From: Thermoanaerobacter ethanolicus JW 200
Lineage (GTDB): Bacteria; Bacillota; Thermoanaerobacteria; Thermoanaerobacterales; Thermoanaerobacteraceae
Assembly (NCBI RefSeq): GCF_003722315.1
Contig: NZ_CP033580.1
Coordinates: 1,673,001-1,737,000 of the forward strand
Reading direction: 5' to 3'
Length of the DNA stretch: 64,000 nt
Part shown: positions 1 through 64,000 of the stretch, piece by piece
Layout of the letters: each line of letters starts with the position of its first letter
Position numbering within the stretch: position 1 is the stretch's first letter
Position numbers and translations under genes: made by a program
The notes under the pieces: model-generated
The model's input: only the letters and a program-made list of their open reading frames with translations
Databases searched by the model: none
Told to the model about the DNA's origin: nothing

Positions 1-22
1 GGAATGAATGGAGGAAGCTTTG

Positions 23-612
23 ATGAAGATATTGGTCCTTAACTGTGGAAGTTCATCTGTAAAATACCAACTAATTGAAACAGATAATGAGTTGGCATTA
101 GCAAAAGGAATTATTGATAGAATAGGTTTGAATGACTCAACGGTAAAATATAGTTCATTAAATGGAGAATGTGCAACTACTGAGCAGATCCAAAATCATG
201 AAGAAGCGATTCAAAAAGTTTTGCAACTTATTACAGATCAATCAATAGGAGTATTAGGCAGCTTGGATGAAATTGATGCTATTGGCCATCGCATTGCTCA
301 TGGAGGAGAATACTTTACAAAACCCACCCTTATTGATGAAACATCGAAAAGATTACTTAAAAAGTGCATAGATTTAGCCCCATTGCATAACCCTGCTAAT
401 ATAAGGGGGATAGAAGCCTGTGAACACAAGATACCTGGCAAACCCAATATAGGAGTTTTTGATACCGCATTTCATCAAACTATCCCAGAATATGCATATT
501 TATACCCTTTACCGTATGAACTGTATGAAAAACACAAGATAAGAAGATATGGATTTCATGGAACTTCGCATAAGTATGTAGCATTAAAAGCTGCAGAATA
601 CTTGAATAAAAG
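23..612 (+). pseudogene. ackA: acetate kinase family gene, 5' part (IS-interrupted)
   Basis: This is the N-terminal ~196 codons of an acetate/propionate-type kinase, which makes ATP from acyl phosphate. The family signature LNCGSSSVKY is at the start and HRIAHGGEY follows near residue 90. I chose ATG 23 because GGAGG at 10-14 lies before it and homologues begin MKILVLN; an in-frame ATG at 8 overlaps that ribosome site. An IS4-type element enters after base 612. Removing the element and one copy of its 10-bp target duplication joins this part in frame to 2270-2894 and gives a normal 404-residue kinase. As it stands the product is truncated and should be inactive. A propionate kinase role is possible given the neighbouring alcohol dehydrogenase and B12 genes, but that is inference. 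Confidence 0.88.
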
Positions 613-2259
613 TAGGGATGTGCAAAATTAATTAAAATAATCACGAACAAAAACCAAAATATGTATGACATACAATATATAGTAATCAACACTGACAATC
701 AAACATAAAGGAAGTGGTAAGGGAAAAGAAAAGGCAAAAAGAGGAGCTAAAAAAGGGCATAAATATCCTGTAGAAGTCAAATGTTAAAAAATGGCATGAA
801 CTAAATTCAGCAAAAGTTAAGCCGATTGCATCAGAGCACTAAGAGACTTAAACTCATCAAATTTACCCAGTTTAATAGCTACAATAGCGACAGTAAGCAA
901 AGTAATATGGCCAAAAGTATTAAGGTTGCTGACAGAATTAATATTTCTAACATAAGCCTTTTCAAAATCTAGAGCTTTAAATCGAGAATTATATCTTTCT
1001 GATTCTACTCTTAGTCTATAGACAGCCTTAAAATATAGGGAGTCTCTATTAATAGAAGACCTATAATCAGAAGATATAATAGCATACTTAGTACAGCCTC
1101 TATGCTTTTTGCCATTAAAATATTTAGGATGCTTTATAGGGCAGGCAGAGTCATCTTTAGAATTACAGAACTTGCAAACAAATTTTTGCTTAATAAAACC
1201 ATCAAAATACTGCTTGCCGTCTTTGAGCATTTTAATACCTGCTTCACAAACCATATAACCATCATCAGTCAGTGGGGGACTTTTAGAATTACGCTTGTTA
1301 AGAGGAATAAAACAATGACCATGGAGAGTATCTCTAACAAAATTATAAACTCTCTTAACATCATACCCCTTATCGGCAATAAAATTAACATACTTAAGGT
1401 TAAACCACTTATTAGTCTTTTCAAGTAAAGACAAAGCAACTTCAAAATCGGGGACATCAGCGGGAGTAGTAGTTTCAGCGATAGGTAATCCAGAGATAGC
1501 ATCAACAATAATATGATTTTTATAGCCCCAATAAAACTTATAACGTTTATTAGAAGAATCATTAGAAGCAGAATAAACGCCTAATTTACAATCCTTATCA
1601 GACTTAGGCTGATTATCTTTAGAGAATTTATTTTTAGAAAAAGACTTAGGGTTATTTAACTTAGTGTTAGCTTTAATAGGGGTAGAGTCCATGGAAATAA
1701 ACTCACCAGAGATAATGCCCATATTTTTGAGGATATTGACTTGATTTTGAAAGATAGAGGTCAAATAATCATGAGAGAACTCATTAATAAAACGGCGGAA
1801 AGTCCAATAAGAAGGAAGAGGTTTAAGGATGTTAAAGCCACAAAGATGAGCAATGATAAGATTATTGCGGAGATAATCTAAAAGGTCAGAAATTGTACCG
1901 AATCTTTCAGCTTTCATAACAATAAAAGCTCTAAACATTGCATGATGAGAATAACCCTTACGGCCAGGACTAGAGGAAGGGAATTCAGGTATTGAAGACA
2001 AGTCTAGATTTTTAAACATAGAAGAATAGAAATCAATTTTAGACAGAGAAGTAAAGAGTTCAGGTATATTTAAAAGCAATTGAAGCTGGTACATGTAGGA
2101 TTTCCCCCTCCTTAAAAAATATTTTCATGCGGTATATATAATAATTCGACAAATGGGAGGGGAAATCCTACATAAAAGATAAAAAATTCAAGAGTGATAG
2201 GAAAAAAGTATGTCTGTAGAATGGCTTAAATTAAGGCTTCTGAATTTTGCACAAGTCTA
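613..2259 (-). mobile_element. IS4-type insertion sequence, copy A (1647 bp)
   Basis: The ends are imperfect inverted repeats, TAGGGATGTGCAAAATT at the left and the complement of TAGACTTGTGCAAAATT at the right (14 of 17 match). It is flanked by the direct repeat TGAATAAAAG at 603-612 and 2260-2269, a 10-bp target duplication. A near-identical complete copy lies at 54583-56228, and fragments of a third copy lie at 15509-16003 and 17762-17895. The element carries one transposase gene on the minus strand. The intact duplication indicates simple transposition into the kinase gene. Confidence 0.92.
817..2094 (-). CDS. IS4-superfamily DDE transposase (copy A)
   Basis: A 425-residue transposase. 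The first catalytic Asp is in SMDSTPIK (about residue 147) and the second in FIADKGYD (about residue 242). The C-terminal signature Y-x2-R-x3-E-x6-K of the IS4 group is exact in the segment beginning YRLRVESE. The coding strand is pyrimidine-rich, unlike host genes. It differs from the 54.7-kb copy at scattered residues (for example TSLSKID against TSQSKID), so it is the older or independently acquired copy. No frameshift is seen, so it may be active. Confidence 0.9.
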   Translation of the reverse strand: MYQLQLLLNIPELFTSLSKIDFYSSMFKNLDLSSIPEFPSSSPGRKGYSHHAMFRAFIVMKAERFGTISDLLDYLRNNLIIAHLCGFNILKPLPSYWTFRRFINEFSHDYLTSIFQNQVNILKNMGIISGEFISMDSTPIKANTKLNNPKSFSKNKFSKDNQPKSDKDCKLGVYSASNDSSNKRYKFYWGYKNHIIVDAISGLPIAETTTPADVPDFEVALSLLEKTNKWFNLKYVNFIADKGYDVKRVYNFVRDTLHGHCFIPLNKRNSKSPPLTDDGYMVCEAGIKMLKDGKQYFDGFIKQKFVCKFCNSKDDSACPIKHPKYFNGKKHRGCTKYAIISSDYRSSINRDSLYFKAVYRLRVESERYNSRFKALDFEKAYVRNINSVSNLNTFGHITLLTVAIVAIKLGKFDEFKSLSALMQSA

Positions 2260-2269
2260 TGAATAAAAG

Positions 2270-2894
2270 AGTAGAAGAGTTGAATTTGATAACCTGTCAT
2301 TTAGGAAATGGAGCAAGTATCTGTGCTATAAAAAAAGTGAAGTCTTCAGATACGAGTATGGGTTTTACACCTTTAGAAGGTTTAATGATGGGAACACGGA
2401 GCGGCTCAATTGATCCTGCAATTATTATATATCTTATGCAAAAGGGAAATATGAGTGTTGAAAAGGTGAATGAGATTTTAAATAAAAAGTCTGGGTTGTT
2501 GGGGATTTCAGGGGTAAGCAATGATCTAAAAGATATATTGAAGGCAGCAAACAACGGAAATCAACGAGCTCAAATTGCTATAGAAATGTTTTGCTATAGA
2601 GTAAGAAAATATATTGGTGGATACATGACAACTCTAGATGGAGTGAATGCTATTGTCTTTACGGGAGGAATTGGAGAAAATAGCCCAGAAGTAAGAGAAA
2701 GAACTATAATTGGGTTAGAATGGATTGGTATAGAATATGATAAAGAAAAGAATTATAGCCATAAAAAATGCGATCAAATTGTAGAAATAACAAAACCAAA
2801 TTCGAAAATTAAGGTGCTTGTAATTCCTACAAATGAAGAACTCATGATTGCTAAGGAAACTGCGGAAGTAATTAGCTTTTTTGATAACAAATAA
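2270..2894 (+). pseudogene. ackA: acetate kinase family gene, 3' part
   Basis: This is the C-terminal ~208 codons of the kinase begun at 23. It holds the conserved LITCHLGNGASI segment, the GTRSGSIDP motif and the FTGGIGENS motif of the acetokinase C-terminal ATPase fold. The reading frame continues from the 5' part once the IS and one duplication are removed. An ATG at 2262 could start translation, but the fragment lacks the N-terminal half of the active site. The 280 bases to the next gene (2895-3174) show no gene. Confidence 0.88.
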
Positions 2895-3174
2895 TCTTTG
2901 TTCTTCCTGTATTTATAGTGGATTTAGTGGATTGTAAAACCAAAAAAACAACACAAGAAATTAAAAATACAAAAAGTCAAAGACCAAAAGTAAAAACTTT
3001 GCATACCGGCTTATTAGCATTTTTGAGAACATAGTCATCTTTAAACTAAGTATGTTGACTGACTTGTTTACAAAAATTACAGTTATAAACTAGGAGAGTA
3101 TTCTTATTTATTGATTGAGGAAGGATTGTATTTTCTATAAACTTTAAAAAAGTTTTTGATATGAGGTGATAAAT

Positions 3175-4344
3175 GTGAAAATATTTAAATTCCATATGCC
3201 CCCTATAAATTTAATAGGTGTGGGATGTTTAAAAGATGTGGGAAGGGAGATCAAAAAATTAGGTTTTAAAAAAGGAATTATTGTTACAGATAAAGTACTT
3301 GTCAGAGCTGGGCTTGTGAATAATGTAATTAGTGTTTTAGAAGAAGAAGGAATAGAATATGTTGTCTTTGATGAAACAAAACCCAACCCTACAATTAAAA
3401 ATGTAACAAATGGACTTAAGCTTTTGATAGAGAATAAGTGTGATTTTATTATTTCGTGCGGCGGAGGATCAGCTCATGACTGCGCAAAAGGGATAGGCCT
3501 CATTGCTAAAGAGAAGAATTTCATTGATGAGGTAGAGCGTCTAGACAAAGTAAAGTGTAGTGGTTGGAATAGTGCATTATTACTGCCCCTAGTTGCTATA
3601 AATACCACGGCTGGAACAGGTAGTGAAGTTACTAAATTTGCTATAATTACAGATGAAGAAAAACGTATTAAAATGCCAATTGTGGATTGGCGCATTACAC
3701 CTCTAATAGCAGTAAATGATCCTCTCTTGATGATAGGTATGCCAAAATCTCTAACAGCTGCAAGTGGCATGGATGCACTAACTCACGCTATTGAAGCTTA
3801 CATTTCGATTGATGCAAATCCATTTACAGATGCACTTGCTTTGAAAGCTATTGAAATTATATTCAACTACCTTAAAAGAGCGGTAGAAAATGGAAATGAT
3901 ATTGAAGCAAGAGAAAAGATGGCATATGCAGAGTTCTTGGCGGGGATTGCTTTTAATAACGCAGGTTTAGGTTATGTCCATGCTATGGCTCATCAATTAG
4001 GAGGATTTTACGATCTTCCTCATGGTGTATGTAATGCCGTATTATTACCTCATGTTTTGGAATATAATCTTGAGGCAGTTCAAAATAAACTTATATATAT
4101 AGCGAAAGCGATGGGTATAGATGTAGATAAATTAACAACAAAAGAAATAGGAGGCAAAATTATTGAAAGCATAAACCAGCTCTCTCAAGAGATTGGTATA
4201 CCATCGAGGTTAAAAGAACTGGGGGTAAAAGAAGAAGACATTAAAGAGTTATCGCAAAATGCATTAAAAGATGTATGTGGTTTTACAAATCCTAAAAAGG
4301 CAACATTAGAAGATATTATTAATATTTTCAAGTCTGCAATGTAA
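3175..4344 (+). CDS. iron-containing alcohol dehydrogenase
   Basis: A 389-residue group III (Fe-dependent) alcohol dehydrogenase, which reduces aldehydes to alcohols with NAD(P)H in the cytoplasm. Visible features are the nucleotide-binding GGGSAHD segment near residue 97, TAGTGSEVT, and metal ligands in order: Asp and His of MDALTHAIEAY, His of GYVHAMAHQ, and His of DLPHGVCNAV. I chose GTG 3175 because AGGTGAT lies just upstream; an earlier in-frame GTG at 3166 is inside that site. The length is normal for the family. Substrate cannot be read from sequence: butanol, 1,3-propanediol and propanol dehydrogenases all look like this. Placement after an acyl kinase suggests a fermentative role. 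Confidence 0.9.
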   Translation: MKIFKFHMPPINLIGVGCLKDVGREIKKLGFKKGIIVTDKVLVRAGLVNNVISVLEEEGIEYVVFDETKPNPTIKNVTNGLKLLIENKCDFIISCGGGSAHDCAKGIGLIAKEKNFIDEVERLDKVKCSGWNSALLLPLVAINTTAGTGSEVTKFAIITDEEKRIKMPIVDWRITPLIAVNDPLLMIGMPKSLTAASGMDALTHAIEAYISIDANPFTDALALKAIEIIFNYLKRAVENGNDIEAREKMAYAEFLAGIAFNNAGLGYVHAMAHQLGGFYDLPHGVCNAVLLPHVLEYNLEAVQNKLIYIAKAMGIDVDKLTTKEIGGKIIESINQLSQEIGIPSRLKELGVKEEDIKELSQNALKDVCGFTNPKKATLEDIINIFKSAM

Positions 4345-4483
4345 AAACTAGCATAAAATTTTTAGCGGGAATAAGTTAATTAAATTTTACCTTGCTTCTA
4401 AATGCCACAACGCATAGAGTTATAAATAGATTTATAAATAATGAGTAATTAAATATATAGGAGTACAAGTGAATACAAAAAAT

Positions 4484-4650
4484 CTTATGGTCTTGAGAAG
4501 TTAAAAGGGAAAGCGGTGAAAATCCCGCGCAGCCCCCGCTACTGTGAGCGAGGATGAAGCCCTAATAAGCCACTGCTTGGCGTTCAAGAGATGTGCCGGG
4601 TGGGAAGGCAGGGTGGAAGATGAATCGCGAGCCAGGAGACCTGCCATAAG
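4484..4650 (+). ncRNA. cobalamin (AdoCbl) riboswitch aptamer
   Basis: The B12 box GCCAGGAGACCTGCC is at 4630-4644. A closing P1 helix pairs CTTATGG (4484-4490) with CCATAAG (4644-4650). The core contains the expected GGGAAAGCGGTGAAAATCC and GCAGCCCCCGCTACTGTGA elements. It precedes btuFCD-cbiA-cbiP-cbiB, the classic regulon, and should shut the operon off when B12 is plentiful through the terminator at 4714-4745. Confidence 0.95.
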
Positions 4651-4713
4651 ATTTCGGAAGTTCGCCTTCGGAGGGAAGGTGGAATGGAATTTTTATGCTT
4701 AATTTTGGCAAAA

Positions 4714-4745
4714 AAGGTCTACCTCCGTGGGGTAGACCTTTTTTT
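4714..4745 (+). terminator. intrinsic terminator of the cobalamin riboswitch
   Basis: A 10-bp perfect stem, AAGGTCTACC with GGTAGACCTT, has a 7-base loop and a T-run ending at 4745. Its position 64 bases after the aptamer marks it as the expression platform. The group II intron begins 5 bases after the T-run. Confidence 0.9.
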
Positions 4746-4750
4746 GATAC

Positions 4751-6661
4751 GTGCGCCCGGCATGGGCGATAGCTAGGCGGTGAAAGTCCGCTGTGGGCTT
4801 GGTAGTGGGAACCACTAGCCAAGAGCAAGGGTGTCCATCGTGAGGTGGAATCTGAAGGAAGCTTAAGGCAAAATCTCGGTCTGATGAACAAGAACCAGAT
4901 AAGAGGCTGAATTGGGGTGGATGAGTTTGCGTAACAAAACGAAGTCCAACACTACCCGAATCCCATACAGTAAATCTGGCAGATATATGAGATGAAAGTT
5001 ATCGTTCTTACCCGGGGAGGTCTCAAGGATAAGTCATGGAAGTAAAATCTGAAGTGACAACCCATGCAGTGATGTATGGCTGAACCTTGAGAAGTCAGCA
5101 GAGGTCATAGTACTTATCTAGACATGAATAGATAAGGAAGGACCGAACGTTAGGAGGTTTTGGAAATCTTATGGACTCGAAAGATATGCAGAGACTGCAG
5201 ACAACTCAACCAAGAGGCTATCCGTTGAATAGAGAAATGGAATTTCAAAAGACAACGGAAGTGCATAGTATATCATCGGCGTCGGAAGATGGAAGAAACG
5301 AAGTACAAAGATATACCAGCAAGATGCTTGAAATGATAGTAGAACGAAGGAACATGGAAGCAGCATACAAGCGCGTTGTTGCAAATAAAGGAAGCCATGG
5401 AGTCGATGGGATGGAAGTAGATGAACTTCTACCGTATCTCAAAGAAAACTGGGCAACCATAAAACAACAACTGCTGGAGGGGAAATACAAACCACAACCA
5501 GTGCGAAGAGTAGAAATTCCCAAACCAGATGGAGGAGTAAGACTACTAGGAATACCTACAGTACTAGACAGACTAATACAACAAGCAATAGCCCAAATAC
5601 TAAATAAAGTCTACAACCATACATTTTCAGATAGCAGTTATGGATTCAGACCAGGACGCAGTGCAAAAGACGCAATAAAAGCCGCAGAAGCATACATAAA
5701 TGAAGGATACACATGGGTTGTAGATATGGACTTAGAAAAGTTCTTTGACAGAGTAAACCACGACATAATAATGTCCAAACTAGAAAAGCGGATAGGAGAT
5801 AAAAGGGTACTAAAGTTAATACGAAGATACCTAGAATCAGGAGTAATGATAAACGGAATCAAAGTATCAACAGAAGAAGGGACACCCCAAGGAGGGCCAT
5901 TAAGTCCCCTATTAGCAAACATAATGTTGGACGAACTAGACAAAGAACTTGAGAAACGAGGGCATAAATTCTGCCGATATGCAGATGACTGCAACATATA
6001 TGTAAAAAGCAGGTCTGCAGGAAACAGAGTAATGAAGAGCATAAAGAAATTCATAGAAAGCAAATTAAAACTAAAAGTCAACGAAGCAAAAGTGCTGTAG
6101 ATAGACCATGGAGAAGAAAATTTCTTGGATTTTCATTCTATACAAAAGAAAACGAAGTAAGAATAAGAATCCATGAAAAATCCATCAAAAGGTTTAAGGG
6201 AAAAGTAAGAGAAATAACCAATCGGAACAAGGGAATAAGCATGGAAAACAGAATAAAAAGACTAAATCAAATAACAACAGGATGGGTCAACTATTTTGGA
6301 TTAGCAGACGCGAAAAGCATAATGAAAACCCTTGACGAATGGATAAGGCGAAGACTAAGGGCATGTATATGGAAACAATGGAAGAAGATAAAAACGAAGC
6401 ATGATAACTTAGTAAAACTAGGAGTAGAAGAACAAAAAGCCTGGGAATACGCCAATACAAGGAAAGGCTACTGGAGAATATCCAATAGCCCAATCCTAAA
6501 TAAGACTCTTACAAATAAATACTTTGAAAGCATAGGTTATAAGAGTTTATCCCAAAGATATCTAATTGTACACAATTCCTAATGAACCGCCGTATACCGA
6601 ACGGTACGTACGGTGGTGTGAGAGGACGCTGAATAAAATAATTATTCAGCTCCTACTCGAT
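4751..6661 (+). mobile_element. group II intron (bacterial class C-like)
   Basis: The 5' end is GTGCG at 4751, the group II consensus. About 420 bases of structured leader precede the encoded protein. After the protein gene come a domain V-like hairpin (about 6584-6628) and a domain VI-like hairpin (about 6629-6661) ending CTACTCGAT. It inserts immediately downstream of an intrinsic terminator, the known target preference of class C introns, and its protein has no endonuclease domain, also typical of that class. Excision would join TTTTTTTGATAC to TTGAAAAATT and restore a short leader to btuF. Class assignment rests on site and protein type, not on a folded model. Confidence 0.88.
5171..6582 (+). 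pseudogene. ltrA: group II intron reverse transcriptase/maturase, frameshifted
   Basis: The first frame (5171-6100) holds the reverse transcriptase fingers and palm: SYGFRPGRS, the TPQGGPLSPLL motif and the catalytic YADD. It then stops after NEAKVL. Adding one A to the run at 6088-6091 restores the family sequence NEAKSAVDRPWRRKFLGF and reading continues to 6582. That downstream part includes the maturase X domain with GWVNYFG. No HNH endonuclease domain follows. GGAGG at 5152-5156 supports ATG 5171. With the frameshift, maturase and target-primed transcription should be impaired unless slippage occurs on the A-run or the base is a sequencing error. Confidence 0.88.
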
Positions 6662-6689
6662 TTGAAAAATTTAAATTAGGAGGGTACTT

Positions 6690-7637
6690 ATGAGAAAATT
6701 TAAAGGTTTACTTGCTTTATTGGTAGTCTTTGCTTTAATGTTTTCACTGGCTGCTTGTTCAACAAACAATGCTACAAAGCCACAAGATACATCTCAAACA
6801 GCAACTGAAATTGTAAAAAGACAGTTTCCTTTAAAAGTTACAGACTTTTTAGGAAGAGAAGTAACTATAGAGAAAGAACCCCAAAGGATAGTTTCTCTTG
6901 CGCCTTCTACAACAGAGCTTATATATGCTTTAGGAGCAGGAAATAAAGTAGTGGGTGTTACAGACTTTGACAATTATCCACCTGAGGTCAAGGATGTACC
7001 CAAAGTGGGGGGGTTTAAAGGGCCAAATGTAGAAGCGATTACTGCTCAAAAGCCTGATATAATATTTGCTTCCACTCTTTCCGGTAAAGAGCAAATGGAA
7101 TCTTTAGAAAAAATGGGTATACCCGTCGTGATGCTAGAGGCTAAAGACATTGACCAGATATACCAATCTATAAAAATAATAGGCCAAATAACAGGTACTG
7201 AGAAAAAAGGTGAAGAAATAATCAAAGAAATGCAGGACAAAATAAAAGAAATAAACGACAAAGTCAAAAACCTTCCGAAAGTCAGCGTATTTTATCTTGT
7301 CTCTCTTGACGGAAACTGGACATCTGGAAAAGGGACTTTTATTGATGAGCTCATAAACCTTGCAGGTGGCAAAAATGTTGCAGAGGATGTAAATGGTTGG
7401 GCGCAGTACAGCGTAGAAGAATTAGTCAAGAAAAATCCTGATGTGATAATAACATCTCCTCATGCAGGGGATGTAAAAGACATCAAAAATATGGCAGGAT
7501 ACAAAGATACAAACGCTGTTAAAAATGACAAAGTATTTGTGATAAGCAATGACGACATAATATCAAGAGCTTCTAATAGAATTGTTTTAGGACTTGAAGA
7601 AATCGCAAAATTCTTACATCCGGAGGCATTTAAGTAA
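6690..7637 (+). CDS. btuF: cobalamin ABC transporter substrate-binding lipoprotein
   Basis: A 315-residue periplasmic-binding-type lipoprotein. An N-terminal hydrophobic signal ends in lipobox LAAC with the lipidated Cys at 23. The BtuF/FepB fold begins near residue 50 with DFLGREVTIEKEPQRIVSLAPS. It captures corrinoids outside the membrane and delivers them to BtuC. AGGAGG lies 7 bases before ATG. It is the first gene after the cobalamin riboswitch and intron, which supports cobalamin over haem or siderophore. Confidence 0.92.
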   Translation: MRKFKGLLALLVVFALMFSLAACSTNNATKPQDTSQTATEIVKRQFPLKVTDFLGREVTIEKEPQRIVSLAPSTTELIYALGAGNKVVGVTDFDNYPPEVKDVPKVGGFKGPNVEAITAQKPDIIFASTLSGKEQMESLEKMGIPVVMLEAKDIDQIYQSIKIIGQITGTEKKGEEIIKEMQDKIKEINDKVKNLPKVSVFYLVSLDGNWTSGKGTFIDELINLAGGKNVAEDVNGWAQYSVEELVKKNPDVIITSPHAGDVKDIKNMAGYKDTNAVKNDKVFVISNDDIISRASNRIVLGLEEIAKFLHPEAFK

Positions 7638-7638
7638 A

Positions 7639-8631
7639 GTGGGAGTAAAAAAAGGGATATATTTTGGTACAGCCTTTTCACTGCTTGTCTTTACCATGAT
7701 TTTATCAATTTCTGCAGGGGCGGTAAAAATACCCCTGCAGGAGATTTTAAATGTTTTTTTGGGCGGTGGCAGTGAAACCTCTAGGACAATAATCCTTAAT
7801 TTAAGACTTCCAAGAGCTATTGAATCTGCGATTGTAGGTATGGGACTTTCTGTTGTTGGGACATTTTTTCAAGGACTTTTGAGAAATCCAATGGCAGACC
7901 CTTATGTATTGGGTGTATCATCAGGAGCGGCTTTTGGAGCTACTATTGCGATAATATTAGGGTTTGGAATATTTGGACTGAGTTTTATGGCATTTATTAC
8001 TTCTTTAATGACTGTGTTTTTTGTGTACACTATCTCTAGAACTGGCACAAGAGTATCCATGACCACAATGTTATTGGCAGGTATAGCTATAAGTGCTTTT
8101 ATGTCTGCAATTATATCTCTCATGATGCTTTTAAACCATGATGAGTTTTCTCGAATTGTTTTTTGGACTATGGGAGGATTTAGCCTCATAAATTGGAATA
8201 GTGTGGTCTTTACTACTCCTATAATAGTAATTGGCTCTTTTGTGATGTATGTATTTTCAAGGGATGTAAATGCGATATTGACAGGAGAAGAAGTTGCCGA
8301 ACATTTAGGTGTCAACACAGAACTAGTCAAGAAAATAATTCTTATTACAGGGTCTTTGGTGACTGCAACTGCTGTGTCAGTTGGTGGAATTATAGGTTTT
8401 GTGGGACTTATTGTGCCTCATATATCAAGGCTTATTGTAGGACCTGACAATAGAATTCTTGTACCTTTTAGTGCTATATCAGGAGCGATATTTTTAACTT
8501 TTGCAGACTTATTAGCACGAATTATTTTAAAGCCAATGGAAATTCCAATTGGGATAATTACAGCAGCATTTGGAGGACCATTCTTTTTATATCTGTTAAT
8601 AAAGAGCAAACAAAAAAGTGAAGGAATGTGA
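7639..8631 (+). CDS. btuC: cobalamin ABC transporter permease
   Basis: A FecCD/BtuC family permease of about 330 residues with roughly ten membrane segments. The motif LRLPRAIESAIVGMGL is followed by GLLRNPMADPYVLGVSSGAAFGA's conserved loop, and GLIVPHISRL lies near the C-terminus, where the ATPase docks. I chose GTG 7639 because GGAGG (7622-7626) lies upstream; an in-frame TTG at 7594 would overlap btuF by 44 bases. It is two bases after the btuF stop and likely translationally coupled. Confidence 0.88.
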   Translation: MGVKKGIYFGTAFSLLVFTMILSISAGAVKIPLQEILNVFLGGGSETSRTIILNLRLPRAIESAIVGMGLSVVGTFFQGLLRNPMADPYVLGVSSGAAFGATIAIILGFGIFGLSFMAFITSLMTVFFVYTISRTGTRVSMTTMLLAGIAISAFMSAIISLMMLLNHDEFSRIVFWTMGGFSLINWNSVVFTTPIIVIGSFVMYVFSRDVNAILTGEEVAEHLGVNTELVKKIILITGSLVTATAVSVGGIIGFVGLIVPHISRLIVGPDNRILVPFSAISGAIFLTFADLLARIILKPMEIPIGIITAAFGGPFFLYLLIKSKQKSEGM

Positions 8632-8635
8632 TGAT

Positions 8636-9436
8636 ATGGCCATTTTACAGGTAGATAAATTACATTTTTCTTATGGAGAAAGGGAAGTTTTAAGAGGGAT
8701 AGATTTCACCATAAATAAAAATATGGTGATAGGGATAATTGGTGCAAATGGAAGTGGCAAGACTACTCTTTTAAAAAATATATCAGGGTATTTGACGTCA
8801 ACTTATGGTAATGTCTTTGTGTTAGGGAAAAATATCAAAGACTTTACTATAAAAGAAAAGGCAAAATATATAGGTTATGTGCCTCAAGATATAGTTTACG
8901 ACTTTGAATTTAGCTGTTATGACGTAGTAATGATGGGAAGAATTCCTTATCTTAAAAGGTTTCAGTCGGAGAAAAAAGAGGACAGAGATATTGTAAGAGA
9001 GTGCATGGAAATTACAAATACATGGCAGTTTAAAGACAAAAGCATAAAAGAGTTAAGCGGCGGTGAAAGGCAAAGAGTGTATATAGCGAGGGCATTAGCA
9101 CAAAAAGCTCGAATTTTACTCATGGATGAGCCAGTTTCTCACCTTGATATAAAATACCAAGTTGAAATACTGTCTCTTGTAAAAGATTTATCCTTAAAAG
9201 GGATACTTGTAATTATTGTGCTTCACGATATTAACCTCGCTTCACAGTTTTGTGATGAGATTTTCATAATGAAAGAAGGCAAAATAATAGCATCTGGGTC
9301 TCCCGGAAATGTTTTAACATTGAACAACATAAAATCAGCCTTTTCAATAGATGTGGAAGTGTTTGAAAATCCCATCACCCATACTCCTTACGTCATTCCA
9401 TCGCTAAATGGAAAGGAGCAACTCAAAGTTGTGTAA
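8636..9436 (+). CDS. btuD: cobalamin ABC transporter ATP-binding protein
   Basis: A 266-residue FepC/BtuD-type ATPase. Walker A is GANGSGKTT, the signature LSGGERQR, Walker B ILLMDEPVS and the switch His is in VLHDIN. It powers import through the BtuC pair. ATG 8636 has an AAGGA site and follows the btuC stop by four bases; an upstream GTG at 8618 would overlap btuC. Confidence 0.92.
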   Translation: MAILQVDKLHFSYGEREVLRGIDFTINKNMVIGIIGANGSGKTTLLKNISGYLTSTYGNVFVLGKNIKDFTIKEKAKYIGYVPQDIVYDFEFSCYDVVMMGRIPYLKRFQSEKKEDRDIVRECMEITNTWQFKDKSIKELSGGERQRVYIARALAQKARILLMDEPVSHLDIKYQVEILSLVKDLSLKGILVIIVLHDINLASQFCDEIFIMKEGKIIASGSPGNVLTLNNIKSAFSIDVEVFENPITHTPYVIPSLNGKEQLKVV

Positions 9437-10811
9437 AGCTGTAATGATTGCAGGCACCCATTCAGGGGCCGGTAAAACTACTGTAAGCCTTGGGCTTATG
9501 GGAGTGCTGTCAAAAAGGTATAAAGTTCAGCCTTTTAAAGTAGGTCCAGATTATATAGATGCTGCTTATCAGCGATATGTCACAGGGAATTTTTCCTGCA
9601 ATCTCGACTTGTACATGTTGGGGGAACAAAACCTTAAATCGCTTTTTTACAAAAATGCCTGCAATGCTGACATTTCTATAATTGAAGGTGTTATGGGAAT
9701 GTACGATGGGATTGATACTACAAAAAAGGGGAGCAGTGCTGACATTGCGAAAATTTTAGATATTCCTGTGATTTTAGTTGTAGATGCTTCTTCTATGGCG
9801 ACAAGTGTATCAGCTTTAATAATGGGTTATATGCACTATGACAGGGAAGTAAAAATTAAAGGGGTGATATTAAATAAAGTTGGAAGTGAAAAACACTATG
9901 CCCTTTTGAAAGAATGCATAACAAGAGATTTAGGTATTGAGGTTTTTGGCTATCTTCCAAAGGATCCAAAATTAGATTTGCCAGAAAGACACTTAGGCCT
10001 TGTACCGATATATGAGATGCCAGAAATTAAACACAAGTTTGATACCTTATATGATTATATTGAAAAATACATTGATATAGAAAAAATTCTTAATGTAAGT
10101 GTAATTGACTGTTCAAATACATTTAGAAACACGATTGGTGAGGGCCATGATTTAAAAAGGGTAAAAATAGGGTATGCGTTTGATGAGGCTTTTAATTTTT
10201 ATTACAAAGAGAGTTTGGAATTTTTTGAAGAAATGGGAGCAGAGCTTGTACCCTTTAGTCCTCTTAAAGATTATAAATTACCAGATGAAATATCGGGTTT
10301 GTACATAGGGGGAGGATTTCCAGAGGTTTTCGCGGAGAGGCTTAATAAAAACAAAAAAATGTTGAAATCGGTTAAAGATGCAATAGATTCAGGTATGCCT
10401 GCATATGCAGAGTGTGGCGGCTTTATGTATCTCACAAAAAGCATAACAGATTTACAAGGAAATACTTTTGAAATGGCAGGAATTTACGATTTTGAAACTG
10501 TCATGACAAAAAGGCTTCAGAGATTTGGCTATGTTGAGGCAGAAGTTATTGAAGATGACGTCCTTTTTAGAAAAGGGGATAAAATAAAAGGGCATGAGTT
10601 TCACCACTCAATAATAAAAGGTTTTTCACAGAAAGCCTCATACGTTGTGCATAAACCGGGAAAAGAAAACGCTTGGGAATGTGGATTTGTGCATAAAAAT
10701 TGCCTGGCGACGTATGTTCACATAAATTTATACACATATAAAGAGGCTGTCAAGAGGTTTGTTGACAAATGTGTTCAATACCGAAACTCAAATGCTTTTC
10801 AGGAGGATTAA
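9429..10811 (+). CDS. cbiA: cobyrinate a,c-diamide synthase
   Basis: This enzyme amidates the a and c side chains of (Co)byrinate using glutamine and ATP, in anaerobic B12 synthesis. The N-terminal dethiobiotin-synthetase-like domain has P-loop [10 protein letters not shown]. The C-terminal glutamine amidotransferase domain has the nucleophile Cys in [10 protein letters not shown] (about residue 333) and a late His in THVHIN-type YVHIN. TTG 9429 follows AAGGAG (9412-9417) by 11 bases and overlaps the end of btuD; an in-frame ATG at 9408 lies before that site. It is encoded directly after the transporter and before cbiP. Confidence 0.92.
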
Positions 10812-10812
10812 T

Positions 10813-12336
10813 ATGGCACTTAAATTGATGATACAAGGGACCGCATCGTCTGTTGGCAAAAGCTTGTTGGTTGCCGCTTTTTGCAGAATTTTCAAGCAGG
10901 ATGGTTACAGAGTAGCCCCTTTTAAGTCTCAAAATATGGCTTTGAATTCCTATATAACCGATGAAGGACTAGAAATAGGAAGAGCACAAGCTATGCAGGC
11001 GGAAGCGGCAGGAGTTAAGCCTTCTTATCACATGAATCCAATACTTCTAAAGCCCAGTTCTGATAAAAAAAGCCAAGTTGTTTTAAGAGGCAAAGTTTAT
11101 AAAAACATGTCTGCAGCCGAATACCACCAATTTAAGCCACAGCTTTTAAAGTTTATTAAAGAGGACTTTGATTTTCTTGCAAGTCAAAATGACATTGTTG
11201 TAATAGAAGGAGCTGGAAGTCCTGCAGAAATAAATTTAAGGGATAGAGATGTCGTAAACATGGGTATGGCAGAGATGGTAAATGCACCAGTACTTCTTGT
11301 AGGAGATATTGATAAAGGCGGTGTATTTGCTTCAATAGCTGGCACTTTGCTCCTTTTAAAAGAAAATGAGAGAAATCGCATTGAAGGTGTACTTATAAAC
11401 AAGTTTAGAGGAGACATTGAAATATTAAAGCCGGGTTTGGAGATGTTAGAAAACATTGTACACAAAAAGGTTTTAGGTGTTGTCCCTTATATGGATGTGC
11501 ACATTGATGAAGAGGATGGGGCGACGGAGAGATTTTATCGTAGGAATACAGAAGGAGATATAGAGATTGCAGTTATAAATCTTCCCCACATATCGAATTT
11601 TACGGATTTTGAACCTCTTGCTAAAGTTCCCGGAATAAAGCTTCGCTATGTGAATAAAGGGGAAAGGATTGGAGATTGTGATGTTGTTATAATTCCGGGA
11701 ACAAAAAACACAATTGGAGATTTGCAAGCATTAAAAGAATATAGGATTGATAAGGAAATTTTTGAAATGAGAAAAAAAGGTAAATTTATAGTCGGCATTT
11801 GTGGAGGATACCAAATGCTGGGAAAAGTCATTAAAGACCCGGGAAGAATTGAAAGTACAACTTCAGAAATTGAGGGACTGGGACTTTTGGATATAGAGAC
11901 TGTAATTGAAAATGAAAAGACAACAACCCAAATTAAGGCGGTTATTCGCAATAATTTACCATCAATATTATCACCTCTTAGAAATATTGCTGTAGAGGGA
12001 TATGAAATACACATGGGGCAAAGTCGAATTTTGGGAGATTGTCAGCCTTTTTCAGTAATAACTCATAGAAATGGAGAAAAAATCGAAGTCTATGACGGTT
12101 GTATAAGCGATGATGGAAAAGTGTTTGGAACTTACATACACGGAATTTTTGAAAACAGAGAGTTTGTCAGGGAATTTATAAATATTGTGAGAAAATCAAA
12201 AGGACTTTCTCCTATAGAGGAAATTATTGATTACAAAGAATTTAAAGAAAGAGAATATGATAAGCTTGCAGATATTGTGAGAAAAAGTATCGACATGAAA
12301 GAAGTCTATGAAATTATGGAGAGGTATAAAGATTAA
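10813..12336 (+). CDS. cbiP: cobyric acid synthase
   Basis: A 507-residue CbiP/CobQ enzyme that amidates side chains b, d, e and g of adenosyl-cobyrinate a,c-diamide. P-loop GTASSVGKS is at residues 8-16. The amidotransferase Cys is in [10 protein letters not shown] (about residue 334) and the catalytic His in [15 protein letters not shown] lies 6 bases before ATG 10813; an earlier in-frame ATG at 10759 sits inside cbiA. Confidence 0.95.
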
Positions 12337-13274
12337 TGGAAGTGGTATTAGCCTACTTATTAGATTTGTTGATAGGAGACCCTGAAGGATATCCTCATCC
12401 TGTAAGAATTATAGGGAGAGTGGTATCACATTTAGAGAGTATACTTAGAAAATATGCTAAAAGTGACAGAGCTTTAAAAATAGCAGGTTTTATACTGTGT
12501 GGACTTACAGTAACTTTGGCATTTGCAGCAACATATGTACTACTTTATATTGCAGGACTTATACATCCATATTTAAAGTATGCTTTAGATGTTTTAATTA
12601 TATATACCTGCCTTGCTACAAAAGACCTTGGTAAAGCTGCTGGAAGAGTATACGAAGCGTTGGCAAAGGGTGATATAGTTGAAGCAAGAAGAAGATTATC
12701 TTATATAGTCAGTAGGGATACAGATAGGCTTGATGTTGAGAATATATCCAGAGGAGCGATAGAAACAGTTGCAGAGAATATATCAGACGGTATAATAGCC
12801 CCTATGTTTTACGCGTTTATAGGAGGTGCGCCGCTGGCTATCTTTTATAAGGCAGCAAGCACTCTTGATTCTATGGTAGGCTATAGAAATGAAAAGTACC
12901 TCGATTTAGGATTTGCTTCTGCAAAACTTGACGACATATTAAATTTTATCCCTGCTCGCATAACAGGTTTTTTGATTGTTATAGCTGCTTTTCTCTTAGG
13001 CTATGATTATAAAAATAGTTGGAGGATTTTTTTAAGAGATAGGTTGAAACATCAAAGTCCAAACAGTGCTCACGGAGAAGCAGCAGTTGCCGGTGCTTTA
13101 AATATACAACTTGGAGGGCTCAATTATTACTTTGGAAAGCCTGAGCTTAAGCCAACTCTTGGGGATGGAAAAGAAAAAATTACTCCACAGCACATAAAAG
13201 ACAGCATAAAAATAATGTATATGACTTCATTTTTAGGTATTGTGGTGTTTTATATAGGGAGGAGATTGATGTGA
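12336..13274 (+). CDS. cbiB: adenosylcobinamide-phosphate synthase
   Basis: A 312-residue integral membrane enzyme that attaches aminopropanol (phosphate) to cobyric acid. The family start YLLDLLIGDPEGYPHPVR-type segment, the ETVAENISDGIIAP motif and the HQSPNSAHGEAA motif are all present, with about four membrane segments. Its ATG shares the A of the cbiP TAA stop, so translation is coupled. No cobU, cobS or cobT follows here, so lower-ligand attachment is encoded elsewhere. Confidence 0.94.
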   Translation: MEVVLAYLLDLLIGDPEGYPHPVRIIGRVVSHLESILRKYAKSDRALKIAGFILCGLTVTLAFAATYVLLYIAGLIHPYLKYALDVLIIYTCLATKDLGKAAGRVYEALAKGDIVEARRRLSYIVSRDTDRLDVENISRGAIETVAENISDGIIAPMFYAFIGGAPLAIFYKAASTLDSMVGYRNEKYLDLGFASAKLDDILNFIPARITGFLIVIAAFLLGYDYKNSWRIFLRDRLKHQSPNSAHGEAAVAGALNIQLGGLNYYFGKPELKPTLGDGKEKITPQHIKDSIKIMYMTSFLGIVVFYIGRRLM

Positions 13275-13570
13275 AAGAAAAAGCAAATGCATTAAAAAAT
13301 GTTAAAACTCTTACTCTTGTTGCTATGCTTATAGCCTTAAGTGCAGTAGGTGCTCTCATAAAAGTTTTTAACACAGTTGCTTTCGATTCAATGCCAGGAT
13401 ACTTTGCCGCATTATACCTTGGAGGTTGGTATGGAGCCCTTGTGATAAGTTTAGGGCATATGCTTACAGCAATTACTTCTGGATTTCCTTTAGGGCTTAC
13501 AAATCACATATACATAGCAGTGCAAATGGCATTATATGCCTATTTGTTTAAATTTTTTTATCGAAAATTT
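13271..13570 (+). pseudogene. ECF transporter S component, truncated (CblT-like)
   Basis: The first 100 codons of a hydrophobic ECF-type substrate-binding component. It begins with GTG 13271 overlapping the cbiB stop, preceded by GGGAGG. About four membrane segments are visible, with a typical LVAMLIALSAVGALIKV start. After base 13570 the frame enters the left end of an IS1182-type element, adds ten foreign residues and stops. Family members are usually longer (about 170-190 residues). The position after cbiB suggests alpha-ribazole (CblT) or another B12 precursor as substrate; this is inference. It is probably non-functional. Confidence 0.72.
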
Positions 13571-15508
13571 GATTCTAGTGTAAAAAGCCTCTTTTCTTTA
13601 TGAAGAAGTATAAATATAAAATAGATTGAATAAATAAACATAAAAATATAGGTAGTACAAATTTTCATAGAATTATGTTAGAATCAAAGAAGCAAAAATT
13701 ACAACAAATGGGGTGTTGCACTTGTTTAGAGAAAACAGCGACCATTTTCAACAATCTTTATTTGAAAGTGTTAACTTCATGGATTCAAGGATAAAGGCTA
13801 AACTAGAAAAATCATGGGCACCCATATTCTATAAATACGTGTTCTGCAACATCGATGAAAAACCCTTTTCAGTCTTATACAGTGATACAGGAAGGCCTAA
13901 CTTCCCGGTTAACATACTCCTTTCCCTGGAATACATAAAACACCTTAAAAACTACTCTGATGATGAACTTATTGAAAACTTTAACTTCAATTACCTGATA
14001 AATTACGCTGTAGGAATAAGGACATTAGGAGGCATGAACCTTTCAGAGAAAACCTTGTATGACTTTAGATCAAGGATATACCAATACCTCATAAAACATC
14101 CTGAACAAGAGGACTTGATATTCGGGCAATTTCTAAATCTTACCAGTATTTTTGCCAAAGAAGCAGGCATATCCATGAAAGAACAGCGCATGGACTCCAC
14201 CATGTTCATGTCAAACATCAAAAAAGCAGGAAGAATCGCCCTTGCCTTTGATGTACTTTACAGGGCAGTAAAATCCATCCCTGAAGATAGACTTTCAGAG
14301 AACCTGAAAGAAGTCCTCAACCCTAAATTCAAGACAGAAGTGATACATAAAACCAAGCCTTCAGAAAGCGAAAGCAGGCTCGAAATACTCTTGAATCTGT
14401 GCCAAGAAGCAAAGGAAACAATCGAAAACATTCCCGGACTTGAAAAATCCGATGCATATAAAATCCTCGCAAGATTCCTGTCAGAACAGGCGTACTACGA
14501 CGAAAAAACCAAGAGGCTCAAGGCCAAAGACAGCAAAAGCATACCCAGCGATTCCCTTCAGTCAGCATACGATGAGGATGCTACTTATCGCAAGAAGGGG
14601 AACAAAGCTGAAAGCGGATACGTTTTAAACCTCAGCGAAACCTGTTCAAAAGAAAATCCCTTCCAGCTCATAACAGACTATACGGTAGAAAAGAACATAA
14701 AAAGCGATGTAGAACTTTTAAAAGAAAGACTACCTATTGTAAAACAAAATACTGAATGCCAAGAAGTCTATGTAGACGGTGGTTATTACTCCGAAGAAGT
14801 AGTGCAAATTGCAAAAGAAAACGGTGTGGAACTCCACTTTACCGACTTAAGCGGCAGGAAGCCTATTTCTAGGATATCAGTGACCGAATATGAAATAGAT
14901 GAAGAAACGAAAGTGATAACGAAGTGCCCAAGGGGAATAATACCCATCCATGCCGGTGTTAAGAAGGGGCAGACGGTGGCCCATTTTCCAAAAGAAGCCT
15001 GTGCAATGTGTGAATTGAAAAATCAATGTTACTGCAAAGAACAGAAAAAAGATTACGTGGTGAGGATAAATCTAAAATCGATAGAAGCAGCCAAACAACG
15101 GGAAAAGATAGAATGTAGGTGTGAGGAAGACAAGAGCAAAAGAGCTGCAATAGAAGGTACCAATTCAGCCTTGAAGAGGGGTCATGGTCTTTCGAAGCTT
15201 CGAGTAAGGGGACTTGTAAAATGTAGAGTAAACGTAGGCTTAAAGGTATTGGCCCAGAACTTTAAGCGTTTTGCAAGATACATGTTGGAGCGAGCTAAAA
15301 AAGCTATTCCAAAGGTCCGAGGGGGAAGTGTGCCCATATTGGCCCAATAAATGGTAATAACGTATTATAAAGGTAAAATATAAGCTTTTCTTGGCGGACT
15401 TTAAACTGGATTTTTGTTATCATAGGTGCAAATTACCACAATTTACCTAAATAAATTTGTCAAAGTACAGAAAAGCAGATTCTAAAATTGAGTTTCTACA
15501 CTAGAATC
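13571..15508 (+). mobile_element. IS1182-type insertion sequence, intact
   Basis: The ends are inverted repeats: GATTCTAGTGTAAAAA at 13571 and, on the other strand, GATTCTAGTGTAGAAA ending at 15508 (15 of 16 match). The bases ATTT flank both ends, a possible 4-bp target duplication. It carries one intact transposase gene. The left neighbour is a truncated transporter gene and the right neighbour a truncated IS4-type element, so it inserted at an earlier deletion junction or took part in one. Confidence 0.82.
13713..15350 (+). CDS. IS1182-family transposase
   Basis: A 545-residue DDE transposase. The N-terminal segment with VLYSDTGRPNFPV and the YAVGIRTLGG region is typical of the family. Likely catalytic residues are Asp in QRMDSTMFMSN, Asp in VYVDGGYYSE and Glu in AAIEGTNSALKRGHG. 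A Cys-rich segment (CAMCELKNQCYC) lies before the last catalytic Glu. The frame is uninterrupted from GTG 13713. Confidence 0.9.
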   Translation: MLHLFRENSDHFQQSLFESVNFMDSRIKAKLEKSWAPIFYKYVFCNIDEKPFSVLYSDTGRPNFPVNILLSLEYIKHLKNYSDDELIENFNFNYLINYAVGIRTLGGMNLSEKTLYDFRSRIYQYLIKHPEQEDLIFGQFLNLTSIFAKEAGISMKEQRMDSTMFMSNIKKAGRIALAFDVLYRAVKSIPEDRLSENLKEVLNPKFKTEVIHKTKPSESESRLEILLNLCQEAKETIENIPGLEKSDAYKILARFLSEQAYYDEKTKRLKAKDSKSIPSDSLQSAYDEDATYRKKGNKAESGYVLNLSETCSKENPFQLITDYTVEKNIKSDVELLKERLPIVKQNTECQEVYVDGGYYSEEVVQIAKENGVELHFTDLSGRKPISRISVTEYEIDEETKVITKCPRGIIPIHAGVKKGQTVAHFPKEACAMCELKNQCYCKEQKKDYVVRINLKSIEAAKQREKIECRCEEDKSKRAAIEGTNSALKRGHGLSKLRVRGLVKCRVNVGLKVLAQNFKRFARYMLERAKKAIPKVRGGSVPILAQ

Positions 15509-15973
15509 ATTTTTAGAAAAAGACTTAGGGTTATTTAACTTAGTGTTAGCTTTAATAGGGGTAGAATCCATGGAAATAAACTCACCGGAGATAATACCCA
15601 TATTTTTGAGGATATTGACCTGATTTTGAAAAATAGAGGTCAAATAATCATGAGAGAAGTCATTAATAAAACGGCGAAAAGTCCAATAAGAAGGAAGAGG
15701 TTTAGAAATGTCGAAGCCACAAAGATGAGCAATGATAAGATTATTGCGGAGATAATCTAAAAGGTCAGAAATTGTGCCGAATCTTTCAGCTTTCATGACA
15801 ATAAAAGCTCTAAAAAGTGCATGGTGAGAATAACCCTTACGGCCAGGACTAGAGGAAGGGAATTCAGGTATTGAAGACAGGTCAAGATTTTCAAACATAG
15901 AAGAATAGAAATCAATTTTAGACTGAGAGGTAAAGAGTTCAGGTATATTTAAAAGCAATTGAAGCTGGTACAT
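15509..15973 (-). pseudogene. IS4-type transposase fragment (copy B), N-terminal
   Basis: The first ~155 residues of the IS4-type transposase, in this stretch identical in translation to the 54.7-kb copy, including SMDSTPIK with the first catalytic Asp. The frame is cut near 15509 where it meets the right end of the IS1182-type element. The last three-fifths, including the second Asp and the Glu, are missing, so it is inactive. Its upstream part is separated from it by the IS at 16004-17750 and resumes at 17762-17895. Confidence 0.92.
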
Positions 15974-16003
15974 GTAGAATTTCCTCCTTCTTAAAAAATT
16001 TTT

Positions 16004-17750
16004 TAGGTCTTTGCAGAATCCCAAAATCCTTATGGATTAAGGGATTCTGCTATATATTTTCAAAGGAATTCCTCCACTTTCGTCGAATTTATATAGAGAA
16101 CCAAATCCCAAAAAGAAATGGAGGAAATCCTATGAAAATCAAAGCTAAACAACTTTCTCTCTCCGATATTTACGATGATGTTCAATCCTTCTTTGAAGAA
16201 GATAAACCCAAGTTTATTAAACTCTTTGATTCCTTTATTGATTTATCTGAACTTATTCCACCTTCTTTTTACGCCCATTATTATTCTCACTTCGGGCGTC
16301 ATAGGGATTTTTCTCTTGAATCTATGCTCACTTCTTTGATTATCCAAAAAATTCTCTCTATCCCTACTGTTCAACTCCTTGTCCATGTTCTTAAGCTCTC
16401 TAAAGAATTAAGAGAGCTTTGTGGCTTTAAAAGAGTCCCTCATCCTTCTCAATTCTCTAGATTTAAATCCATTTTCCTCAAAGATTTGGAGAATTTCTTC
16501 AATAATCTTGTTAATTTAACTGAGCCTATTTGTCAGGCTATTAATCCTTCACTTTCTAATATCCTCATCGCTGATACTACTGGCTTTCAACCTTATGTCA
16601 GAGAAAATAATCCTAAGTTCTTTGATTCCCTTTATAGAAATATTAAAAAGTTCTCTAAATCTAATCCTGATTTTGATGCCCACTCTTATGCTTGTTCTAA
16701 AATGCCTAAGTTCGCTCACTCTAATCCTGATGCTAAATTCTCTTATATTAATGGCCATTATTGTTACTCTATCAAAGCTACCATCCTCACTAATGGCTTA
16801 GGCATTATTCAGCATATTAGTTTCTATGACGATGATTCTTTAAATGTCAATACTGCTAAATCTGCTGCCGAGTCTAAAGATTTGTACGATTCTAAAACTT
16901 TAATCCCTTCTCTTAAGGAATTCTTTAATTTACATCCTAATTTCTCTTATAGATACTTCTTAGGTGACGCTGGGTTTGATTCTTTTGATAATTACAAATA
17001 CTTGTTCTCAGAGCATGGCATAATCCCTATTATCCCTATTAACCCTCGAAATTCTAAAAACTTACCTCAGCCTACTTTTAACTCTGATGGTATCCCTACC
17101 TGCCCCCGTGACCCTTCTCTTAAAATGTCCTATGATGGCATCGTCCGGGAAAAAGGTAGAACTACCAGAATTAAATGGCTTTGCCCTATGTCCAAAAAAG
17201 TTAGACTAAACGGTAAAACTACTTATATCCTTCAATGTGATAACCCCTGTACCTCTTCTAAATGCGGCAGAATATTCTATACTACCCTTGATATTGATTT
17301 TAGAAAAAACACTGTTGTCCCTCGTAACTCTAAAAAGTGGTCCAAACTTTATGAAAAACGCCCTATTATTGAAAAATCTATTTCTCTTTTAAAAAGTTCT
17401 ATCGCTGTTGATAGCTTTAAACTCATAAATACCAGGTCAATCAAAGCTGATGTTTTTCTTGGGGCTATCACTCAACATATTGGTTTAATTATTACTGCAA
17501 AACTTGGTACTTTTGAACATCCTTTATCTTTGAAAAAACTTTTGGCTTGATAACTTGTTCTTATGGTTTGATTCGTTTGTCACCTTTTTACATTAAAAAG
17601 GTGTGTTAGGTATTGTCTTTTTTGAATTTGTATCTTTCTTCCATTTCTCTTTTCCCCTCTTGAGCGTGCCTTTAAAATGTAATTTCTTTATTTTGTTCCT
17701 TGTAATGTAACTTTTTTACTCTAATATTTATCTCATTTTGCAATCACCTA
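16004..17750 (+). mobile_element. second IS type, copy C (1747 bp)
   Basis: The ends are TAGGTCTTTGCAGAATC and the complement of TAGGTGATTGCAAAATG. The 11-bp duplication AAAAAATTTTT lies at 15993-16003 and 17751-17761. The target is the leader of IS4-type copy B. A copy of the same 1747-bp length lies inverted at 18812-20558. Confidence 0.92.
16132..17550 (+). CDS. DDE transposase of the second IS type (copy C)
   Basis: A 472-residue transposase with Asp in LIADTTGFQPY, Asp in FLGDAGFDSFD and an exact IS4-group Y-x2-R-x3-E-x6-K signature in YEKRPIIEKSISLLK. A Cys-bearing insert (CDNPCTSSKCGR) precedes that signature. AGGAGG lies close before ATG 16132. The coding strand is pyrimidine-rich. 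It differs from the inverted copy only within the first ~80 residues, suggesting recent duplication or gene conversion. Confidence 0.9.
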   Translation: MKIKAKQLSLSDIYDDVQSFFEEDKPKFIKLFDSFIDLSELIPPSFYAHYYSHFGRHRDFSLESMLTSLIIQKILSIPTVQLLVHVLKLSKELRELCGFKRVPHPSQFSRFKSIFLKDLENFFNNLVNLTEPICQAINPSLSNILIADTTGFQPYVRENNPKFFDSLYRNIKKFSKSNPDFDAHSYACSKMPKFAHSNPDAKFSYINGHYCYSIKATILTNGLGIIQHISFYDDDSLNVNTAKSAAESKDLYDSKTLIPSLKEFFNLHPNFSYRYFLGDAGFDSFDNYKYLFSEHGIIPIIPINPRNSKNLPQPTFNSDGIPTCPRDPSLKMSYDGIVREKGRTTRIKWLCPMSKKVRLNGKTTYILQCDNPCTSSKCGRIFYTTLDIDFRKNTVVPRNSKKWSKLYEKRPIIEKSISLLKSSIAVDSFKLINTRSIKADVFLGAITQHIGLIITAKLGTFEHPLSLKKLLA

Positions 17751-17895
17751 AAAAAATTTTTTATAGTGTATATATAATAATTCGACAAATGGGAGGGGAA
17801 ATCCTACATAAAAGATAAAAAATTCAAGAGTGATAGGAAAAAAGTATGTCTGTAGAATGGCTTAAATTAAGGCTTCTGAATTTTGCACAAGTCTA

Positions 17896-18339
17896 TTTTT
17901 CTTTAAAAAAGTAGGGATGGCTTTATTATCTAAAGTTGGTGGTGCTGCAGGACCATTGTATGGGAGCTTTTTTATGAAATTTGGAGAACCGGCGGAAAAT
18001 AAAGAAGAAGTTGATTTTGAAGTTTTTTACAATATGTTTAAAGTGGCAATAGAATCGGTTGAAATGAGGGGTAAAGCTGTAATAGGAGAAAAAACGATGG
18101 TTGACGCTTTAAGGCCTGGGTTGTATGCTTTTACAAAGGCTATAGAAGAAAATATAGAGCCCAAAAAAGCGTTTGAAATATTTGTAGAAGCAGCTAAGAA
18201 GGGTGCAGATTCTACTATTCCATTGGTAGCAAAAAAAGGTAGAGCAATGAGACTCGGAGAAAGGGCAATAGGGCACCTTGATCCAGGTGCAGCTTCGTCA
18301 GTATTGATATTGGAGACATTTAGAAATAATTTACCGTAA
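17896..18339 (+). pseudogene. dhaL: dihydroxyacetone kinase subunit L, C-terminal fragment
   Basis: The frame is open from the IS edge and reads FFKKVGMALLSKVGGAAGPLYG, the central DhaL segment with its glycine-rich loop; it then runs to the natural C-terminus (GHLDPGAASSVLIL). DhaL phosphorylates dihydroxyacetone together with DhaK. The first ~70 residues, which hold the Mg/ADP-binding Asp cluster, are missing, as are dhaK and dhaM. It was cut by the IS4-type element whose end is at 17895. ATG 17917 has no good ribosome site. Confidence 0.88.
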
Positions 18340-18811
18340 TTAGGGGAGTTTTTTGGTAGAAGAAGAGGATTTTGTTTATCCTAAGGTAGGACAACTTTTT
18401 AAATAAACAAAATAACAATATTGTACTTTGAATACACGTAAATTCGGAGTTAAATTGGACAGGTATAATCGGTACTTTTAAAATTGAAAAAATGGTGAAA
18501 TCTAATGCCAAAGTTTAGCAAGTAATTAAAAAATTAAAAGATTCACAGATTAAAAAAATAGGAAATCCTTGAGAAGCTATAAGTTCTCTTAAAGGATACG
18601 AATAAATAGTTGAATAGAGAATTTTTTGTACAATTGAAAAAGCAAGCATAAAGTGATAATTAGGATTTGATTTTCCTGGGAATTCCTTTATTTTATTTTT
18701 TGAATTCGGCTACGATATAAATTTTACAGGATTAGGGGAATTCGTTTAAAAATATGTAATAGAATTCCTTATTTATAAAATAAGGGTTCTACAAAAACCA
18801 AAAAATGAATT
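18340..18811. other. 472-base stretch with no intact gene
   Basis: No intact gene is visible. A decayed frame (18432-18656) is listed separately. A hairpin CCTTATTT/AAATAAGG lies at about 18762-18785 with no T-run. Several GAATTC-centred short repeats occur between 18680 and 18765. Confidence 0.5.
18432..18656 (+). pseudogene. decayed reading frame, unrecognised
   Basis: Read in one frame it gives protein-like text (NSELNWTGIIGTFKIEKM, QVIKKLKDSQIKKIGNP, EAISSLKGYE) broken by four stop codons and no frameshift. The Lys/Glu/Ile-rich composition resembles host genes. I do not recognise the family. It lies between the dhaL fragment and IS copy D and could also be chance. Confidence 0.3.
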
Positions 18812-20558
18812 TAGGTGATTGCAAAATGAGATAAATATTAAAGTAAAAAAGTTACATTATCAGGAACAAAATAAAGAAATTACATTTTAAAGTCATGCTC
18901 AAGACGGAAAAAGAGAAATGGAAGAAAGATACAAATTCAAAAAAGACAATACTTAACACACCTTTTTAATGTAAAAAGGTGACAAACGAATCAAAACATA
19001 AGAACAAGTCATCAAGCCAAAAGTTTTTTCAAAGATAAAGGATGTTCAAAAGTACCAAGTTTTGCAGTAATAATTAAACCAATATGTTGAGTGATAGCCC
19101 CAAGAAAAACATCAGCTTTGATTGACCTGGTATTTATGAGTTTAAAGCTATCAACAGCGATAGAACTTTTTAAAAGAGAAATAGATTTTTCAATAATAGG
19201 GCGTTTTTCATAAAGTTTGGACCACTTTTTAGAGTTACGAGGGACAACAGTGTTTTTTCTAAAATCAATATCAAGGGTAGTATAGAATATTCTGCCGCAT
19301 TTAGAAGAGGTACAGGGGTTATCACATTGAAGGATATAAGTAGTTTTACCGTTTAGTCTAACTTTTTTGGACATAGGGCAAAGCCATTTAATTCTGGTAG
19401 TTCTACCTTTTTCCCGGACGATGCCATCATAGGACATTTTAAGAGAAGGGTCACGGGGGCAGGTAGGGATACCATCAGAGTTAAAAGTAGGCTGAGGTAA
19501 GTTTTTAGAATTTCGAGGGTTAATAGGGATAATAGGGATTATGCCATGCTCTGAGAACAAGTATTTGTAATTATCAAAAGAATCAAACCCAGCGTCACCT
19601 AAGAAGTATCTATAAGAGAAATTAGGATGTAAATTAAAGAATTCCTTAAGAGAAGGGATTAAAGTTTTAGAATCGTACAAATCTTTAGACTCGGCAGCAG
19701 ATTTAGCAGTATTGACATTTAAAGAATCATCGTCATAGAAACTAATATGCTGAATAATGCCTAAGCCATTAGTGAGGATGGTAGCTTTGATAGAGTAACA
19801 ATAATGGCCATTAATATAAGAGAATTTAGCATCAGGATTAGAGTGAGCGAACTTAGGCATTTTAGAACAAGCATAAGAGTGGGCATCAAAATCAGGATTA
19901 GATTTAGAGAACTTTTTAATATTTCTATAAAGGGAATCAAAGAACTTAGGATTATTTTCTCTGACATAAGGTTGAAAGCCAGTAGTATCAGCGATGAGGA
20001 TATTAGAAAGTGAAGGATTAATAGCCTGACAAATAGGCTCAGTTAAATTAACAAGATTATTGAAGAAATTCTCCAAATCTTTGAGGAAAATGGATTTAAA
20101 TCTAGAGAATTGAGAAGGATGAGGGACTCTTTTAAAGCCACAAAGCTCTCTTAATTCTTTAGAGAGCTTAAGAACATGGACAAGGAGTTGAACAGTAGGG
20201 ATAGAGAGAATTTTTTGGATAATCAAAGCAGTGAGCATAGACTCAAGAGAAAAATCTCTATGACGTCCAAAGTGGGAATAATAGTGGGCATAAAAAGAAG
20301 ATGGAATAAGTTCAGATAAATCAACAAAAGATTCAAAGAGTTTGATAAATTTGGGCTTATCTTCTTCAAAGAAGGATTGAACATCATCGTAAATATCTGA
20401 GAGAGAAAGTTGTTTAGCTTTGATTTTCATAGGATTTCCTCCATTTCTTTTTGGGATTTGGTTCTCTATATAAATTCGACGAAAGTGGAGGAATTCCTTT
20501 GAAAATATACAGCAGAATCCTTTAATCCATAAGGATTTTGGGATTCTGCAAAGACCTA
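18812..20558 (-). mobile_element. second IS type, copy D (1747 bp), inverted relative to copy C
   Basis: It begins TAGGTGATTGCAAAATG at 18812 and ends GATTCTGCAAAGACCTA at 20558, the same ends as copy C in reverse. No target duplication is visible: the left flank is AAAATGAATT and the right flank ATTAGCAATT. One flank has probably been changed by deletion or rearrangement. Confidence 0.92.
19012..20430 (-). CDS. DDE transposase of the second IS type (copy D)
   Basis: A 472-residue transposase, intact, with the same catalytic motifs as copy C (IADTTGFQPY, FLGDAGFDSFD, YEKRPIIEKSISLLK). A few substitutions near the N-terminus separate the two (LFESFVDL against LFDSFIDL; MLTALIIQ against MLTSLIIQ). 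Confidence 0.9.
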   Translation of the reverse strand: MKIKAKQLSLSDIYDDVQSFFEEDKPKFIKLFESFVDLSELIPSSFYAHYYSHFGRHRDFSLESMLTALIIQKILSIPTVQLLVHVLKLSKELRELCGFKRVPHPSQFSRFKSIFLKDLENFFNNLVNLTEPICQAINPSLSNILIADTTGFQPYVRENNPKFFDSLYRNIKKFSKSNPDFDAHSYACSKMPKFAHSNPDAKFSYINGHYCYSIKATILTNGLGIIQHISFYDDDSLNVNTAKSAAESKDLYDSKTLIPSLKEFFNLHPNFSYRYFLGDAGFDSFDNYKYLFSEHGIIPIIPINPRNSKNLPQPTFNSDGIPTCPRDPSLKMSYDGIVREKGRTTRIKWLCPMSKKVRLNGKTTYILQCDNPCTSSKCGRIFYTTLDIDFRKNTVVPRNSKKWSKLYEKRPIIEKSISLLKSSIAVDSFKLINTRSIKADVFLGAITQHIGLIITAKLGTFEHPLSLKKLLA

Positions 20559-20586
20559 ATTAGCAATTAATTAAGGAGGAATTTAA

Positions 20587-20838
20587 GTGTCCATAAAAAA
20601 TAAAAATAGCTTAAAAACAAATCAATTTACTAATAATCAAACAAATTAATCTACTAATCAAAACATACAAAATGAACTAACTGTACCTAATTGGGTTAAA
20701 CTTTTAACAACTGGAAATGTTCCTGAAATGAGAACAGTAAAAAAAGGCTTTTCGCTAGATAATGAACAAAATTCATCAAACAATACCCCAAACAATTCTA
20801 CATTAAAAAATAAAACTTTAAAAAAATTACTTACATAG
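20587..20838 (+). pseudogene. small gene with one in-frame stop, unknown function
   Basis: GTG 20587 follows a strong AAGGAGG (20572-20578) and opens an 83-codon frame rich in Asn, Lys and Thr. A TAA at 20647 interrupts it after 20 codons. The remainder contains VPNWVKLLTTGNVPEMRTVKKG and ends at TAG 20836. The frame is otherwise undamaged, so the lesion is recent. I do not recognise the family. Its start is 29 bases from the end of IS copy D. Confidence 0.5.
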
Positions 20839-20925
20839 AAATTAGTTGAAGACGACGTTATAACATAGAGTAGTCAAAAAGAGATCTCATAACTTCTCAA
20901 AAATTTTCAAATTTTTATAGAAGCT

Positions 20926-20944
20926 AGCAGGCTCAAAGCCTGCT
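20926..20944. other. short perfect hairpin
   Basis: AGCAGGC and GCCTGCT pair around a 5-base loop. It lies upstream of the terminator-like hairpin and of the truncated IS1182-type transposase, so it may belong to the end region of that element. Confidence 0.5.
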
Positions 20945-20965
20945 CAGACTGTTGATAAAATATCG

Positions 20966-21002
20966 GGAACCCGTTATGATGAAAAGGGTTCCTTGTTTTT
21001 TT
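20966..21002 (+). terminator. terminator-like hairpin before IS1182-type transposase
   Basis: GGAACCC (20966-20972) pairs with GGGTTCC (20986-20992) around a 13-base loop, followed by TTGTTTTTTT. It may shield the transposase gene from outside transcription. Confidence 0.6.
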
Positions 21003-21037
21003 AGTAGTATGAAGCAAAAGAGGAAAGGAGAAACAAG

Positions 21038-22099
21038 ATGTTATCAAAGAAACAGGATGCCAGACATCAAATAGAATTTGTAAGCATAGATCAGTTAGTT
21101 CCAAAAGATCACCTTTTAAGGAAGATAGAAAGAGTCATAGACTTCAGTTTCATATATGATTTAGTAAAAGAGAAATATTCCGAAGATCACGGCAGACCAA
21201 GCATAGATCCAGTAGTATTAGTAAAAATCCTGTTTATTCAGTATCTTTTTGGCATACCCTCAATAAGGAGGACAATATCAGAGATAAAAACAAACGTTGC
21301 ATATAGGTGGTTTTTAGGGTATGGGCTAACAGAAGAAATACCTCATTTTTCAACATTTAGCCAGAACTACATAAGAAGATTCAAAGGGACAGACATATTT
21401 GAGAAAATATTTACGAAGATTTTAGAAGAAGCAATAAGGCATGGGCTAGTAAATGCGGAGGAAGTATTCATAGATTCAACCCATGTAAAAGCAAGTGCCA
21501 ACAAGAAGAAATACACCAAAGAAATAGTAGAACAAGAAGCCAGGACTTATCAAGAAAAACTAGAAGAAGAAATAAACAAAGATAGAGAAGCTCATGGCAA
21601 AAAGCCATTAAAGAAAATCAAGAAAATAAAGACGAAAGAAGTGAAAGTAAGCAAAACAGACCCAGATAGCGGAATGTTAAACAAAAACGGAAAAGAAAAA
21701 TGTTTTGCATATTCTTTTCATACAGCCTGCGATAAAAATGGATTTGTATTAGGAGTAAAAGTAACAGCTGCAAATGTCCACGACAGTGTAATGTTTCAAG
21801 AAGTATTAGAAGAAGTTGAAAAGAGAGTAGGAAAACCGAAAGCAATAGCAGTAGACGCAGGCTATAAAAATCCGTACATATTAAAGACAATATTTGATAA
21901 AGAAATAATACCAGCAGTGCCGTATACAAGACCAATGACAAAAGATGGTTTCATGAAAAAGCAGCAGTACGTATACGATGAATATTATGACTGTTACATA
22001 TGCCTACAAAATGAAATATTAACATATGTTACAACCAATAGAGAAGGATATAGAGAGTACAAATCAAATCCAGAAAAATGTTGTCATTTCTCAAATTAA
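21038..22099 (+). pseudogene. IS1182-type transposase, C-terminally truncated
   Basis: A different IS1182-type transposase from the one at 13.7 kb. It has FVSIDQLVPKDHLLRKIE at the start, Asp in VFIDSTHVKASAN, a Lys-rich insert, and Asp in IAVDAGYKNP. It breaks off at SNPEKC, just where the family has a Cys-rich segment, and the catalytic Glu region is missing. The break coincides with the left end of the remnant at about 22081. AAAGGAG lies before ATG 21038. Confidence 0.85.
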
Positions 22100-22145
22100 T
22101 TTAGCCCAAAACCGATAAAATTTTTCAGATTAAATAATCTTGTGA

Positions 22146-22204
22146 TAAAATTAATGCTAAAGGAATTTGATAAATTTTTTCAGATTCCTTTAGCATTAAT
22201 TTTA
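22146..22204. repeat. 21-bp perfect inverted repeat in the element leader
   Basis: TAAAATTAATGCTAAAGGAAT (22146-22166) is mirrored exactly at 22184-22204 around a 17-base spacer. It lies 4 bases before the ribosome site of the gene at 22221. It may block read-in transcription or be a protein-binding site. Confidence 0.8.
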
Positions 22205-22220
22205 ATTGGAGAGGTTACTT

Positions 22221-22505
22221 ATGCAAATAGTTTTCCATGTTGATAACATTGAAGAATATTTACATAAAGGTAAAGATTACAATTTCCCTGCCCCGCCAGA
22301 TAGATGTCCTCATCCCGATTGCAAGTGTAAAGTAAAATTAAAAAAGCACGGGTTTTATTACCGTTACTATTTAGTTGGACTTAACTGTGTAAAAATAGCC
22401 AAAAGAAGATATATATGCCCTGTATGTACAAGAAACAAGGGGTATAGGACTTATCGTTGGGGAGGCCGGTTCAGGCAAATCTACCGCATTAAAAAGATAT
22501 GCTGA
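22221..22505 (+). pseudogene. DUF6431-type zinc-finger protein of an IS, truncated
   Basis: From ATG 22221 (GGAGAGG upstream) the product reads MQIVFHVDNIEEYL and then two Cys pairs, CPHPDCKCKV and YICPVCTRN, typical of IS-borne zinc ribbons. Genuine family sequence ends near base 22425, at the deletion junction; the last ~25 residues are the ATPase gene read in the wrong frame. Confidence 0.65.
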
Positions 22506-23115
22506 AAGCCTCAACCGTTCTACATTTAAGCCATGTTACTTTGCCCTTTCTACACTCACAGTGAGAGAATTCTATCAAGCATTGGCTATGATTTTAGGCG
22601 AAACACCCTCATACAAAAAAGTAACGCTCTTTCACCAGATACAAAGAGCGATAACAGAACTTTACTATAGCCAGAAGATAACTCCTGTCATAATATTAGA
22701 TGAAATACGACTGGTTTCTAATGATGTTCTTGAAGATTTGAGAATAATATTTAACTTTAATATGGATTCTCAAAACCCGTATATATTGATACTTTCAGGA
22801 CAACCACACATAAGAAACAAACTAGCCTTGAATGTAAACAGTGCACTAAGGCAAAGAATTTCTATAAAGTATGTGATGCAAGGGCTAAAAAAAGAAGAAA
22901 TTCAAGATTATATAAAAACAAGAATAAAAATAGCCGGAGTGGTGAATGATATATTTACACCATCAGCATATGAAGCAATATATTCTCTAACAAAAGGGCT
23001 CCCAAGGATAATAAATAACCTGGTAACAGCTTCTCTTCTCTATGCGTATTCTAAAAGGCTAAGAGAAATAGATGAAGAAGTAATATACCAGGCACAAAAT
23101 GAAATCAGTTTGTGA
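22423..23115 (+). pseudogene. ExeA-like AAA ATPase of an IS, N-terminally truncated
   Basis: The frame opens at the deletion junction and shows Walker A GEAGSGKST, Walker B VIILDEI, a sensor segment ILILSGQPHIR and an arginine-rich LRQRISIKY. Such TniB/ExeA-like ATPases help a partner transposase choose targets. The usual ~35 residues before Walker A are missing. A strong terminator follows at 23113. A GTG at 22561 could start a shorter product lacking Walker A. Confidence 0.75.
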
Positions 23116-23145
23116 GAGTAGTAGCTTTCGCTACTCTCATTTTTT
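23113..23145 (+). terminator. intrinsic terminator after the ATPase remnant
   Basis: TGAGAGTAG and CTACTCTCA form a 9-bp stem with a 9-base loop, followed by TTTTTTATT. It overlaps the ATPase stop codon. Confidence 0.85.
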
Positions 23146-23314
23146 ATTATACATCAATTAACCCAAATTGCCAATAACAGATATTAACATATTTTAGCGG
23201 TAATGCTCTTAAAAAGTGAAAAAAATTTTTAATCAGGCTGTGATAATTTGAGAAAAAATACTTTTATGCACTTAAAAAATGCCATTATAATTTGAAAATC
23301 TTTGGAGATTTAAT

Positions 23315-23719
23315 TTGAGAATTGACAGTAAGCTTTTTCTTGCAAAATATGATACTTTAACAACAGAACAAAAAGAAGAATTGGAAGTAATGTTCTGGTA
23401 CAGTGATGACTTAAGAATAGCATACCTTTTAAAAGAAGAATTTAATGATAAAGTATTAAAATGCAAAAATTCAAAGGAAGCAAAAATAGAATTAAAAAGA
23501 TGGATACAGTTAGCTAAAGAAAGCAAAATTGATGAATTTAAAAGATGTGTGCAAGTATTTAACCGTTGGTTTGAAGAAATAACAAATGCCTTTGATATAC
23601 CATATACTAATTCTGCAACAGAAGGTTACAATAATAAAATTAAGGTGCTAAAAAGGCTTGCATATGGCTATAGAAATTTTCATCGATTTAGAAAGAGAAT
23701 ATTATATTGTAATGCTTAA
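23315..23719 (+). pseudogene. ISL3-type transposase, C-terminal fragment
   Basis: The ~134 residues match the end of ISL3-family transposases: FNRWFEEITNAFDIPYTNS, then the catalytic Glu in ATEGYNNKIKVLKR and YGYRNFHRFRKRIL. The N-terminal zinc finger, helix-turn-helix and both catalytic Asp are absent. No credible ribosome site precedes the TTG. The 296 bases to the tRNA (23720-24015) hold only the tRNA terminator. Confidence 0.85.
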
Positions 23720-23973
23720 TGTTCTAACTTAATACTATTTTTAGTGATAAAGGATATTCAAGGATATTATAGAGCTTTGATGAAAAGGCATATATAAATA
23801 TCTACCCATACTTCTAGCTATATCTCTTATCATAACTAATAATTTACAAATATTACCATATTATGTGATAAGATTTATAGGTGGGCATTCAGAAAAATAT
23901 CCACCCCAACTATTGACAAAGAGCCTATTTTTTATGTTTGCAAAATGTTTGCAAAGTGATATAAAAAACCAAA

Positions 23974-23998
23974 AGCCGTTAGCAAAGTGCTAACGGCT
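23974..23998 (-). terminator. terminator of tRNA-Leu
   Basis: AGCCGTTAGC and GCTAACGGCT make a perfect 10-bp stem with a 5-base loop. On the minus strand it is followed by TTTTGGTTTTTT and lies 17 bases past the tRNA 3' end. Confidence 0.8.
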
Positions 23999-24015
23999 AC
24001 ATTTCTTGATTTTTC

Positions 24016-24104
<89 letters not shown>

Positions 24105-24258
24105 GAGTTACTACATTTCATATATTATCACAGGTTAATGAAAATTTCAATACCCTTTTTATAAAAAGTGCTATTAATTTACCTATTTCATTATTTATAA
24201 ATTCCTTTATTTGTGATATATTTATATTTACAGCACATTTTTCAAGGTTGGTGATGTT

Positions 24259-25500
24259 ATGGAAGAGTTAAACAGAAATAAGAAAATAGAACGAGCTATT
24301 TTAGTAGGAATTATTTCTACACCTGAAGATGAAGAAAGCATGGAAGAATTAAAAGAACTTGCTTTAACAGCTGGAGCTGAAGTAGTAGGAGTAATGACAC
24401 AAAAGCGCAATACAATTGACAAAGCTCACTATATTGGTAAAGGAAAGCTGGAAGAATTAAAATTCTTTGCTGAAAATCAAGAAGTTGACCTTGTCATTGT
24501 CAATGATGAACTTACTGGTACACAAATTAAAAATATGGAAGACTTTTTAAATGTAAAAGTTATTGATAGAACAAATCTTATTCTTGATATATTTGCAAAA
24601 AGAGCAAAGTCAAAAGAAGGAATGTTACAAGTAGAATTAGCTCAATTGAAGTATCGACTGCCACGTCTTGCAGGTCTTGGTGGACAACTTTCAAGATTAG
24701 GTGGAGGAATAGGTACAAGGGGTCCTGGTGAGACAAAATTAGAGACAGATAGAAGGCATATAAAGAATAGAATAAAAGCGATAGAAAAGAAGTTAGAAGA
24801 AATAGAAAGGCACAGAAGTTTACAAAGGGAAAGGCGTAAGAAAAACCGTATTCCTGTGATAGCTATAGTAGGGTATACAAATGCAGGAAAATCCACGCTG
24901 CTTAATGCTTTAACTAATGCAGAAGTATACGTTGAAAATAAATTATTTGCAACACTTGATCCTACTGCGCGGAGACTTGTTTTGCCTTCAGGGAGAGAAG
25001 TAATTTTGATTGATACTGTAGGTTTTATTAGAAAGTTGCCTCACGACCTCGTAGAGGCTTTTAAATCTACGCTAGAAGAGGTTAAATATGCAGATTTATT
25101 GCTTCATGTAATTGATGTGACTTCACCAGATATGGAGGAAAAGATAAAGGTTGTAGAAAAGGTTCTTTCAGATTTAGGGGCTATTAATACCCCTAAGATA
25201 AATGTTTTTAATAAAATTGACCTTTTGGAAGTTGTACCTAAAGGAAATGAAAGAGAAGTTTATATTTCTGCAAAAAATAAAATTGGATTTGATAAGTTAT
25301 TGCAAGCAATAGAAAGAGAAATTTTTAAAGATGTGGAAGTAGTGAATTTTCTATTGCCTTATGATAAGACTAAAGAATACAATTATTTAAAAGAAAAAAC
25401 AAAAATAATTGGAGAAAATTATAGTGAGAAAGGGATAATGATAAAAGCCGAAGTTCAAAAAGAAATAAAGGAAAGACTTAAAGATTTTATCATCGTTTAA
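24259..25500 (+). CDS. hflX: ribosome-associated GTPase HflX
   Basis: A 413-residue HflX, a GTPase that splits stalled or heat-damaged 70S ribosomes. The N-terminal nucleotide-binding domain (about 1-180) contains GTRGPGETKLE. A coiled-coil linker rich in Lys/Glu/Arg follows, then the G domain with G1 GYTNAGKST at 205-213, G3 DTVGFIRKLP and G4 NKID. A C-terminal domain completes the protein. The end overlaps the convergent DUF3189 gene by 11 bases. Confidence 0.95.
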   Translation: MEELNRNKKIERAILVGIISTPEDEESMEELKELALTAGAEVVGVMTQKRNTIDKAHYIGKGKLEELKFFAENQEVDLVIVNDELTGTQIKNMEDFLNVKVIDRTNLILDIFAKRAKSKEGMLQVELAQLKYRLPRLAGLGGQLSRLGGGIGTRGPGETKLETDRRHIKNRIKAIEKKLEEIERHRSLQRERRKKNRIPVIAIVGYTNAGKSTLLNALTNAEVYVENKLFATLDPTARRLVLPSGREVILIDTVGFIRKLPHDLVEAFKSTLEEVKYADLLLHVIDVTSPDMEEKIKVVEKVLSDLGAINTPKINVFNKIDLLEVVPKGNEREVYISAKNKIGFDKLLQAIEREIFKDVEVVNFLLPYDKTKEYNYLKEKTKIIGENYSEKGIMIKAEVQKEIKERLKDFIIV

Positions 25501-25972
25501 TAGCGTTGTACTCTGCTTTTTCTTGAGCCTTTACGTTTTTAACTATTTGAACAATTTTTTTATAAGCTTTTTGCGTACCATAAATGACTAAAGGTCTTCC
25601 TATAACAGGAAATTTTAAAGCAATAGAAGTAAATCCTCCAATTTTCATAATCCAGTTTGTAGCACCAGTCGTGTCAATCAAAAGCAGTCCTTCGTTTGTA
25701 TTGAATATATGATAGTATAAATCTTTAAGAGCTGGCTCAATTAACTTTTTAGCATTTTTTACTCCCATAGAATACACGTTGTTGCCATATTCATCAGTGC
25801 CAATAGGAACGATGTGTCCCGGGTCATTTTGGCCATTTAGTTTATCAAATAAAGGTATACTTTCTAATTCTTCTTTAGAAGGAATTCTGTCCATTGGCAG
25901 TTTTACAGTATGTATATAAGCTGCTATTACAGAAGTATGGGTCCCACCATAACAGTGATAAATTATATGCAT
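25490..25972 (-). CDS. DUF3189 family protein
   Basis: A 160-residue protein beginning MHIIYHCYGGTHTS, the mark of DUF3189, found in spore-forming Firmicutes. The conserved His/Gly-rich start and the GHIVPIGTDEYGN segment suggest a small cytoplasmic fold; the function is unknown. GGAGAG lies before the start. It converges on hflX with an 11-base overlap and no terminator between them. Confidence 0.85.
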   Translation of the reverse strand: MHIIYHCYGGTHTSVIAAYIHTVKLPMDRIPSKEELESIPLFDKLNGQNDPGHIVPIGTDEYGNNVYSMGVKNAKKLIEPALKDLYYHIFNTNEGLLLIDTTGATNWIMKIGGFTSIALKFPVIGRPLVIYGTQKAYKKIVQIVKNVKAQEKAEYNAIKR

Positions 25973-26192
25973 TTAAAACTCTCCTTCCTTGCTTTGTACA
26001 TTAGATATTTTTTATAATTTAAAGATTTTTATACTGGTAAATTAATTTTCTTGTGGAAAAATTAAATTTTGATGTATAATTGTGGAGATGTGCGAAAAAA
26101 TAAAAATAAAATTAAAAATTTAAGAAGGAATTTAAGAGTTTTTAAAGAATATTATATTAGGAGAAAAAATAAAAATTTTAGGGGGCTTGGAA

Positions 26193-26621
26193 ATGTTAAT
26201 AAGAGATTGCGCTGGAGGAGTTGTATTCAAAGGAGACAGTGTATTTATCCTCAAAAATGATAAGGGAGAGTGGGTGTTACCCAAAGGGGTTATTAGAAAT
26301 AATGAATTGCCTATTGATGTGGCTATAAGGAGAGTCTGTGCTGAAACAGGTCTTAAATCTGTTGAAGTCCTTTCTACTGCTGGTGAAACCAGCTACGAAT
26401 TCTATTCTGTCACCCGTCAACGTCCTGTCTTTAATAAAATCACTTGGTATCTCATGATTACCGCCGATGAGGAATTTAATATTAGCAAAGAAGATGGTTT
26501 TGTTGATGGAGGATTTTATCCTATAGACAAGGCTTTGGAGATGATTACCTATAGTCAAGACAAATCACTTGTAAACGTTTCTTATTTTAAATATAAGACG
26601 TTGACGAAGGCTCTGGCGTAA
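26193..26621 (+). CDS. Nudix-fold protein with degenerate Nudix box
   Basis: A 142-residue protein with the Nudix fold (VFILKNDKGEWVLPKG start, central helix, WYLM strand). The box reads G-VIRNN-E-LPIDVAI-RRVCAETGL. Against the consensus G-x5-E-x7-R-E-U-x-E-E-x-G-U, the Glu after Arg is Arg and the first of the paired Glu is Ala, so two of three usual metal ligands are missing. It may bind rather than hydrolyse a nucleotide. ATG 26193 has AGGGGG 7 bases upstream; a TTG at 26187 is less likely. The 220 bases before it hold a possible promoter (TTGTGG 26051, TATAAT 26075). Confidence 0.82.
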   Translation: MLIRDCAGGVVFKGDSVFILKNDKGEWVLPKGVIRNNELPIDVAIRRVCAETGLKSVEVLSTAGETSYEFYSVTRQRPVFNKITWYLMITADEEFNISKEDGFVDGGFYPIDKALEMITYSQDKSLVNVSYFKYKTLTKALA

Positions 26622-26646
26622 AGCGAAAAAGCTTTAATAAAGCCTT

Positions 26647-26673
26647 ATAAAGCCGGCAACGGCTTTATTTTTT
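26647..26673 (+). terminator. intrinsic terminator after the Nudix gene
   Basis: ATAAAGCCG and CGGCTTTAT pair around a GCAA tetraloop, followed by a run of T. Confidence 0.9.
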
Positions 26674-26710
26674 GATTATAATTTGGTATAATGACAAAAG
26701 GGGTGCTATT

Positions 26711-27361
26711 TTGGCTAAAAGTTATAAAACACTATACTCTTACGGAGTTGCTGAAATCGAAATAAAGCGTTCCAGATTTATCGGACATGCTAAACCAGTT
26801 TCTTCAGAGGAAGAGGCGATAAAATTTATAGAGGAAATTAGGGCAAGTCACAGAATGGCAACCCATAACGTTTATGCTTATGTTATTGGAGAAAATGATG
26901 AAATTCAGCGTTTTAGTGATGATGGAGAGCCTTCTGGTACAGCAGGCATACCTGTATTAAATGTAATAAAAAAAGAAGGATTAAAAAACGTTGCTGTTGT
27001 AATTACAAGGTATTTTGGCGGAATATTGTTAGGAGCAGGAGGATTAGTGAGAGCTTATACAAAAGGGGCAAAAGTTGGTATTGATGCTGCTGGAATAATA
27101 GAAAAAATACCTGCGAAAAGAGTTATACTCACTTTTGATTATACTTTCCTGGGAAAGATTCAAAATGAGCTTTTAAAAAAAGGTTATTACATTAAGGATA
27201 CTATATATTCAGATAAAGTTTCTATAGTATTACATATTGAAGAAAACCATCTATTAGAATTTCAAACTTTTATAAACGATTTGACAGGTAAAAAGTGTGA
27301 TATAAAAATTGAAGAAGATGTGTACCTTTTAAAAAAAGGCGATGAATATTATGGAACATAA
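26711..27361 (+). CDS. yigZ: YigZ/IMPACT family protein
   Basis: A 216-residue protein. The N-terminal UPF0029/IMPACT domain has IKRSRFIGHAKPV, SHRMATHNVYAY, DDGEPSGTAG and the VITRYFGGILLGAGGLVRAY motif; a small C-terminal ferredoxin-like DUF1949 domain follows. The bacterial role is unsettled; links to translation control have been proposed for relatives. TTG 26711 is chosen for its AAGGGG site and because homologues start close to it. Confidence 0.9.
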   Translation: MAKSYKTLYSYGVAEIEIKRSRFIGHAKPVSSEEEAIKFIEEIRASHRMATHNVYAYVIGENDEIQRFSDDGEPSGTAGIPVLNVIKKEGLKNVAVVITRYFGGILLGAGGLVRAYTKGAKVGIDAAGIIEKIPAKRVILTFDYTFLGKIQNELLKKGYYIKDTIYSDKVSIVLHIEENHLLEFQTFINDLTGKKCDIKIEEDVYLLKKGDEYYGT

Positions 27362-27445
27362 ACTTTATCTCTTATAAAATGGTGAGAGAAAAGTAAATAG
27401 GGGTACATTAATTTAAGCCCCTATTGAATTAGGAGGTAAAAAAGA

Positions 27446-27856
27446 ATGGAGTGGGATTATTCCTACATAGATTATGTGGAAGAAGCTATGAAAAGAAAAG
27501 TGTGGGCTGTAGTAGGAGCACTCCCTCGAGAGAGTAAATATGGCTATCAAATTTACCGAACTCTTAAATTGAACGGGTATACAGCTTATCCTGTTAATCC
27601 AAAATTTCGAGAAGTAGATGGAGATCCTTGCTATGACTCTTTATCCAGCTTACCTGTAATACCAGAAGTTGTAGATATGGTAGTTCCTCCTAACAGAGGT
27701 GAACAGTACGTAGAAGAAGCAGCAAAATTAGGTGTGGAATTTATTTGGTTTCAGCCAGGGGCAGAAAGTGAGGAGCTGGTGGAAAAAGCTAAAAACCTTG
27801 GGCTAAAAGTTATTTATAATACCTGTGTAATGTTGGAAACAGATAAGAGAAAATAA
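27446..27856 (+). CDS. CoA-binding domain protein
   Basis: A 136-residue single-domain Rossmann-type CoA-binding protein (YccU/CoA_binding_2 type). It shows VWAVVGALPRESKYGYQIYRTL, YPVNPKF, DMVVPP and a late conserved IYNTCVM with a Cys. This domain resembles the CoA-binding part of succinyl-CoA ligase but stands alone. The function is unknown. AGGAGG is upstream. Confidence 0.88.
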   Translation: MEWDYSYIDYVEEAMKRKVWAVVGALPRESKYGYQIYRTLKLNGYTAYPVNPKFREVDGDPCYDSLSSLPVIPEVVDMVVPPNRGEQYVEEAAKLGVEFIWFQPGAESEELVEKAKNLGLKVIYNTCVMLETDKRK

Positions 27857-27880
27857 GAGGAGAGCCATCTCCTCTTATTT
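27851..27880. terminator. bidirectional terminator
   Basis: A 13-bp perfect stem AAATAAGAGGAGA/TCTCCTCTTATTT with a 4-base loop lies between convergent genes. Flanking A and T runs make it work both ways. Confidence 0.9.
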
Positions 27881-27882
27881 GA

Positions 27883-28236
27883 CTATTTGCGAGGTTTTGA
27901 GGAAAATTCGTATATTCCCATACAGAATAAAAAAACAGCGAATATTTTTTTTAATATAAAGGCTTTTGTAATTGCTGCTATAATAGCTCCAACAAAACTT
28001 CCTATCATTCCACCTATTATTATAAGCAATATGATTTTATACTTTATGTTTTTACTTTTAAAATGGTATATTAATGCAATAATTGCTGTAGGAATAAAAG
28101 AAAAAAGATTAACGCTTTGAGCAATGTGTTGCTCGGTTCCAGTAAAGATTGTCAAGGCAGGGATGAGAATTGTCCCTCCTCCAATTCCCATTCCTCCTAC
28201 AATTCCTGAAAAAAGTCCTATTAGAAATAGTTTCAT
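27883..28236 (-). CDS. half-size TSUP (TauE/SafE) membrane protein, downstream partner
   Basis: A ~117-residue membrane protein with about four hydrophobic segments and one TSUP repeat: LFSGIVGGMGIGGGTILIPAL. Full TSUP transporters have two such repeats in ~250 residues. Its ATG shares four bases with the stop of the upstream partner, so translation is coupled and the two halves probably associate. TSUP proteins move sulfur oxyanions or organosulfur compounds; the divergent cysK fits a sulfur role, by inference. Confidence 0.82.
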   Translation of the reverse strand: MKLFLIGLFSGIVGGMGIGGGTILIPALTIFTGTEQHIAQSVNLFSFIPTAIIALIYHFKSKNIKYKIILLIIIGGMIGSFVGAIIAAITKAFILKKIFAVFLFCMGIYEFSSKPRK

Positions 28237-28589
28237 GATATCCACATCCTGACGGAAGCTATAAGCATTATTATTCCAAAAATTTTTCGTAATAAAGGAA
28301 TGGAAATTTTATTAAGAAAATATGCACCAATAATTCCTCCCATCGTACTTCCTAGAGCTATGTTAATAGTTAAAGGAATGTCGATTATTTTATTTTGCAA
28401 ATACACTAAACTACTGACTAGAGTGATAGGAAGTATAATTGAAATTGCCGTAGCATGAGCCTTATGGTCTTCTATACCAAGTAAAAATACCAATGCTGGA
28501 ACTATTAAAGTGCCTCCTCCTGCCCCTAAAAGACCGTTTACGATACCAGTTATAAAGCCTATAGAGAAAAGTTTTAGTTTATCAGTCAT
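28233..28589 (-). CDS. half-size TSUP (TauE/SafE) membrane protein, upstream partner
   Basis: A ~118-residue membrane protein with one TSUP repeat, FITGIVNGLLGAGGGTLIVPAL, about four membrane segments and the closing FGIIMLIASVRMW. AAGGTGAT precedes the ATG (complement of 28587-28589); a GTG three codons earlier lies inside that site. First gene of the two-gene unit, divergent from cysK. Confidence 0.82.
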   Translation of the reverse strand: MTDKLKLFSIGFITGIVNGLLGAGGGTLIVPALVFLLGIEDHKAHATAISIILPITLVSSLVYLQNKIIDIPLTINIALGSTMGGIIGAYFLNKISIPLLRKIFGIIMLIASVRMWIS

Positions 28590-28720
28590 TTTTATCACCT
28601 TTTGTAGCTTGATATTATTATTTTTTCTCTAAAATCTTTTGATATTCTAATTTCCATTTGACATGTCTAGCGTAGAAAGTTTAAAATTTTTATAGTAATG
28701 TACAAATGGAGGTAAATTTT

Positions 28721-29641
28721 ATGATTGCCAACAATGTTTTTGAGCTGATTGGAAAAACGCCAGTAGTTAAGTTAAATAAAATTGTGGAGAAAGAATGGGC
28801 GGAAATTTATTTAAAATTAGAATTTTTTAATCCTGGAGGCAGCGTTAAAGATAGGGTAGCTTTTTCCATGATAGAAAAGGCAGAAAAAGAAGGAAAATTA
28901 AAAAAAGGAAGTGTAATTATTGAACCTACCAGCGGAAATACAGGTATAGGGTTGGCGATGGTAGGGGCAGCAAAAGGGTATAAAGTAATAATAGTTATGC
29001 CTGATACTATGAGCATGGAAAGAAGAATGCTTTTAGCGGCGTATGGGGCAGAAGTAGTTCTTACCCGTGGCAAATTGGGGATGGAAGGCGCTATAAAAAA
29101 AGCAGAAGAATTAGTAAGGCAGAATAAAAACTATTTTATGCCACAACAGTTTGAAAATTTTGCAAATCCTTTAATCCATGAAGAGACTACTGCTAAAGAG
29201 ATAATTGAAGATTTTAACGAGGGTCTTGATGCTTTTGTTTCAGGTGTAGGTACGGGGGGAACTATTACAGGAGTAGGAAAAATATTAAAAAATAAATTTT
29301 CTAATATAAAGATTATTGCGGTAGAACCTTATTCAGCAGCAGTGCTTTCTGGTAAAGAGCCTGGACCTCATAAGATTCAAGGGATTGGCGCAGGCTTCAT
29401 CCCTAAGGTGTTAGATAGAAATGTCATAGATGAAGTAATTGCTGTAAAAGATGAAGATGCCTTTGAGGTGACTCGCCTTTTGGCAAAAAAAGAAGGCATA
29501 CTTGGAGGAATTTCTACAGGTGCTTCCTTATGGGCAGCAATTGAAGTTGCTAAGAAGTTAGGCAAAGGTAAAAAGGTTTTAGCAATAGCTCCTGACAGTG
29601 GAGAGAGGTATTTAAGTACACAACTTTTTAGAGAAGATTAG
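28721..29641 (+). CDS. cysK: cysteine synthase (O-acetylserine sulfhydrylase)
   Basis: A 306-residue PLP enzyme making cysteine from O-acetylserine and sulfide. The PLP Lys is in NPGGSVKDR (about residue 41), the substrate loop is [12 protein letters not shown], the phosphate-binding loop [10 protein letters not shown], and [10 protein letters not shown] closes the protein. GGAGG lies between an upstream in-frame ATG (28706) and ATG 28721, which decides the start. Confidence 0.94.
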
Positions 29642-29701
29642 ATTTACAAGCCATAAATTATTGTGTTAAAATATTTTAGACACAGTAAAGGAGGTTTTTT
29701 T

Positions 29702-30442
29702 ATGTCAGGGCATTCAAAATGGGCTAATATAAAACACAAAAAAGAGAAAATGGACGCTAAAAAGGGAAGAATTTTTACAAAGCTTACCAAAGATATTATA
29801 AAAGCGGCTAAAGAAGGCGGTGGAGACCCTAACACTAACAGTAAATTAAGAGATGCTATAGAAAAGGCAAAAGCTAATAATTTGCCAAATGAAAATATAC
29901 AAAGGGCTATTAAAAAAGGTACCGGTGAATTAGGAGGAGCTAATTTAGAAGAAGTAATATATGAAGGATACGGTCCTGCGGGTACTGCCATAATTGTTGA
30001 AGCTTTGACTGACAATAAAAACAGAACTGCTGGTGAAATAAGGCATATTTTTGATAGGCATGGTGGTAGTTTAGGAGCAGCTGGTTCTGTTACATGGATG
30101 TTTGACAAAGTCGGAATTATAATTGTTGAAAAAAATGATTCTATTGATGAAGACGAATTAGCGATGGTTGCAATAGATGCAGGTGCGCAAGACTTTTCTG
30201 CAGAAGATGAAGAATTCGAAATAATTACTGAACCTTCAAATTTTCAAGAAGTAAAAGAAGCGATTGAAAAAGCAGGCTATAAAATTTCTGAAGCAGAAGT
30301 TACTATGCTTCCTAAAAATACTATACAACTAAGTCCTGAAGACTACGAAAAATTTGAAAAGTTAATTGACAAATTAGAAGAAAATGACGATGTACAAAAC
30401 GTTTATCACAATGTGGAAATAGAAGACGAAGATGAGGAATAA
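29702..30442 (+). CDS. yebC: YebC/PmpR family protein
   Basis: A 246-residue YebC/TACO1-like protein starting [14 protein letters not shown], with [12 protein letters not shown] and the acidic C-terminus typical of the family. Annotated as transcription regulator or, in newer work on relatives, as a factor easing translation of proline stretches. AAAGGAGG precedes ATG 29702. In many Firmicutes it neighbours ruvC, as nearly here. Confidence 0.95.
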
Positions 30443-30487
30443 AAGAAAGAGATAGAAGAGGCTAAATTTCTTCTATCTCTTTCTTTT
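30441..30487. terminator. bidirectional terminator between yebC and cheW
   Basis: A 19-bp perfect stem, starting AAAAGAAAGAGATAG, has a 9-base loop. It is framed by A and T runs. Part of it lies inside the 3' end of cheW, encoding the KEKKEIEEI tail. Confidence 0.9.
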
Positions 30488-30908
30488 CTTTTTCTGTTAA
30501 AACTTTATGTAAGTCTAAGTTGATGATTAATCTGTCGTTTAAATTGATAATAGATGTTATGTACTCTTTCCCAATTCCTTTTATTATGTCTGGAGCTTCT
30601 TGTATGGAACTATCGTCTACATGTAAAACTTCTGTTACTGAGTCTACGATAAAACCTACTGGTCTGTTAGTGACATTTACTACGATAATCCGATTATTGT
30701 CATTTTTTTCTGATAAAGGCAAATTGAAGCGCTTTTTTAAATCTACAATAGGAATAACTGTTCCTCTTAGGTTAGTTATGCCTTCTACAAAAGAGGGGGC
30801 ATCAGGTACTTTAATAATCGTTTGAAGCCGTATAATTTCTATTACCTGATTAATGTCTACGCAAAAGTCTTCATTGTTTAATTTAAAAACTACAATTTGA
30901 TTTGCCAC
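30462..30908 (-). CDS. cheW: CheW-like chemotaxis coupling protein
   Basis: A 148-residue single CheW domain: IVVFKLNNEDFCVDI, VPDAPSFVEGITNLRGTVIPIVDLKKRF and VGFIVDSVTEVL. CheW couples chemoreceptors to the CheA kinase at the membrane. It stands alone here, away from a che operon, so it may serve a single receptor or be an accessory copy. GGAGGAG lies before its ATG. Confidence 0.93.
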   Translation of the reverse strand: MANQIVVFKLNNEDFCVDINQVIEIIRLQTIIKVPDAPSFVEGITNLRGTVIPIVDLKKRFNLPLSEKNDNNRIIVVNVTNRPVGFIVDSVTEVLHVDDSSIQEAPDIIKGIGKEYITSIINLNDRLIINLDLHKVLTEKEKKEIEEI

Positions 30909-31018
30909 TTTACCATCTCCTCCCTTATAGATATTATTCGATATTTTTTGACAAAATCCTGCAAAGAGAATAAATTTTTTAAAATTGGTTATAATTACAT
31001 AAAACAGGAGGAGATGTT

Positions 31019-31585
31019 ATGAAAAAGCTAATTTCCTATAAAATGGTTGCCATATATTTGTTAGCTATATTTATAGGAGTGATGATTGGATATTTAATTA
31101 ATGTTAAAGACAATGAAAAGCAAAGAACAGAAAAAAATATAACTTATGAACAGAGGATTTCTTCTCAACAAGAAGCTCTTGCTAAAAAATTAATTTCCCG
31201 AAGTAAACTCATATTTGAAACTAAATATCTTGAAAATGGAGAAATAGTGCGTGAAGTTCAAAATTTAACCCCTTCTCTTTATGGGAAAAGCAAGGAAGAA
31301 ATTGCGAGGATATATAGTGATTGGGAAGTTAAAAGTTTTGATGAAGACGAAATAGTTCTCTATAGGGAAAAAGAAGGATTACCTCCAGATTATTATATAA
31401 TTACTAGTATGAATGGATATGTGGTTTTATTAAAAAGTGACGGAAATGGCAATAAAGAAATTGTAGAGAAAACAGACATACCTTTGGACAGTTTAACACC
31501 TTTTGACAGAGAAAGGGTGATGAAAAATATAATTACAAAAGACAAAGATGAAGCATACCAAATATTAGCAAATTTGAGCTCTTAA
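31019..31585 (+). CDS. BofC-like C-terminal domain membrane-anchored protein
   Basis: A 188-residue protein with one N-terminal membrane segment (about 8-27) followed by an extracellular charged region. The domain with KSKEEIARIYSDWEVKSF and the DYYIITSMNGYVVLL strand matches the BofC C-terminal domain, a forespore intermembrane regulator in Bacillus. The N-terminal BofC domain is absent, so the role is uncertain. AGGAGGAG upstream; a terminator follows. Confidence 0.75.
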   Translation: MKKLISYKMVAIYLLAIFIGVMIGYLINVKDNEKQRTEKNITYEQRISSQQEALAKKLISRSKLIFETKYLENGEIVREVQNLTPSLYGKSKEEIARIYSDWEVKSFDEDEIVLYREKEGLPPDYYIITSMNGYVVLLKSDGNGNKEIVEKTDIPLDSLTPFDRERVMKNIITKDKDEAYQILANLSS

Positions 31586-31615
31586 GTTCTCCTATGCGTT
31601 TAGGAGAACTTTTTC
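31584..31615 (+). terminator. intrinsic terminator
   Basis: AAGTTCTCCTA and TAGGAGAACTT pair around a 6-base loop, followed by TTTC. It separates the BofC-like gene from the ruv operon. Confidence 0.88.
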
Positions 31616-31666
31616 TTGTTTATAAAGTCCATTGATGTTAAAATAAATAAAAGGAGAGGAGATATA

Positions 31667-32164
31667 ATGAGGGTATTAGGGATAGATCCTGGAATTGCCA
31701 TAATGGGCTATGGTATAATAGATTACAAATCCAATAAGTTTACTGTTATAGACTACGGTGCAGTTACTACAAAAGCTGGTATTGATAAGGCTTTGCGCCT
31801 ACACGATATATATAATGGAATTATATCACTTATAAAATCTTACAGTCCTGATGTAGTAGCTATAGAAGAGCTTTTTTATAATAAAAACGCAAAGACTGTC
31901 ATAACTATTGGGGAGTCCAGAGGAGTTTCTATTTTAGCTGCTGTCAATTCGGGAATAAAGGTTTTTGAATATACTCCTTTGCAAGTTAAACAAGCAGTGG
32001 TAGGGTACGGAAGAGCAGATAAATATCAAGTCCAACAAATGGTGAAGGTTTTATTAAATCTTGAGGAAATTCCTAAACCTGACGATGTAGCTGATGCATT
32101 GGCAGTTGCTATATGCCATTGTCACAGTAACAATATGATTGAAAAGCTGGGGTATTCAAGATGA
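31667..32164 (+). CDS. ruvC: Holliday junction resolvase RuvC
   Basis: A 165-residue endonuclease that cuts Holliday junctions. Acidic catalytic residues lie in VLGIDPG (Asp7), AIEELFY (Glu) and [12 protein letters not shown] (paired Asp). ATG 31667 follows AGGAGAGGAG; an upstream ATG at 31616 adds residues not found in the family. It overlaps ruvA by 4 bases. Confidence 0.96.
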
Positions 32165-32724
32165 TTGAGTATATTAGAGGGATGATTGAAGATATTGGAC
32201 AAGATTATGTAGTGATTGACTTTATGGGTATAGGTATAAAGGTTTTTGTCCCATTTTCTACTTTGAAAGTTTTACCTTCTAAAGGAAATATAACCAAGCT
32301 TTATACATATTTACATATGAGAGAAGATGGTTTCCAAATTTTTGGCTTTAAAACAAAAGAAGAGTTAGATTTATTTGAGAAATTATTGTCTGTTAGTGGT
32401 GTAGGGCCTAAAGGAGCTTTGTCTATTTTGTCCGTGGTTTCTATTGATAATTTTGTAAAAGCAGTTAACGTAGGCGATTATAAAGCTCTTACGATAGCTC
32501 CGGGAATAGGCAAGAAGACTGCTGAGAGAATTATTTTGGAATTAAAAGATAAGCTTCCAAAAGAAATAGTTTTTGAAGGTGATAATAATTTTTCAAATGA
32601 GGCTTTAGAAGCTTTATTAGCTTTGGGTTATACCAAAAGTGAAGCTATTTATGCTTTGGCAGATATCACCTGTGATAGCGTAGAAGAAGCTGTAAAGCAA
32701 GCTTTGAAAAAATTAATGAAATAG
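32161..32724 (+). CDS. ruvA: Holliday junction helicase subunit RuvA
   Basis: A 187-residue junction-binding subunit. The N-terminal OB domain opens [13 protein letters not shown], two helix-hairpin-helix motifs follow ([12 protein letters not shown] and [12 protein letters not shown]), and a C-terminal domain ([10 protein letters not shown]) contacts RuvB. ATGA overlap with ruvC indicates coupling. Confidence 0.96.
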
Positions 32725-32734
32725 GGTGAATTGA

Positions 32735-33751
32735 ATGGAGGAGAGAATACTAACTCAAAGTTTTACACAGGAAGATGCCTCTGAATACAGTTTGCGTCCT
32801 AGGTGGCTTTCTGAGTATATAGGTCAGCAAAAGATAAAAGAGGAATTAAAAATTTACATAGAAGCCGCTAAGATGAGAAAAGAGCCCCTTGACCATGTCC
32901 TACTATATGGTCCTCCTGGCCTTGGAAAAACGACTTTAGCCACAGTAATTTCTAATGAAATGGGAGTAGGAATAAAAATAACCTCAGGTCCTGCTATAGA
33001 AAAGTCGAGAGATTTGGCAGCCATCTTAACTAATTTACAGGAAAATGACATACTTTTTATAGATGAGATTCACAGGCTTAATAGAAGTGTAGAAGAGATT
33101 CTATATCCTGCAATGGAAGACTTTGAATTGGATATAGTAATAGGAAAAGGCCCAAGTGCCAGGTCTATAAGGCTTAGTCTTCCGCGCTTTACTTTAATTG
33201 GGGCTACGACAAGGGCTGCTCTTATGACTTCTCCTTTGAGAGACAGATTTGGGGTTATAAACCGCTTGGATTACTATTCAGTGGAGGAATTAAAAGAAAT
33301 AATTAAAAGGTCAGCGAATATTTTAAACATTGGAATTGATGAAGATGCAGCTTTGGAGATTGCTAAAAGGTCACGGGGGACTCCGAGAATTGCCAATAGA
33401 CTTCTAAAACGGGTGAGAGATTTCGCACAAGTAAGAGGAAATGGATACATTGATTTTAAAACTTCCAAAGAAGCGCTGGACGTATTAGGTGTAGATGAGA
33501 TGGGATTAGAATACATTGATAGAAAGATTTTGGTTTCTATTATAGAAAAGTTTGGCGGTGGTCCTGTAGGAATCGATGCTATTGCTGCATCAATAGGAGA
33601 AGATGGGGATACAATAGAGGATGTTTATGAACCTTATCTTTTACAAATAGGTTTTTTAAACAGGACTCCGCGAGGAAGAGTTGTTACAAAATTAGCTTAT
33701 GATTACCTTAAATATCCTTATATAGAACAGGGGAGGATAGAAGGTGTTTGA
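32735..33751 (+). CDS. ruvB: Holliday junction branch migration ATPase RuvB
   Basis: A 338-residue AAA+ motor. [18 protein letters not shown] begins the core; Walker [10 protein letters not shown], Walker [10 protein letters not shown], sensor [19 protein letters not shown] (with the arginine finger) and a winged-helix C-terminus follow. It sits 10 bases after ruvA. Confidence 0.97.
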
Positions 33752-33956
33752 TAATTTTGGTAAAATGTTGATATTTATGGGAGCTATATTAATTTTAATA
33801 GGGGTGCTTTTTTCTGTAGGTTCAAAAATTGGTTTAGGACGTTTGCCGGGAGATATAGTTTATCAAAAAGGAAATTTCACTTTTTATTTTCCTATTATGA
33901 CAAGCCTTTTATTGAGCCTGTTTTTAACATTAATTTTTTGGCTTTTTAGAAGATAA
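33744..33956 (+). CDS. DUF2905 small membrane protein
   Basis: A 70-residue protein with two membrane segments (about 8-27 and 48-67) separated by the conserved [21 protein letters not shown]. This is DUF2905, commonly found after ruvB. The function is unknown. The start overlaps the ruvB end by 8 bases. Confidence 0.88.
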
Positions 33957-33979
33957 CATATGAAAAGGGGTTGTATTTT

Positions 33980-35566
33980 GTGAGGTTGAAAAAATTTATA
34001 ATAGGGAGTATAATTAGTGTCATGATTTTAACTCTCTCACCTTATCCTACCGTGAATGCTGATATCAGCATTCCGAAGGTTATAAAAGTAGGGCTTTTTT
34101 ATGGACAAACTGCGAAATCTTCTTACCAGCTTTCTTCTCCCGGAGGTTTTAATTTTGCTTATCAAGACAATACAGGAAATTTGATTAATATTTTTAGCAC
34201 CAGCATGCAAAACATACAAGTTGCAAAAGATGATAATTTCTATTTAATGGTGGGAAGCTATGATAATCTGGACATGGTGAATGCTGATTACGCTAAAATA
34301 GCAAACCAAATTCCGAATGCTTTTATAGGATTTGATGGCAAATATCATGTATACATAGGACCTTATTTGGCGCTTCCGGATTTGCAATCTGCCTATGAAA
34401 TTTTTTCCAAAAATTATACCAATATATCCAAAGTGTTGCCGGATAAAAATATTTTAATAAGCAATGGGACAAAAAACCTGTTTTTATTTAATATGAAGGA
34501 TGATTTATATGTAAGTAAACTTAATCCTGATGGCATGCCCCTTGCGATAGAATCAAAACGTTACAGAGGCATGTTTGAATTTAGAAGGCAACAAGACAGT
34601 GACATGACTGCTATAAATGTTGTGCCATTGGAAGAATATTTATATGGTGTTGTGCCGGCTGAGATGCCGGCATGGTGGAATATAGAAGCTCTAAAAGCCC
34701 AGGCAGTTGCAGCGCGAACTTATGCAGCGAAAAATATAGGGAGATATGGAAAATATGGATTTGATTTGACAGATGATGATAAAACACAAGTTTACAAAGG
34801 GTATGATGGAGAATCTTCTTCTACAAACAAAGCGGTAGATGAAACAAAAGGTGTAGTCGCTATATATCAAGGAAGTCTTATAGATGCCCTTTATCATTCC
34901 CACAGTGGGGGATATACCGAAGACAATAATAATTATTTTTCTGCTGATGTTCCTTACTTAAAAGGTGTGGAAGATAAATACGTTTTTGGCTATAGCAGTG
35001 CTAATGACAGTTGGACAGTCACTTACACAAAAGACCAGATAAAAAACCTGCTGTTAAGTAAAGGACAGGATATAGGAGATATAGTAGATGTAAAGGTTAC
35101 TGAGAAAAGCTGGACTGGAAGAGCGATTACTGTCACTATTTATGGTACAAAAGGGACTTTCGCATTGAAAAAAGGAGATATACGATCTTTTTTTGGACTA
35201 AAAAGCACTATGATTGATATAAAGGGCGATGGCAGCAGTGAATTTGAAGTGTACGTGACTTCTTCTTACAGTGATTCGCAAAAAGTTTCTTTAAATGAGA
35301 TAAATATTCAAAATAATGAAGGTATAACGAGGGTTTCTAAAGATACCCTTTATGTTGTAGGAGCAAATGGTATTAAAGAATTAAAAAAGACAGACAAGCC
35401 CAGTGAAGTTTATACTATAAAAGGCAGTGGTTATGGACATGGGGTAGGGTTAAGCCAGTATGGGGCAAGAGGACTGGCGGACCATGGGTATAATTACATT
35501 TATATTTTAAAATACTATTACAAAGGTATTGAGGTATACGATACTATAAACAATAAAACTCTGTAA
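33980..35566 (+). CDS. SpoIID/LytB domain protein
   Basis: A 528-residue secreted protein with an N-terminal signal segment ending near VNA-D. A SPOR-like domain ([10 protein letters not shown]... and [15 protein letters not shown]) precedes the SpoIID core: [45 protein letters not shown] and [17 protein letters not shown]. SpoIID enzymes are peptidoglycan lytic transglycosylases of sporulation. GTG 33980 has AAGGGG 9 bases upstream; a TTG at 33971 is closer to that site. Being in the ruv-queA operon rather than with spoIIQ, it is a paralogue or vegetative homologue. Confidence 0.88.
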
Positions 35567-35583
35567 AAGGATGGCGCAAAAAA

Positions 35584-36609
35584 ATGAAACGCAGCGAGTT
35601 TTACTTTGAATTACCAGAAGAATTAATTGCACAAGAACCTTTAGAAGATAGGTCTAGTTCTCGTTTAATGGTTTTAAATAGAAAAACTGGTGAGGTTCAA
35701 CACGATATTTTTAAAAATATAACAAAATATTTAAAAGCGGGAGATTGTCTTGTTTTAAATGATACAAAAGTTATTCCTGCGCGCCTTATAGGACGAAGAC
35801 AAGACTCAGGAGGAAAGATAGAATTTGTTCTTTTGAAAAGATTATCAGTAAATGAGTGGGAAACGTTAGTAAAGCCTGGCAGAAGAGCTAAAGTAGGGAC
35901 AAGAGTTGTTTTTGGAAATGGAGAATTGGTTGCGGAAATTTTGGACAATACAGAAGTTGGAGGAAGAGTAGTAAGATTTTATTATGAAGGTTTATTTGAA
36001 GAAGTATTAGATAAATTAGGAGAAATGCCTGTGCCACCTTATATCAAAAAGAAACTAAAAGACAAAGAGAGATATCAAACTGTCTATGCAAAATATGAAG
36101 GTTCTGCAGCTGCTCCTACTGCAGGGCTTCATTTCACAGAAGAGTTATTAGAAAAAATAAGGCAAATGGGAGTAAAAACTGTTTTTATTACCCTTCACGT
36201 AGGGTTGGGTACTTTCAGACCAGTAAAGGAAGAAATAATAGAAAATCATAAAATGCATGAAGAGTTTTACATTGTTACAAAAGAAGCAGCTGAAGAAATA
36301 AATGCTACAAGAGAAAAAGGTGGTAGAGTAATAGCTGTTGGAACTACTTCTACTCGTACTCTCGAAACTGTAGCTGATGAAAATGGCTATATAAGAGAAA
36401 AAAGTGGTTGGACTGATATTTTTATATATCCCGGTTATAAATTTAAAGCTATTGACGGCATGATAACAAATTTTCACTTACCTGAGTCCACTTTAATTAT
36501 GATGGTGTCAGCTTTTGCAGGTAAAGAAAACATAATGAGGGCTTATAAAATAGCCATTGAAGAGAGATATAGATTTTTTAGCTTTGGAGATGCAATGCTT
36601 ATAATTTGA
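35584..36609 (+). CDS. queA: tRNA preQ1 ribosyltransferase-isomerase
   Basis: A 341-residue enzyme that transfers and isomerises the ribosyl part of SAM onto preQ1-modified tRNA, making epoxyqueuosine. Family landmarks are [43 protein letters not shown] and [10 protein letters not shown]. The following gene tgt performs the preceding step, consistent with an operon. Confidence 0.96.
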
Positions 36610-36640
36610 GCAGTTGATTACGAATCAAAAGGTAGAATAG

Positions 36641-37779
<1,139 letters not shown>

Positions 37780-37780
<1 letters not shown>

Positions 37781-38079
37781 TGGATCCACAAACGACTTAT
37801 GTAATTGTTGAAATGCTTATTTTTATTGCAATCTTTTACTTTTTGTTGATTTTGCCCCAACAAAGGCGCCAAAAGAAAGAGAGAGAAATGCTTGATTCTT
37901 TAAAACCTGGCGATGAGATTATTACAAAAAGCGGCTTTTATGGTAAGATCTTAAACATCAAAGACGATGTGATAACTTTAGAAATGGGAGCAGATAAGGT
38001 GAGACTAAAGATTGCAAAATGGGCAGTTGGAGGAGTTATAAGCTCAGCCAGTGACAAAAACGAAAAAGAAGAAAAGTGA
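37780..38079 (+). CDS. yajC: preprotein translocase subunit YajC
   Basis: A 99-residue protein with one membrane segment (about 8-26), PQQRRQKKEREML, and a basic-acidic cytoplasmic domain with LKPGDEIITKSGFYGKI. It works with SecDF in protein export; secD-secF lie 2.7 kb downstream. The ATG shares its A with the tgt stop; AAGGAGGAG is upstream. Confidence 0.94.
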
Positions 38080-38082
38080 TAA

Positions 38083-38107
38083 GATGCGGTTTGCCGCGTC
38101 TTTTTTT
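38083..38107 (+). terminator. intrinsic terminator after yajC
   Basis: GATGCGG and CCGCGTC pair around TTTG, followed by seven T. It closes the ruvC-to-yajC operon. Confidence 0.88.
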
Positions 38108-38167
38108 ATGTACTATGTTTAAAATAAAAAGCATACATATTAGTAAGAAAACTGTGGGGGTGAGACT

Positions 38168-38560
38168 TTGAAGGGAAGGTTTGGCATGGAAAAGGGAACT
38201 GGCATAAATATTACTGGAATTTTTACAGGAGTTTTAATAGCTTACATTATCACTCTTAGTTTTTTCATAATTTACGCTTTGCTTTTGACCTTTACAGCTG
38301 TATCTGAATTAACTTTACCTACCCTTACTTTATTAATAACCATAATAGGTATAGTTTTATCAGGTGCCTTATCTGCAAGGCATACCACCAACAAGGGTTG
38401 GCTAAATGGAGGAATTGCTGGTATTTTATATGTAACCATTATGTTAGTTTTAGGAGCATTTTTTGTAAAAGAATTAGGGCCTACTTCTTCTTGGGCAGTA
38501 AAATACGCTTGGGGAGCTGTTTTAGGAGCTTTAGGTGGTATGATAGGCATCAATTTATAG
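38168..38560 (+). CDS. TIGR04086 family membrane protein
   Basis: A 130-residue protein with four membrane segments and the conserved SARHTTNKGWLNGGIAGILY segment. TIGR04086 proteins are found beside yajC in many Clostridia and their function is unknown. TTG 38168 has GGGGGTGAG upstream; ATG 38186 is an alternative. Confidence 0.82.
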   Translation: MKGRFGMEKGTGINITGIFTGVLIAYIITLSFFIIYALLLTFTAVSELTLPTLTLLITIIGIVLSGALSARHTTNKGWLNGGIAGILYVTIMLVLGAFFVKELGPTSSWAVKYAWGAVLGALGGMIGINL

Positions 38561-38561
38561 C

Positions 38562-38590
38562 TTCAATTCCTTCTCTTTATGTGTTATAAT
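38562..38590 (+). promoter_or_regulatory. probable promoter for scfA
   Basis: A consensus TATAAT at 38585-38590 lies 17 bases after a weak TTCAAT (38562-38567). It starts 26 bases before the scfA ATG. Confidence 0.55.
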
Positions 38591-38615
38591 AAATCAGGAA
38601 GAGGAGGGAAGAAAA

Positions 38616-38753
38616 ATGAAGCATGTTATAACAATTAACAGGCCAACGTTAAAAAATAGCTTAAAAAAGCCAGGCTGTGGCGAATGCCAGGCATCTTGTC
38701 AATCAGCTTGTAAAACATCTTGCACTGTAGCAAACCAAGAATGTCAATACTAA
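38616..38753 (+). CDS. scfA: SCIFF ranthipeptide precursor
   Basis: Exactly 45 codons with six cysteines (21, 24, 28, 32, 36 and 43), the SCIFF definition. The leader opens MKHVITINRPTLKNSLKK and the core has CGECQASCQSACKTSC. The radical SAM maturase next door forms thioether cross-links from Cys to residues such as Thr in this family; characterised relatives come from Caldanaerobacter and Clostridium thermocellum. GAGGAGGGAAG precedes the ATG. The biological role of the mature peptide is not settled. Confidence 0.95.
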   Translation: MKHVITINRPTLKNSLKKPGCGECQASCQSACKTSCTVANQECQY

Positions 38754-38766
38754 TACATAATACTCA

Positions 38767-38795
38767 AAATGGCAGTAAAATAGTTACTGCCATTT
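38767..38795 (+). promoter_or_regulatory. intercistronic hairpin between scfA and scfB
   Basis: AAATGGCAGTAA and TTACTGCCATTT form a perfect 12-bp stem with a 5-base loop. Only TTT lies at its base and no T-run follows, so it is at most a leaky terminator. It could stabilise the short scfA message and lower maturase expression relative to the peptide. Confidence 0.75.
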
Positions 38796-38818
38796 AAACT
38801 TGCAATGGAGGTTAAAAA

Positions 38819-40204
38819 ATGTCAGAGTTAATGCATAAATTTAAAAGACTGGGAATGAATATTGTAGTAGATCCGGTAAGTGGCTCTATCCATGTGGTAG
38901 ACGATATTATTTATGATATTTTGGACTTTTACGAAAATCACTCAAAAGAAGAAATTGTAAATTTACTTCAACATAAATATAAAAAAGAAGATATACTGGA
39001 AGCTATTGCAGAAATTGACGAATTAAAAGAAAAAGGGCTATTATTTTCAGAAGATATATATAAAGATATTGCAGTGTCGAGAAATGATTCTGTTATAAAA
39101 GCGATGTGTTTAAATGTTGCTCACGATTGCAATTTAAGGTGCAAATATTGTTTTGCTTCTACTGGGGATTTTAAAGGTAGTCGCAAGTTGATGGATTTTG
39201 AGACGGGCAAAAAAGCAATCGATTTTTTAATAAAAAGTTCTGGGAAAAGGCAAAACATTGAAGTCGATTTTTTTGGCGGTGAACCCCTTTTAAATTTTGA
39301 AGTAGTCAAGCAATTAGTAGAATATGGAAAACAGAAGGCAAAAGAAAACAAAAAGACTATCAAATTTACTATAACAACTAACGCAGTACTCTTGGATGAC
39401 GAAAAAATAAAATATTTTAATGAAAACTTTTCTAATGTGGTACTTAGTTTAGATGGAAGAAAAGAAGTAAATGACAACATGAGAATACGCGTAGACGGCA
39501 GTGGAACTTATGATACAATAGTTCCCAAAATAAAAAAGTTTGTTGAGTCAAGAGGGAAAAAGGAATACTATGTTAGAGGGACTTTTACTGCAAAAAATTT
39601 GGATTTTGCCAATGATGTGTTGCACATTGCTGATTTAGGAGTTTATGAAATATCTGTAGAGCCGGTAGTTGAAAAAGAAGATAAAGAATATACCTTAAAG
39701 GAAGAGCATTTAGAGAGAATTTTAAATGAATATGACAGATTAGCAGAAGAATATATAGAGAGATACGAAGAAGGAAGGCCTTTTTCTTTTTATCATTTTA
39801 AAATAGATTTAGAAGGAGGGCCTTGCGTTAAAAAAAGGCTTCAAGGCTGTGGTGCTGGCTTCGAGTATATAGCGGTGACTCCCGATGGGGATATTTATCC
39901 TTGCCATCAATTTGTGGGTATTGAGGAATTTAAATTAGGAAATCTTGAAGAAGGTATAACTAATAAAAAATTACAGCAAAAATTTATGGAAAGCGATATT
40001 TACAAAAGAGAAGAATGTACAAAATGTTGGGCAAGGTTCTATTGTAGTGGAGGTTGCTTTGCAAATAACTACAACATAAATGGAGATATTAATAAACCTT
40101 ATGAGCTGGCTTGTGAAATGCAAAAAAGGCGTTTTGAAAATGCGATTGCCATAAAAGCATATCAAATGCTAAAGGGTGAGGAAAATGATTATAAAGGAAT
40201 ATAA
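38819..40204 (+). CDS. scfB: SCIFF radical SAM maturase
   Basis: A 461-residue radical SAM/SPASM enzyme. The N-terminal ~90 residues form a leader-binding (RRE-like) region. The CX3CX2C cluster is C104-C108-C111 (CNLRCKYC). FFGGEPLLNFE follows, and the C-terminal SPASM domain carries cysteines in GCGAGFEYIAV, YPCHQF, CTKCWARFYCSGGC and ELACEM for auxiliary clusters. It installs thioethers in ScfA. It starts 65 bases after scfA and overlaps the next gene by 20. Confidence 0.96.
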   Translation: MSELMHKFKRLGMNIVVDPVSGSIHVVDDIIYDILDFYENHSKEEIVNLLQHKYKKEDILEAIAEIDELKEKGLLFSEDIYKDIAVSRNDSVIKAMCLNVAHDCNLRCKYCFASTGDFKGSRKLMDFETGKKAIDFLIKSSGKRQNIEVDFFGGEPLLNFEVVKQLVEYGKQKAKENKKTIKFTITTNAVLLDDEKIKYFNENFSNVVLSLDGRKEVNDNMRIRVDGSGTYDTIVPKIKKFVESRGKKEYYVRGTFTAKNLDFANDVLHIADLGVYEISVEPVVEKEDKEYTLKEEHLERILNEYDRLAEEYIERYEEGRPFSFYHFKIDLEGGPCVKKRLQGCGAGFEYIAVTPDGDIYPCHQFVGIEEFKLGNLEEGITNKKLQQKFMESDIYKREECTKCWARFYCSGGCFANNYNINGDINKPYELACEMQKRRFENAIAIKAYQMLKGEENDYKGI

Positions 40205-40742
40205 GGGTATGAAACCCAAAATAGATGATGAGGCGTATATAGCGGAAACAGCAGAGGTTATTGGAGATGTAGAAATAAAAAAAGATGCAAATATATGGTA
40301 TGGGGCTGTGCTAAGAGGAGATATAGATAAAATAGTTGTTGGAGAAGGAACTAATATACAAGATAATTGTGTTGTACATGTTACAGAGGGACATCCCTGT
40401 TATATAGGAAATTACTGCACAATAGGACATGGGGCGATAGTCCATGCTTGCAAGATAGGAAATAGTGTGCTAATAGGTATGGGAGCAATTATATTAGATG
40501 ATGCAGAAATAGGAGATAATTGTATAATAGGAGCAGGATCACTAGTGACAGGAGGTAAAAAGATTCCTGAGGGCAGTCTTGCTTTTGGGAATCCTGCAAA
40601 AGTTATAAGGAAACTTACTCAAGAGGAAATTGAAAATATTCATCGCTCCTATGAACATTATGTAGAATTAGCAAAATTGCATTTTTCTAACTTTGGGCAA
40701 TTGACCGTTTACAATAAAAGTAATATAATAGAAAATAGTTAA
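40185..40742 (+). CDS. gamma-carbonic anhydrase family protein
   Basis: A 185-residue left-handed beta-helix (hexapeptide repeats such as VIGDVEIKKDANIW). Putative metal His ligands are in NCVVHVTEGHP and in GHGAIVHACKIG, the gamma-CA triad. ATG 40185 follows GGGTGAGG; an upstream GTG (40176) lies in that site. It overlaps scfB by 20 bases, so it is in the SCIFF operon. Many such proteins are not proven carbonic anhydrases. Confidence 0.88.
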   Translation: MIIKEYKGMKPKIDDEAYIAETAEVIGDVEIKKDANIWYGAVLRGDIDKIVVGEGTNIQDNCVVHVTEGHPCYIGNYCTIGHGAIVHACKIGNSVLIGMGAIILDDAEIGDNCIIGAGSLVTGGKKIPEGSLAFGNPAKVIRKLTQEEIENIHRSYEHYVELAKLHFSNFGQLTVYNKSNIIENS

Positions 40743-40761
40743 ACTACGAAGGAGGATTCGA

Positions 40762-41997
40762 ATGAGAAGTAGAGGTTTTATCAAATTTTTTTCTGTAATC
40801 ATTGTTGCAGCAATAGTTGCATATATAGCCTTTTTTGGAATAAAGGCAGGCAATTATTCTATAAGCCCAGTACAGGATCACATGAGATTGGGGCTAGACT
40901 TAAGAGGAGGCGTTTATGTATTAGAAGAAGCACAAGGTAATGTTACACAAGATGCGATAAATAAAGCTATTGCAGTCATAAGGAACAGGGTAGATGCTCT
41001 TGGCGTGACACAGCCTGTAATAAGTCAACAGGGGTCAAATAGAATTCGTGTAGAGTTGCCTGGCATGAATGACCCTGATAGGGCAATAGAGATAATAGGT
41101 AAAACTGCTCAATTGAAGTTTGTTGGTCCAGATGGTCAGGTTATTTTAACAGGTGCTAATGTAAAAGATTCAAAAGCAGTATATGCTCAAACTCAAACAG
41201 GAATCCAGCAACCAGAAGTTACGTTAGTACTTGATGCTGAAGGAACAAAAAAATTTGCAGAAGCCACTCAAAAATTTTTAAATCAACCTATTGCAATAGT
41301 TTTAGATGATAAGGTAATATCAGCTCCGACAGTGCAAAGTGTTATCACAAATGGAAATGCGGTGATTACTGGTTTGAAGGACTTCCAAGAAGCATCTGAA
41401 TTAGCTACACTTATAAGAGCTGGTTCTTTGCCTGTCACATTAAAACCCATAGCTTATAGTTCTGTAGGTGCAACGTTAGGTCCGAGTGCTTTGAATGCTA
41501 GCTTAAAAGCTGGTATATACGGTACTTTACTGGTTATGTTGTTTATGATAGCTTTTTATAGATTACCTGGTTTTGTAGCAGACTTAGCCTTATTAATATA
41601 TATATTAATAAACTTCATCGTTTATGCGTTATTTAATATAACATTAGATTTGCCAGGTATTGCAGGTTTCTTATTGTCAATAGGTATGGCTGTCGATACT
41701 AATATTTTAATTTTTGAAAGATTTAAAGAGGAATTGTGGGCAGGTAAAAGCATAAGACCTGCTTTAGATGCCGGCTTCGCGAAAGCTTTTAGGGCAGTAT
41801 TTGATGCTAATATAACCACTATAATTGGAGCTATTATCCTTTTCTACTTGGGTTCAGGAAATGTTAAAGGATTTGCTTTAACACTTCTAATAGGTGTGAC
41901 ATCCAGCTTATTCACAGCTATAACTGTAACGAGATTTTTGTTGCATGCGCTTCTTGATATGGACTTGACAAAGAATATAAAACTTTATGGAGCATAG
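40762..41997 (+). CDS. secD: protein translocase subunit SecD
   Basis: A 411-residue membrane protein. One N-terminal membrane segment, an extracellular P1 domain (LGLDLRGGVYVLEEA, then VIRNRVDALGV), and five more segments with SIGMAVDTNILIFERFKEE. It uses the proton or sodium gradient to pull secreted proteins. AAGGAGG precedes ATG 40762. Confidence 0.96.
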   Translation: MRSRGFIKFFSVIIVAAIVAYIAFFGIKAGNYSISPVQDHMRLGLDLRGGVYVLEEAQGNVTQDAINKAIAVIRNRVDALGVTQPVISQQGSNRIRVELPGMNDPDRAIEIIGKTAQLKFVGPDGQVILTGANVKDSKAVYAQTQTGIQQPEVTLVLDAEGTKKFAEATQKFLNQPIAIVLDDKVISAPTVQSVITNGNAVITGLKDFQEASELATLIRAGSLPVTLKPIAYSSVGATLGPSALNASLKAGIYGTLLVMLFMIAFYRLPGFVADLALLIYILINFIVYALFNITLDLPGIAGFLLSIGMAVDTNILIFERFKEELWAGKSIRPALDAGFAKAFRAVFDANITTIIGAIILFYLGSGNVKGFALTLLIGVTSSLFTAITVTRFLLHALLDMDLTKNIKLYGA

Positions 41998-42009
41998 GAG
42001 GGGAATTGA

Positions 42010-42921
42010 GTGAACCAACATAGATTTCATATAGATGTCATTGGCAAAACGAAAATTTGGTTTGCGATATCAGGGATTATGATTTTAATTGGCGTAATAG
42101 CTATGCTTGTAAATGGATTTAATTGGGGAATAGATTTTACTGGCGGAACAATAATGGAGTTTAAAATTGGCAAATCTTTTGATACGAAGGATATAATTAA
42201 AATTTTAAACGAATATAAAGTTAAAGACTATCAAATACAAAAAATAGGGACAAAAGGTGATCATGTTTCAATAAAGACAAGTCCTATTTCCAATGAAACG
42301 CGGCTTTCAATAATAAAAGATATCGAAAAAAAATACAACTTAACAGAAAATGACTTAATAATGTCACAGCAAGTTGGGCCTTCTTTAGGAGCTGAGATAA
42401 AATTTGGAATGATACTAGCGCTTTTAGTAGCTTCTGCAGTGATGCTTACCTATTTAGGCTTTAGATTTAATTTTGAAATGAGCTTGGCAGCAGTTGTTGG
42501 ATTATTGCATAATGTGATAATATTAATTTCAATTTACGCTATTTTCAAAATAACAGTAGACTCGCCTTTTATAGCGGCTCTTTTGACAGTATTTAGCTAT
42601 TCTCTTCACGATACTATTGTAATTTTTGACAGAATAAGAGATAATTTAAAAAGTATGAGAAGATCTGATTATGCAGAAATTGCGAATGTGAGCATAAACC
42701 AGACTCTTACACGGTCGATAAACGTAGTTTTGACAGTATTAATTATGCTAGTTTTAATGTATTTCTTAGGACCTAAGGCATTGAAAGATTTCGCATTGCC
42801 TTTACTTATTGGTATAACTTGGGGAGCATATTCTTCGATATTTATCTCTACTCCTCTTTGGGTATTAATTAAAAATAGGGAAAAGAGAAGAAAAACCTCT
42901 AATAAACCTGCAAAAGCTTAA
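42010..42921 (+). CDS. secF: protein translocase subunit SecF
   Basis: A 303-residue partner of SecD with six membrane segments. GIDFTGGTIMEFKIG opens the periplasmic-type domain and SLHDTIVIFDRIRDN is the SecF signature. GTG 42010 follows GGAGGGG closely. Separate secD and secF genes differ from the fused secDF of Bacillus. Confidence 0.95.
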   Translation: MNQHRFHIDVIGKTKIWFAISGIMILIGVIAMLVNGFNWGIDFTGGTIMEFKIGKSFDTKDIIKILNEYKVKDYQIQKIGTKGDHVSIKTSPISNETRLSIIKDIEKKYNLTENDLIMSQQVGPSLGAEIKFGMILALLVASAVMLTYLGFRFNFEMSLAAVVGLLHNVIILISIYAIFKITVDSPFIAALLTVFSYSLHDTIVIFDRIRDNLKSMRRSDYAEIANVSINQTLTRSINVVLTVLIMLVLMYFLGPKALKDFALPLLIGITWGAYSSIFISTPLWVLIKNREKRRKTSNKPAKA

Positions 42922-42939
42922 GTTTAAGTAATATAAAAA

Positions 42940-42990
42940 ATATAGTGGCATAATATCTCTTTTCTGAGAGATAATGCTACTATATTTTTA
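42940..42990 (+). terminator. intrinsic terminator after secF
   Basis: A long imperfect stem pairs ATATAGTGGCAT plus ATCTCT with AGAGAT plus ATGCTACTATAT, with T5 after it. Confidence 0.82.
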
Positions 42991-43003
42991 TTGAGGTGAA
43001 ACG

Positions 43004-44671
43004 ATGAATTTGCCTTTTATTTTTAGAAACAAAAAAATTGCCAAAAGGTATAGAGAAATATTGAAGGTTTTAACAAAAAATGGCTTTGGTTTTATTTCTG
43101 ATATTTTGTTAAAAGGTGGACATATACCTTTTCATATACTGAAAAGTCATGATTACATGGAAGTTGGAGAGAGGATTAGGAAAACATTGGAGGAATTAGG
43201 TCCTACTTTTATAAAAATGGGACAGCTTTTAAGTACAAGAGGAGACCTTATTCCTCATAATATTTTGTTGGAACTTGCTAAACTTCAAGATGATGTAGAA
43301 CCAGAAGACTTTGTAGCTATAAAGAATATTTTAGAAAGTGAATTAAAAGGCAAAATATCAGATTTTTTCATTTATTTTGATGAAACTCCTATTGCTTCAG
43401 CTTCTATTGGACAAGTTTATAGGGCAAAAATTAAAGAAGGGAAAGATGTCGTTGTTAAAGTACAGCGTCCAGAAGTATCCCAAAAGATAAATGCTGATAT
43501 AATAATTCTAAAGAATATTGCTAAAATTTTGAATGAGCGTATAGTTGATGCTCCTTTGGATTTTGTAGAAATTGTTGATGAATTAGCCGAATCTCTTCTC
43601 AATGAATTGGATTACACACAAGAAGGGAATAATGCCGAACGCTTTAGAGAAAATTTTGAAAAGGAAAGTTATATCTACATACCTAAAGTATATTGGGAAT
43701 ACACTACAAAGCGCGTTCTTACAATGGAGTACGTAGAAGGTATAAGTGTAAAAAATAGAGATTTACTTGTTAAAAAAGGCTTTGATTTAAAGAAAATTGC
43801 AAGAGAGGGAGCATGGGCTATATTTTTACAAGTTTATGAATTTGGCCTTTTCCATGGAGATCCTCATCCTGGCAATATATTAATCACAAATGATGGCAAA
43901 ATTTCTTATATTGATTTTGGAATTGTAGGCTACCTTGATAAATCCTCAAGGGAAATGATAATTGACCTTTTTAAAGCTTTTGCTGAGAATGATATTGAGG
44001 AAGTAATAGAAGTTTTATCGGATGTAGGGGCCATAAGGCCTGATACTAACCTTAGAACTCTTAAGTCTGATTTGAGCCATATAATAAATTATTTTTACAA
44101 CACTCCACTAAAAAATATCAGTGTGAACGATTCAATGAGGAAAATAATGTCAACTGTTTATAAGCACAAGCTGATCTTGCCTCCAGAGTTTACTTTACTC
44201 CTCAAGTCTTTAGCTACAGTAGAAGGTGTGGGCAGAAGCTTAGATCCCGATTTTAGCATTTCTAGTGTAGCAAAAGATTTTATAAAGCAGGTATATTTGA
44301 GAAATATTAGTTTAACTAAAATATTAAAAGAAAACTCCAAAGATTTACATAAAGCAATAATAGTATTGAGAAAACTTCCTTCTAAAATCCAAAGTATAAT
44401 GACAAAGCTTATAAAAGACGATATAAAAGTGAGAATAAACATTGATGAAAGTGAAAGCTTGCGTTACGATTTAAATATTATGGTAAATAAAGTTATTGTA
44501 AGTATCATAGCATCAGCATTGATTGTAGCTTCTTCATTGGTTTTGACATTTCAAGGGGGATATAAAGTTTTCGGCTACAATGCATTGGGGCTTTTTGGTT
44601 ATGTAGTTGCTTTATTTCTATGTTTGTGGGTCTTCTACCGAATCTTTATAGTTGAGAGGAGAAAAAAATAG
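43004..44671 (+). CDS. ubiB: ABC1/UbiB-family atypical kinase
   Basis: A 555-residue UbiB-like (AarF/COQ8) protein. The KxGQ-type motif is present as KMGQLLSTRGDLIP; ASIGQVYRAKI is the Ala-rich loop, VVKVQRP carries the Lys, and HGDPHPGN and YIDFGIVG are catalytic. Two C-terminal membrane segments lie at about 495-545. The family supports isoprenoid lipid or quinone metabolism. Since clostridial thermophiles usually lack ubiquinone, the substrate here is unclear. Confidence 0.9.
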   Translation: MNLPFIFRNKKIAKRYREILKVLTKNGFGFISDILLKGGHIPFHILKSHDYMEVGERIRKTLEELGPTFIKMGQLLSTRGDLIPHNILLELAKLQDDVEPEDFVAIKNILESELKGKISDFFIYFDETPIASASIGQVYRAKIKEGKDVVVKVQRPEVSQKINADIIILKNIAKILNERIVDAPLDFVEIVDELAESLLNELDYTQEGNNAERFRENFEKESYIYIPKVYWEYTTKRVLTMEYVEGISVKNRDLLVKKGFDLKKIAREGAWAIFLQVYEFGLFHGDPHPGNILITNDGKISYIDFGIVGYLDKSSREMIIDLFKAFAENDIEEVIEVLSDVGAIRPDTNLRTLKSDLSHIINYFYNTPLKNISVNDSMRKIMSTVYKHKLILPPEFTLLLKSLATVEGVGRSLDPDFSISSVAKDFIKQVYLRNISLTKILKENSKDLHKAIIVLRKLPSKIQSIMTKLIKDDIKVRINIDESESLRYDLNIMVNKVIVSIIASALIVASSLVLTFQGGYKVFGYNALGLFGYVVALFLCLWVFYRIFIVERRKK

Positions 44672-44679
44672 GAGAATTT

Positions 44680-47127
44680 GTGGGTGATTTGATGTCCAAA
44701 ATTTACAGGTGGATTTTGAAGGAAAATCCAAATCTTCAACTTACTCAAGAAATACAAAGAGAATACGGGTTACACAAAATAATTGCTGATATACTTTCAT
44801 CAAAATTAAATGCCCAAGAAGTTAAGAATTTTTTAAATCCTGATTTAAAAGATTTGTATTCTCCTTATCTCCTGAGGGGTATAAAAGAGGCAAAAGAATT
44901 GATACAACAACATATCGCCTTGAAGGATCTAATCACCATTTACGGTGATTACGATGTAGATGGAATTACTGCCACCTCTGTTTTATATTTAACCTTAAAA
45001 AAATTAGGAGCAAAAGTGGATTATTATATACCGGAAAGATTAGTTGAAGGATATGGTATAAATGAAGAAGCAATAGATAAAATTGCACAAAGAGGAACAA
45101 AACTTATAATTAGTGTAGATTGCGGTATAACCTCTGTTAAGGAAGTGGAAAAAGCCCAATTTTTAGGAATAGACGTGATAATAACTGACCACCACAGTAT
45201 CCCTAAGGAGATACCACAAGCAGATGTGGTGATAAATCCCCATTTGCCTGATATTGAATATCCTTTTTGTGACCTGGCAGGGGTAGGGGTTGCTTTTAAA
45301 CTGTCACAAGCTCTTATTGGAGAAGAAGCTTATGAACTTTTGGATATTGTTTCAATAGGAACTATTGCAGATATTGTCCCTTTATTAGGAGAAAATAGAA
45401 TAATTGTAAAAGAAGGACTAAAAAGACTAAATGAAACACGAAATATAGGTTTAAAAGCCCTCATAAAAGCTTCTGGATTGCAAAATATTGAGATTGATGA
45501 ATATCATGTGGGATTTATATTAGCTCCTCGCCTCAATGCTGCAGGGCGATTAAGAAGTGCAGAAGCGGCTGTGAGGTTATTGATAAGCCAAGATGAAAAA
45601 GAAGTAAAAGAGATAGCAGAATATTTAAATCAAGAAAATTTAAATAGGCAACAAATAGAAAATCAAATACTTCAGGAAGCAATCAAAAAAATAAAAGAGA
45701 CGGTTGATTTAAATAAGGAAAAAGTAATTGTACTGTGGGATAAAAATTGGCATCCAGGTGTTATTGGAATTGTGGCATCCCGGATAACAGAAAGGTTTCA
45801 TAGACCTTCTATACTTATAAGTTTAGGAGAAGGGGAAGGAAAAGGTTCAGGGCGAAGCATAGAAGGCTTTAATTTGTATAAAGCATTAGAATACTGTAAA
45901 GATTATTTGATAAAATATGGCGGTCATGAAATGGCTGCTGGAATAAATATTGAAAAAAACAATTTGGAGATTTTTAAAACTAAGATAAATGAATACGCTG
46001 CTACGGTGCTTAGTGATCTTGATTTAATTCCAAGTTTAAGAATAGATGCAAAGGTTAAAAATGAAAAGATAGATATAGAAATAGCTAAACAAGTTCAAAG
46101 GTTTAAACCTTTTGGCAGCAATAATCCTCGGCCTAATTTTTTATTTGAGGGTTTGACAGTTACAAAAGTATTTGACTTAAATGGTGGAAAATACAAAAAA
46201 ATCATCGCACAAAAAGACAAGTTTGGGTATGAGCTTATGTTATTTGATGTATCAGACCAGGGAAACGATGTAAAAATAGGAGATATAATAGATGTTGTGG
46301 GAAGCATTGAAATAAACAGCTGGAATGGTATAGAGTCAGTAATGATAAATGTAAAAGATTTAAGAATTAAGTTACCTTTGTTTTCCTATTATAAAAACTT
46401 GAGCAAAATCATGGTAGAGTATCATCCCGAGAAAAAAGAGATAGACAAAAAAGTTGATTATATAATTGACCAAAGAGGAATTAATAACAAGTGGGAATAT
46501 GTGCTAAAACTTTTTAAAAGAGAAGGCAAAACGGTTGTCATAGTAAATACAGTTGTAGAACTTAAGTCATTACTTAGATATCTCAGAAAAGAAAAGTTTT
46601 TGGATTTTTCATTATGTAATGGAGATTGTGAAAAGGAAAATGGTATACTATTTTTCCCAAATTCTTTAAAACCATTGAAGTACTATGATGATATAATTAT
46701 TTACGATATACCATTTAAAAAAGAAATCTTTTACCGCATCCTTTCTCATTCACAAGGAAAGAGGATTCATTTAGTTTTTAAAGAAGCAGATATATATTAT
46801 AACTTAAAATCCTTTGACGAAATTTTTCCTCAAAGAAAGGACTTTATTAAACTTTACAAATTTATAGAAGAAGGAAACAACATTTTATTTAAAGATCATT
46901 TGCATCCACAACTGAATTTAAATCCAATAAAATTTTCATTTTGCATAAAAGCAATGAAAGAAATAGGATTGATAAATGTAAAAGAACGTGATAATATTTT
47001 TATGTTAAGTAATAATTCTGTGTCACAAAAGGTTAATATTGAACAAACTCAAATAATGCAACAGATATTTTCAGCTAAAAAAGAGTTTATTGAATTTGCC
47101 AAGTTCATTGTCAGCCAGAAAATTTAA
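44680..47127 (+). CDS. recJ: single-stranded DNA exonuclease RecJ
   Basis: An 815-residue 5'-3' exonuclease. DHH domain motifs YGDYDVDGITA, SVDCGIT and ITDHHSIP; DHHA1 motif GSGRSIEGFNLYKAL with GGHEMAAG; an OB region (NNPRPNFLFEG) and a long C-terminal extension usual in Firmicutes. GTG 44680 has GGAG close upstream; ATG 44692 is an alternative. Confidence 0.94.
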   Translation: MGDLMSKIYRWILKENPNLQLTQEIQREYGLHKIIADILSSKLNAQEVKNFLNPDLKDLYSPYLLRGIKEAKELIQQHIALKDLITIYGDYDVDGITATSVLYLTLKKLGAKVDYYIPERLVEGYGINEEAIDKIAQRGTKLIISVDCGITSVKEVEKAQFLGIDVIITDHHSIPKEIPQADVVINPHLPDIEYPFCDLAGVGVAFKLSQALIGEEAYELLDIVSIGTIADIVPLLGENRIIVKEGLKRLNETRNIGLKALIKASGLQNIEIDEYHVGFILAPRLNAAGRLRSAEAAVRLLISQDEKEVKEIAEYLNQENLNRQQIENQILQEAIKKIKETVDLNKEKVIVLWDKNWHPGVIGIVASRITERFHRPSILISLGEGEGKGSGRSIEGFNLYKALEYCKDYLIKYGGHEMAAGINIEKNNLEIFKTKINEYAATVLSDLDLIPSLRIDAKVKNEKIDIEIAKQVQRFKPFGSNNPRPNFLFEGLTVTKVFDLNGGKYKKIIAQKDKFGYELMLFDVSDQGNDVKIGDIIDVVGSIEINSWNGIESVMINVKDLRIKLPLFSYYKNLSKIMVEYHPEKKEIDKKVDYIIDQRGINNKWEYVLKLFKREGKTVVIVNTVVELKSLLRYLRKEKFLDFSLCNGDCEKENGILFFPNSLKPLKYYDDIIIYDIPFKKEIFYRILSHSQGKRIHLVFKEADIYYNLKSFDEIFPQRKDFIKLYKFIEEGNNILFKDHLHPQLNLNPIKFSFCIKAMKEIGLINVKERDNIFMLSNNSVSQKVNIEQTQIMQQIFSAKKEFIEFAKFIVSQKI

Positions 47128-47140
47128 GGAGGTTTTTGTA

Positions 47141-47662
47141 ATGACGCTGGAAGAAATTAAAATGATGATTAGAGAAATACCTGATTTTCCTAAAAAAGGA
47201 ATAAAATTTAAAGATATTACACCTGTTTTAAAAGATGCGAAAGCTTTTAATTATTCTATAGAAATGCTGGCTAAGGCATTGGAAGGGAGAAAATTTGATC
47301 TCATTGCTGCTCCGGAAGCAAGAGGCTTTTTGTTTGGAGCGCCACTGGCTTACAGATTAGGAGTAGGATTTGTTCCTGTAAGAAAACCGGGTAAATTGCC
47401 GGCAGAGACTTTAAGCTATGAATATGAACTGGAATATGGAACAGATTCTCTTGAAATACACAAAGATGCTGTTTTAGAGGGACAAAGAGTAGTGATAGTC
47501 GACGATTTGTTGGCGACAGGAGGCACAATTTACGCTTCTGCAAAATTGGTGGAAAGCTTAGGGGGAATTGTAGATTCTATTATTTTCTTGACTGAATTAA
47601 CTTTTTTAGATGGTAGAAAAAAGCTTGACGGATATGATATAATTTCATTAATAAAGTTTTAA
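47141..47662 (+). CDS. apt: adenine phosphoribosyltransferase
   Basis: A 173-residue purine salvage enzyme: IREIPDFPKKGIKFKDITP start, AAPEARGFLFGAPL, and the PRPP loop VVIVDDLLATGGT. AAGGAGG precedes ATG 47141; an upstream ATG at 47090 is inside recJ. The order recJ-apt-rel is widely conserved in Firmicutes. Confidence 0.97.
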   Translation: MTLEEIKMMIREIPDFPKKGIKFKDITPVLKDAKAFNYSIEMLAKALEGRKFDLIAAPEARGFLFGAPLAYRLGVGFVPVRKPGKLPAETLSYEYELEYGTDSLEIHKDAVLEGQRVVIVDDLLATGGTIYASAKLVESLGGIVDSIIFLTELTFLDGRKKLDGYDIISLIKF

Positions 47663-47665
47663 TCA

Positions 47666-47686
47666 AAAGTGGCTTTGAGCCACTTT
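47666..47686 (+). terminator. weak terminator-like hairpin after apt
   Basis: AAAGTGGCT and AGCCACTTT pair around TTG. The following AATTAT is a poor T-run, so termination would be partial. Confidence 0.5.
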
Positions 47687-47706
47687 AATTATAAGGTGTG
47701 ATAACT

Positions 47707-49866
47707 ATGTTGGACAAAGTGATAAATAGGATAAAAAAATACATGGGTGATGATGCAAATTTAGAGTTAATATACAAAGCTTATGACTTTGCTGTAAATG
47801 CCCATGAGGGCCAAATGAGAAACTCAGGAGAGCCATATATTGTTCATCCCATAGAAGTTGCATATATTTTGGCTGACCTGGAATTAGATATTACCACTAT
47901 TGCAGCAGGCCTTTTACATGATGTAATAGAAGACACAGATGTAACTTATGACCAATTAATGGAAAATTTTGGAAAAGAAATTGCTGATTTGGTTGATGGA
48001 GTTACAAAACTTGGTAAAATAGAATACAAGAGCAAAGTAGAGCAACAGGCAGAAAATATGAGAAAAATGCTTATAGCAATGGCAAAAGACATTAGAGTGA
48101 TACTCATAAAACTGGCTGACAGGCTTCACAACATGAGAACTCTCAAATATTTACCTCTTGACAAACAAAAAGAAAAAGCGGAAGAGACTTTAGAGATTTA
48201 TGCCCCTATTGCTCATCGCTTAGGAATATCTAAGATAAAATGGGAATTAGAAGACTTGTGTTTGAGATATTTGCATCCGGAGGAGTATTATGACCTCGTA
48301 GAAAAGGTTGCTGCCAAAAGAAAAGAAAGAGAAGAGTTTATACAAAATATCATAACTACAATTAAAGAGAAATTAAAAGAAATGGGAATACAAGCAGAAG
48401 TAGATGGGCGACCTAAACATTTTTACAGTATCTATAAAAAGATGAAAACGCAAAATAAAACTTTCGAGCAAATTTACGATTTGTTAGCAGTGAGGATAAT
48501 TGTTAACACCGTAAAAGACTGTTACGGCGTATTAGGAATTGTGCATACTTTATGGAAGCCAATTCCTGGAAGATTTAAAGATTATATCGCTATGCCAAAA
48601 CCTAATATGTATCAATCCCTTCATACTACAGTAATAGGTCCTAAAGGAGAACCTTTTGAAATACAAATAAGAACATGGGAGATGCACAAAACGGCAGAAT
48701 ACGGTATTGCAGCCCATTGGAAATATAAAGAGGGTAAGACTACAGAGGACGAATTTGACCAAAAGCTTTCTTGGCTTAGGCAGCTTTTAGAATGGCAGAA
48801 AGAGTTAAAAGATGCAAAAGAGTTTATGGAAACATTAAAAATTGATCTTTTTACAGATGAGGTTTTTGTCTTTACTCCTAAAGGGGATGTCATAAATCTT
48901 CCAGCGGGGTCTACTCCTATTGACTTTGCGTACAGCATACACACTGAAATAGGTCATCGATTAAATGGTGCTAAAGTAAACGGTAAAATAGTCCCTATAA
49001 ATTATCAATTAAAAAACGGTGATATTGTTGAGATATTAGTAAGTCCAAATAAAGACAGAGGTCCAAGTAGAGACTGGCTCCAGATTGTCAAAAGTTCTCA
49101 AGCGAGAAACAAAATCAGACAGTGGTTTAAAAAAGAAAAAAGAGAAGAAAATATCGCTCGCGGCGAGGAAATGTTAGAAAGAGACCTCAGGCGTCATGGA
49201 ATACAACCTGCTATGATAAAAAGTGAGATATGGGAGGAAGTGCTTAAAAAACTCAACATTCACACAATAGAGGATTTATATGCAACAATTGGTTATGGAG
49301 GGTTAACTTTAAATCAGGTAATACCGAGAATTAAAGAAGAAATCAAAAAATCTCAGAAAGAAATAGGTTTAAAGTCCGTTCCAATTGATAAGGCTGGAAA
49401 GAAAAAAGAGAAAACAGGCGGAACGGGGGTCATTGTAAAAGGTGTAGACAATGTAATGGTGAGGTTTGCAAAATGTTGTTCTCCTGTTCCGGGTGATGAA
49501 ATAATAGGTTATGTGACTAAAGGAAGGGGTATTTCTATTCACAGAAAAGATTGTCCCAATATAAAAGAATACCTTTTTGATAGGAACAAGATTGTAGAAG
49601 TAGAGTGGGATCAAGGTAAGAACATCGCTTATCAAGCTGATATACAGATTATGGCCAATGATAGATTTGGGCTTTTAACAGAAGTTACAAGTGTTCTTGC
49701 AGATGTAAAAATTGCTGTAAAAGCTGTCAATGCGAGAACAACGAGAGACAATATTGCAATTATAAACTTAACTTTAGAGATTACTTCAAAAGAGCAACTA
49801 GAAAAAGTTATGAATAAATTAAAAGCTTTAGAGGGAGTAATGGATGTTTACCGATTAAGTGCATAG
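47707..49866 (+). CDS. rel: bifunctional (p)ppGpp synthetase/hydrolase
   Basis: A 719-residue RSH enzyme of the stringent response. The HD hydrolase domain ([31 protein letters not shown]) is intact. The synthetase domain has [12 protein letters not shown] and [15 protein letters not shown] rather than ExDD marks a bifunctional enzyme. TGS domain ([22 protein letters not shown]) and a C-terminal ACT domain follow. ATG 47707 has AAGGTG; GTG 47698 overlaps that site. Confidence 0.96.
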
Positions 49867-49877
49867 AGGTGATTTTG

Positions 49878-50327
49878 TTGAGAGCAGTTGTTCAACGGGT
49901 GACTCGGGGAGAAGTTAGTGTAGATGGCCAAGTGATAGGTTCAATAGGGAAAGGATTTGTTGTTTTAGTAGGTATTTCTGTTGATGATACAGAAGAAGAC
50001 GTAGCCTATATGGCGGATAAAATAGTAAATTTGCGTGTTTTTGAAGATGAAGAGGGAAAAATGAATTTATCTCTTTTGGATGTAGGAGGGGAAATACTCC
50101 TCGTTTCTCAATTTACTTTGTTGGGGGATGTGAGAAAAGGGAGAAGGCCTAATTTCATGATGGCTCAAAAGCCGGAAGAGGCTTTGAAGTATTTTAATTT
50201 ATTAGTAAATGAGATTGAAAAAAGAGGTGTGAGTGTCAAAACAGGTAAATTTCAGGCCATGATGAAAGTATTAATTGAAAATGACGGGCCTGTTACTATA
50301 CTTATTGATTCTAAAAAAATATTTTAG
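49878..50327 (+). CDS. dtd: D-aminoacyl-tRNA deacylase
   Basis: A 149-residue enzyme that hydrolyses D-amino acids mis-attached to tRNA. The family start [13 protein letters not shown] fixes TTG 49878, with GAGGTGAT upstream; GTG 49869 is within that site. [17 protein letters not shown] holds the active-site Thr loop and the GPVTILID cis-Gly/Pro region is near the end. Confidence 0.95.
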
Positions 50328-50337
50328 GAGTGAGTTT

Positions 50338-50970
50338 ATGAAAATACAAAGGTATATGGTAGGACTTTATGGAGCCAATTGCTATATTGTTTCTGACGAA
50401 GAAGAGAGGGAAGCAATTGTAATAGACCCAGGGGAATATTCATCTGAAATACAAGATTATATTATTACTAACAATTTAAATGTAAAATATATTTTACTCA
50501 CACATGGGCATTTTGATCACATAGGTGGAGTAGAAGAGCTAAAAAAACTAACTCAAGCAAGAGTTGCCATTTCAAAAGAAGACGCTCCTATGCTTTTAGA
50601 CCCTAGTTTAAACTTATCTGAAATGGTCTATAAAAAAATACTATGCAATCCTGCAGATATTTTATTAAGTGACGGTGATACTTTAACTTTTGGAAAATAC
50701 AGCGTAGAAGTTATATACACCCCAGGGCACACAAAAGGAGGAGTGTGTTTTAAAATTAATAATGTATGTTTTACCGGCGATATCCTATTTAAAGGCTCTA
50801 TAGGAAGATACGATTTTCCAGGAGGAGATTTTTCTACTTTAATGGACTCTATAAAAAATAAACTTTTAGTTTTAGGAAATGATGTTACAATATACCCCGG
50901 TCATGGGGACTCTTCAACTATTGGCAAGGAAAAGAGACTTAATATGTTTTTAAGGGATTTGATGGAGTGA
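50338..50970 (+). CDS. metallo-beta-lactamase-fold hydrolase
   Basis: A 210-residue glyoxalase-II-like hydrolase. Metal ligands are in THGHFDHIGG, TPGHTKGGVC, FTGDILF and YPGHGDSST. Genes of this type regularly follow rel-dtd in Clostridia. The natural substrate is unknown (thioester or related ester). ATG 50338 has GGAGTGAG upstream; an earlier in-frame ATG (50275) lies inside dtd. Confidence 0.9.
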   Translation: MKIQRYMVGLYGANCYIVSDEEEREAIVIDPGEYSSEIQDYIITNNLNVKYILLTHGHFDHIGGVEELKKLTQARVAISKEDAPMLLDPSLNLSEMVYKKILCNPADILLSDGDTLTFGKYSVEVIYTPGHTKGGVCFKINNVCFTGDILFKGSIGRYDFPGGDFSTLMDSIKNKLLVLGNDVTIYPGHGDSSTIGKEKRLNMFLRDLME

Positions 50971-50971
50971 A

Positions 50972-51001
50972 AAAGCAAGAGGAGGTTATTCCTCTTGCTT
51001 T
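50972..51001. terminator. bidirectional terminator
   Basis: AAAGCAAGAGGA and TCCTCTTGCTTT form a perfect 12-bp stem with a 6-base loop between convergent units; it touches the permease stop codon. Confidence 0.9.
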
Positions 51002-52217
51002 ATTCATATCGTAATGCTACAATTGGGTCTAATTTGGCGGCTTTTTGTGCGGGATAGATTCCAAAGAATATCCCTACTGCTGTTGAGAAGAGAAAAGCGA
51101 TTAATATTGTATTTATTGAAAAGACTGGAGTTATATCAATAAAGGGCCCGACTATATTTGCTAAAATATACCCTAAGAAAATACCTATTGCTCCACCTAT
51201 AAGAGAAATTGTAACTGCTTCAATCAAAAACTGTGTCAATATGTCCTTTTGTCTTGCTCCTATTGCTTTTCTTATTCCTATTTCTCTTGTGCGCTCCGTT
51301 ACAGATACAAGCATTATATTCATAATCCCTATTCCACCGACTAAAAGAGAAATACCCGCAATGGCACCTATGACAGCTGTAAATATTCCTAATATTCTAT
51401 TAAATTCTTCCAAAAAACTTATGAAGTTTTCTGTCTTGTATTTGTTTTTGTTGTGATGTAATGATTCTATCAAACGCACGGCTTGGGAGGATGTTTCATC
51501 TAATTGGTTTTGGTTATAGGTCATTACGTAAATTTGCGAGATATTAACGTCTGGAAAAATTTTTTGTGCGTAAGTTATTGGAATTGCAGCTATTACAGGT
51601 ATTTGATCAGCTATTGACCCGCCTAAGCTTTTTAAATTTCCACTGTCAATGACGCCAATTATCTTTGCTGTGTCAAAGGAGGAATAGCTGCCTATTTTGA
51701 TGCTTTTTCCTACGCAATCTTCATAGCCAAAAAGTTCTTTTGCTGAGTCTTTATCGATAAGTATTACGTTTCTTCCTAAAAGAATATCTTTTTCATTTAA
51801 AAATCGTCCATAGATTACTTTTAAGTTAGAAACATTTCCATAATCAAAATCTGTAGCTATAAAAAGGGCTCTTTTAGTAACTTTGTCTGTTTTGGCAAGT
51901 CCCATTTTTTCTGCAATTGGCGCAGCGTATTTTACAGAAGACAATCTTTTTCTAATCATTTCTACATCTCTAATAGCTAATCTATCGCTATCTCTAATTT
52001 CTACGTCATTTCTTGTTTTAATAGAAAACACATTTACACCGATTTTTTCAAATTCACCTAATATAGCCTTTTGGCCACCTGCTCCTAAAGAGACAATTGT
52101 TATAACTGAAGCAATGCCTATTATAATTCCCAACATCGTTAAAAAAGCTCTCAATTTGTTACTCAATATGCTGTCAATTGCCACTTTTACTGCTTCCCAA
52201 ATATACATATTTATCAC
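51000..52217 (-). CDS. MacB-like ABC transporter permease
   Basis: A 405-residue permease. One N-terminal membrane segment (LRAFLTMLGIIIGIASV), a large extracellular MacB_PCD domain (about 45-245), and three C-terminal FtsX-type segments with SVTERTREIGIRKAIGA. It works with the ATPase and adaptor encoded just upstream. Such systems export macrolides, peptides or other toxic compounds. Confidence 0.92.
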   Translation of the reverse strand: MINMYIWEAVKVAIDSILSNKLRAFLTMLGIIIGIASVITIVSLGAGGQKAILGEFEKIGVNVFSIKTRNDVEIRDSDRLAIRDVEMIRKRLSSVKYAAPIAEKMGLAKTDKVTKRALFIATDFDYGNVSNLKVIYGRFLNEKDILLGRNVILIDKDSAKELFGYEDCVGKSIKIGSYSSFDTAKIIGVIDSGNLKSLGGSIADQIPVIAAIPITYAQKIFPDVNISQIYVMTYNQNQLDETSSQAVRLIESLHHNKNKYKTENFISFLEEFNRILGIFTAVIGAIAGISLLVGGIGIMNIMLVSVTERTREIGIRKAIGARQKDILTQFLIEAVTISLIGGAIGIFLGYILANIVGPFIDITPVFSINTILIAFLFSTAVGIFFGIYPAQKAAKLDPIVALRYE

Positions 52218-52220
52218 CTG

Positions 52221-52913
52221 CTAATAAGTTATTCTGTTTGGAACAAGCGTATCTTCTATAATATTTCCATCTCTTAAGCGGACTATCCTTTTTGCATGAT
52301 TTGCAATATCTTGCTCATGTGTAACCATTACTATTGTAGTACCCGATTCATTGAGTTGATAAAAGATTTTCATTATTTCAATGCTAGAAGCTGTGTCAAG
52401 ATTTCCTGTTGGTTCGTCTGCTAGCAAAAAAGAAGGATTCATCACAATAGCACGGGCAATAGCAACTCTTTGCTGCTGCCCTCCTGATAGCTCATTAGGT
52501 TTGTGGTGTATTCTTTCACTTAATCCCACTATTTCTAAAGCTCTTAGGGCTCTTTGCCTTCGTTCTTTTGATGGTATTTTGGCGTACAACATTGGCAGTT
52601 CTACATTTGCCAGTGCGTTCAATTTGCTCAAAAGGTTAAAAGATTGAAAGACAAATCCTATCTGACGATTTCTCAAATAAGCTAACTGGTCATCGCTTAG
52701 GGTTGATACTTCAGTTCCATTGAGTTTATAACTTCCAGATGTAGGTTTATCTAAAAGGCCTATAATGTTCATTAAAGTGGATTTGCCAGAGCCAGAAGGA
52801 CCGACAATTGCTACATATTCACCTTTATCTATTTTTAAAGATACGCCTTTTAATGCATCAACTTGTATCTTTCCAAGATTGTACACCTTTTTTACATTGC
52901 TTAGCTCAATCAT
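52221..52913 (-). CDS. MacB/LolD-like ABC transporter ATPase
   Basis: A 230-residue ATPase: Walker [11 protein letters not shown]-loop FVFQSFNLL, signature [14 protein letters not shown], Walker [13 protein letters not shown] and switch VTHEQDIA. The family GLLDKPTSG segment is present. The start overlaps the adaptor stop by one base, and the permease follows 3 bases after its stop. Confidence 0.94.
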
Positions 52914-54094
52914 CAGTCCTTCCCGCCCTTTACGCTAACTTTTGTGCCATCTTCGATAGAACTGGTGGGGTTTAGTATGACTTTTTCACCAACATTTACT
53001 CCACTTATGATTTCTGTCTCTAGATCAGAAGCGAGACCGGTTTTTACTTTCTTTTGTTTAGCTATGCCATTTTCTACTACATACACAAATTCATTGCCAT
53101 TTTTATCGCTTACGATTGCTTCTGATGGAACTTTTATTGTATCTTTCTTTTCGCCAATTTTTATATCAACATCCACGTTAAAACCGGGCTTTATTGTGCC
53201 ATCATTGTTTAAAAGGTCCACATAGACTTTTACTACATTATCTCCTCCTGTTTGAGTAATTACTTTTGTTGCAGTAGGACTCACTTTGCTGACTACTCCT
53301 TCAAAAGTTTTATCTGCAAAATGTATGTAGGCTTTTTGCCCTTCTTTTAAATTTACCGCATCATAAGGGTTTACATCAAGTGCAATTTGCAAGTTGTTTA
53401 AGTCTTCTACTGCAATTGCAGGAAATTGAGAGGAGGTAAAATAGCTATTATCTTTGGCATTTACTATGGTTACTGTCCCATCAAATTCAGCAATAACATA
53501 TTTTTGCTGTTTATACATATTTTGCTTTATATTTTTGAGATTTAATTCTGCAATTTCTACTTGTTTTTGTTGGAGTTTTATTTGGTCGTCAAGGCTAAGA
53601 GAAGAAGTTTGTATCTGAGAAGTGGAGGGTTGTTGTACTGTACTTTCTCCCGAAGGGAGTTGTTGTGGCAAAGAGGTATTTGGAATTTGAGCTGCGACTT
53701 GGGATTGTTGTGACTGTTTTTCTTTTAATTTTTTTAATGCATCCAGTTGCATTTGCGCCATTTCCAGTTGTTTTTGTGCAATTTGATATTGTATAGATAA
53801 ATCTTGTGTTTCTAATTCTAGAAGTTTATCTCCTTTTTTTACATTATCTCCAACGGATACATAGACTTTTAAAACTTTAGTGGGAGATAATATGTAATAT
53901 TCTTGTTTGGACTTTGATTCTACTACTCCTGTGGTAGAGAATAAAGAAACTATATCACCTTTTTCAACTTTAGCAGCATTTACCTCTACAGTGGAAGCAG
54001 AGTTTTTGTTTTTTATAGAGATTGCATAAACGGTAGAAGCCACAATTGCTAATATGACTAAGACTATTAAAAACGTTTTTACACTGTTTTTCAT
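52913..54094 (-). CDS. efflux adaptor (HlyD/MacA-like membrane fusion protein)
   Basis: A 393-residue adaptor anchored by an N-terminal membrane segment (about 7-26). Barrel-sandwich halves flank a coiled-coil hairpin (about 95-200) that includes a Gln/Ser-rich insert, then a beta-barrel ([22 protein letters not shown]) and a C-terminal [19 protein letters not shown] segment. In a Gram-positive it bridges the permease to the wall side rather than to an outer membrane. Confidence 0.9.
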
Positions 54095-54112
54095 AAAGCA
54101 CCACCTTCAAAA

Positions 54113-54553
54113 TTATAGTTCTTCTTTAATTTTTTGCAATATGCTTTTTAATGTTTCTATTTCTTGGGGAGAGAGTTTTTCAAAAATTGGCTGTAAAACT
54201 TTCATTCTAAAGTCTACTAAATGTTTATATATATCTTCTCCTTTTTTTGTTAAAGAAATTTGTATTTTTCTTCTATCTTCTAAATCAAAGTCCCTTTGAA
54301 CTAAACCTTTTTCTACAAGTTTATCTACTATACTTGTAAGGGTACTGGGAGAAATATCTAGTTCTGAGGCAATATCTTTCATGTATATTGGAGTATTTTT
54401 ATTCTCACTTAAAACCATTATTACTTGTTGTTCTCCAATTGTGAGGTCTTTTTGAAATTCAGAGAGGTTGTTTGCTCTCAATTGGTTGTTGAGTTTTTGT
54501 CTAATTGTACGCAACAAATCATATAAAAGCTTACTATCGCAATCCTTGTTCAT
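54113..54553 (-). CDS. MarR family transcriptional regulator
   Basis: A 146-residue winged-helix regulator. Recognition region MKDIASELDISPSTLTSIVDKL and wing DRRKIQISLTKKG are typical of MarR. It is the first gene of the efflux operon, so it probably represses the operon until a toxic ligand binds. GGGGTGA precedes its ATG. An IS4-type element ends 29 bases upstream and has displaced the native promoter. Confidence 0.92.
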   Translation of the reverse strand: MNKDCDSKLLYDLLRTIRQKLNNQLRANNLSEFQKDLTIGEQQVIMVLSENKNTPIYMKDIASELDISPSTLTSIVDKLVEKGLVQRDFDLEDRRKIQISLTKKGEDIYKHLVDFRMKVLQPIFEKLSPQEIETLKSILQKIKEEL

Positions 54554-54582
54554 AAAGTTTCACCCCAAAAATTTTCAATATA

Positions 54583-56228
54583 TAGACTTGTGCAAAATTC
54601 AGAAGCCTTAATTTAAGCCATTCTACAGACATACTTTTTTCCTATCACTCTTGAATTTTTTATCTTTTATGTAGGATTTCCCCTCCCATTTGTCGAATTA
54701 TTATATATACACTATAAAAAATTTTTTAAGAAGGAGGAAATTCTACATGTACCAGCTTCAATTGCTTTTAAATATACCTGAACTCTTTACCTCTCAGTCT
54801 AAAATTGATTTCTATTCTTCTATGTTTGAAAATCTTGACCTGTCTTCAATACCTGAATTCCCTTCCTCTAGTCCTGGCCGTAAGGGTTATTCTCACCATG
54901 CACTTTTTAGAGCTTTTATTGTCATGAAAGCTGAAAGATTCGGCACAATTTCTGACCTTTTAGATTATCTCCGCAATAATCTTATCATTGCTCATCTTTG
55001 TGGCTTCGACATTTCTAAACCTCTTCCTTCTTATTGGACTTTTCGCCGTTTTATTAATGACTTCTCTCATGATTATTTGACCTCTATTTTTCAAAATCAG
55101 GTCAATATCCTCAAAAATATGGGTATTATCTCCGGTGAGTTTATTTCCATGGATTCTACCCCTATTAAAGCTAACACTAAGTTAAATAACCCTAAGTCTT
55201 TTTCTAAAAATAAATTCTCTAAAGATAATCAGCCTAAGTCAGATAAGGATTGTAAATTAGGCGTTTATTCTGCTTCTAACGATTCTTCTAATAAACGCTA
55301 TAAGTTTTATTGGGGCTATAAAAATCACATTATTGTTGATGCTATCTCTGGTTTACCCATCGCTGAAACTACTACCCCCGCTGATGCCCCTGATTTTGAA
55401 GCCGCTTTATCTTTGCTTGAGAAGACTAATAAGTGGTTTAACCTTAAGTATGTTAATTTTATTGCTGATAAAGGCTATGATGTTAAGAAACTTTATAATT
55501 ATGTTAGAAATATTCTCCACGGTCATTGCTTTATTCCTCTTAACAAGCGTAATTCTAAAAATCCCCCTCTGACTGATGATGGTTATATGGTCTGTGAAGC
55601 GGGTATTAAAATGCTTAAAGATGGCAAGCAATATTTTGATGGTTTTATTAAGCAAAAATTTGTTTGCAAGTTCTGTAATTCTAAGGATGATTCTGCCTGC
55701 CCTATAAATCATCCTAAATATTTTAATGGCAAAAAGCATAGAGGCTGTACTAAGTATGCTATTATATCTTCTGATTATAGGTCCTCTATTAATAGAGACT
55801 CCCTATATTTTAAGGCCGTCTACAAATTGAGAATTGAATCAGAAAGATATAATTCCCGCTTTAAAGCTCTGGATTTTGAAAAGGCTTATGTTAGAAATAT
55901 TAATTCTGTGAGCAACCTTAATACTTTTGGCCATATTACTTTGCTTACTGTCGCTATTGTAGCTATTAAATTGGGCAAATATGATGAGTTTAGATCTCTT
56001 GTTGCTTTGATGCAATCGGCCTAATTTTTATTGAATCTATTTCATGCCATTTTTTAACATTTGACTTCTACAGGATATTTATGCCCTTTTTTAGCTCCTC
56101 TTTTTGTCTTTTCTTTTCCCTTACCACTTCCTTTATGTTTGATTGTCAGTGTTGATTACTATATATTGTATGTAATACATATTTTGGTTTTTGATTATGA
56201 TTATTTTAATTAATTTTGCACATCCCTA
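54583..56228 (+). mobile_element. IS4-type insertion sequence, copy E (1646 bp)
   Basis: The ends are TAGACTTGTGCAAAATT and the complement of TAGGGATGTGCAAAATT. The 11-bp duplication TTTTCAATATA lies at 54572-54582 and 56229-56239. It is the same element as 613-2259. It separates the marR operon from the hisS T-box promoter. The last 200 bases (56025-56228) after the transposase contain no gene. Confidence 0.94.
54747..56024 (+). CDS. IS4-superfamily DDE transposase (copy E)
   Basis: A 425-residue transposase, intact, with SMDSTPIK, FIADKGYD and the Y-x2-R-x3-E-x6-K signature in the segment starting YKLRIESE. ATG 54747 follows AAGGAGG. Its N-terminal part is identical to the fragment at 15509-15973, so these two derive from one recent lineage. 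Confidence 0.92.
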   Translation: MYQLQLLLNIPELFTSQSKIDFYSSMFENLDLSSIPEFPSSSPGRKGYSHHALFRAFIVMKAERFGTISDLLDYLRNNLIIAHLCGFDISKPLPSYWTFRRFINDFSHDYLTSIFQNQVNILKNMGIISGEFISMDSTPIKANTKLNNPKSFSKNKFSKDNQPKSDKDCKLGVYSASNDSSNKRYKFYWGYKNHIIVDAISGLPIAETTTPADAPDFEAALSLLEKTNKWFNLKYVNFIADKGYDVKKLYNYVRNILHGHCFIPLNKRNSKNPPLTDDGYMVCEAGIKMLKDGKQYFDGFIKQKFVCKFCNSKDDSACPINHPKYFNGKKHRGCTKYAIISSDYRSSINRDSLYFKAVYKLRIESERYNSRFKALDFEKAYVRNINSVSNLNTFGHITLLTVAIVAIKLGKYDEFRSLVALMQSA

Positions 56229-56374
56229 TTTTCAATATAAAATATTTTGTATATAAAAATATTAACTCACTAAAATTTTTTTGTCAATAGCTGGGTGAGA
56301 TATTATAAAAGTATAAAAAAGACATTGTAGAACAATGCCCAATTAGCGATAAAAATATAAAAAGATAATTGTGA

Positions 56375-56404
56375 TTGACAGCTAATAATAGTATAATGTA
56401 TAAT
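56375..56404 (+). promoter_or_regulatory. promoter of the hisS-aspS operon
   Basis: Consensus TTGACA (56375-56380) and TATAAT (56399-56404) are 18 bases apart. It precedes the T-box leader and lies 136 bases beyond the IS duplication, so it is intact. Confidence 0.85.
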
Positions 56405-56412
56405 ATCAAATA

Positions 56413-56648
56413 AAATGAGGGATAAATGCGATGACCAGGAGAGTAGCAATAGCAGGTATACAGGGAGAAGATACCGCGACTGAGAGTATCTTTATACTTA
56501 TGCTATTGTGAATGACACCTGTGAGCAGACCAGTCGATAATGTAGGCTGGCTCCGTGAACCTGCGTTAAGGGAATGAGTCCAAATCAGGGTGGCACCACG
56601 GGATTTAACCTCTCGTCCCTGCAAATTGTTGCAGACGAGGGGTTTTTA
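56413..56648 (+). ncRNA. T-box leader of hisS-aspS
   Basis: The T-box motif AGGGTGGCACCACGGG is at 56587-56602. The terminator (56609-56648) has stem CCTCTCGTC... pairing with GACGAGGGG and a T5 run. Stem I pairs GCAATAGCA-type sequence near 56456 with TGCTATTG near 56501. GAC at 56478-56480 is a candidate specifier (Asp); His (CAC/CAU) would be the alternative, and I did not fold it. Uncharged tRNA binding would favour antitermination. Confidence 0.92.
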
Positions 56649-56689
56649 AATGTATAAAGTTTTTACAAAATGTAAAAGGAGTTGGTAAA

Positions 56690-57946
56690 ATGCTTACAAA
56701 AGCGCCAAGAGGGACAAAGGACATTCTCCCTTCAGAATCATATAAATGGCAATATATAGAAGGACTCATAAGGGAGATATGTGATGTTTACGGTTTTAAA
56801 GAGATAAGAACGCCTGGCTTTGAACATACTGAGTTGTTTTTAAGGGGAGTAGGGGAATCAACCGACATTGTGAGAAAAGAGATGTACACTTTTACTGATA
56901 AAGGTGGGAGAAGCATTACTTTAAAGGCTGAAGGTACTTCTCCAGCTGTAAGAGCTTTTATAGAGCACAATTTGTACGCAGAAACACAGCCTACCAAATT
57001 GTACTATATAACTCCTGTTTACAGATATGAAAGGCCTCAATCAGGAAGGTTAAGAGAACATCACCAATTTGGAGTAGAAATTTTTGGTGCTAAAAGCGCT
57101 TCTGCAGATGCAGAAGTTATAAGTGTTGCTATGACTTTATTAAAAAAATTAGGGCTTAATAATTTGGAGCTTAGAATAAACAGTATAGGATGTCCTGTTT
57201 GTAGAAAAAATTATAATAAAGTACTTAAGGATTTTTTAAGGGACAATTTGGAGTATTTGTGTGATGACTGTAAAGTCAGATATGAGATAAATCCTTTGAG
57301 GGTGTTGGATTGCAAAGTAGAAAGTTGTCAGAGGATAACCAAAGATGCCCCTCTCATTACAGATTATTTGTGTGATGATTGCAAAAGTCATTTTGAAGAG
57401 CTACAAAAGTATTTAGATATAATGGGCTATGATTATATAATTGACCCCAGAATTGTGAGAGGACTTGATTATTATACCAAAACTGCTTTTGAAATAATTT
57501 CAAAAGACATCGGAGCTCAGGGGACTGTATGCGGTGGAGGAAGGTATGATGGCCTTATAGAAGAATGCGGAGGGCCTTCTATGCCGGGAGTAGGTTTTGG
57601 AATGGGGTTAGAGAGGCTCCTTATTACATTAGAGCAAAATGGCATTGAGATTCCTAAACCTGAAGGTGTAGACTTGTTTATAGCTTATGTTGGGGAAGAA
57701 GCAAAATTATTTACTTTTGCCCTTGCTAATAAACTGCGATTTAATGGATTAAAAGTAGAAAGAGATAACATGGATAGAAGTTTAAAAGCACAAATGAAGT
57801 ACGCAAATAAGCTTAATGCGAAATTTGCTATTGTAATAGGAGAAGAAGAGATGAAGGAAAACAAAGTTAAATTAAAGGATATGAGAGTTGGAAGCGAAGT
57901 AGAAATATCCATTGATGAGATAGAACAAAGGATAAAAAATATATAA
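56690..57946 (+). CDS. hisS: histidyl-tRNA synthetase
   Basis: A 418-residue class II synthetase: motif 1 RTPGFEHTELF, motif 2 YRYERPQSGRLREHHQFG, HisA motifs RGLDYYTKTAFE and GGGRYDGLIEECGG, motif 3 GFGMGLERLL and a C-terminal anticodon-binding domain. AAAGGAG precedes ATG 56690. A Cys cluster (CPVCRK, CDDCK, CDDCK) at 173-230 is an insertion seen in part of the family. Confidence 0.97.
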   Translation: MLTKAPRGTKDILPSESYKWQYIEGLIREICDVYGFKEIRTPGFEHTELFLRGVGESTDIVRKEMYTFTDKGGRSITLKAEGTSPAVRAFIEHNLYAETQPTKLYYITPVYRYERPQSGRLREHHQFGVEIFGAKSASADAEVISVAMTLLKKLGLNNLELRINSIGCPVCRKNYNKVLKDFLRDNLEYLCDDCKVRYEINPLRVLDCKVESCQRITKDAPLITDYLCDDCKSHFEELQKYLDIMGYDYIIDPRIVRGLDYYTKTAFEIISKDIGAQGTVCGGGRYDGLIEECGGPSMPGVGFGMGLERLLITLEQNGIEIPKPEGVDLFIAYVGEEAKLFTFALANKLRFNGLKVERDNMDRSLKAQMKYANKLNAKFAIVIGEEEMKENKVKLKDMRVGSEVEISIDEIEQRIKNI

Positions 57947-57960
57947 ACGGAGGGAGTTAA

Positions 57961-59739
57961 ATGGGAGAACAATTAAATGGCCTTAAAAGAACTCACATGT
58001 GTGGAGAATTGACAGTTGAAGACGTAGATAAGTCAGTTGTAGTAATGGGATGGGTGCAAAGGAGAAGAGACCATGGAGGATTAGTATTTATAGATTTAAG
58101 AGATAGAACAGGCATTGTGCAGGTGGTTTTTAGCAATGAGGTTTCTTCTGAAGCCTTTGAAAAAGTGCAAAGCGTAAGAAGTGAATATGTACTGGCAATA
58201 GAGGGAAAAGTGGTAAAAAGGGCTCCGGAAAATGTAAATCCTAAAATTTCTACAGGAGAAATTGAAATATATGCTAATACTTTAAAAATTTTAAGCAAAT
58301 CAGAGACTCCGCCTTTTCCAATAGAGGATAGGAGCAATGTATCAGAAGCTATAAGGTTGAAATACAGATACTTAGATTTGAGAAGGCCTTCAATGCAACA
58401 AAATTTGATGACTCGGTTTAAAATAACTAAAGTTGTCCGCGATTTTTTAAACAGAAATGGTTTTATAGAAATAGAAACTCCTCTTTTAATTAAAAGTACT
58501 CCAGAAGGGGCAAGGGACTATCTTGTACCGAGTAGAATTTATCCAGGAAAATTTTATGCTTTGCCTCAATCTCCTCAAATATTCAAACAACTTCTTATGA
58601 TTTCTGGATTTGATAAGTATTACCAAATAGCCAAATGTTTAAGAGATGAGGATTTAAGAGCAGATAGGCAACCAGAGTTTACACAAATAGATATAGAAAT
58701 GTCTTTTGTAGAAGTAGAAGATGTTTTGAAAATTAACGAAAAAATGATTGCAGAGATATTTAAAGAGACTTTAGGCATTGATGTACCAATTCCTTTTAAA
58801 AGATTATCTTATCAAGAATCTATGGAAAGATTTGGGACAGATAAACCAGACTTGAGGTTTGGAATGGAACTTAAGGATTTATCTGATATAGTGGCACAAT
58901 CAGAATTTAATGTGTTTAAGAATGCTTTAAAAAACAACGGGTCTGTCAGAGGTATAAATGTAAAAGGTGCTGCTTCTATGCCAAGAAGACAGTTGGACGA
59001 ACTGGTAGAGTTTGCAAAAACTTATGGCGCTAAAGGACTTTTGTGGATACAAGTTTTTGAAAAGGAAGTGAAATCTCCTGCTACTAAATTTTTAAGTGAA
59101 GAAGAAATGAAGAAAATACTCGAAAGACTTGAGGCAGAAGCCGGAGATTTGCTACTAATTGTGGCAGACAAAGATGAAATAGTTTTTGATACTTTAGCTC
59201 ATTTGAGGCTAGAGCTTGGCAAGAGATTTAATTTAATTGATGAGAATAAATATGAGTTTGTTTGGATAGTAGATTTTCCACTTTTAGAGTACGACGAAGG
59301 AGAAAAAAGGTATGTAGCAAAGCACCATCCTTTTACTGCTCCTAAAGATGAAGATATAGAGCTACTGGAAAAGGAACCTTTAAAAGTCAGGGCAAAGGCT
59401 TATGACATAGTTTTAAATGGTACAGAGATTGGTGGAGGAAGTATAAGGATACACGATACTGAGCTTCAAAAAAGAATGTTTAAAGTTTTGGGATTTAGCG
59501 AAGAAAAAGCGTGGGAAAGATTTGGATTTTTGATGGAGGCTTTCAAATACGGTGCTCCTCCCCATGGAGGTATAGCTTATGGGTTGGATAGGCTTGCAAT
59601 GATTATAACGGGAAGCGACACCATAAGGGATGTAATTGCATTTCCAAAGACTCAAAATGCAGTGTGCTTGATGACAGATGCTCCTTCTGAGGTTTCAGAA
59701 GAGCAGTTAAAGGAATTGCACATAAAGGTAGACCTATAA
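57961..59739 (+). CDS. aspS: aspartyl-tRNA synthetase
   Basis: A 592-residue bacterial-type AspRS. N-terminal OB anticodon domain (VMGWVQRRRDHGGLVFIDLRDR), motif 2 CLRDEDLRADRQPEFTQID, a GAD insertion domain (about 290-420), and motif 3 GIAYGLDRLAMI. CGGAGGG precedes ATG 57961. Co-transcribed with hisS under the T-box. Confidence 0.97.
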   Translation: MGEQLNGLKRTHMCGELTVEDVDKSVVVMGWVQRRRDHGGLVFIDLRDRTGIVQVVFSNEVSSEAFEKVQSVRSEYVLAIEGKVVKRAPENVNPKISTGEIEIYANTLKILSKSETPPFPIEDRSNVSEAIRLKYRYLDLRRPSMQQNLMTRFKITKVVRDFLNRNGFIEIETPLLIKSTPEGARDYLVPSRIYPGKFYALPQSPQIFKQLLMISGFDKYYQIAKCLRDEDLRADRQPEFTQIDIEMSFVEVEDVLKINEKMIAEIFKETLGIDVPIPFKRLSYQESMERFGTDKPDLRFGMELKDLSDIVAQSEFNVFKNALKNNGSVRGINVKGAASMPRRQLDELVEFAKTYGAKGLLWIQVFEKEVKSPATKFLSEEEMKKILERLEAEAGDLLLIVADKDEIVFDTLAHLRLELGKRFNLIDENKYEFVWIVDFPLLEYDEGEKRYVAKHHPFTAPKDEDIELLEKEPLKVRAKAYDIVLNGTEIGGGSIRIHDTELQKRMFKVLGFSEEKAWERFGFLMEAFKYGAPPHGGIAYGLDRLAMIITGSDTIRDVIAFPKTQNAVCLMTDAPSEVSEEQLKELHIKVDL

Positions 59740-59750
59740 ACGTTTACCAG

Positions 59751-59779
59751 TTGAAAAATAGAGGCTTTTGTGATATTAT
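59751..59779 (+). promoter_or_regulatory. promoter of 6S RNA
   Basis: TTGAAA (59751-59756) and TATTAT (59774-59779) are 17 bases apart, placing the start near 59787. It begins 11 bases after the aspS stop. Confidence 0.8.
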
Positions 59780-59786
59780 TTATATA

Positions 59787-59990
59787 GAAAGATGAATAAA
59801 GCTGAAAAGCCCTGTGGTGTACGTGAGGTCCGGTGAAAGTTTGAGCCAACACCAATAATAAGGGAGCCTGGGCTTTGGCAGTGGAATATAGGCCGTCTTC
59901 GAACGGAAATATGAAGCTGCCAAGAGGGCACCCACTTTGTGAGTCCGGGTTCAAAAACTACCGGGAAGCACGGCACTATGGGGTTTTTTT
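59787..59990 (+). ncRNA. ssrS: 6S RNA
   Basis: A ~200-base RNA between aspS and tcdA, the same place as 6S-1 RNA (bsrA) in Bacillus subtilis. Closing stem CCCUGUGGUGU (59810-59820) pairs fully with GCACUAUGGGG (59973-59983), allowing G-U pairs. The interior has the Firmicutes 6S-like strings GGTGAAAGTTTGAGCCAA and GGGAGCCTGGGCTTTGGC. A T7 run follows the stem at 59984-59990 and forms the terminator. 6S RNA mimics an open promoter and binds sigma-A RNA polymerase. Confidence 0.85.
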
Positions 59991-60004
59991 ATGGAGGGAA
60001 GAGT

Positions 60005-60715
60005 GTGGACATTTTTTCACGAACAGAGCTTTTAATAGGGAAAGAAGGGCTTTTAAAACTTAAAAACAGTACTGTTGCTGTTTTTGGAATAGGAGGAGTA
60101 GGCTCTTTTGCTGTTGAAGGTTTAGTAAGAGCAGGAGTTGGTAAATTGGTTTTGATAGACGGGGACAACGTGTGTGTCACAAATATAAATAGACAGATAC
60201 ATGCTACTACTCATACAATAGGCAAGCCAAAGGTAGAAGTGATGAAAGATAGGATATTGGAAATAAATCCTCAAGCCCAGGTTATTATTTTTAAAGAGTT
60301 TTACTCTAGCGAAAATAGCGATAGGCTTTTGTCTAAAGAGTATGACTATGTGATTGATGCAATTGACAGAGTACCTTCTAAAATAGATTTGATAGAAAAA
60401 TGCATTTCGTTAAATATTCCTATAGTAAGCAGTATGGGGGCAGGAAATAAATTAGACCCTACAAAATTTGAAGTAACGGATATATATAAGACAAGTGTAT
60501 GCCCTCTGGCAAAAATAGTTAGAAGAGAACTTAAAAAAAGAGGTATTAAATCTTTAAAAGTGGTATACTCTAAAGAAGAGCCTTTAAAAAATTTCTATCA
60601 AAGCGAGGAAACTGTAACTTATTCAAAATCGGTACCCGGCAGTATTTCTTTTGTTCCCTCTGTAGCAGGCTTAATTTTAGCGGCAGAGGTAGTAAAGGAT
60701 TTATTAAAAAAATAA
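60005..60715 (+). CDS. tcdA: tRNA threonylcarbamoyladenosine dehydratase
   Basis: A 236-residue E1-like enzyme (TcdA/YrvM) that cyclises t6A37 in tRNA with ATP. It shows MDIFSRTELLIGKEGL, nucleotide loop VFGIGGVGSFAVEGLVRAG, LVLIDGDNV, NINRQIHA and YVIDAIDRVPSK. GTG 60005 has GGAGG (59993-59997) directly after the 6S T-run; a longer in-frame start at 59939 would lie inside 6S RNA. Confidence 0.93.
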   Translation: MDIFSRTELLIGKEGLLKLKNSTVAVFGIGGVGSFAVEGLVRAGVGKLVLIDGDNVCVTNINRQIHATTHTIGKPKVEVMKDRILEINPQAQVIIFKEFYSSENSDRLLSKEYDYVIDAIDRVPSKIDLIEKCISLNIPIVSSMGAGNKLDPTKFEVTDIYKTSVCPLAKIVRRELKKRGIKSLKVVYSKEEPLKNFYQSEETVTYSKSVPGSISFVPSVAGLILAAEVVKDLLKK

Positions 60716-60725
60716 CAAAAAGCTA

Positions 60726-60754
60726 TTGACATATCTGTGAAAAACTTTTATACT
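60726..60754 (+). promoter_or_regulatory. promoter of the CsoR-family gene
   Basis: Perfect TTGACA (60726-60731) and TATACT (60749-60754) are 17 bases apart. Confidence 0.85.
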
Positions 60755-60763
60755 ATTCATTGG

Positions 60764-60780
60764 ATACCCCAATGGGGTTG
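60764..60780 (+). promoter_or_regulatory. CsoR/CstR-type operator
   Basis: ATACCCCAATGGGGTTG is a C4-N3-G4 palindrome like known CsoR/CstR operators. It overlaps the expected transcript start just after the -10 box, so the repressor should control its own gene. Confidence 0.75.
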
Positions 60781-60791
60781 GGAGGTATAAT

Positions 60792-61058
60792 ATGTACCAA
60801 GATAGCAAAGAGGATTTGTTGAGAAGATTAAGAAAAATTGAAGGACAAGTAAAAGGCATACAAAAAATGATTGAAAATGACGCCTATTGTGTAGATGTAC
60901 TGGTACAAGTGGCTGCTGTTAGGTCTGCAATAAACAGCGTTGGCAAAATTCTTCTTAAAAGCTATACTACTAGCTGTGTAAAGGGAGCAATGTGTACTGA
61001 AAAGCAAGATGACATGATAGATGAACTAGTTGAGACATTTATAAAATTTATGAAGTGA
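60792..61058 (+). CDS. CsoR/RcnR/CstR-family transcriptional repressor
   Basis: An 88-residue all-helical repressor (KEDLLRRLRKIEGQVKGIQKMIE). Sensing residues: Cys33 (YCVDVL) and Cys62 (TTSCV) are kept, but the His four residues before Cys62 in copper sensors is Tyr58. Two Cys without the His recalls CstR persulfide sensors rather than CsoR. Cys68 is extra. GGGAGG lies before the ATG. No copper ATPase or chaperone gene follows; the next gene is a thioredoxin. Ligand assignment is inference. Confidence 0.88.
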   Translation: MYQDSKEDLLRRLRKIEGQVKGIQKMIENDAYCVDVLVQVAAVRSAINSVGKILLKSYTTSCVKGAMCTEKQDDMIDELVETFIKFMK

Positions 61059-61160
61059 TTTTAAAAGTTAGGTTTTGTGAGCAATTTGTTTTATAATAAA
61101 TGTATAAAGCAATTGCTTTGTATAAAAATAAAATTGAAATAAAAGTATAGGAGTGGTTTT

Positions 61161-61832
61161 ATGGCAGAATTAGTTATTACACTTGAAAATTTTGAACAAG
61201 AAGTTGTAAATTCAGATGTACCAGTCTTAATAGACTTTTGGGCTGAGTGGTGTATGCCTTGTAGAATGGTGGCTCCAATAATTGACGAATTGGCGAAAGA
61301 ATATGAAGGAAAAATCAAAGTAGGTAAAATTAATGTTGATGAAGAAAATGAATTGGCGATGAAATTTAGAATAATGAGTATACCAACAATTGGGCTTTTC
61401 AAAAATGGTAAAATGGTAGATAAGATAATAGGAGCAAGACCTAAAGCAGACTTTGTAAAGTTTATAGAAAAACATCTCAATGGTGGTGCTACACAATCAG
61501 AAGAATCTGACGAGGTAGAAATTACATACGATAATTTCGAAGAAGAAGTTGTAAACTCTGATGTACCAGTATTGATAGACTTTTGGGCTGAATGGTGTGC
61601 ACCTTGTAGATTAGTTGCTCCCATAATAGATGAACTAGCAAAAGAGTATAAAGGAAAGATTAAAGTAGGAAAAGTTAATGTAGACGAAGAAAATGAGCTG
61701 GCAATGCAATTTAGAATAATGAGCATACCTACAATAGGACTTTTCAAAAATGGCAAGATGGTAGATAAAATAATAGGAGCAAGACCTAAAGCAGACTTTG
61801 TAAAGTTTATAGAAAAGCATTTAAACAATTAA
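61161..61832 (+). CDS. tandem two-domain thioredoxin
   Basis: A 223-residue protein of two complete thioredoxin domains in one frame. Domain 1 (1-107) has active site W-C31-M-P-C34; domain 2 (about 118-223) has W-C146-A-P-C149. Both keep the cis-Pro region MSIPTIGLFKNG. The linker has GGATQSEESDE. Over 98 aligned residues only 6 differ, yet many codons differ synonymously. Ordinary thioredoxin is ~108 residues. It should reduce protein disulfides, perhaps on larger or paired substrates. TAGGAGTGG lies before the ATG. Confidence 0.93.
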   Translation: MAELVITLENFEQEVVNSDVPVLIDFWAEWCMPCRMVAPIIDELAKEYEGKIKVGKINVDEENELAMKFRIMSIPTIGLFKNGKMVDKIIGARPKADFVKFIEKHLNGGATQSEESDEVEITYDNFEEEVVNSDVPVLIDFWAEWCAPCRLVAPIIDELAKEYKGKIKVGKVNVDEENELAMQFRIMSIPTIGLFKNGKMVDKIIGARPKADFVKFIEKHLNN

Positions 61833-61857
61833 AAATCCTGCATTATGCAGGATTTTT
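61831..61857 (+). terminator. intrinsic terminator after thioredoxin
   Basis: AAAAATCCTGCA and TGCAGGATTTTT form a 12-bp stem with a TTA loop overlapping the stop codon. Confidence 0.9.
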
Positions 61858-61868
61858 AATTTTATTCC

Positions 61869-61989
61869 TTGAATAAATATGAAAAGAATTGTTTAATTTT
61901 CCAAAAAATTAAGAAAATCGAAACATACTAAGGCATACTCTCGCAAACCGAAGAAAACCCAATTTAATATTGGGTTTTCTTCGGTTTTT
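61869..61989 (+). ncRNA. possible small RNA with promoter and terminator
   Basis: TTGAAT (61869-61874) and TTTAAT (61892-61897), 17 bases apart, resemble a promoter. A perfect 19-bp hairpin (61945-61963 with 61969-61987, loop TTAAT) followed by T's lies ~50 bases beyond the expected start. No reading frame of note lies between, and the thioredoxin gene already has its own terminator. The transcript would be ~85 bases. Unproven. Confidence 0.4.
61945..61989 (+). terminator. very strong orphan terminator hairpin
   Basis: AAACCGAAGAAAACCCAAT pairs perfectly with the mirrored sequence at 61969-61987; a T-run closes it. It could also act on the minus strand, where an A-run mirrors the T-run. Confidence 0.85.
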
Positions 61990-62067
61990 AAGGAATGGGA
62001 AAGCTTTTATTTAGCTTAAGTAAATGTATACAATATAGATATAGAGAAAATTCTTAGAGGTGATAGA

Positions 62068-63108
62068 ATGGAAAACATAAAAGTGGTTGTATGGGGACTT
62101 GGTGCAATGGGAAGTGGTATTGCTAAGATGATACTTTTTAAAAAAGGAATGGAAATAGTTGGAGCAATTGATACAGATCCAAATAAAAGAGGAAAGGATT
62201 TGAATGAAATTTTAGGGACAAATTCTAAACCTGTTTACATTACTTCTGAACCTCAAGATATTATAAAAAAAGGAAGTGCTGATATAGCGGTTATTGCTAC
62301 ATCCTCCTATGTAGAAAAGGTTTTCCCACTCATTAAATTGGCGGTAGAAAATGGCATCAATGTCATTACAACTGCTGAGGAGATGGCGTATCCTTCTGCA
62401 CAACATCTAGAATTAGCCAAAGAAATTGACAGACTTGCAAGAGAAAATGGCGTATCTGTCTTAGGTACAGGAATAAATCCGGGATTTGTATTAGACTATT
62501 TAATCATTGCACTGACGGGAGTTTGCGTAGATGTTGATTCCATTAAAGCAGCAAGAATTAATGACTTATCTCCTTTTGGAAAAGCTGTTATGGAAGAACA
62601 AGGGGTGGGCCTCACTCCTGAGGAATTTGAAGAAGGCGTAAAAAACGGGACTGTTGCAGGGCATATAGGATTTCCTGAGTCTATTTCGATGATTTGTGAT
62701 GCTTTAGGGTGGAAACTTTCAGGTATTGAGCAGACAAGAGAGCCTATAGTTTCTAAAACTTATAGAGAGACCCCTTATGCAAGAGTTGAGCCGGGTTACG
62801 TTGCTGGATGTCGCCAAATAGGGTATGGAAAGGTAGATGGAGAGGTAAAAATAGAATTGGAACATCCGCAACAGATATTACCTCAAAAAGAAGGAGTAGA
62901 GACTGGAGACTATATTGAGATTAAAGGAACTCCAAATATAAAGTTGTCTATAAAGCCTGAGATACCTGGAGGTCTAGGTACTATTGCTCTTTGTGTCAAT
63001 ATGATACCTCATGTCATAAACGCAGAGCCGGGTCTTGTTACAATGTTAGATTTGCCGGTACCTAGAGCTATTATGGGTGATGCAAGAGATATGATCAGGA
63101 GGAGATAA
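62068..63108 (+). CDS. ord: 2,4-diaminopentanoate dehydrogenase
   Basis: A 346-residue NAD(P)-dependent enzyme of oxidative ornithine fermentation. It deaminates (2R,4S)-2,4-diaminopentanoate to 2-amino-4-oxopentanoate. The Rossmann start VVVWGLGAMGSGIAKMIL, GTGINPGFVLDYL and GEVKIELEHPQQ fit the family. It is followed after one base by ortA, matching the known order ord-ortA-ortB-oraS-oraE. GAGGTGAT precedes ATG 62068. Confidence 0.92.
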   Translation: MENIKVVVWGLGAMGSGIAKMILFKKGMEIVGAIDTDPNKRGKDLNEILGTNSKPVYITSEPQDIIKKGSADIAVIATSSYVEKVFPLIKLAVENGINVITTAEEMAYPSAQHLELAKEIDRLARENGVSVLGTGINPGFVLDYLIIALTGVCVDVDSIKAARINDLSPFGKAVMEEQGVGLTPEEFEEGVKNGTVAGHIGFPESISMICDALGWKLSGIEQTREPIVSKTYRETPYARVEPGYVAGCRQIGYGKVDGEVKIELEHPQQILPQKEGVETGDYIEIKGTPNIKLSIKPEIPGGLGTIALCVNMIPHVINAEPGLVTMLDLPVPRAIMGDARDMIRRR

Positions 63109-63109
63109 A

Positions 63110-63415
63110 ATGGCTCAAAAAGGCGATTGGGTAAAAATTAAACAGGTAATTTTAGAACCAGAGGAAAGAGCTGAAAATATACCTCAAGATACAAAAGAGA
63201 CTCCCTTGACAATGTGGGTTAAAGGTTTACTTTTACAAGATGGAGAGATTGGCGACACAGTCAAAATTAAGACTTTTACAGGCCGAATAGTGGAAGGAGT
63301 TTTAATAGACGTAAATCCCCGGTATATTCACGATTTTGGCAATCCAATTCCTGAGCTTATAAAAGCAGGTATAAAAGCAAGAGAGATATTGTATGGCGGT
63401 GAAGAGAATGAGTAG
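63110..63415 (+). CDS. ortA: 2-amino-4-oxopentanoate thiolase, alpha subunit
   Basis: A 101-residue small subunit with the OrtA hallmarks KGDWVKIKQVILEPEERAENIP and VNPRYIHDFGNPIPEL. With OrtB it cleaves 2-amino-4-oxopentanoate by CoA into alanine and acetyl-CoA. AGGAGG overlaps the ord end. It overlaps ortB by 8 bases. Confidence 0.93.
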   Translation: MAQKGDWVKIKQVILEPEERAENIPQDTKETPLTMWVKGLLLQDGEIGDTVKIKTFTGRIVEGVLIDVNPRYIHDFGNPIPELIKAGIKAREILYGGEENE

Positions 63416-64000
63416 GTATAAGGAAGTAATGGCAAGGAAAAACGAAATAATGAAAAAATCTTTAGGAATAGATTATGAGAGATTTGAATCAGGTGGAATT
63501 GCTTTTGACTATGAAAGAATGATGAAGGAAACAGGCTATACATTAGAAGAGATTATTAAAATACAAAGAGAAGCAAATGTAGGGGATACTCCACTTATAG
63601 AGCTTAAAAATTTAACAGAATTAGCGAGAAAAGTTTCACCAACAGGAAAAGCTGCCAGAATTTTTATAAAAGATGAAGCTTGTAACCCTTCAGGAAGCTT
63701 TAAAGAAAGGCGGGCTAGTGTTTCTATATATCACGCAAAACAAAAGGGATATAAGGGAGTCATAGCTGCTACTAGTGGTAATTACGGAGCAGCAGTGGCT
63801 TCACAAGCTGCCATGATAGGTTTAAAATGCATTGTCGTCCAAGAAGCTTATGATAGCAGAGGCATAGGGCAGCCAGAAATATTGGAAAAAGGAAGAAAAT
63901 GTGAAACATTTGGTGCAGAAGTGATACAATTAACTGTTGGACCGGAATTATTTTATGTAAACTTGATGCTATTAGAAGAGACGGGATATTTTAATGCTTC
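63408..64000 (+). CDS. ortB: 2-amino-4-oxopentanoate thiolase, beta subunit (partial, runs off window)
   Basis: The frame starts at ATG 63408 (GGCGGTGAAG upstream) and is open to the window end: 197 complete codons of an expected ~470. It is a PLP-dependent fold II enzyme: VGDTPLIELKNL, PLP Lys in NPSGSFKERRA and the SGNYGAAVA loop. It resembles threonine synthase but the leader KNEIMKKSLGIDYERFESG and the ortA partner identify OrtB. B12-dependent ornithine 4,5-aminomutase genes would be expected next. Confidence 0.9.
   Translation, partial: MSRYKEVMARKNEIMKKSLGIDYERFESGGIAFDYERMMKETGYTLEEIIKIQREANVGDTPLIELKNLTELARKVSPTGKAARIFIKDEACNPSGSFKERRASVSIYHAKQKGYKGVIAATSGNYGAAVASQAAMIGLKCIVVQEAYDSRGIGQPEILEKGRKCETFGAEVIQLTVGPELFYVNLMLLEETGYFNA

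Follow-up and report, generated by a model that had tools for sequence, protein, structure and literature searches.

A conserved SCIFF peptide and its maturase between yajC and secDF in Thermoanaerobacter ethanolicus

In the window (the whole stretch of 64,000 nucleotides of Thermoanaerobacter ethanolicus JW 200 DNA that was analysed), a gene for a small cysteine-rich peptide and a gene for a radical SAM enzyme lie among genes for protein export. The locus raises the question of what kind of system the two genes form, whether their position says anything about what the peptide does, and what role its product might have. The reading preferred here, to which we give a probability of roughly 0.6, is that this is an ordinary SCIFF system with its own promoter and a most likely internal role, its product not serving as a species-specific secreted signal and having no part in the Sec machinery, as client or as component.

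The local gene order is queA, tgt, yajC, TIGR04086, scfA, scfB, a gamma-carbonic-anhydrase-like gene, secD, secF, a UbiB-like kinase gene and recJ, with queA and recJ named by eye from the sequence. The genes closest to the pair are as follows.

37780..38079, + strand: yajC (TIGR00739, 81 bits).
About 38192..38560, + strand: gene for a TIGR04086/DUF3792 membrane protein (89.6 bits, cut-off 30).
38616..38753, + strand: scfA, SCIFF ranthipeptide precursor (TIGR03973, PF13165, conservation over 175 sequences).
38819..40204, + strand: scfB, radical SAM/SPASM maturase (TIGR03974, PF04055, PF13186, alignment to CteB).
40185..40742, + strand: gene for a gamma-carbonic-anhydrase-like hexapeptide protein (PF00132 over its cut-off).
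40762..42921, + strand: secD and secF (TIGR01129, 381 bits; TIGR00966, 298 bits).

The initial annotation had placed the pair between yajC and secD-secF, which is right for the span, but yajC is not the direct neighbour, since the TIGR04086 gene lies between (its start is uncertain, TTG 38168 being possible). The reported overlap of scfB with the carbonic-anhydrase gene amounts to 20 bases with a start of the latter at ATG 40185, but falls to zero with the in-frame ATG 40209. The carbonic anhydrase name itself is probable, the protein scoring 201.6 bits against NF050158, under the cut-off of 250, and the gene is absent at several related loci. That no dedicated exporter or protease gene is adjacent is borne out at the locus. 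Further upstream, a locus of the same genus has an insertion between queA and tgt (L078:5006-7974) with a 531-residue open reading frame that by eye resembles a PAS sensor, and in another locus six kb separates the same two genes (L100:12301-18366), with open reading frames that by eye resemble a multi-subunit cation antiporter.

The identity of the pair is clear. ScfA has 45 residues, from ATG 38616 to a stop that ends at 38753 (open reading frame listing and sequence), and is laid out as a leader (residues about 1-20) and a cysteine-rich core (21-45), the cysteines being at positions 21, 24, 28, 32, 36 and 43, with a spacing that aligns with that of 174 other ScfA sequences. It scores 83.4 bits against TIGR03973 (cut-off 50), which places it among the SCIFF precursors, and 85 bits against PF13165 (cut-off 27). 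The leader of CteA (PDB 5wgg, chain B) aligns with residues 1-21 at E = 0.012, a weak match to a chain of only 21 residues.

ScfB, with 461 residues, reaches 689.3 bits against TIGR03974 (cut-off 425) and 632 bits, below the cut-off of 855, against NF040492, the look-alike model for a ScfB-like exception family. PF04055 and PF13186 are both over their cut-offs. The spacing of the radical SAM motif, CX3CX2C, is found at Cys104, Cys108 and Cys111, and the SPASM region holds cysteines 344, 362, 400, 403, 409, 413 and 432. The best solved structure by sequence is that of CteB (PDB 5wgg; 634 bits over residues 4-450), in the alignment to which the cluster cysteines of CteB are kept in ScfB. The N-terminus of ScfB aligns with the region of CteB that one review calls an RRE, and is the predicted leader-binding domain. 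The 45-residue, six-cysteine peptide gene and radical SAM maturase first proposed are therefore confirmed in their coordinates, both models being over their cut-offs; the family match is far beyond chance, and by these scores scfA and scfB are an ordinary SCIFF/ScfB ranthipeptide system of a type already known and common in clostridia.

Other ScfB-like proteins were seen in passing. Three more radical SAM/SPASM matches (126, 94 and 76 bits) lie within 17 kb in the same genome, outside the window (G000:C1:337098-353639), and are perhaps another peptide-modifying cluster. A second, weaker ScfB-like protein (69 bits) is encoded downstream of the scfAB pair of one further locus (L033:6195-7526).

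The system is widespread. A gene for ScfA was found in all 36 searched genomes of the class, and over the cut-off in 163 of the 199 sampled genomes of the phylum, with one match each; ScfB matches over the cut-off were found in 160 of these 199. A 164th scfA match (in genome G156), weak at 22 bits and inside a 1138-residue frame, was dropped as chance. The TIGR03973 model search found no scfA in 14 control genomes, Bacillus subtilis among them. A scan of named genomes gave at least 595 matches, 592 of those confirmed and 80 kept; among the matches listed are records titled Ruminococcus, Acetivibrio and Selenomonadaceae. The earlier statement that the system is known in Clostridia is right, and several scanned records are labelled Selenomonadaceae or Selenomonadales. 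It is worth adding that Veillonella parvula has a radical SAM cluster, sactipeptide-like and described as increasing in expression below pH 5.5 (PMC6284299), that may belong to the SCIFF systems.

Eleven core residues are identical in all 175 ScfA sequences compared: C21, C24, C28, Q29, S30, A31, K33, T34, S35, N40 and C43. This set includes the window's sequence and consists of 164 sequences and 11 weaker-scoring ones added later, the G156 fragment being left out; because the family's own model was used to gather it, conserved members are favoured. Among other positions, C32 and Q41 are each kept in 174 sequences, T37 in 172, V38 in 166 and C36 in 163. In 12 of the 175 (L014, L020, L062, L133, L135, L136, L146, L151, L153, L158, L162 and L169) Cys36 gives way to Ile or Leu, and the six-cysteine peptide is there really a five-cysteine one. 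Judged from the alignment, the conservation of scfA is what stands out at an otherwise ordinary locus.

The same alignment is relevant to conflicting published accounts of the cross-link. A thioether from Cys32 to Thr37 has been reported in vitro for Tte1186a/Tte1186 (Bruender 2016), and a bond from Cys32 to the C-gamma of Thr34 for CteA/CteB co-expressed in E. coli (Hudson 2019), both as described in the reviews PMC8172795 and PMC8326336. Thr34 is invariant and Thr37 varies. This pattern favours Thr34 as the acceptor without settling it, K33 and S35 being just as invariant as T34, and it gives a testable point. In three loci (L021, L028 and L047) Thr37 is Gly or Ser and Thr34 is retained; in L047 Cys32 is also replaced, by Ser, and the donor cysteine is gone. 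On a quick ScfB tree, the ScfB proteins of these three group as a single clade.

By analogy with the characterised homologues Tte1186 and CteB, ScfB would bind the ScfA leader through its N-terminal recognition domain, and would use SAM-derived radicals to join Cys32 by a thioether to a nearby threonine, more likely Thr34 than Thr37. Mature ScfA would then carry a bond of the ranthipeptide type, from the cysteine sulfur to the beta or gamma carbon of the acceptor.

Does the position of the genes say anything about what the peptide does? Gene contexts were compared at 84 scfA loci: 80 regions (mostly one per family label), three of 20 further regions, and the window. Six are of the window's family, three (L097, L099 and L100) were chosen since scfB was thought to be remote, and many of the loci are cut by contig ends. 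A context of the Sec type (near tgt, yajC, TIGR04086, secD or secF) is found at 24 of the 84. A second context (near purA, dnaB, an M23 peptidase, an MA-type peptidase or murA) is found at 31 under a loose rule that accepts any of the five gene types within 10 kb, and 29 loci have neither. The Sec-type loci carry 16 family labels and always have the same arrangement: on a single strand, any yajC and TIGR04086 found precede scfA and any secDF found follows it. Among the matches listed in named genomes, 80 loci divide into 36 of Sec type, 5 of the second type and 39 with neither, many of them cut by contig ends; in one of the Sec-type loci (L245) TIGR04086 is on the other strand. On the quick ScfB tree, with 55 assigned rows, at least four switches between the two contexts are needed, and the contexts accordingly look old and sticky.

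One reading of this arrangement is functional: the peptide would be released through, or act on, the Sec translocon or the TIGR04086 protein. It draws on the 24 loci, with their 16 family labels, that have all or some of the order tgt-yajC-TIGR04086-scfA-(scfB)-secDF on a single strand, on the presence of some tgt, yajC, TIGR04086 or Sec gene near scfA at the 36 named loci among the matches listed, and on four loci (L034, L068, L099 and L100) in which scfA stays between TIGR04086 and secD without scfB; yet the other 60 of the 84 loci are elsewhere. The TIGR04086 protein is moreover about as frequent without scfA as with it. It is found in 173 of the 199 genomes of the phylum sample, comprising 144 of the 163 that have scfA and 29 of the 36 that lack it (Fisher p = 0.27, counted by hand), and also in Bacillus subtilis among the 14 controls, where the scfA model found nothing. 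Because the two frequencies are similar, TIGR04086 does not visibly depend on scfA, and from its distribution the gene is a neighbour that is not dedicated to SCIFF.

The transcription signals around the pair also bear on this reading. The relevant sites are as follows.

38081..38110, + strand: terminator-like hairpin and T run after yajC, with a 9-pair stem.
38582..38590, + strand: putative scfA promoter, extended -10 TGTTATAAT, conserved among relatives.
38767..38795, + strand: hairpin between scfA and scfB, with a perfect 12-bp stem and without a T run (-17.7 kcal/mol, z = -3.9).
40701..40729, + strand: putative secD promoter TTGACC-17-TATAAT, with 11/12 consensus bases, the best in the scanned region.

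The sequence TGNTATAAT is found upstream of scfA in all 16 loci inspected of the order (14 aligned loci from two families, together with L002 and L271 from a third), and the flanking bases differ. The extended -10 is not among the sites of the sigma-70 scan, which also demands a -35 hexamer. The terminator-like site after yajC is kept in 6 of 7 aligned loci, as is the promoter-like site before secD, including two loci without the carbonic-anhydrase gene. The number of such sites in the region is not above that in shuffled sequence (14 promoter-like sites against 11.5, and 2 terminator-like sites against 1.4 expected), and the weight of these signals therefore rests on their conservation. They lie between scfAB and its neighbours on both sides, and suggest that scfAB is its own transcription unit, set between yajC and secDF, and does not share one with either.

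ScfA also has no hydrophobic signal region in its leader: among 164 sequences the best mean hydropathy over eight residues has a median of 0.36 and a highest value of 1.99, and the hydrophobic core of a Sec signal peptide is not present. The suggestion in the initial annotation that maturation or release may use the Sec machinery is thus disfavoured on four counts, these being the separate transcription signals, the 60 loci elsewhere, the lack of a signal region, and the similar frequency of TIGR04086 where scfA is missing. Neither Sec nor TIGR04086 was retained as a partner in the main reading, and we consider a functional Sec neighbourhood quite improbable. No open-licence paper was found that links ranthipeptides in clostridia with secD. 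In our judgement, inherited gene order explains the neighbourhood better than a functional link, although the single order and strand across 16 family labels, together with the four loci that lack scfB, may exceed what inheritance would give.

The hairpin directly behind scfA deserves closer attention. Relatives also have hairpins between scfA and scfB. Within the 120 bases that follow scfA, a terminator-like hairpin with a T run stands at 96 of 164 loci; shuffled sequences have one in 60 of 820 cases (7%) and upstream stretches in 21 of 164. For a strong hairpin of any kind the corresponding figures are 113 of 164, 139 of 820 and 52 of 164. The window's hairpin is counted solely in the latter class. 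At the 11 weaker-scoring loci added later the terminator-like hairpin is rarer (4 of 11, as for any strong hairpin). The scan used a home-made pattern with a single threshold. A likely effect of such a hairpin is that the precursor is more abundant than the maturase: with scfA transcribed from a promoter of its own, the hairpin that follows would give an excess of peptide over enzyme.

The two genes are not always together. In the literature adjacency is treated as a rule, with 234 radical SAM genes described as lying no more than 500 bases from scfA and all scoring well above the TIGR03974 cut-offs (PMC5300114). Here, scfB was not found beside scfA in 9 of the 84 loci, two of which (L099 and L100) had been chosen because scfB was remote; leaving out the loci chosen for remoteness, the figure is 7 of 81. 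On the quick tree, ten of 17 remote ScfB genes form one clade, with an SH-aLRT support of 97. Its members are L081-L085, L090, L091 and L094-L096, some of them second copies and some the only copy over the cut-off that was seen; the second copies include those of genomes G033 and G067, both of which also have the usual scfAB pair. The neighbours shared by remote ScfB genes are, by eye, housekeeping genes and a pair of M16-type peptidases. Where scfA lies apart, ScfB probably acts in trans.

Two other views of the remote enzymes were rejected. They are not the exception family of NF040492, as the 10 of 17 that were scanned all pass TIGR03974 and are under the NF040492 cut-off. Nor was a different substrate recognised beside them: the small cysteine-rich open reading frames near the 17 genes include no recognisable precursor, and the plausible ones are zinc-ribbon-like.

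What, then, might the product do? The open-licence literature covered that treats SCIFF by name or accession gives no function beyond reported mutant effects. Disruption of the genes in C. beijerinckii strongly lowered sporulation genes and raised agr, in a study titled as quorum sensing (Chen 2020, as described in the reviews PMC8102284 and PMC8326336). One of these reviews adds that sporulation could not be linked to the system in C. ljungdahlii.

The mutant transcriptomes in solventogenic clostridia fit a secreted quorum-sensing peptide, which a housekeeping protease would cut after the leader, and which would then be exported and sensed by neighbouring cells; the same effects would be expected of a regulator acting within the cell. 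The leader end is suggestive of cleavage, being G in 147 and GG in 100 of 164 sequences. A GG leader end is a common cleavage motif. The window's own peptide has PG before Cys21, and its genome has one C39 peptidase domain (G000:C1:1336238-1336639, a single domain in a 372-residue frame). However, C39 peptidases are present in just 32 of the 199 genomes, against 163 with scfA, too few for double-glycine processing and C39-transporter export to be the general route, and C39 was rejected as the general processor. Across the 84 loci, the two contexts share no exporter or protease gene that keeps a fixed place. At 9 of the 84, open reading frames resembling ABC-transporter ATPases (OppD by eye) are encountered within 7 kb, at scattered positions; genes for M23, MA-type and HtrA-type peptidases are recurrent in one context alone. 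The core is nearly identical across the phylum sample, unlike that of variable bacteriocins or receptor-matched signals, and such a signal would not tell species apart. A species-specific signal is for this reason less likely, and a quorum-sensing role as a whole seems to us rather unlikely. In our judgement an intracellular, non-species-specific role is to be preferred to a secreted signal.

The same invariant core, in a near-universal single copy in the sample, would also suit a different product: a small redox or metal cofactor that unlinked enzymes excise from that core, as happens with PQQ and mycofactocin. Of the 84 loci, 17 have thioredoxin-reductase-like genes scoring above 400 bits; 16 of the 17 belong to the second context, and there is no strong reductase match at the Sec-type loci, where the weak matches (45-61 bits) look GltD-type by eye. 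A thioredoxin reductase as partner in both contexts was rejected on account of these weak matches. Nor do the two contexts share a further tailoring enzyme beside scfAB, and we regard a cofactor precursor as doubtful. The names TrxB, GltD, M16, OppD and antiporter, where no family search stands behind them, are by eye.

The preferred reading is accordingly of an ordinary SCIFF system whose product would act inside the cell, or leave it by a general route, as a physiological factor nearly identical across clostridia. A more speculative extension, which we put forward tentatively, is that SCIFF is a core component of the clostridial cell and not a secondary metabolite: an intracellular cross-linked peptide, or a cofactor derived from it, that is one near-invariant molecule phylum-wide, made in excess by means of the terminator behind scfA, and modified in some lineages by a distant maturase (from the separate ScfB clade that is not beside scfA in the sample). 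The testable points are the Thr34 acceptor, the hairpin-set imbalance of peptide and maturase, the action of ScfB in trans where the genes lie apart, and the absence of a Sec requirement.

Comparison with known systems places these points in context. Tte1186a/Tte1186 of Caldanaerobacter subterraneus subsp. tengcongensis is the same kind of precursor and maturase pair, compared here through reviews; Cys32, Thr34 and Thr37 have the same numbers in the window's ScfA. CteA/CteB of Clostridium thermocellum (thermocellin, PDB 5wgg/5why) resembles the pair in both maturase and leader, but the Cys32-Thr34 bond reported for CteA is a predicted thioether in the window's ScfA. In Acetivibrio straminisolvens (L256), which we take to be a near relative of Clostridium thermocellum, the order is scfA-scfB-secD-secF. 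The SCIFF systems of C. beijerinckii and C. ljungdahlii are of the same family, and theirs is the only mutant phenotype met in the literature covered (Chen 2020, through the reviews). Freyrasin (PapA/PapB) of Paenibacillus polymyxa is likewise described as a ranthipeptide made by a related SPASM enzyme, like ScfB (PMC8172795, PMC8326336), but differs in having six Cys-Asp bonds, and the window's ScfB scores 295 bits against the PapB model NF047865, where 340 are required. The comparison sharpens the question of what needs almost the same cross-linked peptide in so many clostridia.
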